A stretch of DNA of 64,000 nt. Source: Clostridiaceae bacterium. GTDB lineage: Bacteria > Bacillota > Clostridia > Peptostreptococcales > Natronincolaceae. Where the stretch lies: assembly GCA_020832135.1 (NCBI GenBank), contig JAFIFG010000123.1:62001-126000 (forward strand), written 5' to 3'. Made by a program: the position numbers and the translations under genes. Positions within the stretch are counted from its first letter, which is position 1; each line of letters opens with the position of its first letter. Below the pieces are notes generated by a model. The model had not been told where the DNA came from. It did not search any database and was given only the letters and a program-made list of their open reading frames with translations. Below are positions 1 through 64,000 of this stretch, piece by piece.

Positions 1-1
1 A

Positions 2-1432
2 AAGGCTCGTTTTGTGAAGTTTCATTGGAAGCCTCTACTGGGGGTACATTCTCTAGTATGGGATGAAGCTCAAAAACTGGCGGGTAAGGACCCTGATTTC
101 CATAGAAAAGATCTATGGGATGCCATCAATATGGGACAGTACCCTGAGTATGAATTAGGAGTACAGATGTTGGAGGAAGAGGAGGAATTTAATTTTGATT
201 TCGATATCTTAGACCCTACTAAATTTTGGCCAGAGGAGCTTATTCCTGTAAAACCAATTGGAAAAATGATACTAAATCGTAACGTGGAAAACTTTTTTGC
301 AGAAACGGAGCAGGCAGCTTTTCACCCTGGTCACATTGTACCAGGAATTGACTTTAGTAACGATCCATTATTACAGGGGCGACTTTTTTCTTATTTGGAT
401 ACACAGCTTATTCGCTTAGGTGGACCTAATTTCCATGAGATTCCTATCAATCGACCAGTGGCTCCTATCCACAATAATCAGAGGGACGGATATCATCGTA
501 TGACTATTGATCGTGGTGCTGTTAGTTATTCTCCTAACTCTCTTCAAAATAATGCACCAGAACCTGCTTCTGATCAAGAGGGTGGATATGTGCATTATGC
601 TGAAAAGGTAGAGGGTAGAAAGGTTCGTCAACGCAGTGAAAGCTTCCAGGATCATTATCGTCAGGCAACCCTTTTCTGGAACAGTATGTCACCTCCAGAA
701 AAACAGCATATCATTGATGCCTTCCATTTTGAGGTGGGGAACGTTGTTGATAAGGGGATTCAGCAGAGGGTAGTGGATATGTTTAATAATGTAGATGGAG
801 ATTTAGCAATACAAATTGCTGCTGGTATTGGTGCAAATCCACCGGCGAGTCCTGGAGGCACTGGTGTTACTGATGCTTCGTCAGCTGTAAGTCAAGAGAA
901 CACCAAGAAAATTGCCCAGAGTAGAAAAGTAGCAGTTTTAGCAGAGAATGGATTTAATTTTGATGAAGTAACACAGGTGAAGGTGGCTATGGAGGCGGCT
1001 GGAGTACATGTGAAAATCATCAGTAAAAATCTAGGTATGCTTACAAGTGTAGAGGGTCAACAGTTAGAGGTAAACAAAACCTATACAACATCTGCTTCCA
1101 TTATATATGATGCAGTCTATATCACTGGAGGACGAAAAAATGTAGATACTTTAGTACTACAAGGAGATTCTCTACATTTTGTTAATGAAGCCTTCAAGCA
1201 TGCAAAGGCTATCGGTGCCACCAATGAAGGTGTAGAGCTACTGACAGCATCTTCTATCCAAGGGGTAAAAACCGCTGGTGCAGAGACACAGGGACAATTG
1301 GTTACAGAACTTGGGGTAGTGACAATTCAAAATACCACCGATATGGGACAATTTAGTCAGGAATTCATTAATGCCGTCTCCCAACATCGTCACTGGGGAC
1401 GACAAAATATTAAAGGAATGGTACCGGCTTAG
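2..1432 (+). CDS. Large-subunit (clade 2, HPII-type) catalase, 5' end missing
   Basis: Haem catalase that disproportionates hydrogen peroxide in the cytoplasm. The reading frame is open from base 2, so the gene begins before the window; the GTG at 14 is internal. The visible 476 residues start in the catalase core (VKFHWKP) and include the proximal haem-ligand tyrosine in RLFSYLDTQLIRLG. The catalytic His and Asn of the N-terminal part lie outside the window. After a Pro/Gly linker (ANPPASPGGTG), roughly the last 150 residues form the DJ-1/PfpI-like (flavodoxin-like) domain that marks large-subunit catalases and separates them from the roughly 500-residue small type. A terminator follows directly. 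The family assignment is firm; katE would be the usual name, but the start is not visible. Confidence 0.95.
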   Translation, partial: KARFVKFHWKPLLGVHSLVWDEAQKLAGKDPDFHRKDLWDAINMGQYPEYELGVQMLEEEEEFNFDFDILDPTKFWPEELIPVKPIGKMILNRNVENFFAETEQAAFHPGHIVPGIDFSNDPLLQGRLFSYLDTQLIRLGGPNFHEIPINRPVAPIHNNQRDGYHRMTIDRGAVSYSPNSLQNNAPEPASDQEGGYVHYAEKVEGRKVRQRSESFQDHYRQATLFWNSMSPPEKQHIIDAFHFEVGNVVDKGIQQRVVDMFNNVDGDLAIQIAAGIGANPPASPGGTGVTDASSAVSQENTKKIAQSRKVAVLAENGFNFDEVTQVKVAMEAAGVHVKIISKNLGMLTSVEGQQLEVNKTYTTSASIIYDAVYITGGRKNVDTLVLQGDSLHFVNEAFKHAKAIGATNEGVELLTASSIQGVKTAGAETQGQLVTELGVVTIQNTTDMGQFSQEFINAVSQHRHWGRQNIKGMVPA

Positions 1433-1454
1433 CTATGGATACTTGACTAATAGC

Positions 1455-1497
1455 AAAAACTCCTATTACGTACCATTTCGTTAATAGGAGTTTTTTA
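1455..1497 (+). terminator. Intrinsic terminator of the catalase gene
   Basis: Fourteen-base arms (AAAAACTCCTATTA and its complement) with a 13-base loop run into a T tract. It sits 22 bases after the catalase stop and ahead of the convergent symporter gene. The A-rich left arm gives a T tract on the other strand too, so it may work in both directions. Confidence 0.9.
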
Positions 1498-1537
1498 TTG
1501 TATTACAACTATGATAATAGTAAATTTAATGTGTTAA

Positions 1538-2719
1538 CTAAGACGAGGAACTGGATTTAGTGTTGTCTTTAGCAAATGAGTCCACTAGTAGAGAAATAGC
1601 TCCATCACCAGTAACATTACAAGCAGTTCCAAAGCCATCTTGAGCCATATATAGTGCAATCATTAAAGTTGTTTGAGCTTCTGTAAACCCTAAAATGCTA
1701 GATAAAAGACCTAGCGCAGCCATAACAGCTCCACCTGGAACTCCTGGAGCGGCAACCATGGTTACTCCTAGTAGCATGATGAAAGGGAAAAACTCTACAA
1801 AGGATGGAGAACCACCGTTTAACACCAATACGGCAACAGAGCAAGCAACTAAAGTTATAGTACTTCCTGCTAAGTGAATTGTTGCAGAAAGAGGTATAAC
1901 AAAGTCAGCTATTCTTTCTGATACTCCATTAGACTTTGCACTTTTAAGGGTTACCGGTATAGTTGCTGCACTTGACATGGTACCTAATGCTGTAGTGTAG
2001 GCTGGTATCATATTTTTTAAAGCTTTAAACGGATTTATTCCACTTCTAGTACTGGCAACCATATAAATTACAACTAAATAAGCTAGATGCATAGCAATAA
2101 TCAATACAAAAACTTGACCAAAAACTGTTAATGTCGCAAAAGCATCTCCAGATGCTGCCATATCAGCAAAAATACCTGCAATATGGAAAGGTAGCAGAGG
2201 AATAATTACTTTTTCAATAACACTTACGATAATAAACCTAAATTCCTCCATAAAATTATACAAAGTCTCTTGCGCTTTATTATGCTTTAAGAAATTAATT
2301 CCTAAACCGAATATAAAGGCTGTTACTAAAGCTGTCATCACTCCCATAATTGGAGGAATATCTAATTTTATAATAGCTTCTAGACCAGATCCATCAGTAC
2401 CTACAGCAGTTGTGCTACCAATAATTGAAGGTATTAACAACATAGCTATAAAGAAAGAGGCGATGCCAGCTATGGTAGTAGATACATAGGCTAGAGCCAC
2501 GGTAGATCCTAAAAGCTTACCGGCTTTTGCTCCTAATTCAGCAATACCAGGTATAATAAATCCAATGATAATAAGTGGCACAATATAACTTAGTAAAGAG
2601 CCAAATAATGTTGTAAAGGTAAATAAAATGTTTCCAATCCATTGAGGAAATATAAGACCTATAATCGTACCTCCGATGATACCTAAAATAATTCTTGGTA
2701 ATAAACCTAAATTTTTCAT
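1538..2719 (-). CDS. Dicarboxylate/amino acid:cation symporter (DAACS family)
   Basis: Integral membrane secondary transporter of the glutamate/dicarboxylate/serine:Na+ or H+ symporter family; the substrate cannot be read from the sequence. The 393 residues are mostly hydrophobic. They contain the family's Ser/Ala-rich re-entrant signature (TMSSAATIPVT, about residues 248-258) and a second conserved stretch near the C terminus (AAPGVPGGAVMAALG, then QDGFGTACNVTGDGA) that corresponds to the substrate-binding hairpin. The start has a good site (AAAGGAGA, 9 bases upstream). The C terminus ends in an unusual run of five serines. It is separated from the upstream TDT gene on the same strand by a very strong palindromic terminator, so it is probably a separate transcript. 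Confidence 0.9.
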   Translation of the reverse strand: MKNLGLLPRIILGIIGGTIIGLIFPQWIGNILFTFTTLFGSLLSYIVPLIIIGFIIPGIAELGAKAGKLLGSTVALAYVSTTIAGIASFFIAMLLIPSIIGSTTAVGTDGSGLEAIIKLDIPPIMGVMTALVTAFIFGLGINFLKHNKAQETLYNFMEEFRFIIVSVIEKVIIPLLPFHIAGIFADMAASGDAFATLTVFGQVFVLIIAMHLAYLVVIYMVASTRSGINPFKALKNMIPAYTTALGTMSSAATIPVTLKSAKSNGVSERIADFVIPLSATIHLAGSTITLVACSVAVLVLNGGSPSFVEFFPFIMLLGVTMVAAPGVPGGAVMAALGLLSSILGFTEAQTTLMIALYMAQDGFGTACNVTGDGAISLLVDSFAKDNTKSSSSS

Positions 2720-2870
2720 TAGTTCTGTCTCCTTTCTTTAAACTCATATTTTATAAAGGCAAATTTTTTACAATCCTAGTCTATACACTAATCTCCTTTC
2801 CTGAAATTTTACTTTATTATCTATCTATATATTACATTCAACAGATATTACCAAATTCCTGCTAAATTAT

Positions 2871-2926
2871 GTATAATTAATAACCCACCTTAACTGTATA
2901 CAGTTAAGGTGGGTTATTAATTATAC
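2871..2926 (-). terminator. 56-base perfect palindromic terminator
   Basis: Two perfect 26-base arms flank a TATA loop, which is itself self-complementary, so the 56 bases form an unbroken palindrome. It begins one base after the stop codon of the TDT transporter gene (minus strand). The GC-rich core is AACCCACCTTAACTG, and the outer part is A/T-rich, giving a U-rich 3' side in either direction. It most likely ends the GCAxxG-TDT transcript and insulates the downstream symporter. Confidence 0.85.
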
Positions 2927-2927
2927 T

Positions 2928-3884
2928 TTAGATACTTGCTTTATTAGAGCTTACTTGAGTCTTGACCTCATCTTTTCTTAAAAGAAATTCAGTATATCTT
3001 ATTAAAACATAGATTACTATGAAGACAGCCATAAATTCCTGTAATTTTACAATATAGTTTAATATGGGCATTTGAATATTAGCTTTCATAAAAAATCCAT
3101 TCGTTAGTTTTGCAGCAATGGCACTGATAACAATTGGAAAAGTAAAAGCCGAATAACTTGGATAGAATTTAAGCCTTAACAGTTTTGGCATCTGCAAAAG
3201 TGCAACCAATAGCATAGCTAATGATAAAGCTAGTAAGAATCCAACCATCGCCATATTCTTCTCTGGAAAAGAGTTCATATATCCAGCTAAGCAAAGACTA
3301 GCGGGTGCTGCAAGGATAATCATAGTGGGCATTGCAGGCTCTGGAATTTCTTTTACTTTTACAACTCTGTACAAAACAATTGGGAGTAGTGCTAAATAAG
3401 CGATAAATCCAAACCAAAAGATATATTGACCAAGGTTTATTAAATTATAAGCTGGTGCTGTTACACTAGCAACTACAATACCAACGTAAACAACAAAGTA
3501 GCTAGGAAATACCTTTTTTATTTTAAAAGTAAGAAGATGTTTTTTTGTGAAATAAATTATTAGGACAACGTGTAAAAGTAAGCCAACAATCCAAGTACCA
3601 TAAGCTAAAGTAGCAAGATAAGGCCTAATATAGGTGGATAAAAGCATAATTCCCATAGAAAAAGTTGGTGCTACACTGGCTACAACAGGATTATCAAAAC
3701 TTTCTATTACACCCTTTGGATATTTAAATATTTTTATAACAAGCAGAATTAATAATATAGAAGATAGGGCACCAAAAATATTTCTGTACATACTTCCATA
3801 GGATAGAACTAGATTACCTGTTGCTGCTAAACCTAGCATTAAACCCGCCATAGGTACAGGTGTTTTCTTAATAACCTGATTCAT
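2928..3884 (-). CDS. TDT-family transporter (TehA/SLAC1-like)
   Basis: Predicted ten-helix membrane protein of the tellurite-resistance/dicarboxylate transporter (TDT) family, which also contains TehA and the plant SLAC1 anion channel. The N terminus carries the conserved KKTPVPMAGLMLGLAATGN segment, and hydrophobic helices fill the remainder. Clostridial members are often labelled C4-dicarboxylate or tellurite transporters; the substrate here is not determinable. I place the start at the second ATG (3884), 7 bases after GGAGGG; the ATG at 3890 is too close to that site. It follows the C_GCAxxG_C_C gene by 13 bases, so the two are almost certainly cotranscribed. Confidence 0.88.
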   Translation of the reverse strand: MNQVIKKTPVPMAGLMLGLAATGNLVLSYGSMYRNIFGALSSILLILLVIKIFKYPKGVIESFDNPVVASVAPTFSMGIMLLSTYIRPYLATLAYGTWIVGLLLHVVLIIYFTKKHLLTFKIKKVFPSYFVVYVGIVVASVTAPAYNLINLGQYIFWFGFIAYLALLPIVLYRVVKVKEIPEPAMPTMIILAAPASLCLAGYMNSFPEKNMAMVGFLLALSLAMLLVALLQMPKLLRLKFYPSYSAFTFPIVISAIAAKLTNGFFMKANIQMPILNYIVKLQEFMAVFIVIYVLIRYTEFLLRKDEVKTQVSSNKASI

Positions 3885-3897
3885 TGTCATCCCTCCA

Positions 3898-4389
3898 TTA
3901 ACCTTCGGTAGTTACAACATTATCAGCATTTACAAGGTTTAATTCTCTAACTATGATTTCTGCAGTTTTTTCTGCTATCTCACCTGTAAAAGAAACACAT
4001 TGTGATTTATGCTCACCTGAAGCCATATCCATTCCATGAGTAAGGACTTTACAGCATAAAACTTTGTGGTTGTTTTTAAAACTCTCTTGAAGCTCATTGG
4101 CAACTTCTAATGTTTGTACACTCTTTGGATCTTGAGGGTTTGAACCTTTGGTTCTTCCTAAAAAGTATCCTAGAGACATAACACCACCCGAAACCGCACC
4201 ACAGACACACTTTGATTTACCGATACCTACTGGAAAACCTGAAGCCATAGCGATTATTTGTTCTGGCATATCAGGATCTATATTAGATCTTATTGCACTG
4301 ACAATTGCCTCTGAGCAATAAAACTCTCCTTTTCTAAAAAGTTCTTCTGCATCTTCTCTAACTTTACTAATACTGACTTCTTTTTTCAT
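3898..4389 (-). CDS. C_GCAxxG_C_C family (probable redox) protein
   Basis: Small cytoplasmic protein of about 163 residues belonging to the C_GCAxxG_C_C family, found mainly in anaerobes and presumed to bind metal or act in redox chemistry. No reaction is established. Conserved cysteines are visible in order: FYCSEAIV near the N terminus, CVCGAVSGG (the GCAxxG-type motif, with CGAVSGG here), KVLCCKVLTHG and SQCVSF. The start at 4389 is set by a perfect AGGAGG 8 bases upstream; the longer frame back to 4431 lacks a site. It is the first gene of a two-gene unit with the TDT transporter, suggesting that the transported anion and the redox protein serve one process. Confidence 0.85.
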   Translation of the reverse strand: MKKEVSISKVREDAEELFRKGEFYCSEAIVSAIRSNIDPDMPEQIIAMASGFPVGIGKSKCVCGAVSGGVMSLGYFLGRTKGSNPQDPKSVQTLEVANELQESFKNNHKVLCCKVLTHGMDMASGEHKSQCVSFTGEIAEKTAEIIVRELNLVNADNVVTTEG

Positions 4390-4664
4390 TTTTAAAAACC
4401 TCCTATAATATGGATACATAGCATGTATCAAGCTATACCTTTTTATGACATAATATTAACACAGTAAGATAGAGAATAGAAATAGAATATATCTATTGAT
4501 AACCATTCTTGCATAGGAAAAATTAATAGTTGTTAGAAGGATAACATAAATTGTGCTTCTTTAAATGTTCTATGTGTAATTTGAAGGACAAGCATTAAGT
4601 AGAAATAGCCTTATGAACTTTAAGAAAAATCCCACAAAATATAACGTTAATTATTTAAAAACAG

Positions 4665-4673
4665 TGGTAAAAT
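4665..4673 (+). promoter_or_regulatory. Extended -10 promoter of the aldehyde dehydrogenase gene
   Basis: TG-G-TAAAAT forms an extended -10 element, placing the transcript start near 4680, about 30 bases before the start codon at 4711. No good -35 box is seen at the expected distance (CGTTAA). The remainder of 4390-4660 is A/T-rich, divergent intergenic DNA in which I see no gene. Confidence 0.45.
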
Positions 4674-4710
4674 AGAAGTAATAAAAGCAATGGTAGAAAA
4701 GAGGGTGGAC

Positions 4711-6081
4711 ATGAAGGACATTAAAAAGATAAGAAAAAAGCAGCAGAGCTATTTTTATACTGGTGCAACAAAGGATGTATCATTTCGTATGAAGCAGTTA
4801 AGTGTACTGAAGCAAGCGGTCCTAAAGTATGAAGATAGAATATTAGAGGCCTTGAAAAAGGATTTAAATAAGTCAGCCTTTGAAGCCTACGAAACAGAAG
4901 TGGGGGTAGTGTTAACTGAAATTACTCATACCGTAAAGCATCTTAAGGCTTGGGCAAAATCTGAAAAAGTAAAGACTCCATTTACACACTTTTTATCCCG
5001 CAGTTATATTTATGCTGAACCCTACGGTGTAGTTTTAATTATGGCACCATGGAATTATCCCTTTCAACTTATGATTGCCCCTCTTATCGGAGGCATTGCA
5101 GCAGGAAACTGTTGTATACTAAAGCCTTCAGAGTATGCAACCCATACAGCTAAGGTATTGGTGAACTTGATAGAGGAGTATTTTGAGGAAAAATTTGTTG
5201 CTGTAATAGAAGGTGGTAAGGATGTCAACGAAAGGCTCTTAGAAGAGAACTTTGATTATATTTTCTTTACTGGAAGTATTCCTGTTGGCAAAATTGTCAT
5301 GGAGGCAGCTGCCAAACATCTTACTCCTGTGACACTAGAGTTGGGAGGAAAAAGTCCTTGTATTGTTGATAAAGATGTAGATCTAAAAAAGGCAGCTAAA
5401 AAAATTATATGGGGAAAATTTTTAAATGCAGGACAAACCTGTGTTGCTCCCGATTATGTATATGTGCATACAGCAGTAAAGGAAGAATTAATTCAGTATA
5501 TGAAGGATACTATTAAAAATTTTTTTGGAGAGGATCCTAAGGAAAGTGAAGATTATGTAAGGATTATTAATCATAAACATTTGCATCGATTAAGTAATTT
5601 ATTGGTGAAGGATAAGATCCTCTTTGGCGGTGAAGTAGATCCAGAGCAAAGGTATATTGCACCAACCATCATGGCGGGTGTTACATGGGAAGATGCTGTG
5701 ATGGAGGATGAGATTTTTGGGCCGATTTTACCTATACTAGAATACCATTCTATAGATGAAGTGATAGATAAAATTAGAAACTTTGCTAAGCCTTTAGCAC
5801 TATATGTATTTACTAAAAATAAGCATATAGAAAAAGAGGTAATAGACAATCTTTCCTTCGGTGGAGGTTGTGTTAATGATACAATTATGCACTTAGCTTC
5901 TCCTTACCTTCCTTTTGGAGGAGTGGGGCCAAGTGGTATGGGTGCTTATCATGGAAAAGCAAGCTTTGATGTCTTTAGTCATAGAAAAAGTATTTTAAGA
6001 AGTTCTACATTGTTTGATATTAAATTTAAATACCCTCCCTATCCTAAGACATTAAATTTATTAAAGAAAATAATGAAATAG
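4711..6081 (+). CDS. Class-3 type aldehyde dehydrogenase
   Basis: NAD(P)+-dependent oxidation of aldehydes to acids, of the monomeric class-3/YwdH-AldX type (about 456 residues, matching this start). Motifs in order are PWNYPFQL, the cofactor-loop FTGSIPVGKIV, catalytic Glu in LELGGKSPC (about residue 210), catalytic Cys in NAGQTCVAPDYV (about 244) and the EIFGPILP motif. The start at 4711 is chosen because GAGGGTGG lies 5-6 bases upstream and gives the family length; 4690 has no clear site. It is divergent from the GCAxxG gene. The natural aldehyde is unknown; long-chain aldehydes are typical of this branch. The hydrophobic, basic C terminus (YPPYPKTLNLLKKIMK) could associate with membrane, as in some fatty-aldehyde dehydrogenases. 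Confidence 0.92.
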   Translation: MKDIKKIRKKQQSYFYTGATKDVSFRMKQLSVLKQAVLKYEDRILEALKKDLNKSAFEAYETEVGVVLTEITHTVKHLKAWAKSEKVKTPFTHFLSRSYIYAEPYGVVLIMAPWNYPFQLMIAPLIGGIAAGNCCILKPSEYATHTAKVLVNLIEEYFEEKFVAVIEGGKDVNERLLEENFDYIFFTGSIPVGKIVMEAAAKHLTPVTLELGGKSPCIVDKDVDLKKAAKKIIWGKFLNAGQTCVAPDYVYVHTAVKEELIQYMKDTIKNFFGEDPKESEDYVRIINHKHLHRLSNLLVKDKILFGGEVDPEQRYIAPTIMAGVTWEDAVMEDEIFGPILPILEYHSIDEVIDKIRNFAKPLALYVFTKNKHIEKEVIDNLSFGGGCVNDTIMHLASPYLPFGGVGPSGMGAYHGKASFDVFSHRKSILRSSTLFDIKFKYPPYPKTLNLLKKIMK

Positions 6082-6189
6082 AAGTTAATATAATAGAAGT
6101 GGGTTCTCCTGGTTTCAAGTAAACAATGAATGTTTAAAAAAGAAAGAGTATGTTAATAACTTAGGCTATGCAAGGCATAAGGAAGCAAG

Positions 6190-6477
6190 TTGTACTTTAA
6201 TAGTCCAGAGATAGGTATTGGCCATATACGAAACAGGAGGGAATTTACGAAGGATGAACAACCATTAGTATCAGAAAATGCTATGAAGATTAGTGGTATT
6301 ATCAATCTTCCAGAGGGTGAGAAGCAAGAAGAACTTTGGGATGAATTTATTGATTGGTTAGAAGGTAAAGGAGGGGGTTTCTTTGGAATGACTGCCCCCA
6401 TTGCTGGTGAGGAAGAAGCAGATAGTGCAGTAGAAAGAGTATTAGAGGATATTGGATTGGATTATAAACAGAAATAA
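6190..6477 (+). CDS. Hypothetical protein, 95 residues
   Basis: I do not recognise this protein. It would start with TTG at 6190, after a modest AAGGAAG site; the frame is closed by a stop at 6178, so it cannot extend far. The protein is acidic and soluble, without membrane segments. It has a Trp-containing amphipathic stretch (EELWDEFIDWLEGKGGGFFG) followed by an acidic C-terminal helix. The terminator directly after the stop supports a real transcript end. It could be a complete small protein or the remnant of a larger gene. Confidence 0.6.
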   Translation: MYFNSPEIGIGHIRNRREFTKDEQPLVSENAMKISGIINLPEGEKQEELWDEFIDWLEGKGGGFFGMTAPIAGEEEADSAVERVLEDIGLDYKQK

Positions 6478-6488
6478 ATTAATAAAAT

Positions 6489-6538
6489 AAGACTTTAGTA
6501 GGTTTTGAAGCCTATCTAAAGTCTTTTGTATTTTTTTT
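6489..6538 (+). terminator. Intrinsic terminator
   Basis: A 10-base stem (AAGACTTTAG with its complement) is extended by TAGG/CCTA across a one-base bulge, with an 8-base loop, and is followed by TTTT and then a longer T run. It terminates the ALDH/hypothetical transcript 12 bases after the stop. Confidence 0.9.
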
Positions 6539-6550
6539 GAGTAGTTTTTA

Positions 6551-6559
6551 TGCTATAAT
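6551..6559 (+). promoter_or_regulatory. Extended -10 promoter of the two-component operon
   Basis: TG-C-TATAAT is a perfect extended -10 element just after the upstream terminator. It predicts a transcript start near 6566 and an 80-base leader before the kinase gene. No consensus -35 box is evident. Confidence 0.5.
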
Positions 6560-6647
6560 AAAAAATGGACTTAAGTATAAAAAACAAATTTATTATTGAA
6601 GTATATTATCATATATATGTAAATTAGTAACTATTAGAGGTGTAGGA

Positions 6648-7844
6648 ATGGATAAAACAACAAAAAAGTTCTCGGATATTATAACATTTATTTCTTTTAT
6701 TTTTGTCTTTATTATTACTGTTACTAGAAGTGATCATTATCAAACAACTATATTAATTCTATCCATCTTCTTATTAAGTTCCTTATTATTTAGAAGCTTT
6801 TTAGTATATGAAAAAGATGACTATGTTAAATATAAATCGGCTGCTATCTTTGTTGAGTTGGTGATTGTAACTTTAATAACCCTTTTTGATATCACCGGTG
6901 CTTCTTTGATTTACTTCTTTATACTGGTGGGAGACTCTATTTTATTTCATGATGGCAAATTTGGGTTTTTTGTAACGATAGTAGCAATGGTAACTTATGC
7001 TACTGTAAGCTCTATAGCACAAGGACCGTGGCATATTTCTAATTTCATACAGACTTTTCTTTTTAGTGGCACAGGATTTATCTTTGTTTCTTTAGTTACT
7101 TATTTGCTAAGGTACCAGGTTAATCAAAGAAAAATAATTTCTGATACCCTACAGGAGTTAGAGGATAAAAATAAAAAACTTCAAGAAACCTCCAAAGCTC
7201 TAGAGGATATGGCAGTAGTGAAGGAAAGAAATAGAATTGCCCATGAAATTCATGATACGGTTGGACACACACTAACTACTGTATTGGTAGAATTGGAGGC
7301 CTCCAAAAGATTACTGAATAAAGATCTGAATCTAGCTAAGGAAAAGTTGTCCTTAGCACAGGAACAGGTGAGGAAAGGCTTAAATGATATAAGAATTTCA
7401 GTCAGAGCAATAAAGCATCAAGAGGATATTATAGACTTTGAAAAAGCTTTGGAAAATCTTATGAAAGAAACAGAGAAACATACTGGTATTATAGTTGAAC
7501 ATAAGATATCCATAAATCATGAGCTTACTTCAAACTATAAGAAGGTATTTTTAAGAGCTCTGCAGGAGGGATTAACCAACGGCATTAAACATGGCGACGG
7601 CAGAAAATTCTTTTTTATTTTAAATGAAAGTGAAGATAGCTTTGAATTTATACTAAAAAATAATGGGATAGGAACGAGCACAGTTCACTTTGGGTTCGGA
7701 CTAAGGTCCATGAAGGAACGAGTTGAAGCATTGCAAGGAACCTTGTGGGCGGACTCATCTCGTGAAGAAGGTTTTACCCTTTCAATAAAATTACCAATGA
7801 AGGATGGTATATATGAAAAAAATAAAAGTATTAATTGTGGATGA
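6648..7844 (+). CDS. NarL-family sensor histidine kinase (HisKA_3/HATPase)
   Basis: Membrane sensor kinase that autophosphorylates on histidine and passes the phosphate to the adjacent response regulator. About five hydrophobic segments occupy residues 10-155 with very short external loops, so the signal is likely sensed in or at the membrane. A coiled coil (about 160-190) leads into the HisKA_3 domain with the phospho-acceptor in IAHEIHDTVGH (His202). The HATPase domain (about 300-390) has EGLTNGIKHG and GFGLRSMKERV. This architecture is that of LiaS/DesK-like kinases. The gene overlaps the response-regulator start by 32 bases, indicating translational coupling. The stimulus is unknown. Confidence 0.92.
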   Translation: MDKTTKKFSDIITFISFIFVFIITVTRSDHYQTTILILSIFLLSSLLFRSFLVYEKDDYVKYKSAAIFVELVIVTLITLFDITGASLIYFFILVGDSILFHDGKFGFFVTIVAMVTYATVSSIAQGPWHISNFIQTFLFSGTGFIFVSLVTYLLRYQVNQRKIISDTLQELEDKNKKLQETSKALEDMAVVKERNRIAHEIHDTVGHTLTTVLVELEASKRLLNKDLNLAKEKLSLAQEQVRKGLNDIRISVRAIKHQEDIIDFEKALENLMKETEKHTGIIVEHKISINHELTSNYKKVFLRALQEGLTNGIKHGDGRKFFFILNESEDSFEFILKNNGIGTSTVHFGFGLRSMKERVEALQGTLWADSSREEGFTLSIKLPMKDGIYEKNKSINCG

Positions 7845-8460
7845 TCAAAATTTGATGCGGGATGGGCTGAAGACTATTATTGATTTGGAGGAGGATATTG
7901 AGGTTGTAGCCACCTGTCAAAATGGTGTAGAGGCTATAGAAAAGACGAAGCTATATTCTCCTGATGTGATACTGATGGATATTAGAATGCCTGAAATGAA
8001 CGGTGTTGAGGCTACTAAATTAATAAAACATGATTTCCCTGATACAATTATTATCATTCTTACAACCTTTGATGATGACGAATATATTATGGATGCACTA
8101 TCCTATGGAGCAAGTGGTTATCTTCTAAAGGACATAGATGGTGATAAATTAATAGATGCAATTAGGGATGCACATCATGGAACACTTTTAATACCGGGAG
8201 CTATAGCAGCTAAATTGGTTGGAAAGCTTAATAATGATGATCGGAAGAATTATAAAAGTATGGATATAGATGATGAACTTTCTAAAAGAGAAATAGAAAT
8301 TGCGGGGCTAATGGTGGAGGGCCTTACTAATAAGCAAATAGCATCTAAACTCTTTATTACAGAGGGTACTGTTAAAAATTACATAAGTACCATGTACAGT
8401 AAAATCGGCATAAAGGATAGAACAAAGGCGGTTTTATTCTTTAAACAATATGATCTATAA
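7813..8460 (+). CDS. NarL/LuxR-family response regulator
   Basis: DNA-binding partner of the kinase. The receiver domain (1-120) has the acidic pair in LIVDDQ, the phosphorylated Asp56 in DVILMDIRMPEMNG, Thr in ILTTFDD and Lys in YLLKDI. The LuxR-type helix-turn-helix (about 145-205) has LSKREIEIAGLMVEGLTNKQIA followed by the recognition helix TEGTVKNYIS. The ATG at 7813 is preferred over 7804 because AAGGATGG lies 6-7 bases before it. No operator could be assigned. The DUF418 gene 104 bases downstream, in the same direction, is a plausible target. Confidence 0.94.
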   Translation: MKKIKVLIVDDQNLMRDGLKTIIDLEEDIEVVATCQNGVEAIEKTKLYSPDVILMDIRMPEMNGVEATKLIKHDFPDTIIIILTTFDDDEYIMDALSYGASGYLLKDIDGDKLIDAIRDAHHGTLLIPGAIAAKLVGKLNNDDRKNYKSMDIDDELSKREIEIAGLMVEGLTNKQIASKLFITEGTVKNYISTMYSKIGIKDRTKAVLFFKQYDL

Positions 8461-8563
8461 TATGTGACTAAGATTATGACTACAGTCACTAACCATATTA
8501 CCTCCATGTTAATTATAATAAATGTAGAAGAATTTATGGTGATTAACAAGGAGGTATTGTTAT

Positions 8564-9796
8564 ATGCAAAGTATAAAATCTACACACAGTCCTATTACAG
8601 AGAAAAATAGAATTAAAGAAATAGATATTATTAGAGGTTTTGCTCTATTTGGTGTACTATTGGTGAATGTCGTGTACTTTAGTCAAATTCCCTTTGCAAA
8701 TGCCGTCTCAGGGCTTACAGTTATGACGAATCCACTTAATATAAACTCCCTTGTAGATAGAATAGCAGCTATATTTATACAATTATTTGCTGAAGGGAAA
8801 TTCTATACAATTTTCTCATTTTTATATGGGTTAGGGTTTTATATTTTTATGAAAAGAGCTGAAGAAAAGGGTTTATCACCAAAGTCGTTGTTTAGAAAGC
8901 GGATGTTTGCATTATTTGTCTTTGGACTTTTGAATCTAGGATTGGTATGGTATGGCGATATACTTCATGTATATGGTTTAGGGGGATTTATTTTAATAGG
9001 ATTCAGGAAAAAGTCTATAAAAAGCATTAAACGGTGGATTGTAATTTTATTATGTTTATCTACTTTATTAGCAGTTACGGCATTTTCAGCTTCACCAGCA
9101 GCATTGCAAGCACATTTTCAAAATGCAGATTATTTTTCCTACAATGAATGGGTAGCAGAGTCTTTTGATATTTATAGTAATGGAACCTACATAGATATGG
9201 TAAGATACAGAGTAATTTATGAAATCATGTTTGTAGCGGGATATTTACTATTTATAATACCTAAAACCTTAGCAATGTTCTTAATCGGTGTATTGTTTGG
9301 CAAACTAAATGTTTTTGAAGATATTAATAAAAATGAAAGCCTAATAAAAAAGATATGGAAGATAACTGGTGTGATAGGTGGAGTGGCTACATTAGGCTGT
9401 GTTCTGGCAGGATATCCCCTTATAGGGAATGTTGCTTCTCTGCAAACTTCGATGCTTTTCTCTTTGTTTTATGAAATAGGGACAGTGGCAATATCTTTAT
9501 TTTATATTACCTCTTTGACAATATTACTAAAAAAAGAGAGGGTTAAGGAGATGTTAACACCATTACAATATATAGGTAGAATGAGTCTTACAAACTACTT
9601 AATACAATGCATAGCTTGTTCTTTTGTGTTCTACGGATATGGGTTGGGGTTAATAGGGGAAATGGGAATTTTTGCAGGTATGATTTTTACCATAGCCTTC
9701 TTTAGCTTTCAGATGGTGTTCAGTACCATTTGGTTTAAACATTTTGCTTTTGGGCCCGTTGAGTGGATATGGAGAAAGTTTACTTATTTTAAATAG
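8564..9796 (+). CDS. DUF418 (YeiB-like) integral membrane protein
   Basis: Multi-pass membrane protein of 410 residues with the hallmark N terminus of the DUF418/YeiB group (KEIDIIRGFALFGVLLVNV), related to the acyltransferase-3/HGSNAT transmembrane fold. The C-terminal DUF418 part carries LTNYLIQC and a Trp-rich end (FGPVEWIWRKF). The function is unknown; transmembrane acyl transfer is an inference from the fold. The site AAGGAGG is strong. It sits after a two-component system and 52 bases before an ECF sigma gene, so it may belong to an envelope-stress group. Confidence 0.88.
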   Translation: MQSIKSTHSPITEKNRIKEIDIIRGFALFGVLLVNVVYFSQIPFANAVSGLTVMTNPLNINSLVDRIAAIFIQLFAEGKFYTIFSFLYGLGFYIFMKRAEEKGLSPKSLFRKRMFALFVFGLLNLGLVWYGDILHVYGLGGFILIGFRKKSIKSIKRWIVILLCLSTLLAVTAFSASPAALQAHFQNADYFSYNEWVAESFDIYSNGTYIDMVRYRVIYEIMFVAGYLLFIIPKTLAMFLIGVLFGKLNVFEDINKNESLIKKIWKITGVIGGVATLGCVLAGYPLIGNVASLQTSMLFSLFYEIGTVAISLFYITSLTILLKKERVKEMLTPLQYIGRMSLTNYLIQCIACSFVFYGYGLGLIGEMGIFAGMIFTIAFFSFQMVFSTIWFKHFAFGPVEWIWRKFTYFK

Positions 9797-9848
9797 ATAT
9801 ATTAGATGAACAGTTCATTATATAGTGGCTAGATAAAGGAGACTTATT

Positions 9849-10382
9849 ATGAATAAAGGGGAAGCAAAGTTAATTAGCAAAGTAAAAAAAGGTGATGAGT
9901 TAGCCTTTAAAATACTTGTAGAAGCATATGAGAAAGAGATATATAATTTAGCCTATAATATAACATTGAATAAAGATGCGGCTATGAATATCTCTATAGA
10001 GGTACTGACAAAGGTGTATATGTCTATAGGGGACTTTAAAGAAGATGTATCCTTTTCTTCATGGCTATATAGGCTTACGATAAATAACTGTTTGCAATTC
10101 AATGCTGAAAAAAAAGCACTGAAAAATTCGTTACTTAAAGGCGGAGTAAGGGAGGCTATAGTAAAGCTTCCAGAAGACCAACGTATTATTATTGTACTTC
10201 GTGATCTACAGAAATTAGCCTATAGTGAAATAGCTGAGATACTTGATATACCATTAGAAACAATTAAATCTAGACTTAACATGGCTAGATGGGCATTGAA
10301 GGAGATATTAAGAGATAAAGGAAAAACAGATATAGTAATTCAATCAAATGGAGGCAAGGTTTCATGTGCAAAGACAATATAG
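9849..10382 (+). CDS. ECF-type RNA polymerase sigma factor
   Basis: Sigma-70 family ECF factor of 177 residues. Region 2 (about 18-85) shows DELAFKILVEAYEKEIYNLAYN and FSSWLYRLTINNC. Region 4 (about 107-158) shows LPEDQRIIIVLRDLQKLAYSEIAEIL and the recognition helix PLETIKSRLNMARWAL. Region 3 is absent, as expected for ECF factors. No anti-sigma factor or zinc-binding ZAS domain lies next to it, and it is followed after 124 bases by the LemA/TPM genes, so how its activity is held in check is unclear. The DVSFSSWLYRL spacing is normal; in region 2 the usual DLxQExF motif is weak (MNISIEVLTKVY). Confidence 0.88.
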   Translation: MNKGEAKLISKVKKGDELAFKILVEAYEKEIYNLAYNITLNKDAAMNISIEVLTKVYMSIGDFKEDVSFSSWLYRLTINNCLQFNAEKKALKNSLLKGGVREAIVKLPEDQRIIIVLRDLQKLAYSEIAEILDIPLETIKSRLNMARWALKEILRDKGKTDIVIQSNGGKVSCAKTI

Positions 10383-10506
10383 AATATAAAGAAAATTTTT
10401 TTCAAAATCCTAGTAGTTTTAACTGAAATATAATATAATGGCTAGCAGAGGTAATGTGCAATAGACAGTATAAATGTTTTATGACTTTTAAAAGGAGGAT
10501 ATTAGA

Positions 10507-11073
10507 ATGAAAAAAACACTAATTATTATTGCGATTATTGTTGCAGTAATTGCTATTCCAATTGTAGGGGCTGTAGGGAATTATAATGGATTGGTTACTA
10601 TGGAAGAGGAAGTGACTTCTAGTTGGATGCAGGTAGAAAATCTATTACAAAGAAGGTATGATTTGATTCCAAATTTAGTAGAAGTAACAAAAGGATATGC
10701 TTCTCATGAAGAAGAGATTTTCACACAAATTGCTGATGCGAGATCTCGTATTGGTCAAGGTGGTAATAGAGAGGATATGATTGAAGCTAATGAGCAATTA
10801 ACCGGTGCCTTAAGCAGATTACTGGTAATTGCTGAAAATTATCCAGAACTTAAAGCCAGTGAGCATTTTATACGCTTACAGGATGAATTAGCAGGAACAG
10901 AAAATCGTCTAGCAGTGGCAAGGCAAGATTACAATGGTGTAGTAGAGATATTTAACGGGAAAATAAGAAGCTTTCCAACTAATCTTTTCGCAAATACATT
11001 TGGTTTTGATAAACAACCATATTTCCAAATGAATCCCCAAGCATCTGAAGCACCTACTGTGGATTTTAACTAA
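10507..11073 (+). CDS. LemA family protein
   Basis: Membrane-anchored helical protein of 188 residues. An N-terminal signal/anchor helix (residues 4-24) is followed by the LemA signature NYNGLVTMEEEVTSSWMQVENLLQRRYDLIPNL, given here only as its ends: NYNGL at 26 and RRYDLIPNLVE at 49-59. The conserved C-terminal part is ARQDYNGVVEIFNGKIRSFP. The molecular role of LemA is unknown, but it is very often paired, as here, with a TPM-domain protein and linked to the cell envelope. The ribosome site AAAGGAGG is strong. An inverted repeat lies between it and the TPM gene. Confidence 0.93.
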   Translation: MKKTLIIIAIIVAVIAIPIVGAVGNYNGLVTMEEEVTSSWMQVENLLQRRYDLIPNLVEVTKGYASHEEEIFTQIADARSRIGQGGNREDMIEANEQLTGALSRLLVIAENYPELKASEHFIRLQDELAGTENRLAVARQDYNGVVEIFNGKIRSFPTNLFANTFGFDKQPYFQMNPQASEAPTVDFN

Positions 11074-11084
11074 AAAAGATTACC

Positions 11085-11125
11085 ATACAAATGAAACTGT
11101 GTATAAGGCACAGTTTCATTTGTAT
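11085..11125 (+). repeat. Perfect intercistronic hairpin between lemA and the TPM gene
   Basis: Perfect 17-base arms (ATACAAATGAAACTGTG and its complement) with a 7-base loop (TATAAGG), 11 bases after the lemA stop and 33 bases before the TPM start. There is no U tract, so it is more likely an mRNA-stability or processing element that tunes lemA against the downstream gene than a full terminator. A partial terminator remains possible. Confidence 0.8.
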
Positions 11126-11158
11126 AATAGTATTATCGAAGAGAAAGGAGATAAGGTA

Positions 11159-12061
11159 ATGACAAATAAAAGAAAAATGATAGGCCTATGGCTATTGATT
11201 TCAATACTTCTTATGATTTCATTAGGGAGTGTTTATGGTATATCCATCCTTCAAACACCAATACAGGACATATATATTCAAGATTATGCGGGGATACTTT
11301 CTACAGAAGTAAAAAAGGATATGTTAAATATGAGTAGGGTTCTGCAGGAAAAGACAACAGCGGAGCTTGTGGTGGTAACCATCCCTACTTTAGAAGGTAG
11401 GTCTGTAGAAGAGTATGTTGTTCATTTATTTAGAGAATGGGGCATAGGAGATATTAATGAAAATAATGGTGCACTATTATTAATTGCAGAAGAGGAAAGG
11501 GAAACTCGTATTGAAGTTGGTTATGGATTAGAGGGAACTCTTAATGATGGTAAAGTAGGAGCTATTTTAGATAAAATGATTCCCTACTTCCAAAGAGGGG
11601 ATTACAGTGCTGGGGTTTCTACAGCCTATAGTCTTTTGGTTCAAGAGATTGCTACAGAGTATGATATAGATAGCAATGAGATATTTACAGCAGGGAATGT
11701 AATTACACCCATTACTTTAGATGAGGGCATAACGTTTTTTCAAATGTTCTTATTGATGGTCACTACAATATTTACCCTGTTAATACTTATGGCAATTGCA
11801 TCTCTAGTAACAAGACGTAATATGTTTAAAGTAGCAAATGGGTTTTTAGGGGATCTTTTAAGTGGAAAATATGCTGGACCTACCAGTGGACCTCCTGTAG
11901 TCAGAGGTCATGGAAGGAATTCCTATAGAAATAGACACTATAGAAGTGGTGGTTTCGGTGGAGGAAGCTTCGGTTCAAAATCCTCCCGAAGAGGAGGCGG
12001 TTTTGGAGGTGGCTTTGGAGGCGGCTCTTCAGGAGGTGGAGGAGCTTCTCGAAAATGGTAG
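11159..12061 (+). CDS. TPM-domain (YgcG-type) envelope protein
   Basis: Predicted secreted/membrane protein of 300 residues. A signal peptide (about 1-30) precedes a TPM phosphatase-like domain (about 40-170) with QDYAGILS, the central ELVVVTIPTLEGRSVEEYV, and RIEVGYGLEG. A transmembrane helix follows at about 193-217. The tail is strongly Gly/Ser-rich (GGGFGGGFGGGSSGGGG) and basic, typical of YgcG-like proteins. The start at 11159 is set by GAAAGGAG 9 bases upstream; the frame open back to 11099 overlaps the hairpin and is rejected. Paired with lemA, it presumably acts at the membrane, with unknown substrate. Confidence 0.9.
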   Translation: MTNKRKMIGLWLLISILLMISLGSVYGISILQTPIQDIYIQDYAGILSTEVKKDMLNMSRVLQEKTTAELVVVTIPTLEGRSVEEYVVHLFREWGIGDINENNGALLLIAEEERETRIEVGYGLEGTLNDGKVGAILDKMIPYFQRGDYSAGVSTAYSLLVQEIATEYDIDSNEIFTAGNVITPITLDEGITFFQMFLLMVTTIFTLLILMAIASLVTRRNMFKVANGFLGDLLSGKYAGPTSGPPVVRGHGRNSYRNRHYRSGGFGGGSFGSKSSRRGGGFGGGFGGGSSGGGGASRKW

Positions 12062-12083
12062 AACTATATTGATTACAATTTAG

Positions 12084-12112
12084 AAAAACTGCTGTGTCAC
12101 AGCAGTTTTTCT
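12084..12112 (+). terminator. First terminator after the TPM gene
   Basis: AAAAACTGCTGTG and its complement meet almost without a loop (effective 5-base loop) and end in TTTTT. It lies 23 bases after the TPM stop. Confidence 0.9.
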
Positions 12113-12180
12113 TATAACCAATAGGAAATTATAAACTGTTTTAATCTGTGGATAAGTTATAATTTCCGTATATTGGTTTC

Positions 12181-12228
12181 AAAAAAGTCATCCTTTAAAT
12201 CTTCTAAAGAAAGACTTTTTTATTTTTT
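12181..12228 (+). terminator. Second, tandem terminator
   Basis: Outer stem AAAAAAGTC/GACTTTTTT and inner stem CTTTA/TAAAG around a 7-base loop, with a further T run. It is the second terminator in the 338-base gap 12062-12399; the remainder of that gap up to the ribosome site of the acyltransferase gene shows no gene and no promoter I can defend. Confidence 0.75.
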
Positions 12229-12399
12229 ATAAAATAGCAGGAAAATAATCATCCTATAAAGAAGTTCCTTTAATAAGAAGCATGCCTTATTCTTATAAAG
12301 GTTAATATAGTAAACAGTATGGTGTAGTAAGCTGAGAAAAATAAAATTAGACTAACTTTGCAACACATGGAAGGTAAAAGTTTAACAAGGAGGAAATAG

Positions 12400-14202
12400 A
12401 TGAAAAAAACATTTGATCAACAGATCAACTTATCAAATCAGCCAATACCCACATTAGATCAAACATGTAAAAAGTTTATAGAATGGGTTGAACCACTACT
12501 TACAGAGGAAGAATTTCAAAAGACAAAGGAAGTTGTTAAAAACTTTACCTCTCTAGGAGGAGATGGAGAAAGACTTCAAAATGAGCTTTATGAATGGGCC
12601 AAAAGAAACAGCTTATCTAATTGGACTGTGCCCCTTTGGTACGATGTATATTTAAATGCAAGGTACTCTTTAACCATAAACAGTAATGTGTTTTATTTAT
12701 TAGAAAAGACACAGAAGGCTGAAGAGTTTTCTCAAACTCATGTAGCAGCAGCTCTTGCTATATGCAGCTTTAGATTTAAATCATTTATTGAAGGTGAAAC
12801 TCTTACGGTGGACTTACAAAAGGGTGAACCTCTTTGTATGGAGCAATATAGGAAAATTTTTTCTGCCACTAGAATTCCTAAAGAACAGAGGGATGAATTT
12901 AAGGTGACGTCCCCTCATCAAAAGCATATCATTGTTCTATATAAGGGAAGCTTATTTTCCTTGGATATTATGACAGCCTTAGGGGAAATAAGACCCTTAA
13001 GGGAAATAAAGAAAGATTTAGATGATATTATCGCTTCTCAAGATAAGGTGGACAATGAAAATATAGCAGTCCTTACCACCATGGAACGAAATTTATGGGC
13101 TAAAGGAAGAGAAACTTTACTGAAAATTCACCCTGATAATGAAGAGTTAATGAAAACAATCGACGATAGTGCGTTTACTCTTTCTTTAGATGATGAAGAA
13201 GCAATCACTCTAGAGGAGACATCTAAACTGCTACTTCATGGTAATGGTATAAATAGATGGGTAGATAAATCTTTGCAGTTTATTGTATTTAATAATGGTA
13301 GAATCGGCATTAATATCGAACATACAGGTATTGACGGGTCTCCTATGGCAAGGCTAATTAGATATGTTTATGAACACCTTGATAATTACCTTGAGAGTAC
13401 TAGTCTGACAGAGGAAATGAAATCTCCACAGCAGTTTCAAAAGTTAGAGTTCAATTTAAATGATAGGGTTAGAAAAATGATAAAAGATGCCAAAGGTACT
13501 TTCAATAATCACATAGGAAATACCCAAACTAGGGTGTTAGTCTTTGATGACTTCGGTAAGGAAAAAATTAAATCCTTTAAGGTAAGTCCCGATGCCTTTA
13601 TTCAATTAGCACTACAATTGGCACAGTATAAGCTATATGGAAAGTGCTATAGTGCCTATGAAGCTATTATGACGAGAATGTTTTTAAAAGGAAGGATAGA
13701 TGTATTATATGGAGTATCTTTAGAATCGATGGAATTTATTAAGCATATGACATCTTCTGAATCCGACAATGAAATCAAGGCAACCTTTTTAAGGAAAGCT
13801 GCAGCAAGACATGTAGAGCGGGCAAATGAATGTAGGACTGGAGAAGGTATTGATACACACCTCCGAGGTCTCTTAACTATGTATGAGTTATTTGGTAAAA
13901 GTATAGGTGTAAATTCCATACCTGAAATATTTATGGATAAGGGATATAAGAATCTAACCCATAGTGTGGTTTGTACTAGCACAAGTTCTACTGACGGTAT
14001 TGAATTAGCAGGGTATGGACCTGTTGTAGAGGATGGATTTGGAATCAGGTATCTTAATAAAGAGGAAGCTATTCACTTCAACATGACCAGCAGAAGGTCT
14101 GTAAAAGAAGATCTAGAGAAAATGAGTGAAAATATTAAGGAATCTTTATTAGAGATGGCAAATGCAATGGAAAAGTCACGACATAACCATACTAATAAAT
14201 AG
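12400..14202 (+). CDS. Choline/carnitine O-acyltransferase family protein
   Basis: Enzyme of the carnitine/choline acyltransferase family (CrAT, CPT, ChAT), which moves acyl groups between CoA and carnitine or choline. The 600-residue length matches CrAT. Recognisable blocks are the N-terminal PIPTLDQTCKKFIEWVEPLL, WYDVYLNARY, RWVDKSLQFIVFNNGRIG, the catalytic histidine in INIEHTGIDGSPM (His308), and near the C terminus STSSTDGIELAG then YGPVVEDGFGIRY, matching the family's substrate-site STS and GYGPVVDDGYG motifs. The usual EHSxADA reads EHTGIDG here. No signal or membrane segment is seen, so it is cytosolic. The family is common in eukaryotes and rare in Firmicutes, so the acyl acceptor may differ. 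A strong AAGGAGG site precedes it. Confidence 0.88.
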   Translation: MKKTFDQQINLSNQPIPTLDQTCKKFIEWVEPLLTEEEFQKTKEVVKNFTSLGGDGERLQNELYEWAKRNSLSNWTVPLWYDVYLNARYSLTINSNVFYLLEKTQKAEEFSQTHVAAALAICSFRFKSFIEGETLTVDLQKGEPLCMEQYRKIFSATRIPKEQRDEFKVTSPHQKHIIVLYKGSLFSLDIMTALGEIRPLREIKKDLDDIIASQDKVDNENIAVLTTMERNLWAKGRETLLKIHPDNEELMKTIDDSAFTLSLDDEEAITLEETSKLLLHGNGINRWVDKSLQFIVFNNGRIGINIEHTGIDGSPMARLIRYVYEHLDNYLESTSLTEEMKSPQQFQKLEFNLNDRVRKMIKDAKGTFNNHIGNTQTRVLVFDDFGKEKIKSFKVSPDAFIQLALQLAQYKLYGKCYSAYEAIMTRMFLKGRIDVLYGVSLESMEFIKHMTSSESDNEIKATFLRKAAARHVERANECRTGEGIDTHLRGLLTMYELFGKSIGVNSIPEIFMDKGYKNLTHSVVCTSTSSTDGIELAGYGPVVEDGFGIRYLNKEEAIHFNMTSRRSVKEDLEKMSENIKESLLEMANAMEKSRHNHTNK

Positions 14203-14291
14203 TGTAGACATCAAAAAAAGGGGTATACACATTAAAGGAAAAAGTAAGAATCCCTATGGGTTAAATCTCATTTTATAATAAGGTGATAAAG

Positions 14292-16058
14292 ATGTTGGAT
14301 CTATTTAAAAACAGTTTATGGGACTTTAAAAGAACCTATAAAAAATATATTATATTCATATTTTTATATATGTTGATGACAAATTTTATCTTCGTACCAA
14401 TGATTTCCTACGTTTTTAATCGAATGCTTACGGCTATGGGTTCAGGTGTTTTATTAAATAGTGATATATTTAAAATAGTCTTAAGCTATAGGGGAATCGT
14501 TGGACTTGCTGTTGTTTCTATTTTGTCTATTGTCGTATTATTTATTGAGTTTGGGGTACTTATTGTTATAGCTCAAAAGAAATATTTTAGAAAAAATATA
14601 TTTATTTCTGATGCATTAGTAACAACTATAAGAAAGACCCCTAAAATAATTGGTTTTGGATTATTACACTTAATACTTTTCCAACTATTTCTTATTCCCT
14701 TTATGGATATACCAATGGCCTCATCTTTAGTAGAAAATGTTGATCTTCCTCTATTTATTAGAGAAAAGGTATTGGAATCAAAGATTTTTATGATACTATA
14801 TTTAACATCTTTTTTAATAGTAATTTATCTTACACTTAGATGGATTTTTACTCTGCACAATATTATTATTGAAGGAAAATCCACTAAAGATGCTATTGCT
14901 GGTAGTTTAGCTTTGACAAAGCATAATAGAGTTAAAATCCTACTTAAATTATTTATATTAAATCTAGTATTTTTAACTGCAGGATTATTGATTATTTCTT
15001 CTATAACTTTGATACCTTCTTGGTTGGGCATAGAGATAACGAGCTACTTTTTACAAAATTATTTAATTACATTTTCAGGTTTTATAGCTTATGTTTTTGC
15101 ACTGTTAATTTTGCCTATAAATATAATATTTCTTACAAGGTTATATTATCAATTTTCTAAAGAACAAGGTATAGCAGTGCAGGACAGATTATTAGTTTGT
15201 GAAAGTAAAGGACTAAAAAAAATTGAGAAAAAGCTGCAGGCACTATTAAATAGACGTAAAACCCTTATATTAGGTATATTGATAGCAAATTTAGTGGGTA
15301 CTTTTCTAATAAATTATGTTGTAAATGAAAATGTTATTTACCTAGGTAGGAGTATTTTAATTGCAGCCCATAGAGGAGACCCTATTGTGGCACCAGAGAA
15401 TTCCTTGAGTAGTGTAAGAGCTGCTATAGCGAAGGAAGTGGATTTTGTTGAAATAGATGTTCAAAAGACAAAGGATGGAATTATTGTTTTAAATCATGAT
15501 ATAGATCTTAGAAGAATGGCAGGGGTTCCTAATCGTGTTTCTGACTTGACCTATGAGGAAATTTCAAAGCTAGATATTGGACACTTATTTGGAAGTGAAT
15601 TTGCGGGAGAAAAAATACCTACTTTAGCTGAGGTGTTGGAGGTAGTAGATGGAAAGACGAAGCTAATTGTTGAAATAAAGCCCTATGGTGATGCTAAAGC
15701 ATTGGCCCAAAATGTAGTGGAAGTAATAGAAAACTATAATATGGTAAGTGAGTGTTATATCCAATCTTTTGATTATAATATATTGAGGGAAGTAAGAAAA
15801 TTAAATGATGATATTAAAATAGGTCAAATAATGTACTATGCTGCAGGAAATTTATCAGCTTTAGATGTAGATTTCTATGCTATAGAGCAGAGCATGCTAT
15901 CTAATAAACTTATTAAACATGCCCGTAGAACTGACAGGGAAGTATGGGTGTGGACAGTGAATGAAGAAGAGGATATTAAGGAAGTACTAAGATATGATAT
16001 AGATGGAATTATTACGGATTATCCTGAAAGAGTACAGGAGATCATAAAAATACATTGA
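14292..16058 (+). CDS. Glycerophosphodiester phosphodiesterase with N-terminal membrane domain
   Basis: Two-part protein of about 588 residues. The N-terminal 340 residues hold about seven hydrophobic segments, the GDPD-associated membrane domain. The C-terminal 240 residues are a GlpQ-type TIM-barrel phosphodiesterase with catalytic and metal residues in AAHRGDPIVAPENSLSSV, DFVEIDVQKTKDG and VLNHDIDLRR, plus VEIKPYGDA and YIQSFDYNIL. It should hydrolyse glycerophosphodiesters or related polymer ends (possibly lipoteichoic acid) outside the membrane. The start at 14292 (ATG) is preferred to the GTG at 14283 because AAGGTGAT is then correctly spaced. It is followed closely by the exonuclease III gene. 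Confidence 0.92.
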   Translation: MLDLFKNSLWDFKRTYKKYIIFIFLYMLMTNFIFVPMISYVFNRMLTAMGSGVLLNSDIFKIVLSYRGIVGLAVVSILSIVVLFIEFGVLIVIAQKKYFRKNIFISDALVTTIRKTPKIIGFGLLHLILFQLFLIPFMDIPMASSLVENVDLPLFIREKVLESKIFMILYLTSFLIVIYLTLRWIFTLHNIIIEGKSTKDAIAGSLALTKHNRVKILLKLFILNLVFLTAGLLIISSITLIPSWLGIEITSYFLQNYLITFSGFIAYVFALLILPINIIFLTRLYYQFSKEQGIAVQDRLLVCESKGLKKIEKKLQALLNRRKTLILGILIANLVGTFLINYVVNENVIYLGRSILIAAHRGDPIVAPENSLSSVRAAIAKEVDFVEIDVQKTKDGIIVLNHDIDLRRMAGVPNRVSDLTYEEISKLDIGHLFGSEFAGEKIPTLAEVLEVVDGKTKLIVEIKPYGDAKALAQNVVEVIENYNMVSECYIQSFDYNILREVRKLNDDIKIGQIMYYAAGNLSALDVDFYAIEQSMLSNKLIKHARRTDREVWVWTVNEEEDIKEVLRYDIDGIITDYPERVQEIIKIH

Positions 16059-16076
16059 TTTATGGAGGTAGTATAA

Positions 16077-16832
16077 ATGAAATTAATTTCTTGGAATGTT
16101 AATGGTTTAAGAGCTTGTGTAGGTAAAGGGTTTTTAGATTATTTTAATGAGGTAGATGCTGATATATTCTGTCTTCAAGAAACAAAATTGCAGGAAGGAC
16201 AAATTGATTTAAACCTAGAGGGATACAATCAATATTGGAACTATGCAGTGAAAAAAGGTTATTCTGGAACTGCTGTGTTTTCAAAACAGGAGCCCGTATC
16301 TGTTAAATATGGACTTGGAATGGAAGAGCATGACCAAGAGGGAAGAGTGATTACTTTAGAATATGACAAATTTTACTTGGTAAATGTATATACACCTAAC
16401 TCACAACAAGAACTTGCACGACTTGACTATAGGATGGCTTGGGAGGATGTTTTTAGGAATCATTTAAAAGAATTAGATGCTGTAAAACCTGTGATACTAT
16501 GTGGTGATCTTAATGTAGCCCATAAAGAAATAGATCTAAAAAACCCAAAGACAAATAGAAAAAGTGCAGGGTTTAGTGATGAAGAACGAGAAAAAATGAC
16601 ACAATTGTTAGATTTTGGATTCACAGATACCTTTAGACATCTTTATCCAGACAAAGAAGAGGCATATACCTGGTGGTCTTATATGAGAAAGGCAAGGCAA
16701 AGAAATGCAGGTTGGAGAATTGATTATTTTGTTGTATCCAATAGACTTCAGGACTTGATAAAAGCTGCTGAAATCCATGCTTCCATTATGGGGAGTGACC
16801 ATTGTCCTGTAATGCTAGAGATAGAAGTTTAG
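16077..16832 (+). CDS. xth: Exodeoxyribonuclease III / AP endonuclease
   Basis: Mg2+-dependent nuclease of base-excision repair, cutting at abasic sites and removing 3' blocks. All EEP-fold motifs are present in 251 residues: SWNVNGLRA at the start, LQETKL (metal-binding Glu), NVYTPNSQ, CGDLNVAH (Asp/Asn pair), FTDTFRHLYP, YTWWSYM, WRIDYFVVS and the terminal GSDHCPVMLEI with the catalytic His. GGAGG lies 8-9 bases before ATG, and the gene is 18 bases after the GDPD stop. A terminator follows. In B. subtilis the same protein is called ExoA. Confidence 0.96.
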   Translation: MKLISWNVNGLRACVGKGFLDYFNEVDADIFCLQETKLQEGQIDLNLEGYNQYWNYAVKKGYSGTAVFSKQEPVSVKYGLGMEEHDQEGRVITLEYDKFYLVNVYTPNSQQELARLDYRMAWEDVFRNHLKELDAVKPVILCGDLNVAHKEIDLKNPKTNRKSAGFSDEEREKMTQLLDFGFTDTFRHLYPDKEEAYTWWSYMRKARQRNAGWRIDYFVVSNRLQDLIKAAEIHASIMGSDHCPVMLEIEV

Positions 16833-16869
16833 CATACTCATAATAAATCTTATCATAAATGATAATACT

Positions 16870-16903
16870 AAAAGAAGTTATGAAAAACATAGCTTCTTTT
16901 TTG
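16870..16903 (+). terminator. Intrinsic terminator after exonuclease III
   Basis: AAAAGAAG-TATG and CATA-CTTCTTTT arms pair across one T-G wobble with a 5-base loop, followed by further T residues. Confidence 0.85.
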
Positions 16904-16992
16904 ATTTTAAAAGGTTTTTTGTATTAGCCTGTAGAATACCAATAATATAGAAAAAATATCCAGTAAGAGGTAAAGGGGGAAATAAAGAGGAT

Positions 16993-18219
16993 ATGAATGC
17001 AGAGGAAAAAATAAAATTAGTAGAGGCTTTAGAGAAACTTAAGGAAGATTGTGAGAAACGCAGACAAAAAAGAATCGATGGACTTTGGAGAGAAATAGTT
17101 CCTCCTAATAATTTAGCATCCTTTCTTAATGAACTTACCAAGGCGGAAATAGATGAAATAAGAAAAAAATTGGAATTAAAAAGTATAAGCAAATTAAAAA
17201 AACAAGAGTTAATAGAGGTATTAATAAAGCTTATACCTGAAGAGGTAAGAGAGACAATTGATTTTTTTGATGTTGAGAGATACAATATAGCAAAAATAAT
17301 TTATAATGGGGGCGGGTTTGTTACTACAGATAAATTGCCTTTGGATATAGAAAAGATAGAATTTTTCAAGTCCCATGGGCTTATTTTTCCAGGGTTAAAA
17401 CAAGGGGTAAAAGGCTTATTTATGCCAACAGAAATTATGGAAGCTTTTGTAGAGTTTGATGATAGTACTGTGCAAAAAAGTATTCAACGTAATGAAGAAT
17501 GGATTGGATTAACTAAAGGTGCCCTATTCTATTACGGTATTACTGATGTTTATACACTTGAAAAAATTATAATAGAAGATAATAAAGGAAATGAAGATCT
17601 AAAAAAATATATTCAGGTAATAAATAAGGCTATGACCTATCATAAGGAAATTTGTCATAACAAAGAAGGTTATTACTATTATAGTGTTGGGGACAGCAAA
17701 GAGCTGGCTCAGCGGCAAGAAATGCGATCTAACTTAGATTATTACTCCTTTACAAAAGAGCAATTGTTGAAGGCTGGAGCAAAAGGTTATGTGGAACAAA
17801 CACCAGAAATTAATGATTTTATTGCTTTTTTAAATAAACATTATAGATTATCCATAGAAGAATCAGAAGAGATATTACAGCAGTGTATTACATTAATTAA
17901 AATCAGCGGAGATCATAATGTTATAATGGATTATTTACAAGAGCGTTTAACATCTCCAACTCTTGAAATAACCCAACAGTTGGTAGGAAAAGTTACGGAC
18001 ATTTATAATAACACTCGTATGTGGGAATTAAAGGGTCATACCCCTGTAGAGGTTAGCCGAATAATAGAGGATCCAATAAAACCACTTGTTATTGATGATT
18101 TTTCTACAGAACATAAACAGGGAAAAGTAATAGACTTAAACAAACATCGAAAGATAGGAAGAAATGAGGCATGTCCTTGTGGAAGTAATAAAAAGCATAA
18201 AAAGTGTTGTGGTAAATAA
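16993..18219 (+). CDS. SEC-C motif protein with N-terminal Rho-N/SAP-like helix region
   Basis: Cytoplasmic protein of 408 residues that I can classify only by its ends. The C terminus is a SEC-C zinc motif (CPCGSNKKHKKCCGK), also found at the end of SecA and in many uncharacterised proteins. The N-terminal 80 residues contain FLNELTKAEIDEIRKKLELKSISKLKKQELIEVL in overlapping form, here cited as LNELTKAE and LKKQELIEVL, like a Rho-N/SAP helix pair that could touch nucleic acid. The middle is Tyr/Glu-rich and without known motif. The start codon has AAGAGGAT upstream. Its neighbours (repair nuclease before, SOS-type promoter after) hint at a DNA- or stress-linked role, but this is inference. 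Confidence 0.8.
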   Translation: MNAEEKIKLVEALEKLKEDCEKRRQKRIDGLWREIVPPNNLASFLNELTKAEIDEIRKKLELKSISKLKKQELIEVLIKLIPEEVRETIDFFDVERYNIAKIIYNGGGFVTTDKLPLDIEKIEFFKSHGLIFPGLKQGVKGLFMPTEIMEAFVEFDDSTVQKSIQRNEEWIGLTKGALFYYGITDVYTLEKIIIEDNKGNEDLKKYIQVINKAMTYHKEICHNKEGYYYYSVGDSKELAQRQEMRSNLDYYSFTKEQLLKAGAKGYVEQTPEINDFIAFLNKHYRLSIEESEEILQQCITLIKISGDHNVIMDYLQERLTSPTLEITQQLVGKVTDIYNNTRMWELKGHTPVEVSRIIEDPIKPLVIDDFSTEHKQGKVIDLNKHRKIGRNEACPCGSNKKHKKCCGK

Positions 18220-18259
18220 AGTAAATAAAGTATAAAAATTAAAATTAAATAAATTCCTC

Positions 18260-18288
18260 TTTACACAGAACACATGTTCATATATAAT
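18260..18288 (+). promoter_or_regulatory. Sigma-A promoter of the SOS-type micro-ORF
   Basis: The -35 box TTTACA (18260-18265) and the perfect -10 box TATAAT (18283-18288) are separated by exactly 17 bases. The predicted start is near 18295, between two LexA-type boxes. The first box fills the spacer and the second covers the early transcribed region, so a bound repressor would block RNA polymerase. Confidence 0.8.
18268..18279 (+). promoter_or_regulatory. LexA (Cheo-type) box 1
   Basis: GAAC-ACAT-GTTC is a perfect match to the Gram-positive LexA/DinR consensus GAAC-N4-GTTC and lies in the promoter spacer. The four middle bases also fit the RNRY pattern known for B. subtilis. Confidence 0.8.
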
Positions 18289-18299
18289 ATAGATATATA

Positions 18300-18312
18300 G
18301 AACATACGTTTG
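18300..18312 (+). promoter_or_regulatory. LexA (Cheo-type) box 2
   Basis: GAAC-ATAC-GTTTG matches the LexA consensus with T in the allowed pyrimidine position and the RNRY middle. It is centred 33 bases after box 1 (about three helical turns), so two dimers could bind the same face. Confidence 0.75.
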
Positions 18313-18331
18313 AATACGGAGGGGGATAATA

Positions 18332-18424
18332 ATGAAGTCAATTATTTTTGTAGGTACAGTAAAGGAACTTAGGGAATATTTACATCAATGGAAGAAAGAT
18401 GCCTTAAAAAACAAGATAAGATAG
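18332..18424 (+). CDS. 30-residue SOS-type micropeptide, possible MciZ-like division inhibitor
   Basis: Micro-ORF with an excellent ribosome site (GGAGGGGGAT, ATG 7-8 bases on) behind a LexA-controlled promoter. The peptide has a short hydrophobic strand (SIIFVG), then an amphipathic helix (TVKELREYLHQWKKDALKN) and a basic end; there is no membrane segment. The pattern hydrophobic strand, VG, then ELR and a helix resembles the start of B. subtilis MciZ (GVVLVGKAWEIRAKLKEY, recalled from memory), a 40-residue peptide that caps FtsZ filaments. Function by analogy would be halting division after DNA damage, as YneA or SosA do in other Firmicutes, but those are membrane proteins. The ORF is real by context; the MciZ link is tentative. 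Confidence 0.65.
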   Translation: MKSIIFVGTVKELREYLHQWKKDALKNKIR

Positions 18425-18531
18425 TTAATGAATTCATATTAACCATTCGTAGACACTAGCAACCATTCCCTTGAGCATAATAATTATGAAATCAAATCTT
18501 GATCCAATCAACATTCATATTGATACATATA

Positions 18532-18576
18532 AAAAAACCCTGTAGAAACGGTAGAAGCCTTCTAAAGGGTTTTTTA
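18532..18576 (+). terminator. Terminator of the micro-ORF transcript
   Basis: AAAAAACCCT and AGGGTTTTTT form the base of a hairpin, with an inner TAGAA/TTCTA helix. The T run is part of the right arm. It closes a transcript of about 280 bases that contains only the 30-residue ORF. Between the ORF and this hairpin (18425-18531) I see no second ORF with a site. Confidence 0.8.
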
Positions 18577-18689
18577 AAATTCTATCACTAGTGGTTACTA
18601 TTTGCTAGTCATAGTACTTGTTCACTCTAGACTATGTGTAGTACCTATGGTTTTAGTGAAGAAATTAATACTGGGAAAATTTAAAAATA

Positions 18690-18698
18690 TGCTATAAT
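18690..18698 (+). promoter_or_regulatory. Extended -10 promoter of the YaiI/YqxD gene
   Basis: TG-C-TATAAT, 52 bases before the start codon at 18750. The same extended element occurs before the two-component operon. No -35 consensus is seen. Confidence 0.5.
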
Positions 18699-18749
18699 GA
18701 AAACATACAGCACTAAAGAAAATAATATAAAGAAAATTAGGTGAGGCTG

Positions 18750-19187
18750 ATGAAGATACTGGTGGATGCAGATGGATGTCCGGTAAAGGGAATCATCTCA
18801 AAGGTGGCAAAGGAATACGGTATAGAGCTAGTAATAGTAAAGAGTATTTGTCATGAAGTACAGGATGACTATGCAAAGGTTATAACGGTTGATGCTGGTA
18901 GGGATATGGCAGATATTGTGCTTATTAATCATACTGTAAAGGGTGACATTGTAGTGACTCAAGACTATGGAGTAGCTGCTTTGGCTCTTGGTAAAGGATC
19001 TATGGCTATTAATCAACAGGGGTGGTTATACACCAATGAAAATATAGATGGCTTATTGATGAAAAGACACATAAATCAGGAAATAAGAAGAAAACATAAG
19101 AAATATACAAAAATACCAAAAAGGACAAAAGAGGATGATAAGAGATTTGAGGAGCAATTTCGCCAACTTATTATTTCTAAGCTATAA
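18750..19187 (+). CDS. YaiI/YqxD family protein (UPF0178, DUF188)
   Basis: Small cytoplasmic protein of 145 residues in the UPF0178 family, which has a PIN-like/NYN nuclease fold; no activity is proven. The family signature is at the start (MKILVDADGCPVK), followed by VDAGRDMADIVLINHTVKGDIVVTQDYGVAALAL with conserved acidic residues, then a basic C-terminal helix (RRKHKKYTKIPKRTKEDDKRF). The ATG at 18750 with AGGTGAGG upstream is used instead of the GTG at 18741, matching family N termini. The flavoprotein gene follows after 34 bases. Confidence 0.9.
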   Translation: MKILVDADGCPVKGIISKVAKEYGIELVIVKSICHEVQDDYAKVITVDAGRDMADIVLINHTVKGDIVVTQDYGVAALALGKGSMAINQQGWLYTNENIDGLLMKRHINQEIRRKHKKYTKIPKRTKEDDKRFEEQFRQLIISKL

Positions 19188-19221
19188 ATACATAAGATGA
19201 ATAGACAATAGAAGGGTGTAT

Positions 19222-20457
19222 ATGATGAAAAATAAAAAAGTTATTATTATAGGTGGAGGTCCTGCAGGGATGATGGCGGCTATCACAGCAGCTGAAAACA
19301 GTAGTGATGTAATTTTGATGGAAAAAAACTCAGAGGTAGGGAAAAAGCTAAGGATCACTGGAGGCGGTAGGTGCAATGTAACCAATAGTGGATCACCTAC
19401 TGATATCATGGAAAAGGTAGTTTCTAATAGCAAGTTTCTATATAAAAGCTTAAATGCTTTTACTAGTAAGGAACTAATGGAACTTATAGAAAGAAAAGGT
19501 TGTCCTCTTAAGGTGGAAGAAAAGGGAAAGATATTTCCCGTCAGCGATAATTCCGGTGATGTTATCAAAGTTTTCGAAGAATTACTAGAGGAGAAAAGGG
19601 TGAAAATATATCTCCAGTGTGAGGCAAAGGATATTGTGGTGGAGGATAACAAAGTGGTAGGTGTGAAAACCAGTGACCAAAAAGTGTTTTTATGTGATGC
19701 TGTAATCCTAGCTACAGGTGGTGTATCTTATCCCCATACTGGTAGTACTGGTGAAGGACATACTATTTCTAAAACCTTAGGTCATGGTGTTTCTTCATTA
19801 AAGCCTAGCTTAATCTCCATGGAAATTAGAGAAAAATGGTTAACTGAAATGACGGGGATATCCCTTAACAGCGTTGTCATTAAAACAAGAATAGGAAAGA
19901 AGACGATAGCTGTTGATGGAGATCTACTGTTTACACACTATGGTATTTCTGGTCCTTCTGTATTTCAGTTAAGTACCTATTTAAATAAAGTGGACTTGCC
20001 CCAAGAGGGACATGAGATTTCTGTAGACTTTGTCCCTAAAGTTACCCAGGAGGAATTAAAGGAAAGGTTTATTTCATCAGAATATAGCAATAAACAAATT
20101 TCTACTATTTTAACGGAGTATTGGCCTAAAAAATTCATTACAGGCTTATTAGATAAACTAAATATTGATCATAGCATGAGTATGAATCAACTCATCAAAA
20201 AAGATAGAAATAAGTTAATGAATGCATTAAAGGAATTTAAAATTACAGTTCTACGGTTGAGGAGTGTCAAAGATGCCATTGTTACTTCTGGTGGTATAGC
20301 TGTAAAGGAGGTAAACCCTGCAACCATGGAGTCAAAGTTAATCAAGGGATTGTTTTTTGCTGGTGAAGTCTTGGATGTGGATGCTTTAACAGGAGGGTAC
20401 AATTTACAAATAGCATTCTCCACTGGATATGTGGCAGGAATGAATAGTGTGGAGTAA
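19222..20457 (+). CDS. HI0933/BaiN-type FAD/NAD(P) flavoprotein
   Basis: Cytoplasmic FAD-dependent oxidoreductase of about 411 residues. The N-terminal Rossmann motif is VIIIGGGPAGMMAAITAAE. It is followed by the family's GKKLRITGGGRCNVTNSG block, an ATGGVSYPHTGSTGEGHTI loop, LLFTHYGISGPSVFQLS and the C-terminal FAD contacts GLFFAGEVLDVDALTGGYNLQIAF. Members include BaiN, a bile-acid dehydroxylation reductase, and YtfP/YhiN proteins of unknown role. No bai genes are nearby, so a general housekeeping redox role is likelier. The start is one of two tandem ATGs (19222, 19225) after GAAGGGTG. Confidence 0.92.
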   Translation: MMKNKKVIIIGGGPAGMMAAITAAENSSDVILMEKNSEVGKKLRITGGGRCNVTNSGSPTDIMEKVVSNSKFLYKSLNAFTSKELMELIERKGCPLKVEEKGKIFPVSDNSGDVIKVFEELLEEKRVKIYLQCEAKDIVVEDNKVVGVKTSDQKVFLCDAVILATGGVSYPHTGSTGEGHTISKTLGHGVSSLKPSLISMEIREKWLTEMTGISLNSVVIKTRIGKKTIAVDGDLLFTHYGISGPSVFQLSTYLNKVDLPQEGHEISVDFVPKVTQEELKERFISSEYSNKQISTILTEYWPKKFITGLLDKLNIDHSMSMNQLIKKDRNKLMNALKEFKITVLRLRSVKDAIVTSGGIAVKEVNPATMESKLIKGLFFAGEVLDVDALTGGYNLQIAFSTGYVAGMNSVE

Positions 20458-20477
20458 TCTTTTTATAATGTTTAAGA

Positions 20478-20527
20478 GAAGAGCATGAATATTTCCTCTG
20501 TCATAGGAGAATATATTCATGCTCTTC
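20478..20527. terminator. Long hairpin between convergent genes
   Basis: Fifteen-base perfect arms (GAAGAGCATGAATAT) enclose an inner TCCT/AGGA helix, between the convergent flavoprotein and ABC ATPase genes. There is no strong U tract on either side, so it may act by blocking 3' decay as well as by termination. A smaller palindrome at 20548-20562 (GTCTGTA/TACAGAC with a central A) overlaps the ATPase stop codon. Confidence 0.7.
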
Positions 20528-20561
20528 CTTTAGGTAATATCTGGTTTGTCTGTAATACAGA

Positions 20562-21362
20562 CTAAAAGTTAGAAAATAGCATAGCATCACTAATAGCCTC
20601 TTTAGATTGAATTTCTTCAAAATATCCCAGTAGCTTTTCAATGGTAAGACTTTTCTTTTCTTCTCCTTTAATATCCAGTACAACTTTCCCCCTGTGAAAC
20701 ATAAGCAGTCTATTACCTAGGGATATAGCTTGATTTAAATTGTGGGTTACCATCAAGGTAGTAATTTTTTTCTTTAATACAATGGCTTCCGTAAGCTCAA
20801 TAATTGTCTTGGAGGTTTTAGGATCTAGAGCTGCTGTATGCTCATCCAATAACAGCAACTGTGGATTTGACATCGTGGCCATTAAAAGAGATAATGCCTG
20901 CCTTTGTCCTCCTGATAAAAGCCCCACTTCTGTATGAAGTTTATCCTCTAGTCCAAGGGATAGTTGAGATAATAGATCGATGAAAAAAGGGATATTGTCT
21001 TTTGAGACACCTAAGGACAGATTAAACTTTTTCCCCTTATTATAGGCCATGGATAAATTTTCTAAAACTGTCATTGAAGGTGAGGTGCCTAAGGTTGGAT
21101 TCTGAAATACCCTACCAAATAATTTCGTCCGCTGAAACTCCCATAGCTTAGTAATATCTTTGCCCTTCAAAGTAATAGCTCCTTCATCACTAGATAAGGT
21201 TCCTGCTACAAGGTTTAAAAAAGAAGATTTTCCCGCACCGTTACTGCCTATAATTGTGATAAAGTCACCTTCTTGGATATCCATCCCTAAGCCATCAAAT
21301 AGGATACTTTCATTTACAGTTCCTTTATTGAAAACTTTTACTAGATTTCGCACCTGTAACAT
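20562..21362 (-). CDS. ABC transporter ATP-binding protein (TrpZ-like)
   Basis: Energy-coupling ATPase of an amino-acid-type ABC importer. It has Walker A GSNGAGKSS, Q-loop VFQNPTLG, signature LSGGQRQAL, Walker B LLLLDEHTAALD and switch His in VTHN. It is 267 residues long with the ATG at 21362, 8 bases after GGAGG. The gene is the last of three and starts inside the permease gene (38-base overlap), implying translational coupling. The EHTAALDPKT form is typical of the clostridial and streptococcal TrpXYZ-type systems; the ligand is uncertain. It falls under the leader at 23313-23555. Confidence 0.93.
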   Translation of the reverse strand: MLQVRNLVKVFNKGTVNESILFDGLGMDIQEGDFITIIGSNGAGKSSFLNLVAGTLSSDEGAITLKGKDITKLWEFQRTKLFGRVFQNPTLGTSPSMTVLENLSMAYNKGKKFNLSLGVSKDNIPFFIDLLSQLSLGLEDKLHTEVGLLSGGQRQALSLLMATMSNPQLLLLDEHTAALDPKTSKTIIELTEAIVLKKKITTLMVTHNLNQAISLGNRLLMFHRGKVVLDIKGEEKKSLTIEKLLGYFEEIQSKEAISDAMLFSNF

Positions 21363-22239
21363 TATGAACACCTCCTATTTTTATAAGGGATTTAAGATTA
21401 AGGTTAAAGGGAAGTTTTTTTCCATTTATACCTAAGGCAGTGATGACAATAATTGAAGTAATAAGTTTTAAATCCGATGGTGGCAGCCCTAATCTTAAAG
21501 CAGAGGCGATGGTGGTTCTATATAAAATAGTTCCAAACAATGCCATAGAAGTAGCTGTTACAAAAGAAAAGCGTTTTAAAAGGGCTTCTCCTAAAATAAT
21601 AGCGGCTAATCCCATAATAATCATACCTGTTCCCATACCAACATCAGAGAATCTTTGGTACTGTGCCATCATGGATCCTGATAAAGCTACAAGACCATTT
21701 GAGAGCATTAAACCCATAATTTTCATCATTCCTATATCGATACCGAGGGAGGTTACCATTTGAGGGTTATCTCCAGTGGCTCTTAAAAGAAAACCTAGTT
21801 TAGTTTTAAAAAATAAGTCTAAGAGAAGCTTTGCTACAAAAACAAAAATTGCAACGATAAGAACTGGAGGTAAGCTATTAGAAAATATAGTTTCTTGAGT
21901 AAATAATGGAATATTGGCTCTACCCATGATTCTTAGGTTGATGGAATATAATCCAATCATTACTAAAATTCCTGATAAAAGATTAGTTATCTTTAACTTA
22001 ACGTGCAATAAACCTGTAATACCCCCTGATATCATTCCTGCAAACATGGATAATAAGCAAGCTAAAAAGGGATTGATGCCCATGACTAAAAGTGTAGCTG
22101 TAACAGCAGCTCCCAAAGGGAAGCTGCCATCTACAGATAAATCCGGAAAATCTAATATTTTATAAGTAATATATACACCTAAGCTCATAATAGCAAATAT
22201 AAGACCCTGTTCTAGAATGCTTAACCAAAAGCTAGTCAT
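21325..22239 (-). CDS. ABC transporter permease (TrpY-like)
   Basis: Membrane permease of the BPD_transp_2 (branched-chain amino acid/ribose) fold, with about eight helices in 304 residues. It contains ILDFPDLSVDGSFPLGAAV near the N terminus and the ATGDNPQMVTSLGID cytoplasmic loop that couples to the ATPase. Both are characteristic of permeases paired with TrpX-type binding proteins. The start at 22239 overlaps the stop of the binding-protein gene (8-base overlap), again suggesting coupling. An alternative ATG at 22254 would add five residues. Confidence 0.92.
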   Translation of the reverse strand: MTSFWLSILEQGLIFAIMSLGVYITYKILDFPDLSVDGSFPLGAAVTATLLVMGINPFLACLLSMFAGMISGGITGLLHVKLKITNLLSGILVMIGLYSINLRIMGRANIPLFTQETIFSNSLPPVLIVAIFVFVAKLLLDLFFKTKLGFLLRATGDNPQMVTSLGIDIGMMKIMGLMLSNGLVALSGSMMAQYQRFSDVGMGTGMIIMGLAAIILGEALLKRFSFVTATSMALFGTILYRTTIASALRLGLPPSDLKLITSIIVITALGINGKKLPFNLNLKSLIKIGGVHNVTGAKSSKSFQ

Positions 22240-23266
22240 TTTGTACCACACCATCCTTTATCAAAGTAGCATTTTTCTTTAAGTCTTCAGGAATTGTTAG
22301 ATTAAGTTTTTCTGCTGTGTCAAGGTTAATGGAAAGCTCTAAATCCTCAAGTGTACCAATAGACATATCAGCTGGATTTTTTCCATTAAGCACTTCCACA
22401 GCCATGGAAGCAGTTTGTAAACCTAACCTGTAGTAATCTACACCTTCAGTGGCAAGAGCACCACCCTTTACATGAGCTGGCTCAGCCCCTATAACGGGAA
22501 TATTATTTTCAATAGCTTTAGTTGTAATTAGGGGCATAGAGGATGCCACTACATTGTCTTTGATGGTATACAAAACATCTACTCTACTTAATAAGTAATC
22601 TAAAGATTGATTTACATCATTAATACTATTTACAGAAGCGGTAACTATTTCCATACCAAAGTTAGAAGCTACTTCCTTAGCAGTATTAACTTGAACCTCT
22701 GAATTTGTTTCACTGGTGTTATATAATATACCAACCCTTTTGGCATTAGGGACGAATGTTTTCATCAATTGAAAATGCTTTTCTGGTGGTGTTGCATCAC
22801 TGGTACCTGTTACATTGGTGCCAGATCTTTCCCAAGAATCAACAAGACCAGCCGCCACTGGATCTGTTACTGCTGTAATTAAGATCGGGATATCTTTAGT
22901 GGCTTGAAAAGCTGTTTGAGCTGTTGGTGTAGCAATAGCTAGGATTAAATCCTTTTTCTGAGCTGAAAAGCTTTCGCCAATAGTTTGGGCTGTAGCAATT
23001 TCACCTTGAGCATTTTGAAGCTCAAAAGCGATGTTTTCTCCCTCTATAAAACCCTCAGCTGCTAAACCATCAATAAAACCTTCTCTTGCAGCATCTAAAG
23101 CTGGATGCTCAATGATTTGTGTTATACCAACTTGAATAACTGTTGTTTCTGTAGCCTCCTGCACATCTTCTGCTGGTGAAGTAGAGGTATCTGTACAACC
23201 TACCAATAACACCCCAATTAAAAGCAAACTCACAATCACACTTAACGTTCTTTTCATTCCTACCAT
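22232..23266 (-). CDS. ABC transporter substrate-binding lipoprotein (TrpX family)
   Basis: Extracellular lipid-anchored binding protein of 344 residues. The signal peptide ends in the lipobox LLVGC (Cys24), followed by a Ser/Thr/Glu linker. The mature part is the ABC_sub_bind (DUF534) two-lobe fold with QVGITQIIEHPALDAAREGFIDGL, ITAVTDPVAAGLV, VTGTSDATPP and PVIGAEPAHVKGGALATEGVDYYRLG, the last hallmark stretch cited here only in part. Family members bind Trp, Tyr or other small ligands; histidine is a candidate because of the HutP regulator next door. Strong site AAGGAGG. It is the first gene of the operon, 47 bases after the attenuator. Confidence 0.92.
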   Translation of the reverse strand: MVGMKRTLSVIVSLLLIGVLLVGCTDTSTSPAEDVQEATETTVIQVGITQIIEHPALDAAREGFIDGLAAEGFIEGENIAFELQNAQGEIATAQTIGESFSAQKKDLILAIATPTAQTAFQATKDIPILITAVTDPVAAGLVDSWERSGTNVTGTSDATPPEKHFQLMKTFVPNAKRVGILYNTSETNSEVQVNTAKEVASNFGMEIVTASVNSINDVNQSLDYLLSRVDVLYTIKDNVVASSMPLITTKAIENNIPVIGAEPAHVKGGALATEGVDYYRLGLQTASMAVEVLNGKNPADMSIGTLEDLELSINLDTAEKLNLTIPEDLKKNATLIKDGVVQND

Positions 23267-23312
23267 ACTACCATCCTCCTTGTAAATTTTAGTTAATATT
23301 ATTTATGGTAAT

Positions 23313-23336
23313 AAAAAAACTCTCCATAGGAGAGTT
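23313..23336 (-). terminator. Leader attenuator of the ABC operon
   Basis: On the minus strand AACTCTCC-TAT-GGAGAGTT is followed by seven T residues: a compact intrinsic terminator placed 47 bases before the binding-protein start and about 185 bases after the operon promoter. Its position inside the leader means that read-through must be regulated. The segment TCTCCTA of its left arm and loop is complementary to TAGGAGA at 23398-23404 in the upstream leader. Confidence 0.85.
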
Positions 23337-23397
23337 AATAGACATGTTATAAAAACCTTTTAACGATACAAAAATAAAAGGTATAAAAAACAGCATA

Positions 23398-23505
23398 TCT
23401 CCTACCAACCTACTATACTACCTATGCCTATGAATTTTTTATAAAATACTTACTACCGTTGCTACCTATTCTACATTCCTACATAATACTATTCTACAAA
23501 AGCTA
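23398..23505 (-). promoter_or_regulatory. UAG-rich leader element, candidate HutP (or TRAP-like) RNA-binding region
   Basis: Read on the minus strand, this 108-base stretch of the operon leader holds 14 UAG triplets plus a GAG and an AAG. The UAG complements start at 23503, 23494, 23489, 23479, 23471, 23466, 23462 and 23453 (cluster 1) and at 23428, 23422, 23418, 23413, 23410 and 23402 (cluster 2). Within the clusters, series with periods of 8-9 bases can be drawn (23479/23471/23462/23453 and 23418/23410/23402). B. subtilis HutP recognises UAG-type triplets spaced by four bases in two clusters. The last UAG-GAG also forms the candidate antiterminator arm. The HutP gene lies just upstream. This is a proposed site, not a proven one. 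Confidence 0.6.
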
Positions 23506-23526
23506 CAAACAATAAACTTAAAAGCA

Positions 23527-23555
23527 ATTATATACAATTATCTGATAAGTGTCAA
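23527..23555 (-). promoter_or_regulatory. Consensus sigma-A promoter of the ABC operon leader
   Basis: On the minus strand a perfect TTGACA (23550-23555), a 17-base spacer and a perfect TATAAT (23527-23532). It starts a leader of about 250 bases in front of the binding-protein gene. It lies directly after the hutP stop codon, so the operon can be transcribed independently of hutP. Confidence 0.85.
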
Positions 23556-23575
23556 TAGTAAATCACAATTAAAAA

Positions 23576-23992
23576 TTATAGTTCTGGTAGAGATCTGTGA
23601 CCCAATCCAATGACAACTTCATTTAAATGTAGTAAACCGATGTTCATAAAAATACAGACACTGATATGCTCTCCACTGCGGGCGATACCTATTTTTCCAC
23701 CGACATTTAACCCATTTGCTTTAATGGATACTTGAGCAATGGCTTCACGACAAGCTCCTGCCACAGCTCCATCATGAACATGGGACTCCTTTGTGACACC
23801 ACTTCGCTTAGAAGCTACGATCGTTCTTTCTATAATTTTAGGTATGGATGAAATCAAATTACCACCTACATCTACTGCAGTTGTATAGATTTTTTCATTT
23901 TTATATTCTTTGATCAGCTGTTCCTCTTCAGTTCTTGAAGAAATGGCCATCTGAATCGATGCCTTAGCAGCATCGTTGCTGTTTCCTTTCAT
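23576..23992 (-). CDS. hutP: HutP family RNA-binding antiterminator
   Basis: Homologue of HutP, the histidine- and Mg2+-activated protein that binds UAG-containing leader RNA and prevents termination in the B. subtilis hut operon. It has 138 residues (B. subtilis 148). Matching blocks are IVASKRSGV (B. subtilis ASKKSGV), KESHVHDGAVAGACREAI (RESH region with metal-binding His) and the C-terminal VVIGLGHRSLP with another conserved His. No hut genes are in the window. Instead, the next genes on the same strand are an ABC importer operon behind a UAG-rich attenuated leader. That position equals the hutP-terminator-structural gene order in Bacillus, so the transporter is its likely target. Site AGAGGTG precedes ATG. 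Confidence 0.85.
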   Translation of the reverse strand: MKGNSNDAAKASIQMAISSRTEEEQLIKEYKNEKIYTTAVDVGGNLISSIPKIIERTIVASKRSGVTKESHVHDGAVAGACREAIAQVSIKANGLNVGGKIGIARSGEHISVCIFMNIGLLHLNEVVIGLGHRSLPEL

Positions 23993-24014
23993 TTAGCACC
24001 TCTTTTCTTTAGTA

Positions 24015-24035
24015 GTAGAAGATTTCTACATTCTA
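24015..24035 (-). promoter_or_regulatory. UAG-N4-UAG motif and small hairpin in the hutP leader
   Basis: On the minus strand UAG-AAUG-UAG (complements at 24033-24035 and 24026-24028) has exactly the four-base spacing reported for B. subtilis HutP sites. The second UAG is in the stem of a small hairpin (24015-24029, GTAGAA/TTCTAC), shortly before the ribosome site. It may allow autoregulation. A pair is short of the usual three triplets, so this is weak. Confidence 0.35.
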
Positions 24036-24075
24036 AATATTTACCAGTATAATTTTGCACTTTATATTGTATTAT

Positions 24076-24104
24076 ATTCTATATAATTCCAATGTATTTA
24101 TCAA
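24076..24104 (-). promoter_or_regulatory. Putative hutP promoter
   Basis: On the minus strand TTGATA (24099-24104), a 17-base spacer and TAGAAT (24076-24081), one mismatch from consensus in each box, upstream of hutP and downstream of the SprT-like gene. Confidence 0.5.
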
Positions 24105-24117
24105 GTATTAGTTTATA

Positions 24118-24573
24118 TTACTTTATAGGTTTATCCTTCAATTGACCGTTGCAAACTCTACACTTATAGTTTTTGGCACCTCTACGGTAGCGGGTATAGG
24201 AGGTCTTGCATTTGGTACACACCCATTTCCACGAGGGGGATTTTAACTTTGCAGCTTCTTTAGCATATCTGGAGACAGTACCTCCCATGGCTTCTATTCT
24301 TTGTATTTCCTTTTTAAAAGTTGGGCCATGGTCTAGGATAATTAAATGAATCATTTCATGCAAGAGTGTGCTACCGATTTCCTCAGGAAATTTTTTATGA
24401 TAGTGGGTAGATAATCTAATAATTTTTTTTGAAGGATAGCACATCCCAGCAGACCTGGTTAATCTATTAGACCACTCGATAGTGACATTAGAAGGTAATT
24501 TCCCATTATAATATTTTGTGTTGAACTCCTCGTATAATGCATAAAGTTTTTCTGTAGCCATTAATTCCTTCAT
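24118..24573 (-). CDS. SprT-like zinc metalloprotease domain protein
   Basis: Small protein of 151 residues with the SprT/Spartan-like fold. The zinc-protease motif HEMIH is in LLHEMIHLIILDHGPTFKKE, which carries the third ligand His (DHG). The C-terminal zinc ribbon is CTKCKTSYTRYRRGAKNYKC then RVCNGQL. Eukaryotic Spartan cuts DNA-protein crosslinks; the bacterial role is mostly unknown, so a proteolytic repair role is analogy only. It is on the same strand as hutP but separated by 125 bases and a promoter. The 243 bases from 24574 to the next ORF are very A/T-rich and show nothing I can call. Confidence 0.88.
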   Translation of the reverse strand: MKELMATEKLYALYEEFNTKYYNGKLPSNVTIEWSNRLTRSAGMCYPSKKIIRLSTHYHKKFPEEIGSTLLHEMIHLIILDHGPTFKKEIQRIEAMGGTVSRYAKEAAKLKSPSWKWVCTKCKTSYTRYRRGAKNYKCRVCNGQLKDKPIK

Positions 24574-24816
24574 AATAGCCCCCTTTGTAATAAAAATTTA
24601 TAAATTTAATCATTTATTCATTATATGATACTTTTTTCAAAATAAATATATTTTAAAGGAAATTTATAGAGTTAAATCAAATATATATAATAAAGTAATT
24701 TAAGACCTATCATAAAAAACCATCATTTTACATAGAATAAAATGAAACTTAATTCAGAGAAAGTTGTTACATCTACAATAAACCAAAGCATGAAGTTTTG
24801 TTAGGGGATAATTTTC

Positions 24817-24990
24817 ATGAAAACTAAGGAGAATCTAGAGAGAAAGCTTACTATAGAAGAAATAAAGAGACAGCATAAAAGACAGCAGAGTAATCATATG
24901 TTTGAGGTTATTAGTTATATCCTTGAATTTTCTTTGCTATTAGGCTGTTTATTTGGGCTGTTAATGTTATTGGTTGAGATTTATACATAA
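24817..24990 (+). CDS. 57-residue single-pass membrane protein
   Basis: Small ORF with a good site (TTAGGGGAT before ATG) and its own terminator 12 bases after the stop. The first 27 residues are highly charged (KENLERKLTIEEIKRQHKRQQ) and would be cytoplasmic; residues 30-54 form one hydrophobic helix (VISYILEFSLLLGCLFGLLML). I do not recognise a family. It lies alone between the divergent SprT-like gene and the cell-division cluster. Its size and topology are like those of small regulatory membrane proteins, but no role is claimed. Confidence 0.6.
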   Translation: MKTKENLERKLTIEEIKRQHKRQQSNHMFEVISYILEFSLLLGCLFGLLMLLVEIYT

Positions 24991-25001
24991 ATACCACAGT
25001 G

Positions 25002-25028
25002 ACACACCTTTATAAGGGTGTTTTTTTA
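25002..25028 (+). terminator. Intrinsic terminator
   Basis: ACACCTT-TATA-AGGGTGT stem (one T-G wobble) followed by seven T residues, directly after the 57-residue ORF. Confidence 0.85.
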
Positions 25029-25143
25029 TGATTTTTTTTAATATAGTGCTATTGTACGATAAAAATTATTGTCTTTAATGAAGGAGTTTAAAGGAAAATG
25101 CAGAATAGATACTAATGGGAAATTAAACTAAAGGGTGATATTC

Positions 25144-26421
25144 ATGGAAAGGGAAAAAAGAAAAATCAAGAAAAGAAGGTTATCCAGTAGATTTAAAAAA
25201 CTACTTATAGGTATAATAGTGTTAGTATATTTTCTATCGAGGATACCATCCTTATTTAGTCAAGCTGGCAACACTCCTTATGTAGCAGAGTATGGTAAAA
25301 TAGAAAATGTAGCATCCCTACAGGGCTACATAGTTAGGGATGAGGAGATAATAAAAAGGGTAGACCAAGGTGAGTTAACTCTTCATGTCTCAGAAGGAGA
25401 GAAGGTAGCTAGAGGAGAGAAATTGGCTGTAGTTCATTTTCATGATTTAGATGAAAAAGCAGCTAAGGATTTGGAAATTATAAATCTAAGGATAGAAAAT
25501 ATTAAGGAAAAAAACGAAGAAACCCAAATTTTCAATAGTGATATTGTTAAGATTGATGAGGAAATTCATAAAATATCAAAGGAAATACAAGATTATATTA
25601 AGGCAGGTAAGTATGAAAAGATACATAGCTTAAAAGAAAATATGTTAGTGTTGACAGAGAAAAAAAGTATTATTGTAGGGGAAAGAAGCTTTTCTGGTAG
25701 AAACCTAGAACAATTAGAAAGACAACAACAGTCTCTAAAGGATAAAGTTAATGCTTCTATGCATACAATCTACAGTCAAGACCCTGGATACATTGCTCTA
25801 GGAAGTGACGGGTTAGAGGACTTGTTGAGTTTTACATCCATTGAAAATATAAACCCTGAAGAATTAGGAACAATAACAACCTCTCAAAATGATGATAAGG
25901 ATATGAATGTTATAAGAATTGTTAAGAGTCATCGTTGGAGTATTATAACAGAGGTGAAGGCAGAGGTAATTGAGGCACTGCAGGAAGGTAGACGCATGAA
26001 TCTACGACCTCAAGGAGAAAGTAGGGAATATAAGGCTACTGTCAGAAAGATTATAAGTTCAGAGGATGAAGAAACTGGTCTGGTGATTATGGACCTAACA
26101 GAGTTTATGGAGGGCATTTATAATAAACGCACGATCAACTTTGATTTGATAATAAACAACTATGAAGGTATTATACTACCCGGCTCAACTATTGTTGAAA
26201 AAGAGGGACAAGTTGGAGTGTATAGAGTTGATCTAAATGGGTTTGCGAAGTTTGTGCCAGTAAGGGTAAAAGGTAGCAATAGAGAATACTCTATTTTACA
26301 TAATGGATTCTTTGAAGGTAAAAATGAAAAGGATGAAATTGTTAGAATTAACACCATTAATTTTTATGATGAAATTGCTACAAATCCCAGTGCTTTAAAA
26401 GATGGTGATAGAATAAGATAA
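25144..26421 (+). CDS. HlyD-like membrane-anchored protein of the division cluster
   Basis: Protein of 425 residues with a basic N terminus, one transmembrane helix (about 22-40) and a large outer domain: a beta/lipoyl-like segment (VASLQGYIVRDEEII, LHVSEGEKVARGEKLAVVH), a coiled coil (about 105-200) and a C-terminal barrel-like part (GIILPGSTIVEKEGQVGVYRV). This resembles HlyD-type adaptor proteins, yet no partner efflux pump is nearby. In many Clostridia such a gene stands before yggS-sepF, as here (20-base gap), so an envelope or division role is more plausible than export. The start at 25144 follows AAAGGG. Confidence 0.82.
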   Translation: MEREKRKIKKRRLSSRFKKLLIGIIVLVYFLSRIPSLFSQAGNTPYVAEYGKIENVASLQGYIVRDEEIIKRVDQGELTLHVSEGEKVARGEKLAVVHFHDLDEKAAKDLEIINLRIENIKEKNEETQIFNSDIVKIDEEIHKISKEIQDYIKAGKYEKIHSLKENMLVLTEKKSIIVGERSFSGRNLEQLERQQQSLKDKVNASMHTIYSQDPGYIALGSDGLEDLLSFTSIENINPEELGTITTSQNDDKDMNVIRIVKSHRWSIITEVKAEVIEALQEGRRMNLRPQGESREYKATVRKIISSEDEETGLVIMDLTEFMEGIYNKRTINFDLIINNYEGIILPGSTIVEKEGQVGVYRVDLNGFAKFVPVRVKGSNREYSILHNGFFEGKNEKDEIVRINTINFYDEIATNPSALKDGDRIR

Positions 26422-26441
26422 ATAGAAAGGATGAGGTACCT

Positions 26442-27137
26442 TTGGCAATAAATATTGCAGAAAATCTTCAAATAGTAAAGGAACAAATAGAAGCTTCTGC
26501 TAAAAAAGCAGCTAGAGATCCCAAGGATATACAATTAATTGCTGTTACAAAAACAGTAGATGTTGAAACAATAAATGAGGCAATTAACCTGGGGGTACAG
26601 TGTATAGGTGAAAATAAGGTGCAAGAATTAACTGAAAAATATGATCATATAGGTGAAAAGGTAAAATACCATATGATTGGACATTTGCAAAAAAACAAGG
26701 TGAAATATATTATTGATAAGGTGGAACTAATACATTCTCTAGATTCTTATGAATTGGCTTTAGAAATAGAAAAAAGAGCTAAAAATATAGAAAAGGTAGT
26801 AGATTGTCTTTTGCAAGTAAATGTATCAGGAGAAGAATCCAAATTTGGTGTAGCACCTGAGGAGGCAGTACCTTTATTAAAAAAAATAAGTGAGTTGGAA
26901 CATTTACATATCACTGGTTTAATGACGATGGCGCCCTATATGGAAGACACTGAGGATGCTAGGATTTATTTTAAAAGATTAAAGACTTTGTCTGAAGAAA
27001 TTGATAAAATGAATCTAACAAATATAGATATGGAGTACTTATCCATGGGAATGTCAAATGATTTTGAAGTAGCTATTGAAGAAGGTGCAAATTTAGTAAG
27101 GGTTGGAAGTAGAATTTTTGGCGAAAGAAACTATTAA
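26442..27137 (+). CDS. YggS/YlmE family PLP-binding protein
   Basis: Pyridoxal-phosphate homeostasis protein (PLPHP family), a TIM-barrel protein that binds PLP without known catalysis. It has 231 residues. The PLP lysine lies in IQLIAVTKTVDVETINEA; GENKVQELTEKY, HMIGHLQKNKVKYI, HSLDSYELA, LLQVNVSGEESKFG and LSMGMSNDFEVAIEEGANLVRVGSRIFG complete the signature, of which only parts are quoted here. It starts with TTG after GGATGAGG. It is cotranscribed with sepF (24-base gap). Confidence 0.95.
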   Translation: MAINIAENLQIVKEQIEASAKKAARDPKDIQLIAVTKTVDVETINEAINLGVQCIGENKVQELTEKYDHIGEKVKYHMIGHLQKNKVKYIIDKVELIHSLDSYELALEIEKRAKNIEKVVDCLLQVNVSGEESKFGVAPEEAVPLLKKISELEHLHITGLMTMAPYMEDTEDARIYFKRLKTLSEEIDKMNLTNIDMEYLSMGMSNDFEVAIEEGANLVRVGSRIFGERNY

Positions 27138-27161
27138 TTCAGGAGGGAGAGAATAAGCAGT

Positions 27162-27605
27162 ATGGCGGGTAAAATTTTAGAAAAAATGAAATACTTTATG
27201 GGACTAGATGTTTTTGAAGAAGAAGAGGTTGAGGGAGAAGAAGAACAACAGGTAGAAGATGGTATGACACCTATCTTTAGTAACAGTAAAAAAAATAAAA
27301 TTTTGAATATACATACTACAACTCAAATGAAGGTTATTATTTATGAACCTAATGATTTTGAAGAGGCACCAAGTATTGTAGATAGCTTGAAAAACAGAAA
27401 ACCTGTTATCATAAATCTTGAGAATGCAGAACCAGAGTTGGCAAGAAAGTTTTTTGACTTTTTGAATGGAGCAATATATGCCTTGGATGGAAATATCCAA
27501 AAAGTTTCTACGGGTATCTTTATACTAGCCCCTAATAATGTTGATATTAGTGGTAGTATCAAAGAAGAGCTAAAAAACAAAGGTGTATTTCCTTGGCAGA
27601 AGTAA
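27162..27605 (+). CDS. sepF: Cell division protein SepF
   Basis: Cytoplasmic FtsZ-binding protein that forms rings and tethers the Z-ring to the membrane. It has 147 residues. The N-terminal amphipathic membrane-binding helix (AGKILEKMKYFMGL) is followed by an acidic linker (EEEEVEGEEEQQVEDG) and the SepF core with MKVIIYEPNDFEEAPSIVDSL, PVIINLEN, KFFDFLNGAIYALDG and IFILAPNNVDISG. Order yggS-sepF-yggT-ylmH-divIVA is the standard Firmicutes division cluster. Good AGGAGGGAG site. Confidence 0.95.
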   Translation: MAGKILEKMKYFMGLDVFEEEEVEGEEEQQVEDGMTPIFSNSKKNKILNIHTTTQMKVIIYEPNDFEEAPSIVDSLKNRKPVIINLENAEPELARKFFDFLNGAIYALDGNIQKVSTGIFILAPNNVDISGSIKEELKNKGVFPWQK

Positions 27606-27643
27606 AGTGAGGCTTAGATAAAAATAAAGGAGTGTGATTTTGT

Positions 27644-27922
27644 TTGTTTTCAACTGTTGATGTCATAAGGGCATTACATTATTTAGCACGATTAATTAAC
27701 ATATTTATATTAGTTAGAGTGTTGTTTTCATGGGTAAATCCAAATCCCCACAGCTCTCTTGTCCAATTCATTTATGGGGTTACAGAGCCAATATTAGCAC
27801 CGGTAAGAGGTCTTATACAGAAACTGGGTTATAATGGAATGATAGATTTTTCACCTATTTTGGCTATATTAATAGTTAATATGTTGCAGTCCTTTTTGAT
27901 AAGGTTAATAATAGGTTTATAA
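27644..27922 (+). CDS. YggT family membrane protein
   Basis: Small integral membrane protein of 92 residues with two hydrophobic segments (about 8-30 and 68-92) and the YggT motif LFSWVNPNPHSSLVQFIYGVTEPILAPVRGLI between them, cited here as SWVNPNP and TEPILAPVRG. Likely TTG start at 27644 with AAAGGAG upstream. The last base is shared with the ATG of ylmH (TTTATAATG junction), so the two are coupled. Family role is unclear; it is linked to division and osmotic tolerance. Confidence 0.92.
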   Translation: MFSTVDVIRALHYLARLINIFILVRVLFSWVNPNPHSSLVQFIYGVTEPILAPVRGLIQKLGYNGMIDFSPILAILIVNMLQSFLIRLIIGL

Positions 27923-28707
27923 TGAACAAAGAAATATATTTACAACATGTCCAGGAAGAAGGCTTGAAAATACTACTGGTTAAGATATTGGACAAGGTAG
28001 AAATTGTCTTGAAAAATCATGAGGTGAAAACAACAGATTTTTTAAATCCCTACGAGGTAAAGGTAACTACTAAAATCTTAAGGAATTTTCAAGACGTTAA
28101 CTATATAGTGGCTGGAGGTTATGATTCTGCGGAACGGAGTATTATAATTATGTTCCCAGACTACTTACAGTTAGATGATATAGATATTCCTTTAACGGCA
28201 TTAGAAATCACAGGTAATTTAAAGTTTAAGACGTTGAATCATAGAGATTATTTAGGTTCTATACTTTCCCTAGGAATAAAGCGGGAAAAAATAGGAGATA
28301 TTCTAATTCATGATGACTGTTGTCAATTAATAGTTCAAAATGATTTGAAGGACTTTTTAAAATTCAATTTACAAAAAGTTTCTAATACTACTATAGCTAT
28401 TAAGGAAATAGATATAGAGGATATAATGGCTGTAGAAATTAATTATACAAATATATCTGGTACTGTAGCATCCTTACGGGTAGACAGTATTTTAGGTCTA
28501 GGCTTTAAAGTCTCAAGATCAGAAGCACAGAGTCTAATCTCAAAGGAAAGAGTCTATATTAATTGGGGAATAACAACAAAGAAATTTCAAGAAATAAGTG
28601 TTGACGATGTAATCTCCGTAAGGGGTAAAGGAAGAATTATTATCGAGGATATTCAAGGAACATCAAGATCAGGAAGAATTCATGTGAAACTTAAAAAACC
28701 AATATAA
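27922..28707 (+). CDS. YlmH family S4-domain RNA-binding protein
   Basis: RNA-binding protein of 261 residues with an N-terminal YlmH-specific domain (IVAGGYDSAERSIIIMFPDY; TALEITGNLKFKTLNHRDYLGSIL region) and a C-terminal S4 domain (VDSILGLGFKVSRSEAQSLI; VRGKGRIII). YlmH homologues act on stalled large ribosomal subunits as a quality-control factor parallel to RqcH, and rqcH is also in this window. The position between yggT and divIVA is conserved. The gene starts at the yggT stop. Confidence 0.94.
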   Translation: MNKEIYLQHVQEEGLKILLVKILDKVEIVLKNHEVKTTDFLNPYEVKVTTKILRNFQDVNYIVAGGYDSAERSIIIMFPDYLQLDDIDIPLTALEITGNLKFKTLNHRDYLGSILSLGIKREKIGDILIHDDCCQLIVQNDLKDFLKFNLQKVSNTTIAIKEIDIEDIMAVEINYTNISGTVASLRVDSILGLGFKVSRSEAQSLISKERVYINWGITTKKFQEISVDDVISVRGKGRIIIEDIQGTSRSGRIHVKLKKPI

Positions 28708-28728
28708 TTTTATGTGGAGGTGACTTTC

Positions 28729-29190
28729 ATGCTTACACCATTAGATATACAAAATAAAGAATTTAAAAAGTCATTTAGAGGCTACAAAGAAGAGGAAGTT
28801 GATGAATTTTTAGATGAACTTATGGTGCACTATGAAAAGCTATATAAGGAAAATGCCGAACTGAAGGATAAAGTAGAAAAGGTACACGACAAAGTAGATC
28901 AATACAAAAATATGGAAGAAACTTTAAAAAATACTTTGGTGGTGGCACAAACTACAGCCGACGAAGTAAGGAACAATGCATCTCAAAAATCTCAATTAAT
29001 CATTGAAGAAGCAGAGATGAAGGCTAAAGAAATCATAAACAATGCTAAAAAAGACGTTGGAAATGTGAAACGAGAGTATGAAGAGGTTAAAAAGCAAATG
29101 GAAGTATTTAAAACTAGATATAAAACATTACTACAGTCTCAATTAGAGACATTGATAGAGACAAAAGAAGAACAATTACAGGAGAATTAG
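28729..29190 (+). CDS. divIVA: DivIVA family polar/septal coiled-coil protein
   Basis: Cytoplasmic scaffold that binds curved membrane at poles and septa. The N-terminal lipid-binding domain is complete (MLTPLDIQNKEFKKSFRGY, EEEVDEFLDELM). It is followed by a long coiled coil (about 35-150). With 153 residues it is of normal size. The ATG at 28729 follows GGAGGTGA; the GTG at 28714 is part of the site itself and rejected. A terminator closes the division cluster 35 bases later. Confidence 0.95.
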   Translation: MLTPLDIQNKEFKKSFRGYKEEEVDEFLDELMVHYEKLYKENAELKDKVEKVHDKVDQYKNMEETLKNTLVVAQTTADEVRNNASQKSQLIIEEAEMKAKEIINNAKKDVGNVKREYEEVKKQMEVFKTRYKTLLQSQLETLIETKEEQLQEN

Positions 29191-29225
29191 CCGTATTGCT
29201 TGGGAAATAAGTTATAAAGTAGAAG

Positions 29226-29257
29226 TCTCGTTCTAGATCTATTGAACGAGATTTTTT
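29226..29257 (+). terminator. Terminator of the division cluster
   Basis: TCTCGTTC and GAACGAGA pair across a 10-base loop and are followed by six T residues. Confidence 0.9.
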
Positions 29258-29288
29258 ATTCTGAAAATAAAAAACTGGAGGTAATGAA

Positions 29289-29987
29289 ATGAAAAGAATC
29301 GGTATAATTGGTGCTATGGACGAAGAAGTAGATATTTTAAAGGAAGAGATGAAAATACAGGAAGTGAAAAATATAGCAGGTATGGACTTTTATATAGGAT
29401 CACTAATGAATCAATCTGTTGTATTGGTTAGATGTGGAATAGGGAAAGTAAATGCAGCGATTTGCACACAAATTTTAATTGGTCAATTGGGAGTAACAGA
29501 AGTTATAAATACTGGAGTAGCCGGTGCAGTACATGAAGACTTAGATGTTTTAGATGTGGTTATCTCTACAGACGTACAACAACACGATTTTGATGTAACT
29601 GGATTTGGGCATGAATTAGGTGAAATACCTAGAATGGATACATCTATCTTCAAAGCTAACGAAGAACTTTTACAGAAGGCCTACCATGCTACAGATGAAA
29701 CCTTAGAGGGACAAAAAGTGCTAAAGGGAAGAATTGTATCTGGAGATGTCTTTGTAAGTAGTGGTGAATTAAAGGATAAACTTAAGGAAGTGTTCCATGC
29801 CTATGCAACGGAGATGGAGGGTGCAGCCATTGGACATGCATGCTATCTAAATAAAGTACCTTTTGTTATTATTAGGGCTATGTCTGATAAAGCAGATGGT
29901 TCTGCACATCACAATTTTAACGAATTTGTAAAAAAGGCATCTGAAAATTCTAAGTCTATTGTAATGAAGATGTTAAAGGAAATGTAA
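29289..29987 (+). CDS. mtnN: 5'-methylthioadenosine/S-adenosylhomocysteine nucleosidase
   Basis: Hydrolyses MTA and SAH to adenine and the thioribose or ribosyl-homocysteine product, recycling methyl-cycle by-products. The 232 residues carry GIIGAMDEEVDIL, the catalytic Glu region, GIGKVNAAICTQ, NTGVAGAVHEDLDVLDVVIST, ATEMEGAAIGHACY with the ribose-binding Glu, and RAMSDKADGSA with the catalytic Asp. Site GGAGG lies 7 bases before ATG. It appears monocistronic: a terminator precedes it and 160 A/T-rich bases follow. Confidence 0.96.
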   Translation: MKRIGIIGAMDEEVDILKEEMKIQEVKNIAGMDFYIGSLMNQSVVLVRCGIGKVNAAICTQILIGQLGVTEVINTGVAGAVHEDLDVLDVVISTDVQQHDFDVTGFGHELGEIPRMDTSIFKANEELLQKAYHATDETLEGQKVLKGRIVSGDVFVSSGELKDKLKEVFHAYATEMEGAAIGHACYLNKVPFVIIRAMSDKADGSAHHNFNEFVKKASENSKSIVMKMLKEM

Positions 29988-30147
29988 AAACAAATAAATA
30001 AATAAATCCTATCTATAATTTATATGAATAACACTTCCTCTAAAAATCAAACAATATATTATAAGCTATTCAATAAAAGCTAATTCAATGGTAAAAGAAA
30101 TAAAATTTATTGAAAAGGTTAAAATATAATGACAGAGGAGAGTTCAT

Positions 30148-30444
30148 ATGTCTAAAGATAATAAAGGCCCTAACCTAGGAGAAAAAATGGAGAAATTATC
30201 GAGAAAAATGGATAATATGAGGGTGGCTGAATATGTAGAAATGATGGCCAATCCTAAAAGGCTTTTTCTAATGAATTTTGTCTTGGGTATGTTTAGAGGC
30301 ATAGGGATGGGCATAGGTTTTACTCTGTTAACTGGTTTGATTATAGCTTCTTTAGCTTATGTTTTACGGGGATGGGTGAATCTTCCTTATATAGGAAAGA
30401 TTATAGCTGATCTAATAGAAATCATTGAAAATTATAGGATATAG
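30148..30444 (+). CDS. DUF5665 membrane protein
   Basis: Small protein of 98 residues: an amphipathic helix (KMEKLSRKMDNMRVAEYVEMM) leads into a hydrophobic hairpin (FVLGMFRGIGMGIGFTLLTGL and IIASLAYVL) and a C-terminal amphipathic helix. This arrangement is that of the DUF5665 family in Clostridia, function unknown. Site GAGGAGAG. It is 17 bases before the YteA gene and probably cotranscribed with it. Confidence 0.85.
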   Translation: MSKDNKGPNLGEKMEKLSRKMDNMRVAEYVEMMANPKRLFLMNFVLGMFRGIGMGIGFTLLTGLIIASLAYVLRGWVNLPYIGKIIADLIEIIENYRI

Positions 30445-30461
30445 ATAGGAGGATCAGAATT

Positions 30462-31127
30462 TTGGATATACAAAAACAAAAACATTATAAAAAGCTTTTG
30501 TTACAGGAAAAGCAGGAAGTGATAGATACCCTTAGAAGAATGGAGGAACATCAGCCGAAAAGTGCTTCTATGAGGGAATATACTGAAGAGCTATCAGCCT
30601 ATGATAACCATCCTGCTGATTTAGGCACAGAAATGTTCTTAACTTCAATGCAGGCAAATTTAGAGGATAACGAAAAATATCGTTTAAATGAAATAGAAGA
30701 TGCTCTAGCGAGGCTAGAGCAGGGAGAGTACGGTGTTTGTAGAGGATGCGGTAATGAAATAAAAGATGAAAGACTTGAAATTTTACCAGAGGCTGCTACT
30801 TGCATGGAGTGTGAAAAAGGAGAAGTAGCACTATATGATTCTGATGCAAATAGACCTGTGGAGGAAAGACTGTTAAGCCCTCCCTTTGGTCGAACCTATA
30901 AAGATACAGATGACTATACAGGTTATGATGGTGAAGATGCTTATCAAGAGGTAGCCAAATATAACGAAGTAAAGAGTGACCCATCCTTCTCTACAGGAGA
31001 TCATCAAGGTGTGTTTGATGAATACAGCTTAGGCACAGTGGGAGGGACGGATAAAATATCAGAAGAGTATTATGAAGAGCAATTGCCTGAGGTGGAGGGA
31101 GAGAAGAGAAATAAAGATTCAGAATAA
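30462..31127 (+). CDS. YteA-type TraR/DksA C4 zinc-finger protein
   Basis: Cytoplasmic protein of 221 residues with a DksA/TraR-like layout: N-terminal coiled coil (about 1-90) including DNHPADLGTEMF, then the zinc finger CRGCGNEI...CMECE at about 87-112 (four Cys). The long acidic tail (about 115-221) has PPFGRTYKD, YDGEDAYQEVAKY and SDPSFSTGDH, which is specific to the YteA subgroup. In Bacillus YteA-like proteins are sporulation-associated; a direct RNA polymerase role is not shown. TTG start after a perfect AGGAGG. Confidence 0.9.
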   Translation: MDIQKQKHYKKLLLQEKQEVIDTLRRMEEHQPKSASMREYTEELSAYDNHPADLGTEMFLTSMQANLEDNEKYRLNEIEDALARLEQGEYGVCRGCGNEIKDERLEILPEAATCMECEKGEVALYDSDANRPVEERLLSPPFGRTYKDTDDYTGYDGEDAYQEVAKYNEVKSDPSFSTGDHQGVFDEYSLGTVGGTDKISEEYYEEQLPEVEGEKRNKDSE

Positions 31128-31130
31128 CAA

Positions 31131-31170
31131 TATAGAAAAAAGGTACGATTTGTATCTTTTTTCTATTTCT
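31131..31170 (+). terminator. Intrinsic terminator after yteA-like gene
   Basis: ATAGAAAAAAGGTAC and GTATCTTTTTTCTAT form a 15-base stem with one G-T pair and a 6-base loop; the T run is part of the right arm. It starts just after the stop codon. Confidence 0.8.
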
Positions 31171-31220
31171 AATGTTATAATCAATGGAAGTAAAAGATAG
31201 GAAGAGGAGTGGGGACAAGA

Positions 31221-31670
31221 ATGAAGTACTATTTAACTTTAGTTGTACTGCTGATGGATCAATTAACAAAATTGTGGGCCAGTACTTATCTACAACTGCA
31301 AGGAAGCATACCAATTTTGGAAAATATATTTCACTTAACCTATGTAGAAAATCGCGGTGCAGCTTTTGGTGTATTGCATGGACAAAGATGGTTTTTTATT
31401 TTAATTACCATTGCAATAGTAGGATTTATACTTATTTATTTTAGTTTAAATAAAAATTATCCAAAACCTATGATGATAGGGTTAAGTTTAATTGTAGCAG
31501 GAGCTTTAGGCAATTTGATTGATCGAGTAGTATATGGTTATGTTGTAGATTTTTTTGATTTTAGAGTGTGGCCAGTGTTTAATATAGCTGATATGGCTAT
31601 TGTGGTAGGACAGATTTTAGTAGCTTACGTTATACTAAAATATGATAATTTGAATCAAAAGGAGATGTAG
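31221..31670 (+). CDS. lspA: Lipoprotein signal peptidase
   Basis: Membrane aspartyl protease that removes the signal peptide from prolipoproteins after lipidation. It has 149 residues with four helices and both catalytic aspartates: GNLIDRVVYG and FNIADMAIVVG. The conserved LDQxTK-like DQLTKLWA and YVENRGAAFGV are present. The start at 31221 leaves 10 bases after AGGAG; the GTG at 31209 overlaps the site. It is followed after 3 bases by the RluD gene, the common lspA-rluD pair. Confidence 0.96.
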   Translation: MKYYLTLVVLLMDQLTKLWASTYLQLQGSIPILENIFHLTYVENRGAAFGVLHGQRWFFILITIAIVGFILIYFSLNKNYPKPMMIGLSLIVAGALGNLIDRVVYGYVVDFFDFRVWPVFNIADMAIVVGQILVAYVILKYDNLNQKEM

Positions 31671-31673
31671 ATC

Positions 31674-32591
31674 TTGGAGAAGGAGACCTTTGTTGTAACA
31701 GAAGAAGAAGAGGGTGTAAGGTTGGACCTCTACATTTCAGAACAATATCAGGAACTAAGTAGAAGCTATGTTCAAAAGCTTATCAAGGATCAATCAGTAA
31801 CTGTAAATGAAAAACATGAAAAAAATCGATATATGGTGAAACATGGAGATCATATCGAGGTGTTGGTGCCTTCTCCTAAGGAGTTGGATATAGAACCTCA
31901 AAATATACCGATAGACATAATATATGAGGATGATGATCTAGTGGTGGTAAATAAGCCACAGGATATGGTGGTGCATCCTGCTCCAGGTAATTATGACAAT
32001 ACCTTAGTAAATGCATTGTTGTACCATTGCAAAGGCAAATTATCTTCTATCAATGGTATTATTAGACCAGGGATTGTGCATAGAATAGATAAAAACACCT
32101 CAGGATTATTAATGGTGGCAAAAAACAATAATGCCCATAATTCCTTAGCACAGCAACTTAAAGAACATTCCATAACTAGGAAATATCATGCTATTGCTTT
32201 AGGCAATATAAAGGAGCAAAAAGCTACAATTGATGCACCTATTGCACGTCATGCTACAAACAGATTAAAGATGGCAGTGGTGGAGGATGGCAGGGATGCT
32301 ATAACCCATATCAAAGTACTTGAGAGGTTCCAGGGCTATACATATATTGAAGCTCAATTAGAGACTGGAAGGACTCATCAGATAAGAGTTCACCTATCTT
32401 ATATAAAACATCCCGTTGTAGGGGATGAGACATATGGACCTAAAGCATCGAAATTTAATCTCAAGGGTCAAGTGCTACATGCAAGGACATTAGGTTTCGT
32501 GCACCCTACTAAAGGAGAATATATGGAGTTTGAAGCACCTTTACCACCATATTTTGAAAAGTTATTAAAAAATTTCAGAGATAGAGCATAA
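31674..32591 (+). CDS. RluD-family 23S rRNA pseudouridine synthase
   Basis: Converts specific uridines in large-subunit rRNA to pseudouridine. The 305 residues have an N-terminal S4 domain (VRLDLYISEQYQELSRSYVQKLI) and a catalytic domain with HRIDKNTSGLLMVAK containing the catalytic Asp, VNKPQDMVVHPAPG and LETGRTHQIRVHL. Starts with TTG after AAAGGAGATG that overlaps the lspA end. In B. subtilis the equivalent is YlyB; the exact target site cannot be assigned. Confidence 0.94.
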   Translation: MEKETFVVTEEEEGVRLDLYISEQYQELSRSYVQKLIKDQSVTVNEKHEKNRYMVKHGDHIEVLVPSPKELDIEPQNIPIDIIYEDDDLVVVNKPQDMVVHPAPGNYDNTLVNALLYHCKGKLSSINGIIRPGIVHRIDKNTSGLLMVAKNNNAHNSLAQQLKEHSITRKYHAIALGNIKEQKATIDAPIARHATNRLKMAVVEDGRDAITHIKVLERFQGYTYIEAQLETGRTHQIRVHLSYIKHPVVGDETYGPKASKFNLKGQVLHARTLGFVHPTKGEYMEFEAPLPPYFEKLLKNFRDRA

Positions 32592-32636
32592 AGACTTGAA
32601 AACACTAGGGGATATTTACATACAGGAAAATTGTAG

Positions 32637-33188
<552 letters not shown>

Positions 33189-33212
33189 ACCTTATAAAAG
33201 CTAAAAAATTAA

Positions 33213-33263
33213 AGAATACAAAACCTATGAAGGTGATAATAGCCCTCATAGGTTTTGTATTCT
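33213..33263. terminator. Bidirectional terminator between pyrR and rqcH
   Basis: Eighteen-base perfect arms (AGAATACAAAACCTATGA and complement) with a 15-base loop, between convergent genes. On the minus strand the 3' side is followed by a T-rich stretch, so it mainly terminates rqcH. Confidence 0.85.
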
Positions 33264-33287
33264 CTGAAGTGGAAAAGTAAAGTCTGC

Positions 33288-35060
33288 TTAGTCGACTTTA
33301 TCGATATTTTCAATAGATTTCTCGGTTCCATCTACTAAGATAGTAGAGTAATTATCATAAATAACCATTCCTGGTTTAGCACCTTTAGGCTTACGGACAT
33401 TTTTTTTCTCTGTGTAATCAACCGGAACCTTGGTGGAGTTTTTGGCTTTGCTATAGTAGGCAGCCAAGGTAGCAGCTTCTAAAATAGAAGTGTTGGAGGG
33501 TGTGATTCCCTCTAATTTTAACAGGACATGGGAACCAGGCATATCCTTAACATGGAACCACAGATCTTCCTTTGTGGCTATTTTTAAAGTAATTTCATCA
33601 TTTTGCTTATTGTTTTTACCCACCAGTAGTTCTAGACCTTCTGAGGTTTTATATTTTAAAAAGCCGGTTTTTTTGAAAGTCGCAATTTTTTTCTTGTTGG
33701 ATCGCTTCTTTAGATATCCGGTTTCAATCAACTCTCCTTGAATTTCCTCTAGGTCAGATAGGTAAGTGGATTGATCTATGTTTACAACAATTTGCTCTAA
33801 ATAGTGGATTTCTTCTTTTGCCTTTTTTACTTGTTTATCTACTTCAATCAATGCATTTTTAGCTTTATTATACTTTTTATAATAATTTTGAGCATTTTTT
33901 GATGGAGATAATCTTTTGTCTAGAGAAATCAGTACAGTTTTCTGTGCTTCATCATAAAAGTCAACAACCTCTACAGAGGCATCGCCTTTTTGGATTTTGT
34001 ATAAATTCGCTGTTAATAAATCACCTTTTATTTTATGACTTTCTGCTTTTTCAGCTTTTTTAAAATCTTGATGGAGATTTTGTACTTTATTATATAATCT
34101 ATCTAATTTTGTAGTAATGCTTTTTCTTAAGTCATAGGACTTTTGTTTCATTCGTTCCTTTAGGTCTCGATTTAAATAGAAGGTTTCCAACATGGAACTA
34201 ATAGAGGTAGCCTCTTGCCTATGATAGGTGGAGAGGTGGTTTATAGGAACAACACTAAAATCTATATATTTACTCTCCTGTTGATCAATATAAATAGATG
34301 GCTGAAAATTGTTATTTTTAGCTTTGGTTAAAAAAGAAGAAAAAGAGGAAAAAAGCTTAGTAAACTCGTGATCTAATAGGTGACTTAATAGAATATCCTC
34401 TTCTAAACCTGCTAAAAAACATATTTCTCTTGCAACTAAAGGAGATATTCCAATAAAAGCTGTATAAAGTCCTTTAATTGTAGAGGCATGCATTTGGTTT
34501 GAAAGTTTATCCTTGAAATCTTCCAGATTTTCTACCGTCAATGGATTATATTTATCCTTGGAAGGAGGCATTGTATATTTCAAACCTGGTAAAACTTGTC
34601 TATAACGACTGACATCAAAAGAAATTCTTTTAATACTATCAAGGATTTTATTGTCTTCACAATCTATAAGAATAATATTGCTGTGGCGCCCCATCATTTC
34701 AATGATAAGTTCTCTATACTTTACTGTGTTAAGTTCATCTAAGGTTTCAATTTTAAATTTAATGATTCTTTCAAAGTCAGGCTGTGTAATATCAACAATT
34801 TTTCCACCTTGAAGGTACTTTCTAAGTAACATACAGAAGGTTGGGGGAGTAGTAGGGTTCTCTTTATTTGCAGTGGTAAAATGCACCCTTGGGTAATTAC
34901 TATTGGCTGATAACAATAGCTTTAATCCTTTTCTATTACTTCTTATATTTATAATAATTTCGTCATTTTCAGGTTGATAAATTTTTTCTATTCTATTAAA
35001 GTTTAATAACTCTTTAAATTCATAAACTAAGCTGGAGACTACTAATCCGTCTAAGGCCAT
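33288..35060 (-). CDS. rqcH: Rqc2 homologue RqcH (NFACT protein)
   Basis: Ribosome quality-control factor that binds stalled 50S-peptidyl-tRNA complexes and recruits alanyl-tRNA to add C-terminal alanine tails marking the peptide for degradation. It has 590 residues: NFACT-N (about 1-200; DGLVVSSLVYEF, SANSNYPRVH, PPTFCMLLRKYL, GRHSNIILID), helix-hairpin-helix, a long coiled coil (about 300-430) and NFACT-R with DLWFHVKDMPGSHVLL. The start at 35060 follows GGAGG by 7 bases. The older label is fibronectin-binding protein. YlmH of the same pathway is encoded at 27922. Confidence 0.94.
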   Translation of the reverse strand: MALDGLVVSSLVYEFKELLNFNRIEKIYQPENDEIIINIRSNRKGLKLLLSANSNYPRVHFTTANKENPTTPPTFCMLLRKYLQGGKIVDITQPDFERIIKFKIETLDELNTVKYRELIIEMMGRHSNIILIDCEDNKILDSIKRISFDVSRYRQVLPGLKYTMPPSKDKYNPLTVENLEDFKDKLSNQMHASTIKGLYTAFIGISPLVAREICFLAGLEEDILLSHLLDHEFTKLFSSFSSFLTKAKNNNFQPSIYIDQQESKYIDFSVVPINHLSTYHRQEATSISSMLETFYLNRDLKERMKQKSYDLRKSITTKLDRLYNKVQNLHQDFKKAEKAESHKIKGDLLTANLYKIQKGDASVEVVDFYDEAQKTVLISLDKRLSPSKNAQNYYKKYNKAKNALIEVDKQVKKAKEEIHYLEQIVVNIDQSTYLSDLEEIQGELIETGYLKKRSNKKKIATFKKTGFLKYKTSEGLELLVGKNNKQNDEITLKIATKEDLWFHVKDMPGSHVLLKLEGITPSNTSILEAATLAAYYSKAKNSTKVPVDYTEKKNVRKPKGAKPGMVIYDNYSTILVDGTEKSIENIDKVD

Positions 35061-35244
35061 TTTCATTCCTCCTATTGGTTTCGTAATGATAATATAGCAC
35101 AAAATATTTTTATTTGCAAAAGTATGAAATACTTTTCCAAATTATAGGGATGTGATATCATTATTAATATAATTTCAATACAAATTATGTCTTTAAATTA
35201 TAGTATAAGAAAATAAAACTTTTTATATCATAAAAAAATAAAGA

Positions 35245-35270
35245 ATAAGAATAGGAGACACTATTCTTAT
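35245..35270 (+). repeat. Hairpin in the dapF leader
   Basis: Perfect 10-base arms (ATAAGAATAG) around GAGACA, 60 bases before the dapF start, in the A/T-rich divergent region between rqcH and dapF. It is not followed by a U run and shows none of the lysine-riboswitch core, so its role, if any, is unknown. Confidence 0.55.
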
Positions 35271-35329
35271 CAAAAATAAATTTTTTAAAAATGGTTAACA
35301 CTCTTAATTAAGGTGAGGTGTAAATAACA

Positions 35330-36184
35330 ATGAAAATAGCCTTTCAAAAATTACATGGTGCAGGAAATGATTTTATTATTGTAAAGTATAAAGACTTTCC
35401 TTATGAGGAATCATTCTCTCAATTAGCAATTCAAAGCTGTCATAGACGCTTTGGTATAGGTGCTGATGGTTTGATGATCGTGGGAGATTCAAAGGAAGCG
35501 GATTTTAAAATGTACTTTTATAATGGTGATGGATCTATAGCCAACATGTGTGGTAATGGTATAAGATGTTTTGCTAAATCTGTATATGATGAGGGTTTAA
35601 TAAATAACAAGATTTTTGATATAGAAACTCTAGCGGGGATCAAAACCGCTACAATAATAGAGAAAGAAGGCAAAGCACATACTGTAAAAATTAATATGGG
35701 AAAAATGGTTTTCAAACCTAGTGAAGTTCCAATTAAAACTCAAGAAACTAAAGAGTTTATTAATAAAGAGCTGGTAATAGAAGGTAAGACTTTTAATATA
35801 TCAACGGTTTTAATGGGTGTACCCCATACCGTTATTTTTACTGATCACTTGGATTTAGAAATCATTAAAAAATTTGGTCCATTAATAGAAAAGTTTCATC
35901 TTTTCCCAGATGGAACCAATGTTAATTTCGCAAAAGTTCAAACTAGAGACCATGTAGAAGTACGAACGTGGGAAAGGGGAGCTGGCTACACCTTAGCATG
36001 TGGAACCGGTGTAACAAGTGTATGTGGTGTAGGAAGGTATTTAAATTTAGTAGAAGATGAAGTAAAGGTAGGCACTGAAGGTGGTAGTTTAAAGATAACA
36101 ATACATAATGATTTTGATATGGATATGGAGGGATCGGCACAGAAAATATGTCAGGGCACATATTTTTTTAACAATCTTCAATAA
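35330..36184 (+). CDS. dapF: Diaminopimelate epimerase
   Basis: Interconverts LL- and meso-diaminopimelate for lysine and peptidoglycan synthesis, using two cysteines as acid and base. Both are visible: NMCGNGIRCF (about 72-81) and TLACGTGVTSV (about 218-228). GAGNDFIIV at the start, FGIGADGLM, PHTVIF and RTWERGAGYT are further family blocks. Length 284 is normal. AAGGTGAGG precedes ATG. It is alone at the head of the housekeeping chain. Confidence 0.96.
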   Translation: MKIAFQKLHGAGNDFIIVKYKDFPYEESFSQLAIQSCHRRFGIGADGLMIVGDSKEADFKMYFYNGDGSIANMCGNGIRCFAKSVYDEGLINNKIFDIETLAGIKTATIIEKEGKAHTVKINMGKMVFKPSEVPIKTQETKEFINKELVIEGKTFNISTVLMGVPHTVIFTDHLDLEIIKKFGPLIEKFHLFPDGTNVNFAKVQTRDHVEVRTWERGAGYTLACGTGVTSVCGVGRYLNLVEDEVKVGTEGGSLKITIHNDFDMDMEGSAQKICQGTYFFNNLQ

Positions 36185-36313
36185 GCTACTTGTAATTATC
36201 CGGGACGAAATATAAAATGTTAAGGTAGACTACTTATAAAATAAGATTTAGTTCAGGGGGAGTGTGTGCTCCTCAAAACAATAAATCCAAGATAAAATGG
36301 AAGGATGAATAGT

Positions 36314-37192
36314 ATGTTAAAAAGTATGACGGGGTTTGGGCGAGGTGAAGCTCAACATGACGAAAGATACTTTAATATTGAATTTAAATCAGTAAACCAC
36401 AGGTACATGGATATCAGTATAAAAATGCCTAAGAGTTTTACATATTTAGAAGAGAATATAAGACAGGTGGTAAAGCAGTATGTTAAAAGAGGTAGAGTAG
36501 AGGTTTTCATAAGTTATAAAAACCTGGGAGAGAGTGACATAAAGGTGGTTCCCAATGTCACTTTAGCAAATGAATACTTATCTGCATTAAAAAAGATTGA
36601 GGACAGCTTAGACATTACTTCTAACATAGAGACGACAACTTTAGCAAGGTTTTCGGATGTGCTACAATTAGAAAAGCAAGAGGAGGATGAAGAGCTGATC
36701 TGGAATCTTTTAAAGCAAGGACTTCATGATGCTTTAGAAAACTTGCTTACTATGCGGGTAAAAGAAGGAGAAAAGCTTAAAGAAGACTTATTGCAAAGAC
36801 TCAATACATTAGTACAATTATTAGAAAAGATAGAGGATAGAAGTCCAGTAATTGTGACTGCATATAAAGAAAAACTAACAAAACGTATTAAGGAAATACT
36901 AGATGAGGATATACAGTTAGATGAACAAAGGATAGCTATGGAAGTAGCACTGTTTGCCGATAAAAGTAGCATTACAGAGGAAATAGTAAGGTTTAATAGT
37001 CATATAAATCAATTTAAAGAAGCTATGGAGGAAGAAACTGTAGGAAGAAAACTAGATTTCTTAATACAGGAGATGAATAGAGAGGTTAATACCATAGGAT
37101 CTAAAGCAAACGATTTAATTATTTCTAATATTGTAGTAGATATTAAGAGTGAATTAGAAAAAATTCGGGAACAGGTACAAAACATAGAATAG
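36314..37192 (+). CDS. YicC/YloC family endoribonuclease
   Basis: Member of the YicC family, shown in E. coli and B. subtilis to be an endoribonuclease. It has 292 residues with N-terminal signature LKSMTGFGRGE, EFKSVNHRYMDISIKMP, a GRVEVFISY block and the C-terminal DUF1732 part (EIVRFNSHINQF, GRKLDFLIQEMNREVNTIGSKAND in part). The start at 36314 is preferred to 36305 because GGAAGG is then 9 bases away. It heads the order yicC-remA-gmk-rpoZ-coaBC-priA, as in B. subtilis. Confidence 0.94.
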   Translation: MLKSMTGFGRGEAQHDERYFNIEFKSVNHRYMDISIKMPKSFTYLEENIRQVVKQYVKRGRVEVFISYKNLGESDIKVVPNVTLANEYLSALKKIEDSLDITSNIETTTLARFSDVLQLEKQEEDEELIWNLLKQGLHDALENLLTMRVKEGEKLKEDLLQRLNTLVQLLEKIEDRSPVIVTAYKEKLTKRIKEILDEDIQLDEQRIAMEVALFADKSSITEEIVRFNSHINQFKEAMEEETVGRKLDFLIQEMNREVNTIGSKANDLIISNIVVDIKSELEKIREQVQNIE

Positions 37193-37204
37193 GGAGGAAT
37201 CGTC

Positions 37205-37483
37205 ATGGGTATAAAATTAATAAATATAGGGTTTGGAAATATTGTATCCGCCAGTAGAATTATAGCTATAGTTAGTCCTGAATCAGCACCAATTAAAAGA
37301 ATTATACAAGAAGCAAGAGATAGAGGGATGTTAATAGATGCAACCTATGGAAGACGTACTAGAGCTGTTATTGTAACCGATAGTGATCATATTATTTTAT
37401 CAGCAGTCCAGCCTGAAACAGTTGGGCAACGATTAAGTAATAAAGATAAGGATACAACAGAGACGGTAGTTGACGGTGAATAG
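37205..37483 (+). CDS. remA: RemA-type extracellular matrix regulator (DUF370)
   Basis: DNA-binding regulator of 92 residues. In B. subtilis RemA activates matrix and osmoprotection genes. The family block is nearly the whole protein: [52 protein letters not shown] (in part), [16 protein letters not shown]. In Clostridia, which usually lack the matrix operons, the targets are unknown. Good GGAGG site; 12 bases after yicC. Confidence 0.94.
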
Positions 37484-37503
37484 GTAGGAAAGAGGCGATT
37501 GTT

Positions 37504-38109
37504 ATGAAAAACAAAGGGCTATTAGTTGTAGTATCTGGCCCATCGGGAGCAGGCAAAGGAACCATATGTAAAAGGTTGCTTGAAAAAAATAATGACATTA
37601 AAATTTCCGTTTCTACTACCACGAGAGGAGCTAGAGTAGGAGAAGTGGAGGGAAAAAATTACTTTTTTGTTTCAAAGAATGAATTTCAGGATATGCTAAA
37701 GCAGGATGCACTTTTAGAATATGCTAAGGTTTATGATAATTACTATGGCACACCCAAAAAATACGTGCTAGAAAACCTCGAAAGAGGTAATGATGTTTTA
37801 TTAGAGATAGATATAGTTGGTGCACTACAGGTTAAAGAAAAATTTAAAGATGGTGTGTTTATATTTATCCTGCCACCATCCCTAGAGGAATTAAAAAATA
37901 GAATCGTAGGGAGGGGCACCGAGAGTGCAAAGGATATTGAAAAGCGATATGGTTGTGCTTTAGAAGAAATTGAACAGGTAATAAAATATGATTATGCAGT
38001 GATCAATGATGATATTGAAAGAGCAACAATAGATGTAGAAGGTATTATTAAGGCTGAAAAATGTAAGGTTAGTAGAATACATGAAGATATTAAATCAATA
38101 TTTTATTAG
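37504..38109 (+). CDS. gmk: Guanylate kinase
   Basis: Phosphorylates GMP to GDP. It has 201 residues with P-loop GPSGAGKGTI, STTTRGARVGEVEGKNYFFV for GMP binding, YYGTPKKYV and LLEIDIVGALQV, and the lid arginines in NRIVGRGTES. It lies 20 bases after remA and 17 before rpoZ, in one transcript. Confidence 0.97.
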   Translation: MKNKGLLVVVSGPSGAGKGTICKRLLEKNNDIKISVSTTTRGARVGEVEGKNYFFVSKNEFQDMLKQDALLEYAKVYDNYYGTPKKYVLENLERGNDVLLEIDIVGALQVKEKFKDGVFIFILPPSLEELKNRIVGRGTESAKDIEKRYGCALEEIEQVIKYDYAVINDDIERATIDVEGIIKAEKCKVSRIHEDIKSIFY

Positions 38110-38126
38110 ACGAGGAGTGAGTAAAA

Positions 38127-38342
38127 ATGTTATATCCATCAACAAAAGATTTAATGAAAAAAGTAGATAGTAGATATACATTAGTGATAGCAGCATCAAA
38201 GAGAGCAAGACAATTAATAGATGGTCATGAGCCAATGGTAAAGGCACCATTACCAAAACCTGTATCCATAGCTACTGTAGAAATCCTAGAAGATCTGGTA
38301 ACTTATACCCGTGGAGAAGCAGACGGAAAGGCACAGGACTAA
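38127..38342 (+). CDS. rpoZ: RNA polymerase omega subunit
   Basis: Small RNA polymerase assembly subunit of 71 residues. Conserved omega motif: DSRYTLVIAASKRARQL followed by PKPVSIATVEI. GAGGAG lies upstream, and the stop overlaps the ATG of coaBC by one base (TAATG), so translation is coupled. Confidence 0.95.
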   Translation: MLYPSTKDLMKKVDSRYTLVIAASKRARQLIDGHEPMVKAPLPKPVSIATVEILEDLVTYTRGEADGKAQD

Positions 38343-39532
38343 TGCTAAAGGAAAAAAAAATTGTGGTGGGAGTGACAGGAGGAGTTGCAGCCTATAAAGC
38401 CTGTGATATTGTAAGTAGGCTGAAAAAATTAGGAGCAACTGTGGATGTTATTATGACTAAATCTGCTATGGAGTTTGTAAAACCCCATACCTTTCAAGCT
38501 CTAAGTCAGAATCCCGTTATAACAGAATTGTTTGAAACCCCTAGACATTGGGATATAGAGCATATTTCTCTAGCTCAAAAGGCAGATATGATTTTGATTG
38601 CTCCAGCTACAGCTAACATTATAGGCAAAGTAGCAAATGGTATTGCTGATGATATGCTATCAACAACGATTATGGCATCAACAGCAAAAATTGTATTTGC
38701 ACCTGCTATGAATACGAAGATGTATGAGAATCCGATTCATCAGACGAATATGGATAAATTAAAGGCTTTAGGATATAGTTTTATATCTCCACAATCAGGA
38801 AGATTAGCCTGTGGAGATATTGGAACTGGGAAGTTGGCAGATGTAGATACGATAATAGACTATGTTTTAGCTAGTCGCCATGAAAAAAAGGATTTGGAGG
38901 GTAAGCGTATTTTAATAACTGCAGGTCCTACTGTGGAGACAATAGATCCTGTAAGGTTTATTACCAACCACTCAAGTGGGAAAATGGGCTATGCCTTAGC
39001 TGAAGCTGCTAGTAATAGGGGTGCTCTTGTAACACTGGTTTCTGGTCCAACAAAGCTTCAACCGCCACCGAAGGTAGAGTTTATACCCATAAAAAGCACT
39101 TTAGATATGTATAATGCTGTCATGAAAAGGTTTCAGCAACAGGATATTGTTATTAAAGCAGCAGCGGTAGCGGATTACCGTCCGGAAAATTCAGCCGATA
39201 TAAAAATAAAAAAGCAGGATGGAGATTTGACATTAACATTAGTAAGAAATCCTGATATTTTACAAGAGTTAGGAAAAATAAAGCAGGATAAAGTATTAGT
39301 AGGATTTGCAGCAGAAACCAATAACATAGTGGAGTATGCAAAGGCTAAGGTTCAAAAGAAAAACTTGGACTTTATTGTTGCCAATGATATTACTCAGCAG
39401 GGAGCAGGATTTGGAGTAGATACAAACATCGTCTATTTTATAGATAAAGCAGGTAATATAGTAAAAATGGATAAATCCTCTAAGTCAGAAATAGCTCATA
39501 ATATTTTAAATAAAGCAAAAGAATTTTTGTAA
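38342..39532 (+). CDS. coaBC: Bifunctional phosphopantothenoylcysteine decarboxylase / ligase
   Basis: Two consecutive steps of coenzyme A synthesis. The N-terminal flavoprotein CoaC half (1-185) has GVTGGVAAYKACDIV, APAMNTKMYENP and the active-site Cys in ACGDIGTGKLAD. The C-terminal CoaB half (188-396) has ITAGPTVETIDPVRFITNHSSGKMG in part, KAAAVADYRP and VGFAAET. Length 396 is standard. coaD, a later step of the same pathway, is at 58347. Confidence 0.96.
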   Translation: MLKEKKIVVGVTGGVAAYKACDIVSRLKKLGATVDVIMTKSAMEFVKPHTFQALSQNPVITELFETPRHWDIEHISLAQKADMILIAPATANIIGKVANGIADDMLSTTIMASTAKIVFAPAMNTKMYENPIHQTNMDKLKALGYSFISPQSGRLACGDIGTGKLADVDTIIDYVLASRHEKKDLEGKRILITAGPTVETIDPVRFITNHSSGKMGYALAEAASNRGALVTLVSGPTKLQPPPKVEFIPIKSTLDMYNAVMKRFQQQDIVIKAAAVADYRPENSADIKIKKQDGDLTLTLVRNPDILQELGKIKQDKVLVGFAAETNNIVEYAKAKVQKKNLDFIVANDITQQGAGFGVDTNIVYFIDKAGNIVKMDKSSKSEIAHNILNKAKEFL

Positions 39533-39538
39533 AATACA

Positions 39539-39575
39539 AACCTGTATCTTGAAAATGATGCAGGTTCTATTATTG
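39539..39575 (+). terminator. Weak terminator-like hairpin after coaBC
   Basis: AACCTG and CAGGTT pair over a 16-base loop, followed by a mixed T-rich stretch. It may only reduce read-through into priA. Confidence 0.4.
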
Positions 39576-39651
39576 TTATTTTACCATTTTTATTCACTTT
39601 TAAATTTGATATAATAGACAGGGAATGAATAGCATCAGGAGGTGATGAGAT

Positions 39652-42135
39652 ATGAAGGAAGTTTATATTGCTCAGGTTATTGTAAATCATAATAGTGGAC
39701 AGACGGATAAAATATTTGATTATAAAGTTCCTGAACATCTACTGGAGACTATTCAGGAGGGTATGAGGGTATTGGTGTCCTTTGGTCGAGGCAACAAAAA
39801 ATTAGAGGCCTATATATTAAATATTAAAGTAGAAAAGGAACCAGCATATAGGTTAAAGGAAATATTATACCCTATAGACGATAAGCCTATTTTAGATAAA
39901 AGGCAAATAAAAATGATAGTTTGGTTGAAAAATAAATATTTATGTAAATATGTTGAAGCAATTCAATGTGTTTTACCATCTGGAATTGTTAATAAAGAAA
40001 AAAGGTCTATATCTTTAATAGTGGAAAACTGGAAATGTATAGTAGGGAAAAATTCCAGTATACAGATAGAAATCTTACATGTGTTGATGGAACTAGGAGG
40101 TAAGGCTACCTTAGAAAACTTATATAGCAAAATACCTAAAAAAGATCTTAATCAGCCTATTAAACGCTTGGAAGAAAAGAATATTATAAAAATAGACTAT
40201 GAAATAACTGCTAAAGTAAAAATCAAGACAGAAAGATATGTAAAGATAGCTGTAGAGGACAAAGCATTTGAGAATGCACTAGAGGACTTGAAAAATGCTA
40301 AAAGACAAAAAGAAATTTTGCTGTTTTTAAAGCAACATAAGGAATGTTTGGTATCAGAAGTGTTGGAATTATTAAAGGTTACTAGGGCACCATTAAGTGC
40401 ACTAGAAGTTAAGGGTTATATTGAGTTTGCAGAGAAGGAACAAAAAAGAGATCCTTTTAAAAATATTTCTTTTAAGGAGTTCCCTAAGCTAAGCCCCAAT
40501 ATAGAGCAGCAAAATGTTATATCTCAGATAGAAGAAACAATAGAAAGTGAAAAACACGATACATTTTTAATACATGGTGTAACTGGCAGTGGAAAAACGG
40601 AAATCTATTTACAGTTAATAGAAGCGGTTAAAAAAATAGGCAAGCAAGGAATTATTCTTGTGCCTGAGATAGCTCTTACACCACAAACGGTAGAAAGATT
40701 TTATGGTAGATTTGGTAACGGAATAGCAGTACTACATAGTAATCTTTCAGAGGGAGAAAGATTCGATGAATGGCGAAAAATTGCTGAAGGCAAGGTAGAT
40801 ATTGTTATAGGTGCTAGGTCTGCAATCTTTGCTCCTTTAAAAAAACTTGGTATTATTATTATTGATGAAGAGCATGAACACACCTACAAATCTGAAATAA
40901 ACCCTAAATATCATGCTGTAGAGGTGGCACAGTACCGCGGCCAGCAGGAAAATGCAGTTGTAGTATTAGGTTCAGCTACTCCCTCCATAGAAAGTTATTA
41001 TAAGGTGGAGAAAGAAGAGGTTACATTATTTACATTACATAAAAGAGCCACGAATGCTACTATGCCAGAAGTGGAAATTGTTGATATGACAGAAGAACTA
41101 AACAGTGGAAACAAAGGTATGTTAAGCAGAAGTTTATTTCATGCTGTAGAGGAAAATATAAAGAATAAAAAGCAAACGATATTATTTTTAAATAGAAGAG
41201 GTTATTCTACATTTATCTCATGTCGTCAATGTGGCTATGTAGTGAAATGTAACAACTGCGACATTACTATGACATACCATCGAACTATGAAGCATGTGCA
41301 ATGTCATTATTGTGGAGAAAAAAAGGAAAAACCACAAATATGTCCTGATTGTGAGAGTGATCACATAAACTTTTTTGGAGCAGGGACACAAAAAATAGAG
41401 GATATGATAGCTGAATATTTTCCAGATGCTATTATTGGTAGAATGGATATGGACACCACCTCTATCAAAGGATCTCACCAAAGAATTTTAGAGAAATTCA
41501 AAAGAGGAGATATGGATATTCTAGTGGGGACACAAATGATTTCTAAGGGATTGGATTTTCCTAATGTAACTTTAGTTGGTATAATAGCAGCGGATTCCAC
41601 CTTGAATTTACCGGATTTCAGAGCATCGGAAAAAACTTTTCAATTAGTAACCCAGGTATCTGGCCGGTCTGGTAGGGGTAAGGATAAGGGCAAAGTTATA
41701 CTACAAACCTATAATCCTGATCATTATAGTATCCAAGCGGCATCACAACATCATTACCATCAATTTTATAGCGAAGAAATAAATCTTAGAAAAGCATTTG
41801 ATTACCCACCTTTTACACAATTAATTAATATAAACTTCAGTGGGAAAAATGAAAAAGAAGTTTACAGTATTTCACAAAAAATTGCAAATAATATAAAATA
41901 TATATTGAGTAATAAAGGACATAGTCATCATGATGATATCATTATGGGACCAAACCCCGCTATCATTGCAAAAGTCAATGAAAGGTATAGGTATCAAATA
42001 CTATTAAAAAGCCATGGGGTTGACTTTTTATTATTAAAATCTATTGTAAAATATTTATTAATAGATAACAGACAAAAAACAATACCTTCATCTATTATAT
42101 TAAGTATCGATATAAACCCATTTCATATGATGTAG
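39652..42135 (+). CDS. priA: Primosomal helicase PriA
   Basis: Superfamily 2 3'-5' helicase that restarts stalled replication forks. It has 827 residues: N-terminal DNA-binding domain, Walker A GVTGSGKTEIYL, DEEH box in IIIDEEHEHTYK, and motif GSATPSIESY. The zinc-binding insertion has eight Cys (CRQCGYVVKCNNC, CHYCG, CPDC). Helicase lobe 2 has VGTQMISKGLDFPNVTLVG and QVSGRSGRG. Slightly longer than typical through the N-terminal region. Strong AGGAGGTGA site. Confidence 0.96.
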   Translation: MKEVYIAQVIVNHNSGQTDKIFDYKVPEHLLETIQEGMRVLVSFGRGNKKLEAYILNIKVEKEPAYRLKEILYPIDDKPILDKRQIKMIVWLKNKYLCKYVEAIQCVLPSGIVNKEKRSISLIVENWKCIVGKNSSIQIEILHVLMELGGKATLENLYSKIPKKDLNQPIKRLEEKNIIKIDYEITAKVKIKTERYVKIAVEDKAFENALEDLKNAKRQKEILLFLKQHKECLVSEVLELLKVTRAPLSALEVKGYIEFAEKEQKRDPFKNISFKEFPKLSPNIEQQNVISQIEETIESEKHDTFLIHGVTGSGKTEIYLQLIEAVKKIGKQGIILVPEIALTPQTVERFYGRFGNGIAVLHSNLSEGERFDEWRKIAEGKVDIVIGARSAIFAPLKKLGIIIIDEEHEHTYKSEINPKYHAVEVAQYRGQQENAVVVLGSATPSIESYYKVEKEEVTLFTLHKRATNATMPEVEIVDMTEELNSGNKGMLSRSLFHAVEENIKNKKQTILFLNRRGYSTFISCRQCGYVVKCNNCDITMTYHRTMKHVQCHYCGEKKEKPQICPDCESDHINFFGAGTQKIEDMIAEYFPDAIIGRMDMDTTSIKGSHQRILEKFKRGDMDILVGTQMISKGLDFPNVTLVGIIAADSTLNLPDFRASEKTFQLVTQVSGRSGRGKDKGKVILQTYNPDHYSIQAASQHHYHQFYSEEINLRKAFDYPPFTQLININFSGKNEKEVYSISQKIANNIKYILSNKGHSHHDDIIMGPNPAIIAKVNERYRYQILLKSHGVDFLLLKSIVKYLLIDNRQKTIPSSIILSIDINPFHMM

Positions 42136-42172
42136 GTAATAGGTGAAACAAATCACTGGAGGAGGAAAAAAT

Positions 42173-42616
42173 ATGGCTATTAGAATAATTAGAAAAGATA
42201 ATGATCCGATTTTAAGGAAGGTATCAAAACCAGCAGAAAAAATCGACTCTAAAATCCATATCTTATTAGATGATATGACGGAAACAATGCATCATGCAGA
42301 TGGAGTTGGATTGGCAGCACCCCAAATAGGCATCTTAAAAAGAGCTATCGTAATCGATATTGGAGAGGGTTTAATAGAATTGATTAATCCTGAGATTATA
42401 GAACAATCTGGTAAACAATGTGATGTTGAAGGTTGCTTGAGTCTTCCAGGGGAAAGTGGAAATGTAGTGCGACCTGAAAAAGTAGTGGTGAAGGGTCTTA
42501 ATAGAAAAGGAGACGAAGTCACAGTAGAGGCATGGGATTTGCTAGCTAGGGTATTATGTCATGAAATAGATCATTTGAACGGTATATTATTTACGGATAA
42601 AATTCAAGATAAGTAG
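42173..42616 (+). CDS. def: Peptide deformylase
   Basis: Metallohydrolase removing the formyl group from nascent proteins. The three motifs are present in 147 residues: [18 protein letters not shown] (metal Cys) and HEIDHLNG (two metal His and catalytic Glu). The start at 42173 follows GGAGGAGG by 7 bases; the frame extends to 42143 without a site. It forms a unit with fmt (11-base gap), which adds the formyl group. Confidence 0.96.
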
Positions 42617-42627
42617 AGGTGATAGCA

Positions 42628-43560
42628 TTGAAAATAGTTTTTATGGGTACACCAGACTTTGCGGTACCTTCTTTAGAAGTTTTAATAGAAGGTAAGTATG
42701 ACATAAAGGGAGTTTTTACACAACCAGATAGACCGAAAGGTAGAGGAAAAAAACTGGCAGTACCTCCTGTAAAACAAAAAGCTTTAGAGCATAGTATAGA
42801 AGTATACCAACCTAAAACTCTAAAAGACCCAGAAATAGTGGGGGCTTTAAAAGCTATGGCACCGGATGTTGTTGTTGTAGTGGCCTATGGTCAAATATTA
42901 ACAAAGGAAATATTAGATATACCAACTTTAGGTTGTATTAATGTTCATGCTTCTCTGTTACCTAAATATAGAGGTGCCGGACCTATTCAATGGGCTATTA
43001 TAAATGGAGAAAAGACGACAGGCATAACGACTATGCATATGGATGTTGGTTTAGATACAGGAGATATGATTTTAAAGGAATCAATTGATATAGGTGAGAA
43101 TGAAACTGCAGGTGAACTTCATGATAGATTAGCAAAGCTAGGTGGAGAGGTTTTGGGGGAAACCTTAACCAAAATTAAAAGTGGTACAGCCCCTAGAGTG
43201 AAACAGGATGATCATCAATTCTCTTATGCTCCTATGTTAAACAAAGCATTAGGCATGATTAATTGGCATAAAACAGCAGATGAAATTCATAATCTAATAA
43301 GAGGGACAATACCGTGGCCTATGGCTTACACCACTTATTTAGGTAATATTATGAAAATTTGGAAGAGCACAGTTGAAAAAAACAACAAGCAGTATAAGCC
43401 AGGAGAAGTTGTTGATATAACCAAAGATAAAATTTATGTAGCTACAGGGAAAGATCTGCTGATTATAGAAAAATTGCAATTCAGTGGAGGTAAGCCTTTA
43501 GAAGTTAAACAATACTTAGTTGGCAATACAATAGATAAACAAGTAGTACTAGGTGAATAA
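42628..43560 (+). CDS. fmt: Methionyl-tRNA formyltransferase
   Basis: Formylates initiator Met-tRNA with 10-formyl-tetrahydrofolate. The 310 residues begin KIVFMGTPDFAVPSL and carry NVHASLLPKYRGAGPIQWAI with the catalytic Asn/His, TGITTMHMDVGLDTGDMI and the C-terminal tRNA-binding barrel. Likely TTG start at 42628 after GAGGTGAT; the GTG at 42619 overlaps that site. Confidence 0.96.
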   Translation: MKIVFMGTPDFAVPSLEVLIEGKYDIKGVFTQPDRPKGRGKKLAVPPVKQKALEHSIEVYQPKTLKDPEIVGALKAMAPDVVVVVAYGQILTKEILDIPTLGCINVHASLLPKYRGAGPIQWAIINGEKTTGITTMHMDVGLDTGDMILKESIDIGENETAGELHDRLAKLGGEVLGETLTKIKSGTAPRVKQDDHQFSYAPMLNKALGMINWHKTADEIHNLIRGTIPWPMAYTTYLGNIMKIWKSTVEKNNKQYKPGEVVDITKDKIYVATGKDLLIIEKLQFSGGKPLEVKQYLVGNTIDKQVVLGE

Positions 43561-43561
43561 T

Positions 43562-44335
43562 ATGGAAATAGACAGAAAATTTTACGGCAATAATTCCCAT
43601 AAAATGTTTACTTTTCTATTAATGATTATGTTGACTTTTGTTTTGGCAATTTCAGCGATTTTATTTTATCTAGCCTCTAAGGAGAGTCCCTTGCTATATC
43701 AAGTAATTATAATGGGTAGTACAATATTTTTGTCAGTAATAGCTATGTTAATTCTATTAACTATTTTTGCACTTATGTTATTATGGTATAATAAAAAAAT
43801 ACCTCGTATTATTAAAGTTATCATGGAGATATCTATTAATACATCTTATCCCATCATAATGACTTTAGGACAATTATTAAAATATGATAAAAATACTATT
43901 AGAGGAGCCTATACCAATTTGAACAATCAATTGGTACTAAGCACAAAATATAGTGTAGCAGGAGAAAATATATTGATTCTAACTCCCCACTGTATTCAAA
44001 AATCCTTCTGTCCTCATAAGATTACTACAGATGTTTATAATTGTAAAAGATGCAGTTTGTGCAATGTAGATAAGTTACTTGAATTTAGAGAAAAATATGG
44101 GGTGCATTTTAATATTGTTACAGGTGGAACATTAGCAAGAAAGATGATTGTGGATATAAGACCCAAAGCTATTATAGCCATCGCCTGTGAACGAGATTTA
44201 TTAAGTGGTTTAATGGATGTAAAAAAAGTTCCAATATTAGCTATTGTTAATAAAAGGCCAGAAGGACCCTGTGTTAACACACATGTAGATTTAAAAGAAG
44301 TGGAAAAAGCAATATTACATTTCATAAAGGAGTGA
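43562..44335 (+). CDS. DUF116 membrane protein
   Basis: Protein of 257 residues with two N-terminal transmembrane helices (about 17-40 and 48-75) and a cytoplasmic DUF116 domain containing a Cys-rich region (PHCIQKSFCPHK, NCKRCSLC), VTGGTLARKMI, AIACERDLLSG and PEGPCVNTHVD. The cysteines suggest an Fe-S cluster or zinc; function unknown. DUF116 is common between fmt and rsmB in Clostridia. ATG at 43562, one base after the fmt stop; AGGTGAA overlaps the fmt end. Confidence 0.9.
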   Translation: MEIDRKFYGNNSHKMFTFLLMIMLTFVLAISAILFYLASKESPLLYQVIIMGSTIFLSVIAMLILLTIFALMLLWYNKKIPRIIKVIMEISINTSYPIIMTLGQLLKYDKNTIRGAYTNLNNQLVLSTKYSVAGENILILTPHCIQKSFCPHKITTDVYNCKRCSLCNVDKLLEFREKYGVHFNIVTGGTLARKMIVDIRPKAIIAIACERDLLSGLMDVKKVPILAIVNKRPEGPCVNTHVDLKEVEKAILHFIKE

Positions 44336-44341
44336 TGAAAT

Positions 44342-45025
44342 ATGTATTTTATGCCTTTTGACTCAACTATTATCATTTTATTACCAGCAATTATGTTTGC
44401 TATGTATGCTCAAAGTCAGGTAAAGAGCACCTTTAATAAATATTTAAGGGTTTCAACCCGTAAAGGGTACTCAGGGTACGATGTGGCGAGAACTCTACTG
44501 GATCAGAACGGTTTAAGGGATGTGCCGATAGAAATGGCCCGTGGACACTTATCAGATCATTATGATCCAAGGGGTAGAGTTTTAAGATTATCGAATGAGG
44601 TATATCGTGGGAGTTCTGTTGCCTCCGTCAGTGTTGCAGCCCACGAGGTAGGCCATGCTATACAGCATGCAAACGGATATGTTCCATTAACCTTCAGAAA
44701 TGCTATTTTTCCTATAGCGAGTTTTGGTTCCTCGGCGGCATGGTTCTTTGTGATAGCAGGGTTTTTGTTTGCACCGCCCTTATTAGATGTTGGTATTTTG
44801 CTGTATACAGCAGCGGTATTGTTCCAGGTAGTAACCTTACCAGTAGAATTTAATGCCAGCAGTAGAGCTTTAAGACTTTTAGATACTAATGGTTTTATTT
44901 CAACTGAAGAGTATAAACCTGCACAAAAAGTTTTGAAAGCAGCAGCACTAACTTATGTAGCTGCAATGGCAACAGCGGTGGCACAATTACTTAGACTTAT
45001 TGTTTTAAGAAATAGAAGGAATTAG
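44342..45025 (+). CDS. Membrane zinc metallopeptidase (YugP family)
   Basis: Integral membrane metalloprotease of 227 residues. The zinc motif HEVGH is in VSVAAHEVGHAIQHANGYVPL, after the conserved YDPRGRVLRLS, and the downstream FNASSRALRLL carries the third ligand region. Helices are at about 5-23, 120-165 and 195-218. The substrate is unknown. Coupled with DUF116 (6-base gap, AAGGAGTG site) and closed by a terminator. Confidence 0.93.
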   Translation: MYFMPFDSTIIILLPAIMFAMYAQSQVKSTFNKYLRVSTRKGYSGYDVARTLLDQNGLRDVPIEMARGHLSDHYDPRGRVLRLSNEVYRGSSVASVSVAAHEVGHAIQHANGYVPLTFRNAIFPIASFGSSAAWFFVIAGFLFAPPLLDVGILLYTAAVLFQVVTLPVEFNASSRALRLLDTNGFISTEEYKPAQKVLKAAALTYVAAMATAVAQLLRLIVLRNRRN

Positions 45026-45052
45026 TAAAGGCGTGCAAGCGCCTTTATTTAT
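45026..45052 (+). terminator. Terminator after the metallopeptidase gene
   Basis: TAAAGGCG-TGCAAG-CGCCTTTA followed by a T-rich stretch, starting at the stop codon. A second short palindrome (45102-45117, TCGCTTA-GA-TAAGCGA) lies before rsmB without a T run. Confidence 0.8.
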
Positions 45053-45184
45053 TTGGGTAGAATAAAATGAGACTTATTTTAAGGATGCAGTGTTTGATCT
45101 CTCGCTTAGATAAGCGAAAGGTTTAGCAATACATCTAAGGGGAAAGGATATTATGTATAATAATAAAAATAGGAGGTAGCAGCA

Positions 45185-46525
45185 ATGAATGCTAGAGAAA
45201 CTGCCTTAAAGGTGCTATATAGTGTAGAGGTGGACAAGGCTTATTCTAATATAGCCTTGAATAAAGAGTTGAAAAATAGTGAACATACGAAACTAGATAA
45301 AAATTTCATTACGGAATTGGTATATGGGACTTTAGAAAATCTGATCTACATAGATTATGTGATTCAACAGTTTGCAACTATGAAATTAAATAAAATGAAT
45401 CCATGGGCTCTGAATGCTCTTAGGTTAGGGATTTATCAAATATTGTTTTTGGAAAAAGTACCGGAATTTGCAGCAGTGAATGAATCGGTAAATCTAACAA
45501 AAAAATATGCTAAAAGAGCATCAGGATTTGTTAATGGTGTACTAAGAAATATTATAAGAAATAAAGGTAATATTAACATGCCTAATAAAAATGAAGACTT
45601 TGAGTACTACTTATCTATAAAGTATTCTCATCCGAAGTGGATGGTGGAAAAGTTTTTAAAGTATTTTTCTAAGGAATTTACTGAGGACCTCTTAAGAGTC
45701 AACAATGAGACACCAAAATTGTTTATAAGGGTTAATACCATTAAGACCACTATAGAAGAGGTAGTAACATTACTAGAGGAAAAAGGAGTAGAGGTTGAGA
45801 AGAACCCCTATATCCATGAAGCATTAGCAATAAAGGGTGGAATTAGCGATTTAGAAGAGTTAGATATTTATAAAAAAGGGTTTATACATATTCAAGATTT
45901 CAGTTCTATGTTGGTGGCAAAAATCTTAGATCCCAAAGAAGGAGAATTTATTATAGACGTCTGTAGTGCTCCTGGTGGGAAAACCACCCATATAGCTGAT
46001 TTGATGAAGAATAAAGGTAGGGTTTTGGCTAGGGATGTGCATGATCATAAGTTAAAGTTGGTGGCAAAAAATGCTACTAGATTAGGGATAGATATTATAA
46101 AAACAGAGAATTTTAATGGTAAGAGTCTAGATCATGAAATGCTGGAGAAGGCAGATAAGGTATTAGTGGATGCACCGTGCTCTGGACTAGGAATTATAAG
46201 AAGAAAACCAGAGATAAAATATAGAAAAGAAGAGGATAATATTGATACTATAACCGATATGCAGCTTAAGATTTTATCCAATGCTTCCAAATATGTTAAA
46301 TCCGGTGGAGAATTGGTGTATAGTACATGTACTATAGATCCTAATGAAAATCAAAATGTTATTCAACGTTTTTTAAAGCATAATCCTAAATTTAAGTTAA
46401 TAGAAATTAATGAAATTTACAAAGAAATGATTCCAGGAGAGCATAAGGATGAAATGATACAGTTATATCCCAATACCCATGGGACAGATGGTTTTTTTAT
46501 TACGAAATTGCAAAAAATAACTTAA
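45185..46525 (+). CDS. rsmB: 16S rRNA m5C967 methyltransferase
   Basis: SAM-dependent methyltransferase of 446 residues with an N-terminal NusB-like RNA-binding domain (1-135, ETALKVLYSVEVDKAYSN; FVNGVLRNIIRN) and a Rossmann catalytic domain: DVCSAPGGKTTHIA for SAM, VDAPCSGLGIIRRKPE with one catalytic Cys and YSTCTIDPNENQNV with the second. GGAGG is 8 bases before ATG. rlmN follows after 15 bases. Confidence 0.96.
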   Translation: MNARETALKVLYSVEVDKAYSNIALNKELKNSEHTKLDKNFITELVYGTLENLIYIDYVIQQFATMKLNKMNPWALNALRLGIYQILFLEKVPEFAAVNESVNLTKKYAKRASGFVNGVLRNIIRNKGNINMPNKNEDFEYYLSIKYSHPKWMVEKFLKYFSKEFTEDLLRVNNETPKLFIRVNTIKTTIEEVVTLLEEKGVEVEKNPYIHEALAIKGGISDLEELDIYKKGFIHIQDFSSMLVAKILDPKEGEFIIDVCSAPGGKTTHIADLMKNKGRVLARDVHDHKLKLVAKNATRLGIDIIKTENFNGKSLDHEMLEKADKVLVDAPCSGLGIIRRKPEIKYRKEEDNIDTITDMQLKILSNASKYVKSGGELVYSTCTIDPNENQNVIQRFLKHNPKFKLIEINEIYKEMIPGEHKDEMIQLYPNTHGTDGFFITKLQKIT

Positions 46526-46540
46526 TTAGGAGGACTACCT

Positions 46541-47578
46541 TTGTCTAAGATAGATTTATTAAGTTTGACTTTAGAAGACACACAGATGCTCATAGAGGAA
46601 ATGGGTGAGAAGAAGTTTAGAGGAAAGCAGATTTTTCAGTGGGTGAATAAAGGTGTAAAAGATATAGATGATATGAGTAATATAGGTAAATCCTCTAGAG
46701 AAAAACTTAAGGAAAAATTTTATATAACCGATATTAAAATTGAAGAAAAATTAACTTCTAAAATAGATGGCACAGTAAAATATTTGTTTTTACTGGAGGA
46801 TCATAATATTATAGAAGGAGTTGTAATGGAGTATAATCATGGGCTAACTGCATGTATTTCTACACAGGTAGGTTGTGCTATGGGATGTAGTTTTTGTGCC
46901 TCTACTGTTGGGGGGCTAATTAGAAATTTAAGGGCTGGAGAAATTTTAGACCAAATCGTTGTGATGCAGGAGGATTTAGGAAAAAGAATTTCTAATATAG
47001 TATTGATGGGTAGCGGAGAGCCACTACACAATTACCAAGAAGTAATTGATTTTTTAAAGATAGTAAATAATGAACATGGATTAAACATAGGTAATAGACA
47101 TATTACTCTGTCTACCTGTGGCTTAGTTCCAGAGATAAAAAAACTAGCTGATTTACAAATACCTATTAATCTAGCCATATCTCTCCATGCACCTAATGAT
47201 GCCATTAGAAGAGAAATGATGCCGATAGCACAAAAATATTCTATTTCAGAGATGAAGGATGCATGTCTATATTATTTAGAGAAAAATAATAGAAGAATAA
47301 CCTTTGAATATGCTTTAGTAGATGGGGTAAATGACAGTAAAGATAATGCATATGAATTAAGTGGATTGTTGAAAGGATTATTATGCCATGTAAACCTTAT
47401 TCCTGTAAATACTATAGAAGAAAGAGATTATAAACAGTCAAAAAAAGAGGAAATAAAAAAATTCCAAGCTATCTTAAAGTCTCGAGGAATTGAAACTACC
47501 ATAAGAAGAGAAATGGGCTCTGATATCAATGCAGCATGTGGACAGTTGAGGAATACCTATATAAAAAATAAAAAATAA
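46541..47578 (+). CDS. rlmN: Dual-specificity 23S rRNA/tRNA adenine-C2 methyltransferase
   Basis: Radical SAM enzyme making 2-methyladenosine in 23S rRNA and some tRNAs. It has 345 residues with the radical SAM cluster in CAMGCSFCASTVGG (CX3CX2C), VLMGSGEPLHNY, NLAISLHAPNDAIRREMMP, a catalytic Cys in the C-terminal INAACGQLR and another in STCGL. TTG start after AGGAGG. Confidence 0.96.
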   Translation: MSKIDLLSLTLEDTQMLIEEMGEKKFRGKQIFQWVNKGVKDIDDMSNIGKSSREKLKEKFYITDIKIEEKLTSKIDGTVKYLFLLEDHNIIEGVVMEYNHGLTACISTQVGCAMGCSFCASTVGGLIRNLRAGEILDQIVVMQEDLGKRISNIVLMGSGEPLHNYQEVIDFLKIVNNEHGLNIGNRHITLSTCGLVPEIKKLADLQIPINLAISLHAPNDAIRREMMPIAQKYSISEMKDACLYYLEKNNRRITFEYALVDGVNDSKDNAYELSGLLKGLLCHVNLIPVNTIEERDYKQSKKEEIKKFQAILKSRGIETTIRREMGSDINAACGQLRNTYIKNKK

Positions 47579-47664
47579 CCTGTTGTAAACTCTATTAAAA
47601 ATGTCAAAGTCTAGAGGGTTTAGATGGAACCTGTCGAATATAATAGGATGGGAGGGGTGCTAAA

Positions 47665-48414
47665 ATGAAAGCAGCAGCTATTACTGATGTGGGAAGAGTA
47701 CGAGAGTTAAATGAAGATAATTACTTCATATATGAAGAGGAAATAAAATTATATATAGTTGCCGATGGTATGGGGGGACATAAAAGTGGTGAGGTGGCTA
47801 GCTTTATAGCTATAGATGTAATAAAGTCTCATATTATTAAATATCTCGATGATGAGAGAGAAGAAATAGCCGTTAAAGGGATATTATTTGAAGCCTTCAA
47901 TAGGGCTAATGAAGCTATATTAAACAAATCTATAGAGGACAGCACATGTGAAGGGATGGGTACTACTGTAACATTAGTGTTAATTATTGAAGATAAAATG
48001 TATATTGCACATGTAGGTGACAGCAGAGCATACCTTATAAGAGAGAATGAGATAACACAAATAACAGAAGATCATTCTTTAGTGGCAGAACTTGTTAAAA
48101 ACGGTAGCATTACTGAAAGGGAAGCAATGCGTCATCCTCAGAAAAATATCATTACTAGAGCTTTAGGAAATAGTTCAGATGTTAAGCTGGATTTATGCAC
48201 TATTCAGTTGTGTAAAGAAGATATTCTAATTTTGTGCACAGATGGACTAAGCAATTTTGTTGACAATTATGAATTTAAAAAGGTATTATCAGAAACAGAG
48301 GATATTATGGAAGCATGTAATATATTAGTTACCTTAGCCAATGAGCGAGGAGGACATGACAATATTACGGTGCTAATTGCAAAACAACAATCCTCGTCTA
48401 TAGAAGGTAGGTGA
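47665..48414 (+). CDS. prpC: PP2C-type serine/threonine phosphatase
   Basis: Metal-dependent phosphatase opposing the adjacent kinase PrkC. It has 249 residues with the PP2C motifs VRELNEDNYF, VADGMGGHKSGE, IAHVGDSRAYLI, ITEDHSLVAELVK, CTDGLSNFV and GGHDNITVLI, which supply the metal-binding aspartates. GGGAGGGG precedes ATG; prkC follows after 4 bases. Confidence 0.96.
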   Translation: MKAAAITDVGRVRELNEDNYFIYEEEIKLYIVADGMGGHKSGEVASFIAIDVIKSHIIKYLDDEREEIAVKGILFEAFNRANEAILNKSIEDSTCEGMGTTVTLVLIIEDKMYIAHVGDSRAYLIRENEITQITEDHSLVAELVKNGSITEREAMRHPQKNIITRALGNSSDVKLDLCTIQLCKEDILILCTDGLSNFVDNYEFKKVLSETEDIMEACNILVTLANERGGHDNITVLIAKQQSSSIEGR

Positions 48415-48418
48415 AAAT

Positions 48419-50380
48419 ATGATTGGCAAAATATTAGGTAATAGGTATGAAATTGTAGAAAAGGTTGGCGGAGGTGGTATGGCTTTAGTATATAAGGCAA
48501 AATGCAACCTACTAAATAGATATGTAGCAGTAAAAATTTTAAGATCAGAATTTACAAATGACAAAGATATATTAGAAAAGTTCAAAAGAGAATCTCAGGC
48601 TGCTGCTAGCTTATCTCATCCAAATATCGTAAATACCTATGATGTTGGTGAAGAAGAAGAAGTACAGTACATTGTTATGGAGTATGTAAAGGGAAAAACC
48701 TTAAAGGAATTAATAAAAGAAAAGGACATACTTAGTCTTGAAGAAATAATAGATTACAGTAAACAAATAGCCTTAGCGCTACAACATGCTCATCAAAACC
48801 ATGTTATACATAGAGATATTAAGCCTCATAATATACTAATTACAGAGGATAATAGAGCTAAGGTAACAGATTTTGGTATAGCTTTAGCCGCTAATTCCTC
48901 AACTATAACTAATATGGGTAGTGTGATAGGATCAGTTCACTATTTTTCTCCAGAACAGGCTAGAGGTGGTTATATTGATGAAAAATCTGACCTTTATTCA
49001 CTAGGTATTGTTATGTATGAAATGGCTACCGGAAAAGTTCCTTTTGAAGGCGAGAGTCCTATTGCTGTAGCATTAAAACATATTCAACAGGAGGCACCTG
49101 CACCCTCGGAAATAAATCCTAAAATACCTGAAGGCTTAGAGGAGATTATTGTAAAGCTAATACAAAAAGATCAAGTCTCTAGGTATCCTAATGCAGAAGA
49201 TGTTATAGAGGACTTAAATAAATTCAAGAGCAATGCAAAAGAAAATCATCTGTTGGACTCCATCAATGAAGAAGATTCCCCCACGCAGATTATACCTCGA
49301 ATAAAGGATGAAGATGTTAAAAATATTACTCCTAAAAGAGATAAGAACAAACATAAAAATAATCATAAAATTATTATTACCGGTGCCATTATAGCAGCTT
49401 TAATTTCTGCCCTTCTATTTGTTTTTGGTGTGTTTTACTTTGGTGATTTCTTTGGAGCTACAGAAATAGAAGTGCCAGAATTTGTAGGGATGGAGATCGA
49501 TGAAGCTAGAAGGTTAGCAGAGGAAATAGGTTTAAAATTAACAGAGGAAACACAACACCATAGAGATGTACCTGTGGGTGAAGTCACTAGACAAAATCCT
49601 GTTGCTGGTAGGAAAGTGCGACCTGATTTTCCTATAAGACTAGATGTAAGTAGTGGACCTAGGTTAGTAGAAGTACCTAATCTTGTATTTGAGGATGCTC
49701 TAGATGTACGCTACATTTTAGAAAACAAAAACCTGACGGGGGAAGCTAGCTATGAGTTCAGCGATATACCTAATGGTATGGTTATAAGACAAAATCCAAG
49801 GGATGGAGCAGAGGTACCAGAAGGAACAAGTATTAACTATGTTGTTAGTCAAGGACCAGAGGTGGTAACCTTCTTAATGCCTAATTTAATAAATTCTACA
49901 TTGGAAAGTGCAAGAACAACATTACAGCAACTAGGTATCCAAATTGGCAGTGTTAGAGAGGAATATAATGAGGAATATGATCAAGGACGTATCATATCAC
50001 AAAGTATAGAAGCAGGACAAGAAGTAAGGGAAAACACTGTAGTGAATCTCACGGTAAGTCGAGGACCAAAAGAAATTGAAGAAGAAGTAGAGATAGACAT
50101 AGAGGATGAGGTAGATGAAGGTGATGAAGATGATGAAGATGATGCTGAGGAAACCTTTAGTAATACCTCTACTAGAAATTTTGAAATAGAATTAGAGGGC
50201 TATACTGGTGTTGTAGATATAGAAATAAGACGTGCCACAGGTACGAGAGAAATAGTTTATAGTAAAAAGCATAGTATAAAAAGGGAAGGGAATCTAGTTA
50301 AAGACTTATTAACAGGAGCTGCAAATGAAAAATTTGAATTATATATAAATGGTAAAAAAAAATCAAGCTTTAATCTTTAG
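48419..50380 (+). CDS. prkC: PASTA-domain serine/threonine kinase
   Basis: Membrane kinase sensing peptidoglycan fragments, controlling germination, growth and envelope stress in Firmicutes. It has 653 residues: kinase domain (10-270; VGGGGMALVYKAK, AVKIL, VIHRDIKPHNIL, TDFGIA, SPEQARGG), juxtamembrane basic linker, one helix (about 320-343) and three PASTA repeats (about 352-420, 421-487, 489-556). After an acidic tract (EEEVEIDIEDEVDEGDEDDE) there is an extra C-terminal domain of about 75 residues that B. subtilis-type kinases have in different form. It is coupled to prpC and rsgA. Confidence 0.96.
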   Translation: MIGKILGNRYEIVEKVGGGGMALVYKAKCNLLNRYVAVKILRSEFTNDKDILEKFKRESQAAASLSHPNIVNTYDVGEEEEVQYIVMEYVKGKTLKELIKEKDILSLEEIIDYSKQIALALQHAHQNHVIHRDIKPHNILITEDNRAKVTDFGIALAANSSTITNMGSVIGSVHYFSPEQARGGYIDEKSDLYSLGIVMYEMATGKVPFEGESPIAVALKHIQQEAPAPSEINPKIPEGLEEIIVKLIQKDQVSRYPNAEDVIEDLNKFKSNAKENHLLDSINEEDSPTQIIPRIKDEDVKNITPKRDKNKHKNNHKIIITGAIIAALISALLFVFGVFYFGDFFGATEIEVPEFVGMEIDEARRLAEEIGLKLTEETQHHRDVPVGEVTRQNPVAGRKVRPDFPIRLDVSSGPRLVEVPNLVFEDALDVRYILENKNLTGEASYEFSDIPNGMVIRQNPRDGAEVPEGTSINYVVSQGPEVVTFLMPNLINSTLESARTTLQQLGIQIGSVREEYNEEYDQGRIISQSIEAGQEVRENTVVNLTVSRGPKEIEEEVEIDIEDEVDEGDEDDEDDAEETFSNTSTRNFEIELEGYTGVVDIEIRRATGTREIVYSKKHSIKREGNLVKDLLTGAANEKFELYINGKKKSSFNL

Positions 50381-50390
50381 GAGGTAAATA

Positions 50391-51269
50391 ATGAAAAAAG
50401 GGCGGTTAATTAAAGGTATAGGAGGATTTTACTATGTAGATGTAGAGGGCATCGTCTATGAATGTAAGGCTAGGGGGATTTTTAGGCAGATGAAAATAAC
50501 ACCTTTAGTGGGGGATTATGTAGAAATAACTGTTCTAGATGAGGATCATAAGAAGGGTGTTTTAGAAAAAATCATGGAACGTAGAACAGAATTAATACGA
50601 CCTGTTGTTGCAAATGTGGACCAAGCAATTATTGTCTTTGCAGTTACAAGACCTGAGCCCAATATTACATTGTTAGATAGATTTTTAGTGTTGGCGGAAA
50701 GTGAAGATCTAGATATTACTATTTGTTTTAATAAAGCAGACCTTGCAACGGATAATAAACATAAAGAATTAGTGAAGGTATATGAGGCTGCAGGTTATAA
50801 AGTAATATTGACAAGTGCTAAGGATGAGAAAAGTGTAAAGTTATTAAAGGAAACCCTAGCAGATAAAACCAATGTGTTTGCAGGACCTTCCGGAGTGGGA
50901 AAATCTACCCTATTAAATAAGATAGACAGTGGTCTTAACCTACAAACGGGAGAAATTAGTCAAAAAAATGCTAGAGGAAAACATACTACTAGACATGCCG
51001 AGCTAATTGCCATTGAAAATCATGGTTGGGTGGTGGATACCCCAGGCTTTAGCTCTCTTGATCTAGACTTTATTGAGGAAGAAGATTTGGCCCTGTACTT
51101 TCCAGAGTTTGCTCCTTACATAGAGGACTGTAAGTTTTCAACATGTAAGCATCTAAAAGAGCCGAAGTGTGCTGTGAAAAGTGCTTTAAAGTCAGGAGAA
51201 ATTTACGAAAAACGATATGAAAGTTACCTAAAATTTATGGAAGAAATTAAAAATACCAGGAGGTTTTAA
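50391..51269 (+). CDS. rsgA: Ribosome small-subunit-dependent GTPase
   Basis: Circularly permuted GTPase that checks 30S maturation. It has 292 residues: N-terminal OB fold, G4 FNKADLAT, G5 TSAK, G1 GPSGVGKSTLLN, G3 DTPGF in that permuted order, and a C-terminal zinc site (CKFSTCKHLKEPKC). GGAGG before ATG; it is a known PrkC substrate in B. subtilis, and the gene neighbours prkC. Confidence 0.96.
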   Translation: MKKGRLIKGIGGFYYVDVEGIVYECKARGIFRQMKITPLVGDYVEITVLDEDHKKGVLEKIMERRTELIRPVVANVDQAIIVFAVTRPEPNITLLDRFLVLAESEDLDITICFNKADLATDNKHKELVKVYEAAGYKVILTSAKDEKSVKLLKETLADKTNVFAGPSGVGKSTLLNKIDSGLNLQTGEISQKNARGKHTTRHAELIAIENHGWVVDTPGFSSLDLDFIEEEDLALYFPEFAPYIEDCKFSTCKHLKEPKCAVKSALKSGEIYEKRYESYLKFMEEIKNTRRF

Positions 51270-51272
51270 CAG

Positions 51273-51926
51273 ATGATTAAACTAGCACCATCAATTTTAT
51301 CGGCGGATTTTTCTAACCTATTACAGGATGTAAAAAAGGTGGAAGAAGCTGGCTGTGAGCTATTACATATTGATGTAATGGATGGGCATTTTGTACCTAA
51401 TATCACTTTGGGTCCCCCCATTGTGAAAAGTCTAAAAGGAAAAACAACATTACCTTTTGATGTTCATTTAATGATAGAAAACCCTGATGTGTATATAAAT
51501 GATTTTGTTGAAGCAGGTGCAGATATTATAACTGTACATGCTGAAGCTTGTACACACTTACATAGAACAATACAACAAATAAAAAAATACAATATTAAAG
51601 CAGCAGTTGCTTTAAACCCTGCTACATCCTTAAGTGTTATTGAGCATGTGCTTGATGAATTGGATATGGTATTAATTATGACGGTAAACCCCGGGTTTGG
51701 TGGTCAAAGCTTCATTCCATCTATGTTAAAGAAAATACAGGATCTGAGAAAAATGATTGATGATAGAAATTTGAAAATTGATATTCAAGTAGATGGAGGT
51801 ATAAAACCTGATAATATTCATTTAGTGACTGAAGCTGGTGCAAATGTTATTGTGGCTGGATCTGCTATCTTTAATAGCGACGACATAGTGAGCACCGTTA
51901 CAGACATGAGAAAAAATGCTAAATAA
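51273..51926 (+). CDS. rpe: Ribulose-phosphate 3-epimerase
   Basis: Pentose-phosphate enzyme interconverting ribulose-5-P and xylulose-5-P. TIM barrel of 217 residues with [55 protein letters not shown] and [11 protein letters not shown]. Its ribosome site (AGGAGG) lies inside the end of rsgA. Confidence 0.96.
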
Positions 51927-51938
51927 AGAGGGGTTATT

Positions 51939-52571
51939 ATGGATGTTATCATTGTAACAAATGGAGATATTGTAGATTTAAAGCATATAAAAAATACCCT
52001 TAAAGATAAATATATTATATGTGCCGACGGAGCATCTAAATATTTGAGAAATATAGAAGTGATACCTGACTTATTAGTAGGGGATTTCGACTCAATAGAT
52101 GATGATGACCTTAGCTGGATGAAAAATAATGGTGTATCCTATGAAAAATTCCCTACAAGGAAGGATCAGACAGATACGGAGTTGGCAGTAGAGTATGCCA
52201 TTAAAAATAAGCCTAAAACTATTACCATCATAGGAGCTTTGGGTTCTAGGGAGGATCATAGCTTAGCTAATGTTATGTTATTATATAAAATAGTTCAACA
52301 TGATATTAGGGGCAGTATTATAGATAAGAATAATGAAATCTATATTACCAAGAATAGTATTCATATAGAAGGTGAAATTGGTGAAATGCTATCTATCATA
52401 CCTATAACACCTATAGTCAGTGGTGTGACTTTAAAAGGCTTAGAATACCCCTTAATGAATAAAACAATAGCTATGGGTAGCACTTTGGGCATTAGTAATA
52501 TTTTTGAAAAAAACAAAGTTGAAATACATGTAGATGAAGGGGTATTATTGATAATTAAGTCAAAGGAATAA
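51939..52571 (+). CDS. thiN: Thiamine diphosphokinase
   Basis: Converts thiamine to thiamine diphosphate with ATP. It has 210 residues with IICADGASKYL, LVGDFDSIDDDDL, FPTRKDQTDTELAVEYA and GALGSREDHSLANVMLL. Coupled after rpe by 12 bases; in B. subtilis the same place is taken by yloS/thiN. A terminator follows. Confidence 0.95.
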   Translation: MDVIIVTNGDIVDLKHIKNTLKDKYIICADGASKYLRNIEVIPDLLVGDFDSIDDDDLSWMKNNGVSYEKFPTRKDQTDTELAVEYAIKNKPKTITIIGALGSREDHSLANVMLLYKIVQHDIRGSIIDKNNEIYITKNSIHIEGEIGEMLSIIPITPIVSGVTLKGLEYPLMNKTIAMGSTLGISNIFEKNKVEIHVDEGVLLIIKSKE

Positions 52572-52583
52572 ATCAGTATAATG

Positions 52584-52637
52584 AAATGCTACTAATAAAT
52601 ATTTTTTGTTTATTTAGTAGCATTTTAATTTTTTTTG
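52584..52637 (+). terminator. Terminator after thiN
   Basis: AAATGCTACTAA and its complement with an A/T-rich loop, followed by a T run. It ends the rsmB-to-thiN chain. Confidence 0.85.
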
Positions 52638-52677
52638 AATAGAATGTTAATAATACTGCTTTTAGGTAGGTGATGGG

Positions 52678-52845
52678 ATGTTTAAAAGAAGAAGGAGAAG
52701 AGGAACACCTATAACAAAGGTGATAGGAGGGATAATATTTTTAGTAGGTGCAGGCACACTTTTATATATTATGCCATTTACAATTTGGATAGCAGTCTTT
52801 GCTTTTGCCTGTATAGGAATAGGTGTATTGATTTTTCATATGTAG
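52678..52845 (+). CDS. 55-residue membrane protein in the spoVM position
   Basis: Small ORF with site AGGTAGGTGATGG just before ATG. The N terminus is very basic (FKRRRRRGTP), followed by two hydrophobic segments (about 15-31 and 33-53) joined by a Pro, so a membrane hairpin with the basic end inside. I do not recognise a family. In B. subtilis the gene between thiN and rpmB is spoVM (26 residues); this protein does not look like SpoVM. It has its own terminator. Confidence 0.65.
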   Translation: MFKRRRRRGTPITKVIGGIIFLVGAGTLLYIMPFTIWIAVFAFACIGIGVLIFHM

Positions 52846-52863
52846 ATGTATTATATGCATAGC

Positions 52864-52897
52864 AAAAAAAGCCTACCTGTTTAAGGTGGCTTTTTTT
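52864..52897. terminator. Bidirectional terminator
   Basis: AAAAAAAGCC and GGCTTTTTTT arms plus an inner ACCT/AGGT helix around a 5-base loop and a one-base bulge. T tracts on both strands serve the 55-residue ORF and convergent rpmB. Confidence 0.9.
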
Positions 52898-52899
52898 AT

Positions 52900-53091
52900 T
52901 TATATTGCTCTTTCAACTTTTCCAGAACGTAAGCATCTTGTACATGCATTAATTCTCTTTGGAGTACCATTAACAATGGCTCTAACCCTTCTTAAATTAG
53001 GTAACCAAGTTCTCTTACTGTGACGGTTAGAGTGACTTACTTGATTTCCGTGTACTTTACCTTTACCGCAGATATCGCATTCTCTTGCCAT
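52900..53091 (-). CDS. rpmB: 50S ribosomal protein L28
   Basis: Ribosomal protein of 63 residues. ARECDICGKGKVHGNQVSHSNRH in part, then KRTWLPNLRRVRA and ACTRCLRSGKV; the four cysteines (CxxC and CxxC) mark the zinc-binding form. The start at 53091 follows AGGAGGTG. As in B. subtilis, it is on the opposite strand between thiN and yloU. A small CATGCT/AGCATG hairpin lies in its leader (about 53112-53136). Confidence 0.95.
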   Translation of the reverse strand: MARECDICGKGKVHGNQVSHSNRHSKRTWLPNLRRVRAIVNGTPKRINACTRCLRSGKVERAI

Positions 53092-53293
53092 ACCGAACAC
53101 CTCCTTTTAACAAAACATGCTGCAATTAAAAAGCATGCTCGAACTTAAAAACATTATAATATTATCATACCCATCCTTATTTTGCAATAAAAAGATGAAA
53201 ATAATTCAAAAATCAATAAGTCGAAGCTTTTAAAAAATAATGACGGACCCTTTCACAAAGGATAATATTGGGGTTTATTGTTGAACTATTTAT

Positions 53294-53359
53294 TATATTA
53301 ATATACAATAAGGTTATATGTTTTAAATATATCTTTTGATAATTACATATATTAATATA
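53294..53359. repeat. Two copies of a 12-base palindrome before asp23
   Basis: TATATTAATATA occurs at 53294-53305 and 53348-53359, each perfectly self-complementary, 54 bases apart. The second overlaps a possible promoter (TTGATA at 53336-53341, TATAGT at 53358-53363, 16-base spacer). The gap 53101-53424 is extremely A/T-rich, so chance is a real possibility. I see no gene in this gap. Confidence 0.35.
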
Positions 53360-53424
53360 TAGTGTTATATATTATTAGAGGAATAATATTATATAAAAGA
53401 TAAGATTTAAAAGGAGGTTAACAA

Positions 53425-53781
53425 ATGCCAGGGAAATTAATAAATGAAATTGGGACAATAATTATTGATGATCATGTTTTAGCTTCAATAGCAGGTGTAT
53501 CAGCTATGGAATGCTATGGTTTAGTTGGCATGGCAGCTAAATCAACAGCTGGAGGTTTGGTTGAACTTTTAAAAAGAGAACACTCCAGTAAGGGAGTAAA
53601 GGTTCAGACAGAGAATGATGAAATAATTATTGAGTTGTTTGTAATTGTAGAATTTGGGACAAGAATATCTGTCGTTGCTAACAACATTATTGAAAAGGTT
53701 AAATATAATATAGAACACTTAACTGGAATGAAGGTTAAGAAGGTTGATATAAATGTACAAGGAGTTAGAGTACAAAAGTAA
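53425..53781 (+). CDS. Asp23/Gls24 family protein (YloU)
   Basis: Small cytoplasmic protein of 118 residues of the Asp23/Gls24 (DUF322) envelope-stress family: GTIIIDDHVLASIAGVSAMECYGLVGMA in part, then IIIELFVIVEFGTRISVVANNIIEKV and VKKVDINVQGVRV. It is always next to fakA in Firmicutes, as here (18 bases), suggesting a membrane or fatty-acid-linked job. Strong AAGGAGG site. Confidence 0.93.
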   Translation: MPGKLINEIGTIIIDDHVLASIAGVSAMECYGLVGMAAKSTAGGLVELLKREHSSKGVKVQTENDEIIIELFVIVEFGTRISVVANNIIEKVKYNIEHLTGMKVKKVDINVQGVRVQK

Positions 53782-53799
53782 CTGAAGGAGGTATAAGAC

Positions 53800-55416
53800 T
53801 TGAAAATTGAATACATAGATAAACAATTATTAAAACAAATGATTATTGCTGGTGCAGATACATTGGAGGCCAATAAAAAGATTGTAAATGCTTTAAATGT
53901 ATTTCCTGTTCCCGATGGAGATACCGGTACCAATATGTCCCTAACTATGCAGTCGGCTGTAAAGGAAGTTAAAAAAACTAACCCTAAAACTTTAGAGGAA
54001 GTGGCAAATCTTGCAGCCAATGGATCTCTAATGGGAGCTAGAGGCAACTCCGGAGTTATTTTATCACAGCTTCTAAGGGGCTTTGCTAAGGGTGTTAAAG
54101 GCAAGGAAAGACTAAGTACTAAGGACTTTGCAAAAGCTCTTAAAATGGCATCTGATACTGCCTATAAGGCTGTTATGAAACCAGTAGAGGGTACAATATT
54201 AACAGTGGCTAGAGAAAGTGGCGAAAAATCGATAGAAATAGCAAAACAAGAAAAGGATATTACCACTTTTTTTGAAAAGGTAATTTTACAAGGTGAGGAA
54301 ACCTTAAAGAGAACACCGGATATGTTAAAAGTACTAAAGGAGGCTGGTGTAGTTGATTCAGGTGGTAAAGGTTTAATTTATATTTATTTAGGAGCACTAG
54401 GTGCTATTACAGGAAATATTCCTACCACAGATGATTTAGAGATTATACAGCAAACAGTAGAACATGATAGTTATATAGAAGAAAATATTGAATTTGGCTA
54501 CTGTACTGAGTTTATTATTAATGCAAAAAATGCAAACACAGAAGAGCTAAAGGATATTATTAAAGGTTATGGTGACTCTATGTTGGTAGTAGGGAATGAA
54601 AATGTAGTGAAAGTTCACGTTCATACCAATAATCCTGGTGAAGTACTAGAGCATGGAATGAAACTTGGTCATTTAAGTGATATTAAAATAGACAATATGA
54701 GATTACAAAATAGAAGTGGTTTGGAGGAGGTAGGAAAAGTAGTTGCTCCAAAGCATAAAAAGGATTATGGCTTTATTACTGTAACAATAGGTGAAGGATT
54801 AACTAATATATTTAAAGATTTTAATGTAGACTCTGTAATTGAAGGTGGGCAAACCATGAATCCAAGTACAGAAGACTTCTTAAAAGCTATAGAAGATATA
54901 GAGGCGGATACTATTTTCATACTACCTAATAATAGTAATATTATTATGGCAGCCAACCAAGCCATGACTATTTCTGATAAGACCATCAAGGTAATACCAA
55001 CAAAATCTGTTCCTCAGGGAATAACTGCGTTAATGGCATTTAACATAGATACGGCACCAGAAGATAATGAAAAGAATATGTTAGAGGCTATTAAAACTGT
55101 AAAGACAGGACAAATAACCTATGCAGTAAGGGATACTAGCTACAATGAGATAGTAATTAACAAAGGGGATATATTAGGTATAGGAGAAGGTGAAATTAAA
55201 GCTACAGGAAATGATGTATTTCAAGTTTCTCTTGAAGTCCTAAGTAATATGGTAACGGATGAAGATGAAATTATTACTGTTTTCTATGGTGAAGAAATTG
55301 ATGAGAATGAAGCCAATAAATTGGTAGAGCAACTAGAAGAAGATTTTCCTGACTATGATGTAGAGCTATACTATGGCGGCCAACCGCTATACTATTATAT
55401 ATTCTCGGTTGAATAA
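53800..55416 (+). CDS. fakA: Fatty acid kinase catalytic protein FakA (DAK2 domain, YloV)
   Basis: ATP-binding subunit of fatty acid kinase, which works with a FakB lipid carrier to phosphorylate exogenous fatty acids. It has 538 residues: N-terminal DhaL/DAK2 domain with the Mg-ATP aspartates in VFPVPDGDTGTNMSLTM and GARGNSGVILSQLLRG, a middle domain (EFGYCTEFII, VHVHTNNPGEVLEHG) and a C-terminal FakB-like part (GEGLTNIFKD, ILPNNSNIIMAANQA). Likely TTG start after GGAGG. No fakB is in the window. Confidence 0.94.
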   Translation: MKIEYIDKQLLKQMIIAGADTLEANKKIVNALNVFPVPDGDTGTNMSLTMQSAVKEVKKTNPKTLEEVANLAANGSLMGARGNSGVILSQLLRGFAKGVKGKERLSTKDFAKALKMASDTAYKAVMKPVEGTILTVARESGEKSIEIAKQEKDITTFFEKVILQGEETLKRTPDMLKVLKEAGVVDSGGKGLIYIYLGALGAITGNIPTTDDLEIIQQTVEHDSYIEENIEFGYCTEFIINAKNANTEELKDIIKGYGDSMLVVGNENVVKVHVHTNNPGEVLEHGMKLGHLSDIKIDNMRLQNRSGLEEVGKVVAPKHKKDYGFITVTIGEGLTNIFKDFNVDSVIEGGQTMNPSTEDFLKAIEDIEADTIFILPNNSNIIMAANQAMTISDKTIKVIPTKSVPQGITALMAFNIDTAPEDNEKNMLEAIKTVKTGQITYAVRDTSYNEIVINKGDILGIGEGEIKATGNDVFQVSLEVLSNMVTDEDEIITVFYGEEIDENEANKLVEQLEEDFPDYDVELYYGGQPLYYYIFSVE

Positions 55417-55460
55417 AAGTCACTAGGAGAAGATTCAAAGCATAGGAGTGAATACTTTTT

Positions 55461-57518
55461 ATGGAAATGTTTAAAAAAGATATTCAGTATGTTAAGGGTG
55501 TGGGACCTAAAAGATTATCTATGTTAAAAAAGCTTAACATACACAATGTAGAGGATATGCTGTACCATTTTCCTAGGGACTATGATAACCGCAGTATTTC
55601 TAAAAAGATCATAGAACTACAACCTAATGATAAGGTGACTATATATGGAGAGATTGCAGGATCCTGTCAGATTTCTAAAGTAAGGAAAGGTTTGAATATA
55701 AGTAGTTTTTTACTAAAGGATGATACAGGTTATCTAACTATTACCTTTTTTAATCAACCCTATATCAAGAGTAAATTTAAGCTTAAGGACAAGATTATGG
55801 TTAACGGTAAAGTAAAAATGGGCATGAAGGGCAAAGAGATTGTCAACCCTGTCTATGAGATCATAGACACTGATGCAAAAGCTGAATTAAATGGTATTGT
55901 ACCTATTTATCCAGCCACAGAAGGCTTTCTACAAAGTCAAATAATGAATATACAAAAAAATGCTTTGCAATGTTGCGGTGGAAATATTATAGATTATATT
56001 CCAGATGATATAAGACAAAAAAACAAATTATGTGATTTGAATTATGCATTAAAAAATATTCATTTTCCAACCTCGGTACAGCAACTAAAGGTAGCAAAAT
56101 ATAGATTGGTTTTTGAAGAGCTACTGTTATTGCAACTTAGGCTTATGAGTATAAAGAAAAGCTTTGTAGAAGACAAAACAAGTATCGCTTTGAAAAAAGA
56201 AAATAAAAAAATAGAAGATTTTATTTTGAGCTTACCTTTTAAATTGACAGATGCACAAAAAACTGTTCTGCAGGAAATTCAAGTGGATTTAGAAAAAAAT
56301 GTTCCTATGAATAGATTGATACAAGGGGATGTTGGATCAGGTAAAACTATTGTTGCTATAATAGCCTTATATAAAGCTATAGTCAACGGTTATCAAGGGG
56401 CATTAATGGCACCTACAGAGATATTAGCTGAACAACACTATGTTAGTCTAACGGAGCTTTTGGAACCATTAGGCATAAGAATTGGACTATTGATAGGTAG
56501 TTTAAAGAAGTCTGCAAAGACACAATTGATTAAAGAGATAGAAGAAGGAAAAATTGATATAGTAATAGGAACACATGCACTTATTCAAGATACTGTTTAT
56601 TTTAAAAATCTAGCACTAGTAGTTACGGATGAACAACATCGTTTTGGTGTTAGACAAAGAGCCGTTTTAGCCAGTAAAGGAAACAACCCACACATTTTAG
56701 TTATGACTGCTACTCCTATACCAAGGACTTTAGCACTGATTTTGTATGGGGATTTAGATATATCGATTATTGATCAGTTGCCACCGGGGCGTAAAAAGAT
56801 AAAGACCTACAGTAGGGCTTTGACGGAAAAAGAAAGAGTATATACCTTTGTAGAAAAAGAATTAAAGCTGGGACGTCAGGCTTATGTAGTATGTCCTTTA
56901 GTAGAGGAGTCGGAAGCAATAGAGGCGAAGGCAGCAACGGAAATAGCAGAAGAACTTTCCGCTACCTACTTTAGTAATTATAAAGTGGGGCTATTGCATG
57001 GAAAAATGAGGCCGAAGGAAAAGGAAGAAGTAATGAAATCCTTTGTTAATAATGAACTACATGTTCTTGTATCCACTACAGTGATTGAAGTGGGGGTAAA
57101 TGTACCTAACTCCACTGTTATGGTGATAGAAAATGCTGAAAGGTTTGGATTAGCTCAATTACATCAATTAAGGGGTAGGGTAGGTAGGGGGAATTCACAA
57201 TCCTACTGTATACTACTACATAACAATAAAAGCAAGGTGGCGAAGGCGCGAATGGATATTATGGAAGCTACCACCGATGGTTTTGTTATTTCTGAGAAGG
57301 ATTTAGAGATTAGGGGGCCAGGAGAATTTTTTGGTATTAGACAGCATGGTCTTCCTGACCTGAAGATAGCTAATTTATTTAAACATATGAAGGTGTTAAA
57401 AAAGGTTCAGGGCCAAGTGGAGGAATTATTAATAAATGATCCTCATCTTACTCTGGCAAAGTATCCTCTATTAAAACAAAAGGTTGAGGAAAAATTCACA
57501 GAGTTTGAAGGAGCTTAA
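55461..57518 (+). CDS. recG: ATP-dependent DNA helicase RecG
   Basis: Branch-migrating SF2 helicase that processes stalled forks and Holliday junctions. It has 685 residues: N-terminal wedge domain (about 1-230, with VKGVGPKR and FPRDYDNR), Walker A QGDVGSGKTIVA, APTEILAEQHY, DEQH box in VTDEQHRFGVRQ, TATPIPRTLAL, VSTTVIEVGVNVPNSTVMVIENAERFG in part, QLRGRVGRG, and the TRG-like GPGEFFGIRQHGLP. It follows fakA as in B. subtilis. Confidence 0.96.
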   Translation: MEMFKKDIQYVKGVGPKRLSMLKKLNIHNVEDMLYHFPRDYDNRSISKKIIELQPNDKVTIYGEIAGSCQISKVRKGLNISSFLLKDDTGYLTITFFNQPYIKSKFKLKDKIMVNGKVKMGMKGKEIVNPVYEIIDTDAKAELNGIVPIYPATEGFLQSQIMNIQKNALQCCGGNIIDYIPDDIRQKNKLCDLNYALKNIHFPTSVQQLKVAKYRLVFEELLLLQLRLMSIKKSFVEDKTSIALKKENKKIEDFILSLPFKLTDAQKTVLQEIQVDLEKNVPMNRLIQGDVGSGKTIVAIIALYKAIVNGYQGALMAPTEILAEQHYVSLTELLEPLGIRIGLLIGSLKKSAKTQLIKEIEEGKIDIVIGTHALIQDTVYFKNLALVVTDEQHRFGVRQRAVLASKGNNPHILVMTATPIPRTLALILYGDLDISIIDQLPPGRKKIKTYSRALTEKERVYTFVEKELKLGRQAYVVCPLVEESEAIEAKAATEIAEELSATYFSNYKVGLLHGKMRPKEKEEVMKSFVNNELHVLVSTTVIEVGVNVPNSTVMVIENAERFGLAQLHQLRGRVGRGNSQSYCILLHNNKSKVAKARMDIMEATTDGFVISEKDLEIRGPGEFFGIRQHGLPDLKIANLFKHMKVLKKVQGQVEELLINDPHLTLAKYPLLKQKVEEKFTEFEGA

Positions 57519-57539
57519 ATAGGTTAAATGCCATTAATA

Positions 57540-57603
57540 AATACATCCCTTAAAGCAGAAGAGATAGCAAAATAGCTACAGGTTCTGCTCTAAGGGATGT
57601 ATT
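57540..57603. repeat. 64-base multi-helix hairpin after recG
   Basis: Outer arms AATACATCCCTTA/TAAGGGATGTATT (13 bases), then AGCAGAA/TTCTGCT and TAGC/GCTA, giving a long, nearly continuous hairpin 22 bases after recG. The 3' flank (GTATTCT) is not a proper U tract. It may be a transcript-end stabiliser or a factor-dependent terminator. Confidence 0.75.
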
Positions 57604-57727
57604 GTATTCTATGATAGGTTTCAATACTTGAATGAACAATAATGAAAGTACCGCCTATCTAATAGACACTAAAATTTAAAGTATAAAAAAACAAAAACGT
57701 TGCAGAATTACAGTATACAAAAATATT

Positions 57728-57756
57728 TTGTTAACTAATTGTTAGTGTGTTAAAAT
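57728..57756 (+). promoter_or_regulatory. Putative promoter of the rsmD operon
   Basis: TTGTTA, a 17-base spacer and TAAAAT, placing the transcript start about 20-25 bases before the rsmD start codon at 57786. Confidence 0.5.
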
Positions 57757-57785
57757 ATACATATAATTACTTAAGGAGGAAATAT

Positions 57786-58346
57786 ATGCGAATAATTGCC
57801 GGTAAGGCTAGAGGGCATAGATTAGAAACACCTAGTAATCTAAAAATAAGACCTACAACCGATAGAATAAAAGAATCTATTTTTAATATTATACAAAAAC
57901 ATCTATATGATAGCATTGTTATCGATTTGTTTTCTGGAACTGGTAATCTTGGAATAGAAGCTTTATCGAGAAATTCAAATAAAGCTTATTTTGTAGATAA
58001 CAGTCAAGAAAGTATAGATATTATAAAAAGTAATTTAGATAAAACAAGGCTAAGGGATCAGGGGGAAGTAATAAGAGGAGATGTGAGGGTTGCCTTAAAT
58101 AAAATAGCTTCAAAAGGTGTACAAGCTGATATTATATTTATGGATCCACCTTATAAAAAAGGTCTTGTTATACCCACACTCGAAGGGATACAAAGTGCCA
58201 ATTTATTAAAGGCTTCAGGGATTATAGTTATAGATCATGATAAGACAGAGGATTTACCAGAAGAAATAAATGAATTAATAAAATATAGATCAAAAGGCTA
58301 TGGGAATACAACAGTTTCGTTCTATAAACAAAAGGAGGAAGTTTAA
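57786..58346 (+). CDS. rsmD: 16S rRNA m2G966 methyltransferase
   Basis: SAM-dependent methyltransferase acting on the small ribosomal subunit. It has 186 residues beginning MRIIAGKARGHRLETP, with RPTTDRIKES, VIDLFSGTGNLGIEALSR for SAM and FMDPPYKKGL as catalytic motif IV. The start at 57786 follows a perfect AAGGAGG; the upstream frame to 57747 falls in the promoter. coaD begins at the next base after the stop, the normal rsmD-coaD pair. Confidence 0.95.
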   Translation: MRIIAGKARGHRLETPSNLKIRPTTDRIKESIFNIIQKHLYDSIVIDLFSGTGNLGIEALSRNSNKAYFVDNSQESIDIIKSNLDKTRLRDQGEVIRGDVRVALNKIASKGVQADIIFMDPPYKKGLVIPTLEGIQSANLLKASGIIVIDHDKTEDLPEEINELIKYRSKGYGNTTVSFYKQKEEV

Positions 58347-58820
58347 ATGAAAATAGGGATTTACCCAGGCAGCTTCGATCCTATAACCAATGGACATTTA
58401 GATATTATTGAAAGAGCATCGAAAATTTGTGATAAAGTAATTGTATCGGTGCTAGAAAACCCAAGTAAAAATCCTATGTTTACTTTACAAGAAAGAGTAA
58501 AACTAATAAAAAAAGTTTTGGAATCCTATGATAATGTAGAGGTAGATTGTTTTTCTGGATTATTAGTGGATTATGCAAAAAAACATGATGCTCAAGCTAT
58601 TATTAAAGGATTAAGGGCAGTATCAGATTTTGAATATGAGTTTCAAATGGCATTAATGAATAGAAAATTATCTCCAGAAGTAGAAACTATCTTTTTAATG
58701 ACCAGTAGTAAACACTCTTATCTTAGTTCAAGTTTAGTAAAGGAAGTGGCAAAATTTGGGGGATGTATAGAAGGATTAGTTCCCCAAATTATAGGTAATG
58801 CAATTTTAGAAAAATTATAG
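58347..58820 (+). CDS. coaD: Phosphopantetheine adenylyltransferase
   Basis: Transfers AMP to 4'-phosphopantetheine in CoA synthesis. It has 157 residues with [16 protein letters not shown] (nucleotidyl-transferase TxGH-type motif), [20 protein letters not shown] and the ISSS-like [23 protein letters not shown] overlaps the rsmD end. Confidence 0.96.
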
Positions 58821-58839
58821 AGAAAATGGGGGAGAAGTT

Positions 58840-59286
58840 ATGGATGTATTAAAGTTATTGGAGGAGTTAGAAGAAATAATAGAAAGTGGTTCATCTATAC
58901 CCTTTGCACATAAAGTAATGATTGATAAAGAAGAAGTTTTAGAAATAATAAAAGAGGTAAGAATACATCTACCAGATGAAGTTAAACAGGCACAGTGGAT
59001 TAAGGAAGAAAGACAAAGAATACTTGTAGAGGCACAGCAGGAGGCTGATACTATTATTCAAGAGGCCAACCAACATATTGCGTCCTTAGTAGAACAGGAT
59101 GAAATTACAAAAAAAGCTTGTCAACAAGCAGAGGAAATCACTGCTCAAGCTCAAATGGGAGCAAAAGAAATGAGATTAGGTGCGAAGGATTATGCAGATG
59201 AAATCTTATCCAATGTTGAGCATACACTGAATGAAGTTTTAGAAACTATAAAAAACAATAGAGGGGAACTAAAGGGGATGAAGTAA
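58840..59286 (+). CDS. Coiled-coil protein of the coaD-ylbJ interval
   Basis: Protein of 148 residues, nearly all helical and acidic, with heptad-like EAQQEADTIIQEANQHIASL and QAEEITAQAQMGAKEMRLGA resembling DivIVA-type or F0F1 b-subunit stalks. There is no membrane segment. Clostridial genomes often have such a gene (annotated ATPase or hypothetical) between coaD and ylbJ. The function is unknown. The stop codon lies in the loop of the terminator hairpin. Confidence 0.8.
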   Translation: MDVLKLLEELEEIIESGSSIPFAHKVMIDKEEVLEIIKEVRIHLPDEVKQAQWIKEERQRILVEAQQEADTIIQEANQHIASLVEQDEITKKACQQAEEITAQAQMGAKEMRLGAKDYADEILSNVEHTLNEVLETIKNNRGELKGMK

Positions 59287-59317
59287 AGCTTCATCCCCTT
59301 TAGATTAGTATTTTTTT
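59271..59317. terminator. Terminator shared by convergent genes
   Basis: AAAGGGGATGAAG and its complement enclose TAAAG, the loop that contains the stop codon of the coiled-coil gene. A T run (59311-59317) follows on the plus strand; it overlaps the end of ylbJ. Confidence 0.85.
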
Positions 59318-60564
59318 GATCTTCTTAAACTATTTAGCCACATAAATATACCTACCGTCATAGAGAAGATAAGAAGTACTATTAAAATACCAATGAAAAT
59401 TTCTATAGATAATTTTAAGTTACTTAATAGTTTAGCAGATATAGAAAGATCTGTGTATGGACTGAAGGTAGGTGTTGTAAATCTAAAGAAAATAGTGGCA
59501 ATAGGATAGATGAAATAAACTAAAGCATAAGAAAAAATACCGTGCAATAGCTTTGAAAAAATATATATGTAAGGATTAATATCAGTTGACCCAAGAATAC
59601 TTATTGCCTGGGCATGGATAGAAAAACCACTCCAACCCACAATAAATGCAGCTATAGCGATTTTATCAACAAAATCAACCCCTAGGGCCTCCGCTGCTAA
59701 TTTACACCCAATGGTTATTTCAAAGATCCCTGTAAGTAAAGCTCTAATAATAGAAAGGTCAAGGGATAATGGTTTAAACAGAAGATATAAACCTTGGGAT
59801 ACAAAATCAATAAATCCAATAATATTTAAGATATTGATAACTACAGAAAATAAGATAATAAATCCTCCCACCATCAGCATAGTGTTGATGGATTCCCTTA
59901 CAGCATTCCCCAACAATACGCCAAAGGAAGGGCTTTTTCTTCTATTAGCATTTAATTGTCTAAAAGCTTTTTTAATGAGCTGATCATTACTTCCATTTCT
60001 TACAAATCTATTTTTGATAGAAGAACTTTTATAAAAACTAAAGAGCAACCCAACAATAATAGCAGCAGTGTAGTGGGCTATGGCTAAAAGAATACCAATC
60101 TCTGAAGATTGGAACATACCAATGGATACAGCACCTATTAGAAATAAGGGGCCAGAAGTGCTACAAAAGGCTACTAAACGTTGTGCCTCGACTCTAGATA
60201 CTAACCTATCACTTCGTAGCTTAGAAGATATTTTAACGCCTACAGGATAGCCAGAAGTTACACTTATGGCAAAAACAAAGGAACCTTCTCCAGGAACATT
60301 AAATAAAGGCCTCATAACAGGTTCTAATAATGTACCTATAAACTTTACTACACCTAGGCCAACCAAAAGTTCTGCACCGATAAAAAAAGGCAAAAGAGCA
60401 GGGAGAACCACTGTGAACCATATATTTAGACCATCGTATGCGGCCTTCACAGATTCATTTGGAAAAACTACAATACAACCAACTAAAAATACTACTACCA
60501 TAATAACGAAGTAATTTACAATAAGTTTAGATCTTTTTCTTAAGGTAATGAAAAATTTTACCAT
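59305..60564 (-). CDS. ylbJ: Sporulation integral membrane protein YlbJ
   Basis: Multi-helix membrane protein of 419 residues, required for spore cortex formation in B. subtilis. Nucleoside-recognition (Gate) type motifs include GLNIWFTVVLPALLPFFIGAELLVGLG in part, SGYPVGVKISSKL, FCSTSGPLFLIGAVS, GIFEITIGCKLAAE and IVGWSGFSIHAQ. The latter pair is typical of YlbJ and SpoIIIAE-like gate proteins. Site AGGAGGAAT. Its presence is evidence for a spore former. Confidence 0.94.
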   Translation of the reverse strand: MVKFFITLRKRSKLIVNYFVIMVVVFLVGCIVVFPNESVKAAYDGLNIWFTVVLPALLPFFIGAELLVGLGVVKFIGTLLEPVMRPLFNVPGEGSFVFAISVTSGYPVGVKISSKLRSDRLVSRVEAQRLVAFCSTSGPLFLIGAVSIGMFQSSEIGILLAIAHYTAAIIVGLLFSFYKSSSIKNRFVRNGSNDQLIKKAFRQLNANRRKSPSFGVLLGNAVRESINTMLMVGGFIILFSVVINILNIIGFIDFVSQGLYLLFKPLSLDLSIIRALLTGIFEITIGCKLAAEALGVDFVDKIAIAAFIVGWSGFSIHAQAISILGSTDINPYIYIFSKLLHGIFSYALVYFIYPIATIFFRFTTPTFSPYTDLSISAKLLSNLKLSIEIFIGILIVLLIFSMTVGIFMWLNSLRRSKKY

Positions 60565-60730
60565 ATTATTCCTCCTAGACTGTATAGATAAAAGTGCAAG
60601 TATAAATATAATACTGACATGTGACGACCTAATAAATATATATTTGTAATATAAAATATATATTCTATCTAGAAGAAATCATGATCATTAGTAATAAATA
60701 AATTCAACTTTAAAAGCTCCCCTTTTATAA

Positions 60731-62005
60731 CTAGGATGGGGCTATAGGTTTATTTTTGAAATAAGGACTTATGTAAAAATCTAAAGCTTTATTAGCATAG
60801 TGTTTATTTTTTATAGCAGTACTATATATATTTGTAGCTTTGATATCCTGGTCTAACATCTTTTCGGCTGCTTTATTGTGAGGTGTAAAGTTACTGACTT
60901 TAGTAACAATAGGAAGCTTCGAAGTAGATTTACATGCCTTTAAGATTTCTCTTCCCTTATTATTAAAGGCAAGGACTCTAGCATATTGTGGTCCTCCTTC
61001 TTGATTAAAATATAAAAGATCCTGCTTCTTTAGGTTAATTAGTATATGCATACAAATTCTTTGGATACGGGTTAGGGTATATCTTTTGCTTTTTATACAG
61101 TGATAAAGCTCTTCTATAGAACTGGTGGTTTGACTACAGTGGTAGATTTTATTTTCTAGACCCTCCACCACATCAAAGTAATTTAGAAATTCTTTCGGAT
61201 CTTCGCGTCTGAGAATAGTAAGTAGAGCTTTTTCAAAATCCTCTTTAAAAATAGGCATTAAACCGTTGTCTAGAGATTTATGTAATATTTCATAAGAGGT
61301 TAGAGGCATTACTCTTTTTAAGTCCTTTAAAGTAGTGCCCTTGTGTAAAGCTTCTCTAATGGCAGTGGCACTAGATATGCTATTGGTTATATCCCTAGAA
61401 TGATAATCCGCCTTTATTCTAGTGATGGTATAGGGTATAATTTCACTTTTTAAAGTCTTAAGACTTTTTATATACTCAATAGATAATATATTATTAGGGC
61501 TATGCATGATATCTGCTATGGTTTTTAAGTCTATATCTCTATCTGAATCCTTCAAATACTCCACTACAGCTCTTGACCTTGCAATAGCGAAAGGTGTACC
61601 TTGGTCTAAAAATGTTTTAAGGCTGGATTGGAATATCTTTGGAGAAAGTAACAGTATATCGGCTATGGTGTTTAATAGAGGTATGCTTCCATGTTCACTA
61701 CCAAAGCAAAGAGAGTCAACAATACCAAGGTTGTTTAAAAGGCTAACGGAACCATAGGCAAAAAATTCAGCTGTAGAACATGCATAGGCAGTTGGTAATT
61801 CAACGACTAAGTCCACCCCTGCTTCTACTGCCATCTTCCCCCTTTCCCACTTGTTAACTAGGGCAGGTTCTCCTCTTTGTAGAAAATTGCCACTCATAAT
61901 AGCTATGGTGTGGGTAGAATTCGTCACTTCCTTAGATTTCTTAAGATGGTACAAATGACCGTTATGAAAAGGGTTGTATTCAGTGATTAAGCCTAGAACT
62001 TTCAT
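60731..62005 (-). CDS. tmcAL: tRNA(Met) cytidine acetate ligase
   Basis: ATP-dependent ligase (formerly YlbM) forming N4-acetylcytidine in the elongator tRNA-Met anticodon with acetate. It has 424 residues. Nucleotidyl-transferase signature ITEYNPFHNGHLYHL, then MSGNFLQRGEPALVNKW, VELPTAYACSTAEFFA and ISSATAIREAL. The start at 62005 follows AGGAGG; the upstream frame to 62059 has no site. It is divergent from ackA, fitting a shared dependence on acetate. Confidence 0.94.
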   Translation of the reverse strand: MKVLGLITEYNPFHNGHLYHLKKSKEVTNSTHTIAIMSGNFLQRGEPALVNKWERGKMAVEAGVDLVVELPTAYACSTAEFFAYGSVSLLNNLGIVDSLCFGSEHGSIPLLNTIADILLLSPKIFQSSLKTFLDQGTPFAIARSRAVVEYLKDSDRDIDLKTIADIMHSPNNILSIEYIKSLKTLKSEIIPYTITRIKADYHSRDITNSISSATAIREALHKGTTLKDLKRVMPLTSYEILHKSLDNGLMPIFKEDFEKALLTILRREDPKEFLNYFDVVEGLENKIYHCSQTTSSIEELYHCIKSKRYTLTRIQRICMHILINLKKQDLLYFNQEGGPQYARVLAFNNKGREILKACKSTSKLPIVTKVSNFTPHNKAAEKMLDQDIKATNIYSTAIKNKHYANKALDFYISPYFKNKPIAPS

Positions 62006-62228
62006 ATGTGTCCTCCTAAATTCAAAAATATATAAAATAATTATAACACTAATAGACAATTTATATTTATTTTTTAAAGTTTATATTTTTCTACACAAAC
62101 CTTTGAGGTGAATGCTGGTAGTCATAGATGACTTTAATGAATAGGTTTAATAAAATAGGGTTATTTTATTAAATGTAATAAAATTCCTTGCTTATTTAAT
62201 AAATTGATTTGAAAATTTCTGGAAAAAC

Positions 62229-62257
62229 TTGAAAAAAAGTAAAAAGTTTATTATTAT
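62229..62257 (+). promoter_or_regulatory. Candidate ackA promoter
   Basis: TTGAAA, 17 bases and TATTAT lie 71 bases before the ackA start. A perfect TTGACA at 62277-62282 has only TAAAAA at the -10 distance, so it is less likely. The reading frame that opens at 62229 is inside this element and is not used. Confidence 0.4.
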
Positions 62258-62327
62258 TGAAAGTGATGATATTTTATTGACAATACATTATCAAGCATTT
62301 AAAAACAATTATTGGGAGGTAGAGGAA

Positions 62328-63521
62328 ATGAAGGTATTAGTTATGAATTGCGGAAGCTCATCACTGAAGTATCAGCTAATCAATATGGAAAACGAAGAAG
62401 TACTAGCAATCGGATTAGCGGAAAGAATCGGGATTGATGGTTCTGTAGTAAAACATGAAACAACAGGCAAGCAAAAAGTTACAATTGAAGAGGCAATGGT
62501 AGATCACAAGGCAGCTATAAAAATCGTTTTAGAGGCTTTAGTGCATAATGAATATGGGGCTATTGCTTCTATGGATGAAATTGGTGCTGTAGGCCACAGA
62601 GTAGTACACGGTGGAGAGAAATTTGCTAGCTCAGTTGTTATCAATGACGAAATTCTTAAAGCCATAGAAGAGTGTTCAGATTTAGCACCATTACATAATC
62701 CTGCCAACTTAATGGGAATTAATGCTTGTCAAGAAATCCTACCTAATGTACCTATGGTTGGAGTTTTTGATACAGCCTTCCATCAAACAATGCCAGAAGC
62801 TTCTTATATGTATGCGCTGCCATATGAATTATATGAAAAGCATGCTGTTAGAAGATATGGATTCCACGGAACTTCTCACAAGTATGTATCTGCAAAGGCA
62901 GCGGAAATGCTTGGGAAATCAATAGAAGAATTAAAAATTGTTACATGCCACTTAGGTAATGGAGCAAGTATTGCAGCAGTGAAAAACGGACAATCTATTG
63001 ACACTAGTATGGGACTTACACCATTAGAAGGTCTTGTTATGGGAACAAGATGCGGAGATATAGATCCTGCAATCATTGCCTTCTGGATGGAGAAGGAGAA
63101 TATAACCATAGCTGAGGCAACAAATGTTATGAATAAGAAATCTGGTGTATTAGGTTTATCTGGAGTAAGTAGTGACTTTAGAGATATCGAAGGTGCAGCT
63201 GCAGAAGGAAATAAAAGAGCCCAATTGGCATTAGATGTATATTATCAAAGAGTAAAAAAATACATCGGTGCTTATGCAGCTGAAATGGGTGGAATTGATG
63301 CAGTAGTATTTACAGCTGGACTTGGAGAAAATTCTGCTACAGCAAGAAAAGCAATTTGTGAAGATCTTGAATTCTTAGGTATGAAAATAGATGATGCGAA
63401 AAATGACGTTAGAGGTAAACAGGTAGTTGTAAGTACAGATGATTCTACTGTGAAGGTATTACTTATTCCTACAAATGAAGAGTTAGTGATAGCTAGAGAT
63501 ACGAAAACACTTGTAGGATAG
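62328..63521 (+). CDS. ackA: Acetate kinase
   Basis: Makes ATP from acetyl phosphate, the last step of acetate fermentation. It has 397 residues, with [84 protein letters not shown] in part, and TAGLGENSA. The start at 62328 has GGGAGG upstream. No pta gene is adjacent in the window. It precedes yceD, as in many Clostridia (ack-yceD-rpmF-plsX). Confidence 0.97.
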
Positions 63522-63553
63522 AAGAAATACTGAGTTAAATCAATGGCTGTAGC

Positions 63554-63590
63554 AAAAGGTAGGGAGATGTATTTCTCTACCTTTTATAGT
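63554..63590 (+). terminator. Terminator of ackA
   Basis: AAAAGGTAG/CTACCTTTT with an inner GGAGA helix containing wobble pairs and a 4-base loop. The 3' flank is only moderately T-rich. Confidence 0.75.
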
Positions 63591-63630
63591 TTAATTAGAT
63601 AAATAAATTCAATCTATCAAGATAAAGTAC

Positions 63631-63659
63631 TTGACAAACAAATCATTCATTTGTATAAT
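63631..63659 (+). promoter_or_regulatory. Consensus promoter of the yceD operon with a palindromic spacer
   Basis: Perfect TTGACA, a 17-base spacer and perfect TATAAT. A perfect inverted repeat ACAAAT-N5-ATTTGT (63638-63654) fills the spacer and touches the -10 box. Such placement is typical of a repressor site; it does not match the FapR consensus I know. Confidence 0.75.
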
Positions 63660-63807
63660 CAATTTTGTTGATAAAGTTATTATGATGTTATAAGCTTTAC
63701 TTGTACAATCCTTAAGAACCATTCCTTTTTATTCTATGTTGATTTGGAGGTTGTTTGTGCATACTAAGAAGTAAATAACTCTTTTAATATTAGTAGAGGT
63801 GAGTATA

Positions 63808-64000
63808 TTGAAATATAATTTAGATGCTATAAAAAGAGGGGAAAAACAAGAATTATCATTAGACTTTCAAGTCAATATTGATGATATTGATTACTATGGT
63901 GATGTTCTTAAGGTAGTAAAACCTATAGATGTAATAGTGAAAATATACAATATAGGTGATAAACTATTTTTAACCTGTGATATAGAAGGTACCCTGCAGG
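63808..64000 (+). CDS. YceD/DUF177 family protein, 3' end missing
   Basis: Start of a gene cut by the window end, with 64 residues visible: KYNLDAIKRGEKQEL, then DIDYYGDVLKVVKPIDVIVKI and NIGDKLFLTCDIEGTLQ, the N-terminal half of DUF177 (YceD). Members lie before rpmF and plsX and, in E. coli, influence 23S rRNA. The TTG start follows AGAGGTGAG. Position after ackA fits the usual clostridial order. Confidence 0.85.
   Translation, partial: MKYNLDAIKRGEKQELSLDFQVNIDDIDYYGDVLKVVKPIDVIVKIYNIGDKLFLTCDIEGTLQ

Follow-up and report, generated by a model that had tools for sequence, protein, structure and literature searches.

A HutP relative with an altered UAG spacing appears to have been reused in many Clostridia to shut off a tyrosine importer

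The stretch of 64,000 nucleotides of clostridial DNA that we analysed as a whole (the window; contig JAFIFG010000123.1) carries, on its reverse strand, a hutP gene, a leader region and an operon for an ABC importer of the trpXYZ type, the features of which are collected in Table 1. The original prediction, made from the letters alone, had described hutP, a perfect promoter belonging to the leader itself, 14 UAG triplets in two clusters, an intrinsic terminator and an ABC operon, and all of these are confirmed by profile searches, by shuffling and by the agreement of the promoter with its consensus. Two further elements had been missed: around the start codon of trpX (23279-23260) there is a UAG pair, and the segment holding the last UAG is complementary to the terminator.

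Table 1. Features of the hutP-trpXYZ locus, in window coordinates.
Feature	Position	Strand	Remarks
hutP	23576-23992	(-)	138 aa; PF09021, 154 bits vs cut-off 25
hutP product, HutP-family regulator of the trpX-linked "tyr-type" subfamily	23576..23992	(-)	profile and predicted fold
Leader promoter, sigma-70-type, TTGACA-N17-TATAAT	23555-23527	(-)	12/12 consensus
UAG cluster 1, 8 UAGs	23453..23505	(-)	
UAG cluster 2, 6 UAGs, 3' end GGUUGGUAGGAGA	23402..23430	(-)	
GUAGGAGA, proposed antiterminator 5' strand, holds last UAG	23398..23405	(-)	8 bp complementary to 23333-23326
A+U-rich hairpin ACCUUUUA...UAAAAGGU	23355-23382	(-)	read by eye; in minimum-energy fold
Intrinsic terminator AACUCUCC-UAU-GGAGAGUU, then U7	23336-23318	(-)	
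Start-site motif GGAGGAUGGUAGUAUGGUAG	23260..23279	(-)	Shine-Dalgarno with GAG, UAG, AUG, UAG, 8-nt steps
trpX-like gene, ABC substrate-binding lipoprotein, predicted tyrosine binder (Glu262, Tyr278)	22232..23266	(-)	PF04392
trpY-like gene, ABC permease	21325..22254	(-)	PF02653 (BPD_transp_2)
trpZ-like gene, ABC ATPase	20562..21371	(-)	PF00005

The 14 UAGs of the leader (23505-23402, clusters of 8 and 6 with 22 nt between them) are packed more densely than UAGs anywhere else in the window, on either strand. Mononucleotide shuffles of this stretch contain 4.1 ± 1.8 UAGs, with a maximum of 12 in 20,000, which rejects base composition alone as the cause of the richness. The next-highest UAG peak, at 32951 (+) of the window, falls within an apparent pyrR coding region and is no leader. 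Promoter-like hexamers are present in 65 of 74 related leaders; a terminator is recognised in 58 of them and none in the other 16. The A+U-rich hairpin is situated between the array and the terminator and is followed by U5, so that it could act as an additional weak terminator. The window contains no Rfam match, T-box RF00230 included, which rules out a T-box or riboswitch in this leader, and a leader peptide is unlikely by our own reading because the UAGs put an end to the short frames.

The strong signal of the array resides in the spacing of the triplets and not in their count alone, since TAG is only 1.26-fold more frequent in the related leaders than expected from dinucleotide shuffles. 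Among 56 leaders, a spacing of 8 (UAG-N5-UAG) occurs 170 times versus about 20 in dinucleotide shuffles, followed by a spacing of 16 (84 occurrences) and then by 3, 5, 11 and 9. The triplet period of B. subtilis HutP is 7 nt (N4), and a spacing of 7 is found here 19 times, that is, at the background level; both the periods of 8-9 bases and the variant spacing code suggested from the single leader are thereby upheld. UAG-N5-UAG is present in 69 of 74 leaders, and three UAGs in steps of 8-9 nt (UAG-N5/6-UAG-N5/6-UAG) in 62. The array is strand-specific, as TAG is encountered 1135 times in the 74 leaders and its reverse complement CTA 323 times. The counts over these 74 leaders are not independent, since some species were reached twice and all the leaders share ancestry. 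The array of locus L028 contains UAGAAGUU several times in tandem, which makes an exact repeat of 8 nt, and a peak of 16 UAGs at locus L068 was set aside as a simple ATTAGGG/ATTAGAG repeat.

A scan of public genomes provided 80 further hutP loci, in most of which trpXYZ lies 3' of hutP, and in most of the 12-kb hutP loci UAGs are densest between hutP and trpX. When the two genes are separated by 1-6 kb or lie in opposite orientation (L028, L040, L046, G198, G074), the array and the start motif are located at trpX; the array thus belongs to the leader of the importer and is no tail of hutP. The comparison of related loci proposed with the original prediction shows the array kept with the importer: at least two TAGN5TAG are found in 20 of 22 hutP-linked trpX leaders but in none of the 23 readable leaders that precede trpX homologues in genomes lacking hutP (a few fetched stretches that could not be placed being excluded). 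None is found in unlinked paralogues, and both hutP and a UAG array are lacking from the trpX copies of genus g47. At L028 (9500-12408), several tandem binding-protein genes stand behind a single UAG array, and the start motif is present at two of these genes (ATGGTAG / ATGGCAG).

The window hutP is the single PF09021 match found by a profile search of its genome. The AlphaFold2 model of its product has a pLDDT of 90, and the top 11 matches of a fold search of the PDB with this model are all HutP (TM 0.67-0.80), a relationship that was not recovered when the clostridial HutPs were compared with the PDB by sequence profiles. In an alignment between subfamilies that share 24% identity (window HutP versus B. 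subtilis HutP), His73, His77 and His138 of the B. subtilis protein, its metal and histidine ligands, correspond to Gly75, Gly79 and Glu125, and these three residues are invariant across 23 relatives of the window HutP. The invariant His71, His122 and His132 of the tyr-type proteins could serve as substitute ligands. The hut-type clostridial HutPs keep all three ligand histidines. Genome G208 possesses both types; its hut-type paralogue precedes hutH-hutU, and the leader ahead of these genes displays UAG-N4-UAG-N4-UAG immediately 5' of a terminator. Among all the loci scanned, a hutH match occurs only at the hut-type locus L254, and in the genome of the window hutG-hutH are located elsewhere with no hutP nearby. 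The view that the system controls uptake and not catabolism is supported, its target being an importer of the trpXYZ type.

The product of trpX scores 301 bits against the TrpX family NF041285, below the cut-off of 390, and its best match in the PDB is 6HNI, the C. difficile protein CD0873 with bound tyrosine (311 bits). The study of CD0873 ascribes the specificity of such proteins to two positions, Glu and Tyr for tyrosine, Ala and Tyr for phenylalanine, and Ala and Gln for tryptophan (PMC6816091). The Glu and Tyr pair is present in 77 of 80 hutP-linked binding proteins. In relatives, T-boxes for Trp (UGG), Phe (UUC) and Tyr are found upstream of trpX homologues; with specifier codons read by eye from alignments, the pair occurs in 4 of 4 relatives under a Tyr T-box and in 0 of 2 under a Trp T-box, those under a Phe T-box being mixed. 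The pair is also common in hutP-less relatives and therefore marks the substrate of the transporter, and only indirectly the ligand of HutP.

At its 3' core the array has the form UAG-N5-UAG-N5/6-UAGGAGA. The segment with the last UAG, GUAGGAGA, shows 8 bp of complementarity to UCUCCUAU at the terminator's 5' arm and loop, which makes it a candidate antiterminator strand. For 37 distinct leaders, which share ancestry, the pairings of each leader with its own terminator beat 19,919 of 20,000 permutations, 81 reaching the true score (p about 0.004, a moderate value). Terminators of differing sequence keep their partner, as in AGGCGAG/CUCGCCU (L035) and UAGGGA/UCCCUA (L021); AGAAC/GUUCU in L051 and L055 was seen by eye, the scoring script having chosen other registers there. 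The pairing is of 5 bp only in the Romboutsia-like group, and leaders of the L040/L126 type have no clear one. When the UAGs are kept unpaired in a folding model, the antiterminator is lost and the terminator retained. A genome-wide search of 41 genomes with the attenuator-core pattern gave matches beyond trpX that look like chance.

A second site lies over the ribosome binding site of trpX, where a near-invariant GGAGGAUGG-UAG-N-AUG-G-UAG overlies the Shine-Dalgarno sequence and the start codon; GGAGGAUGGUAGNAUGGUAG amounts to GAG-N5-UAG-N5-UAG across the Shine-Dalgarno sequence, the start codon and codons 2-3 of trpX. The strict motif is found in 65 of 74 hutP-linked leaders and the others have mostly near variants. 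It is retained in the leaders devoid of a recognised terminator, and the UAG is kept despite changes of the encoded peptide (ATGGCTAGG, ATGGTTAGG). In the genome of the window, the perfect TGGTAGNATGGTAG occurs only at the trpX start site; with two mismatches allowed, the matches equal in number those of the reversed control, so that no further site can be claimed in this genome. Among 297 genomes of the order, the motif is present in 21 of 50 with hutP versus 1 of 247 without (Fisher p 1.7e-17, kinship ignored), motif and hutP thus occurring together in 21 of the 22 motif-bearing genomes. The match of the sole hutP-less genome lies within a coding stretch, and the match in G010, within a coding stretch and lacking a Shine-Dalgarno sequence, was taken as chance.

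The start motif also precedes other genes. In G327, G316 and G309 it stands before Na+ symporters whose best PDB match is 4us3 (MhsT), and two of these symporter genes have in addition a T-box with the specifier UAC (Tyr). In G084 it precedes a DAHP synthase. An exact GGAGGATGGTAGNATGGTAG opens genes of SSS-like Na+/solute symporters, identified from sequence only, in seven genomes of other clostridial families (G402, G429, G594, G534, G574, G628, G710; loci L349-L355 and L356-L362); some of these motifs are directly 3' of a promoter and a terminator, and the stretches fetched around them contain no hutP.

The model we propose builds on what the comparison of loci brings out: the linkage of array, start motif and hutP, the 8-nt code, the complementarity to the terminator, the tyrosine signature of the target and the existence of a separate hut-type paralogue. 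A tyrosine-responsive HutP paralogue would repress the neighbouring importer both by attenuation and by blocking the start site, through UAGs placed 8 nt apart, a reading of the sequences to which we assign a probability of roughly 0.6. In this model, the HutP paralogue would carry an aromatic amino acid as its ligand, L-tyrosine being the most likely one, and would then bind the 8-nt-spaced UAGs in the leader of the adjacent tyrosine importer operon. The capture of the UAG cluster ending in GUAGGAGA would deny the antiterminator its pairing with UCUCCUAU and the terminator would form. At a second level, HutP bound to GAG-N5-UAG-N5-UAG over the Shine-Dalgarno sequence and the AUG of trpX would block translation. 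When tyrosine becomes scarce, HutP would release the RNA, the antiterminator would form and the importer would be made. The physical binding of HutP to the RNA, the nature of the ligand and the direction of the response are what we infer in this scheme. Since UAGs are found in the candidate antiterminator strand and over the ribosome start, binding should repress; repression, and not antitermination of the B. subtilis type, is thus predicted from the anatomy of the leader, and the opposite sense in which B. subtilis HutP acts is a point against it. Tyrosine is the best single guess for the ligand because of the Glu/Tyr pair, of the start motif at the Tyr-T-box symporters and the DAHP synthase, and of the replacement of the ligand histidines, and another aromatic amino acid may take its place.

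The original prediction had favoured the same read-through logic as in B. subtilis, in which histidine or another ligand, together with a metal, would promote the binding of the UAGs, prevent the terminator and switch the importer on. The family of the protein is the same; the two UAG clusters 5' of the terminator are about 20 nt apart, as are the two clusters of three NAGs bound by B. subtilis HutP (PMC7430163); and the hut-type HutP of G208, with its UAG-N4 spacing before the terminator ahead of hutH-hutU, would fit this logic. At the importer, however, the last UAG belongs to the candidate antiterminator strand and not to the terminator; the ribosome start lies under a UAG pair, a motif that persists even where no terminator is recognised; invariant Gly, Gly and Glu stand in place of the metal-ligand histidines; and the target is an importer of the tyrosine type. 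All of this renders the classical logic unlikely here. Histidine as substrate or ligand, also put forward at first, is likewise unlikely, given the tyrosine signature of the binding protein, the replaced metal and histidine residues and the hut-type paralogue that stays with hutH-hutU.

The architecture of a repressor could be right and its ligand be tryptophan, phenylalanine or a catabolite of tyrosine, to which the Trp (UGG) and Phe (UUC) T-boxes found beside those for Tyr upstream of importer relatives would lend weight, as would the DAHP synthase, an enzyme that serves all three aromatic amino acids. We consider such a ligand doubtful: the Glu/Tyr pair of 77 of the 80 linked binding proteins is absent from both Trp-T-box relatives checked, and the two T-box specifiers adjoining a start motif both read UAC. 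That the UAGs are the target of a different protein, either TRAP or some NAG binder, with hutP as a mere neighbour, seems to us quite improbable. The array does go with trpX and not with hutP, and the start motif precedes SSS-like symporters in stretches where no hutP was seen; but HutP is known to recognise UAG/NAG (PMC7430163), motif and hutP coincide in 21 of the 22 motif-bearing genomes of the order, and TRAP itself is ruled out as the partner, the search for mtrB suggested at the outset having found no gene with PF02081 (TrpBP domain) in a profile search of the genome of the window.

To our knowledge, histidine-activated antitermination of a single Bacillus operon is the only role in which HutP is known in detail. 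The system described here shares with that of B. subtilis the family, the fold and the presence of UAG/NAG clusters close to an intrinsic terminator, which lies between the gene of the regulator and the controlled operon, and differs from it by the 8-nt period, the replaced metal-ligand histidines, the tyrosine-uptake target, the predicted repression, the additional ribosome-start site and the leader's own promoter. It resembles TRAP/MtrB in that an amino-acid-charged protein acts on NAG repeats overlapping an antiterminator and a ribosome start (PMC7430163), an arrangement that is proposed here, and in having aromatic amino acid genes as targets. TRAP requires 11 repeats spaced by 2-3 nt (PMC7430163), and HutP is an unrelated protein, PF02081 being absent here. 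The trpXYZ operons controlled by T-boxes encode the same importer family with the same physiological role; unlike them, the present leader has no tRNA-sensing RNA, and the UAG system replaces the T-box or, in two symporter genes, joins it. For the CD0873-CD0874 tyrosine importer of Clostridioides difficile the likeness is that of the protein, CD0873 being the closest solved relative with the same specificity residues.

We incline to the view that Clostridia possess at least two HutP regulatory lineages, a histidine/hut antiterminator and a tyrosine-sensing repressor convergent with TRAP, which would combine attenuation with occlusion of the ribosome start and use an 8-nt instead of a 7-nt code. 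If so, most trpXYZ-linked clostridial HutPs would respond to an aromatic amino acid by repressing its uptake, the sign being opposite to that of the Bacillus protein and the spacing another, and a second, unrelated protein family would have solved the problem of TRAP. The two types would constitute a natural pair of paralogues in which to trace how specificity for the ligand and for the spacing of the RNA sites shifts on a single fold, and tyrosine uptake in Clostridia would have a protein-based control beside the T-boxes. The 20-nt start signature is usable for regulon prediction. In the open-access literature, we found no paper joining HutP, Clostridium and tyrosine.

Other members of the family occur in different surroundings. 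In genomes of the Anaerovorax/Sinanaerobacter type (L064-L083), hutP lies between a penicillin-binding protein gene and comEC-holA with no UAG array beside it, and the trpX-like genes are under T-boxes, mostly for Trp. Divergent HutP-like proteins (83 and 57 bits) at L257 (2036-2452, (-)) and L258 (2081-2485, (+)), which may represent a third HutP lineage, are flanked by apparent genes of an IclR-type regulator and an M20-type peptidase, without a UAG array. At L255 (1250-1590, (-)) and L256 (2885-3210, (+)), a hut-type hutP is found in the order hutI-fchA-hutP and is followed by a leader with its own promoter, a UAG-N5-UAG-N5-UAG-like array and a terminator, ahead of an apparent DctP-type TRAP transporter gene that is possibly a further HutP target.
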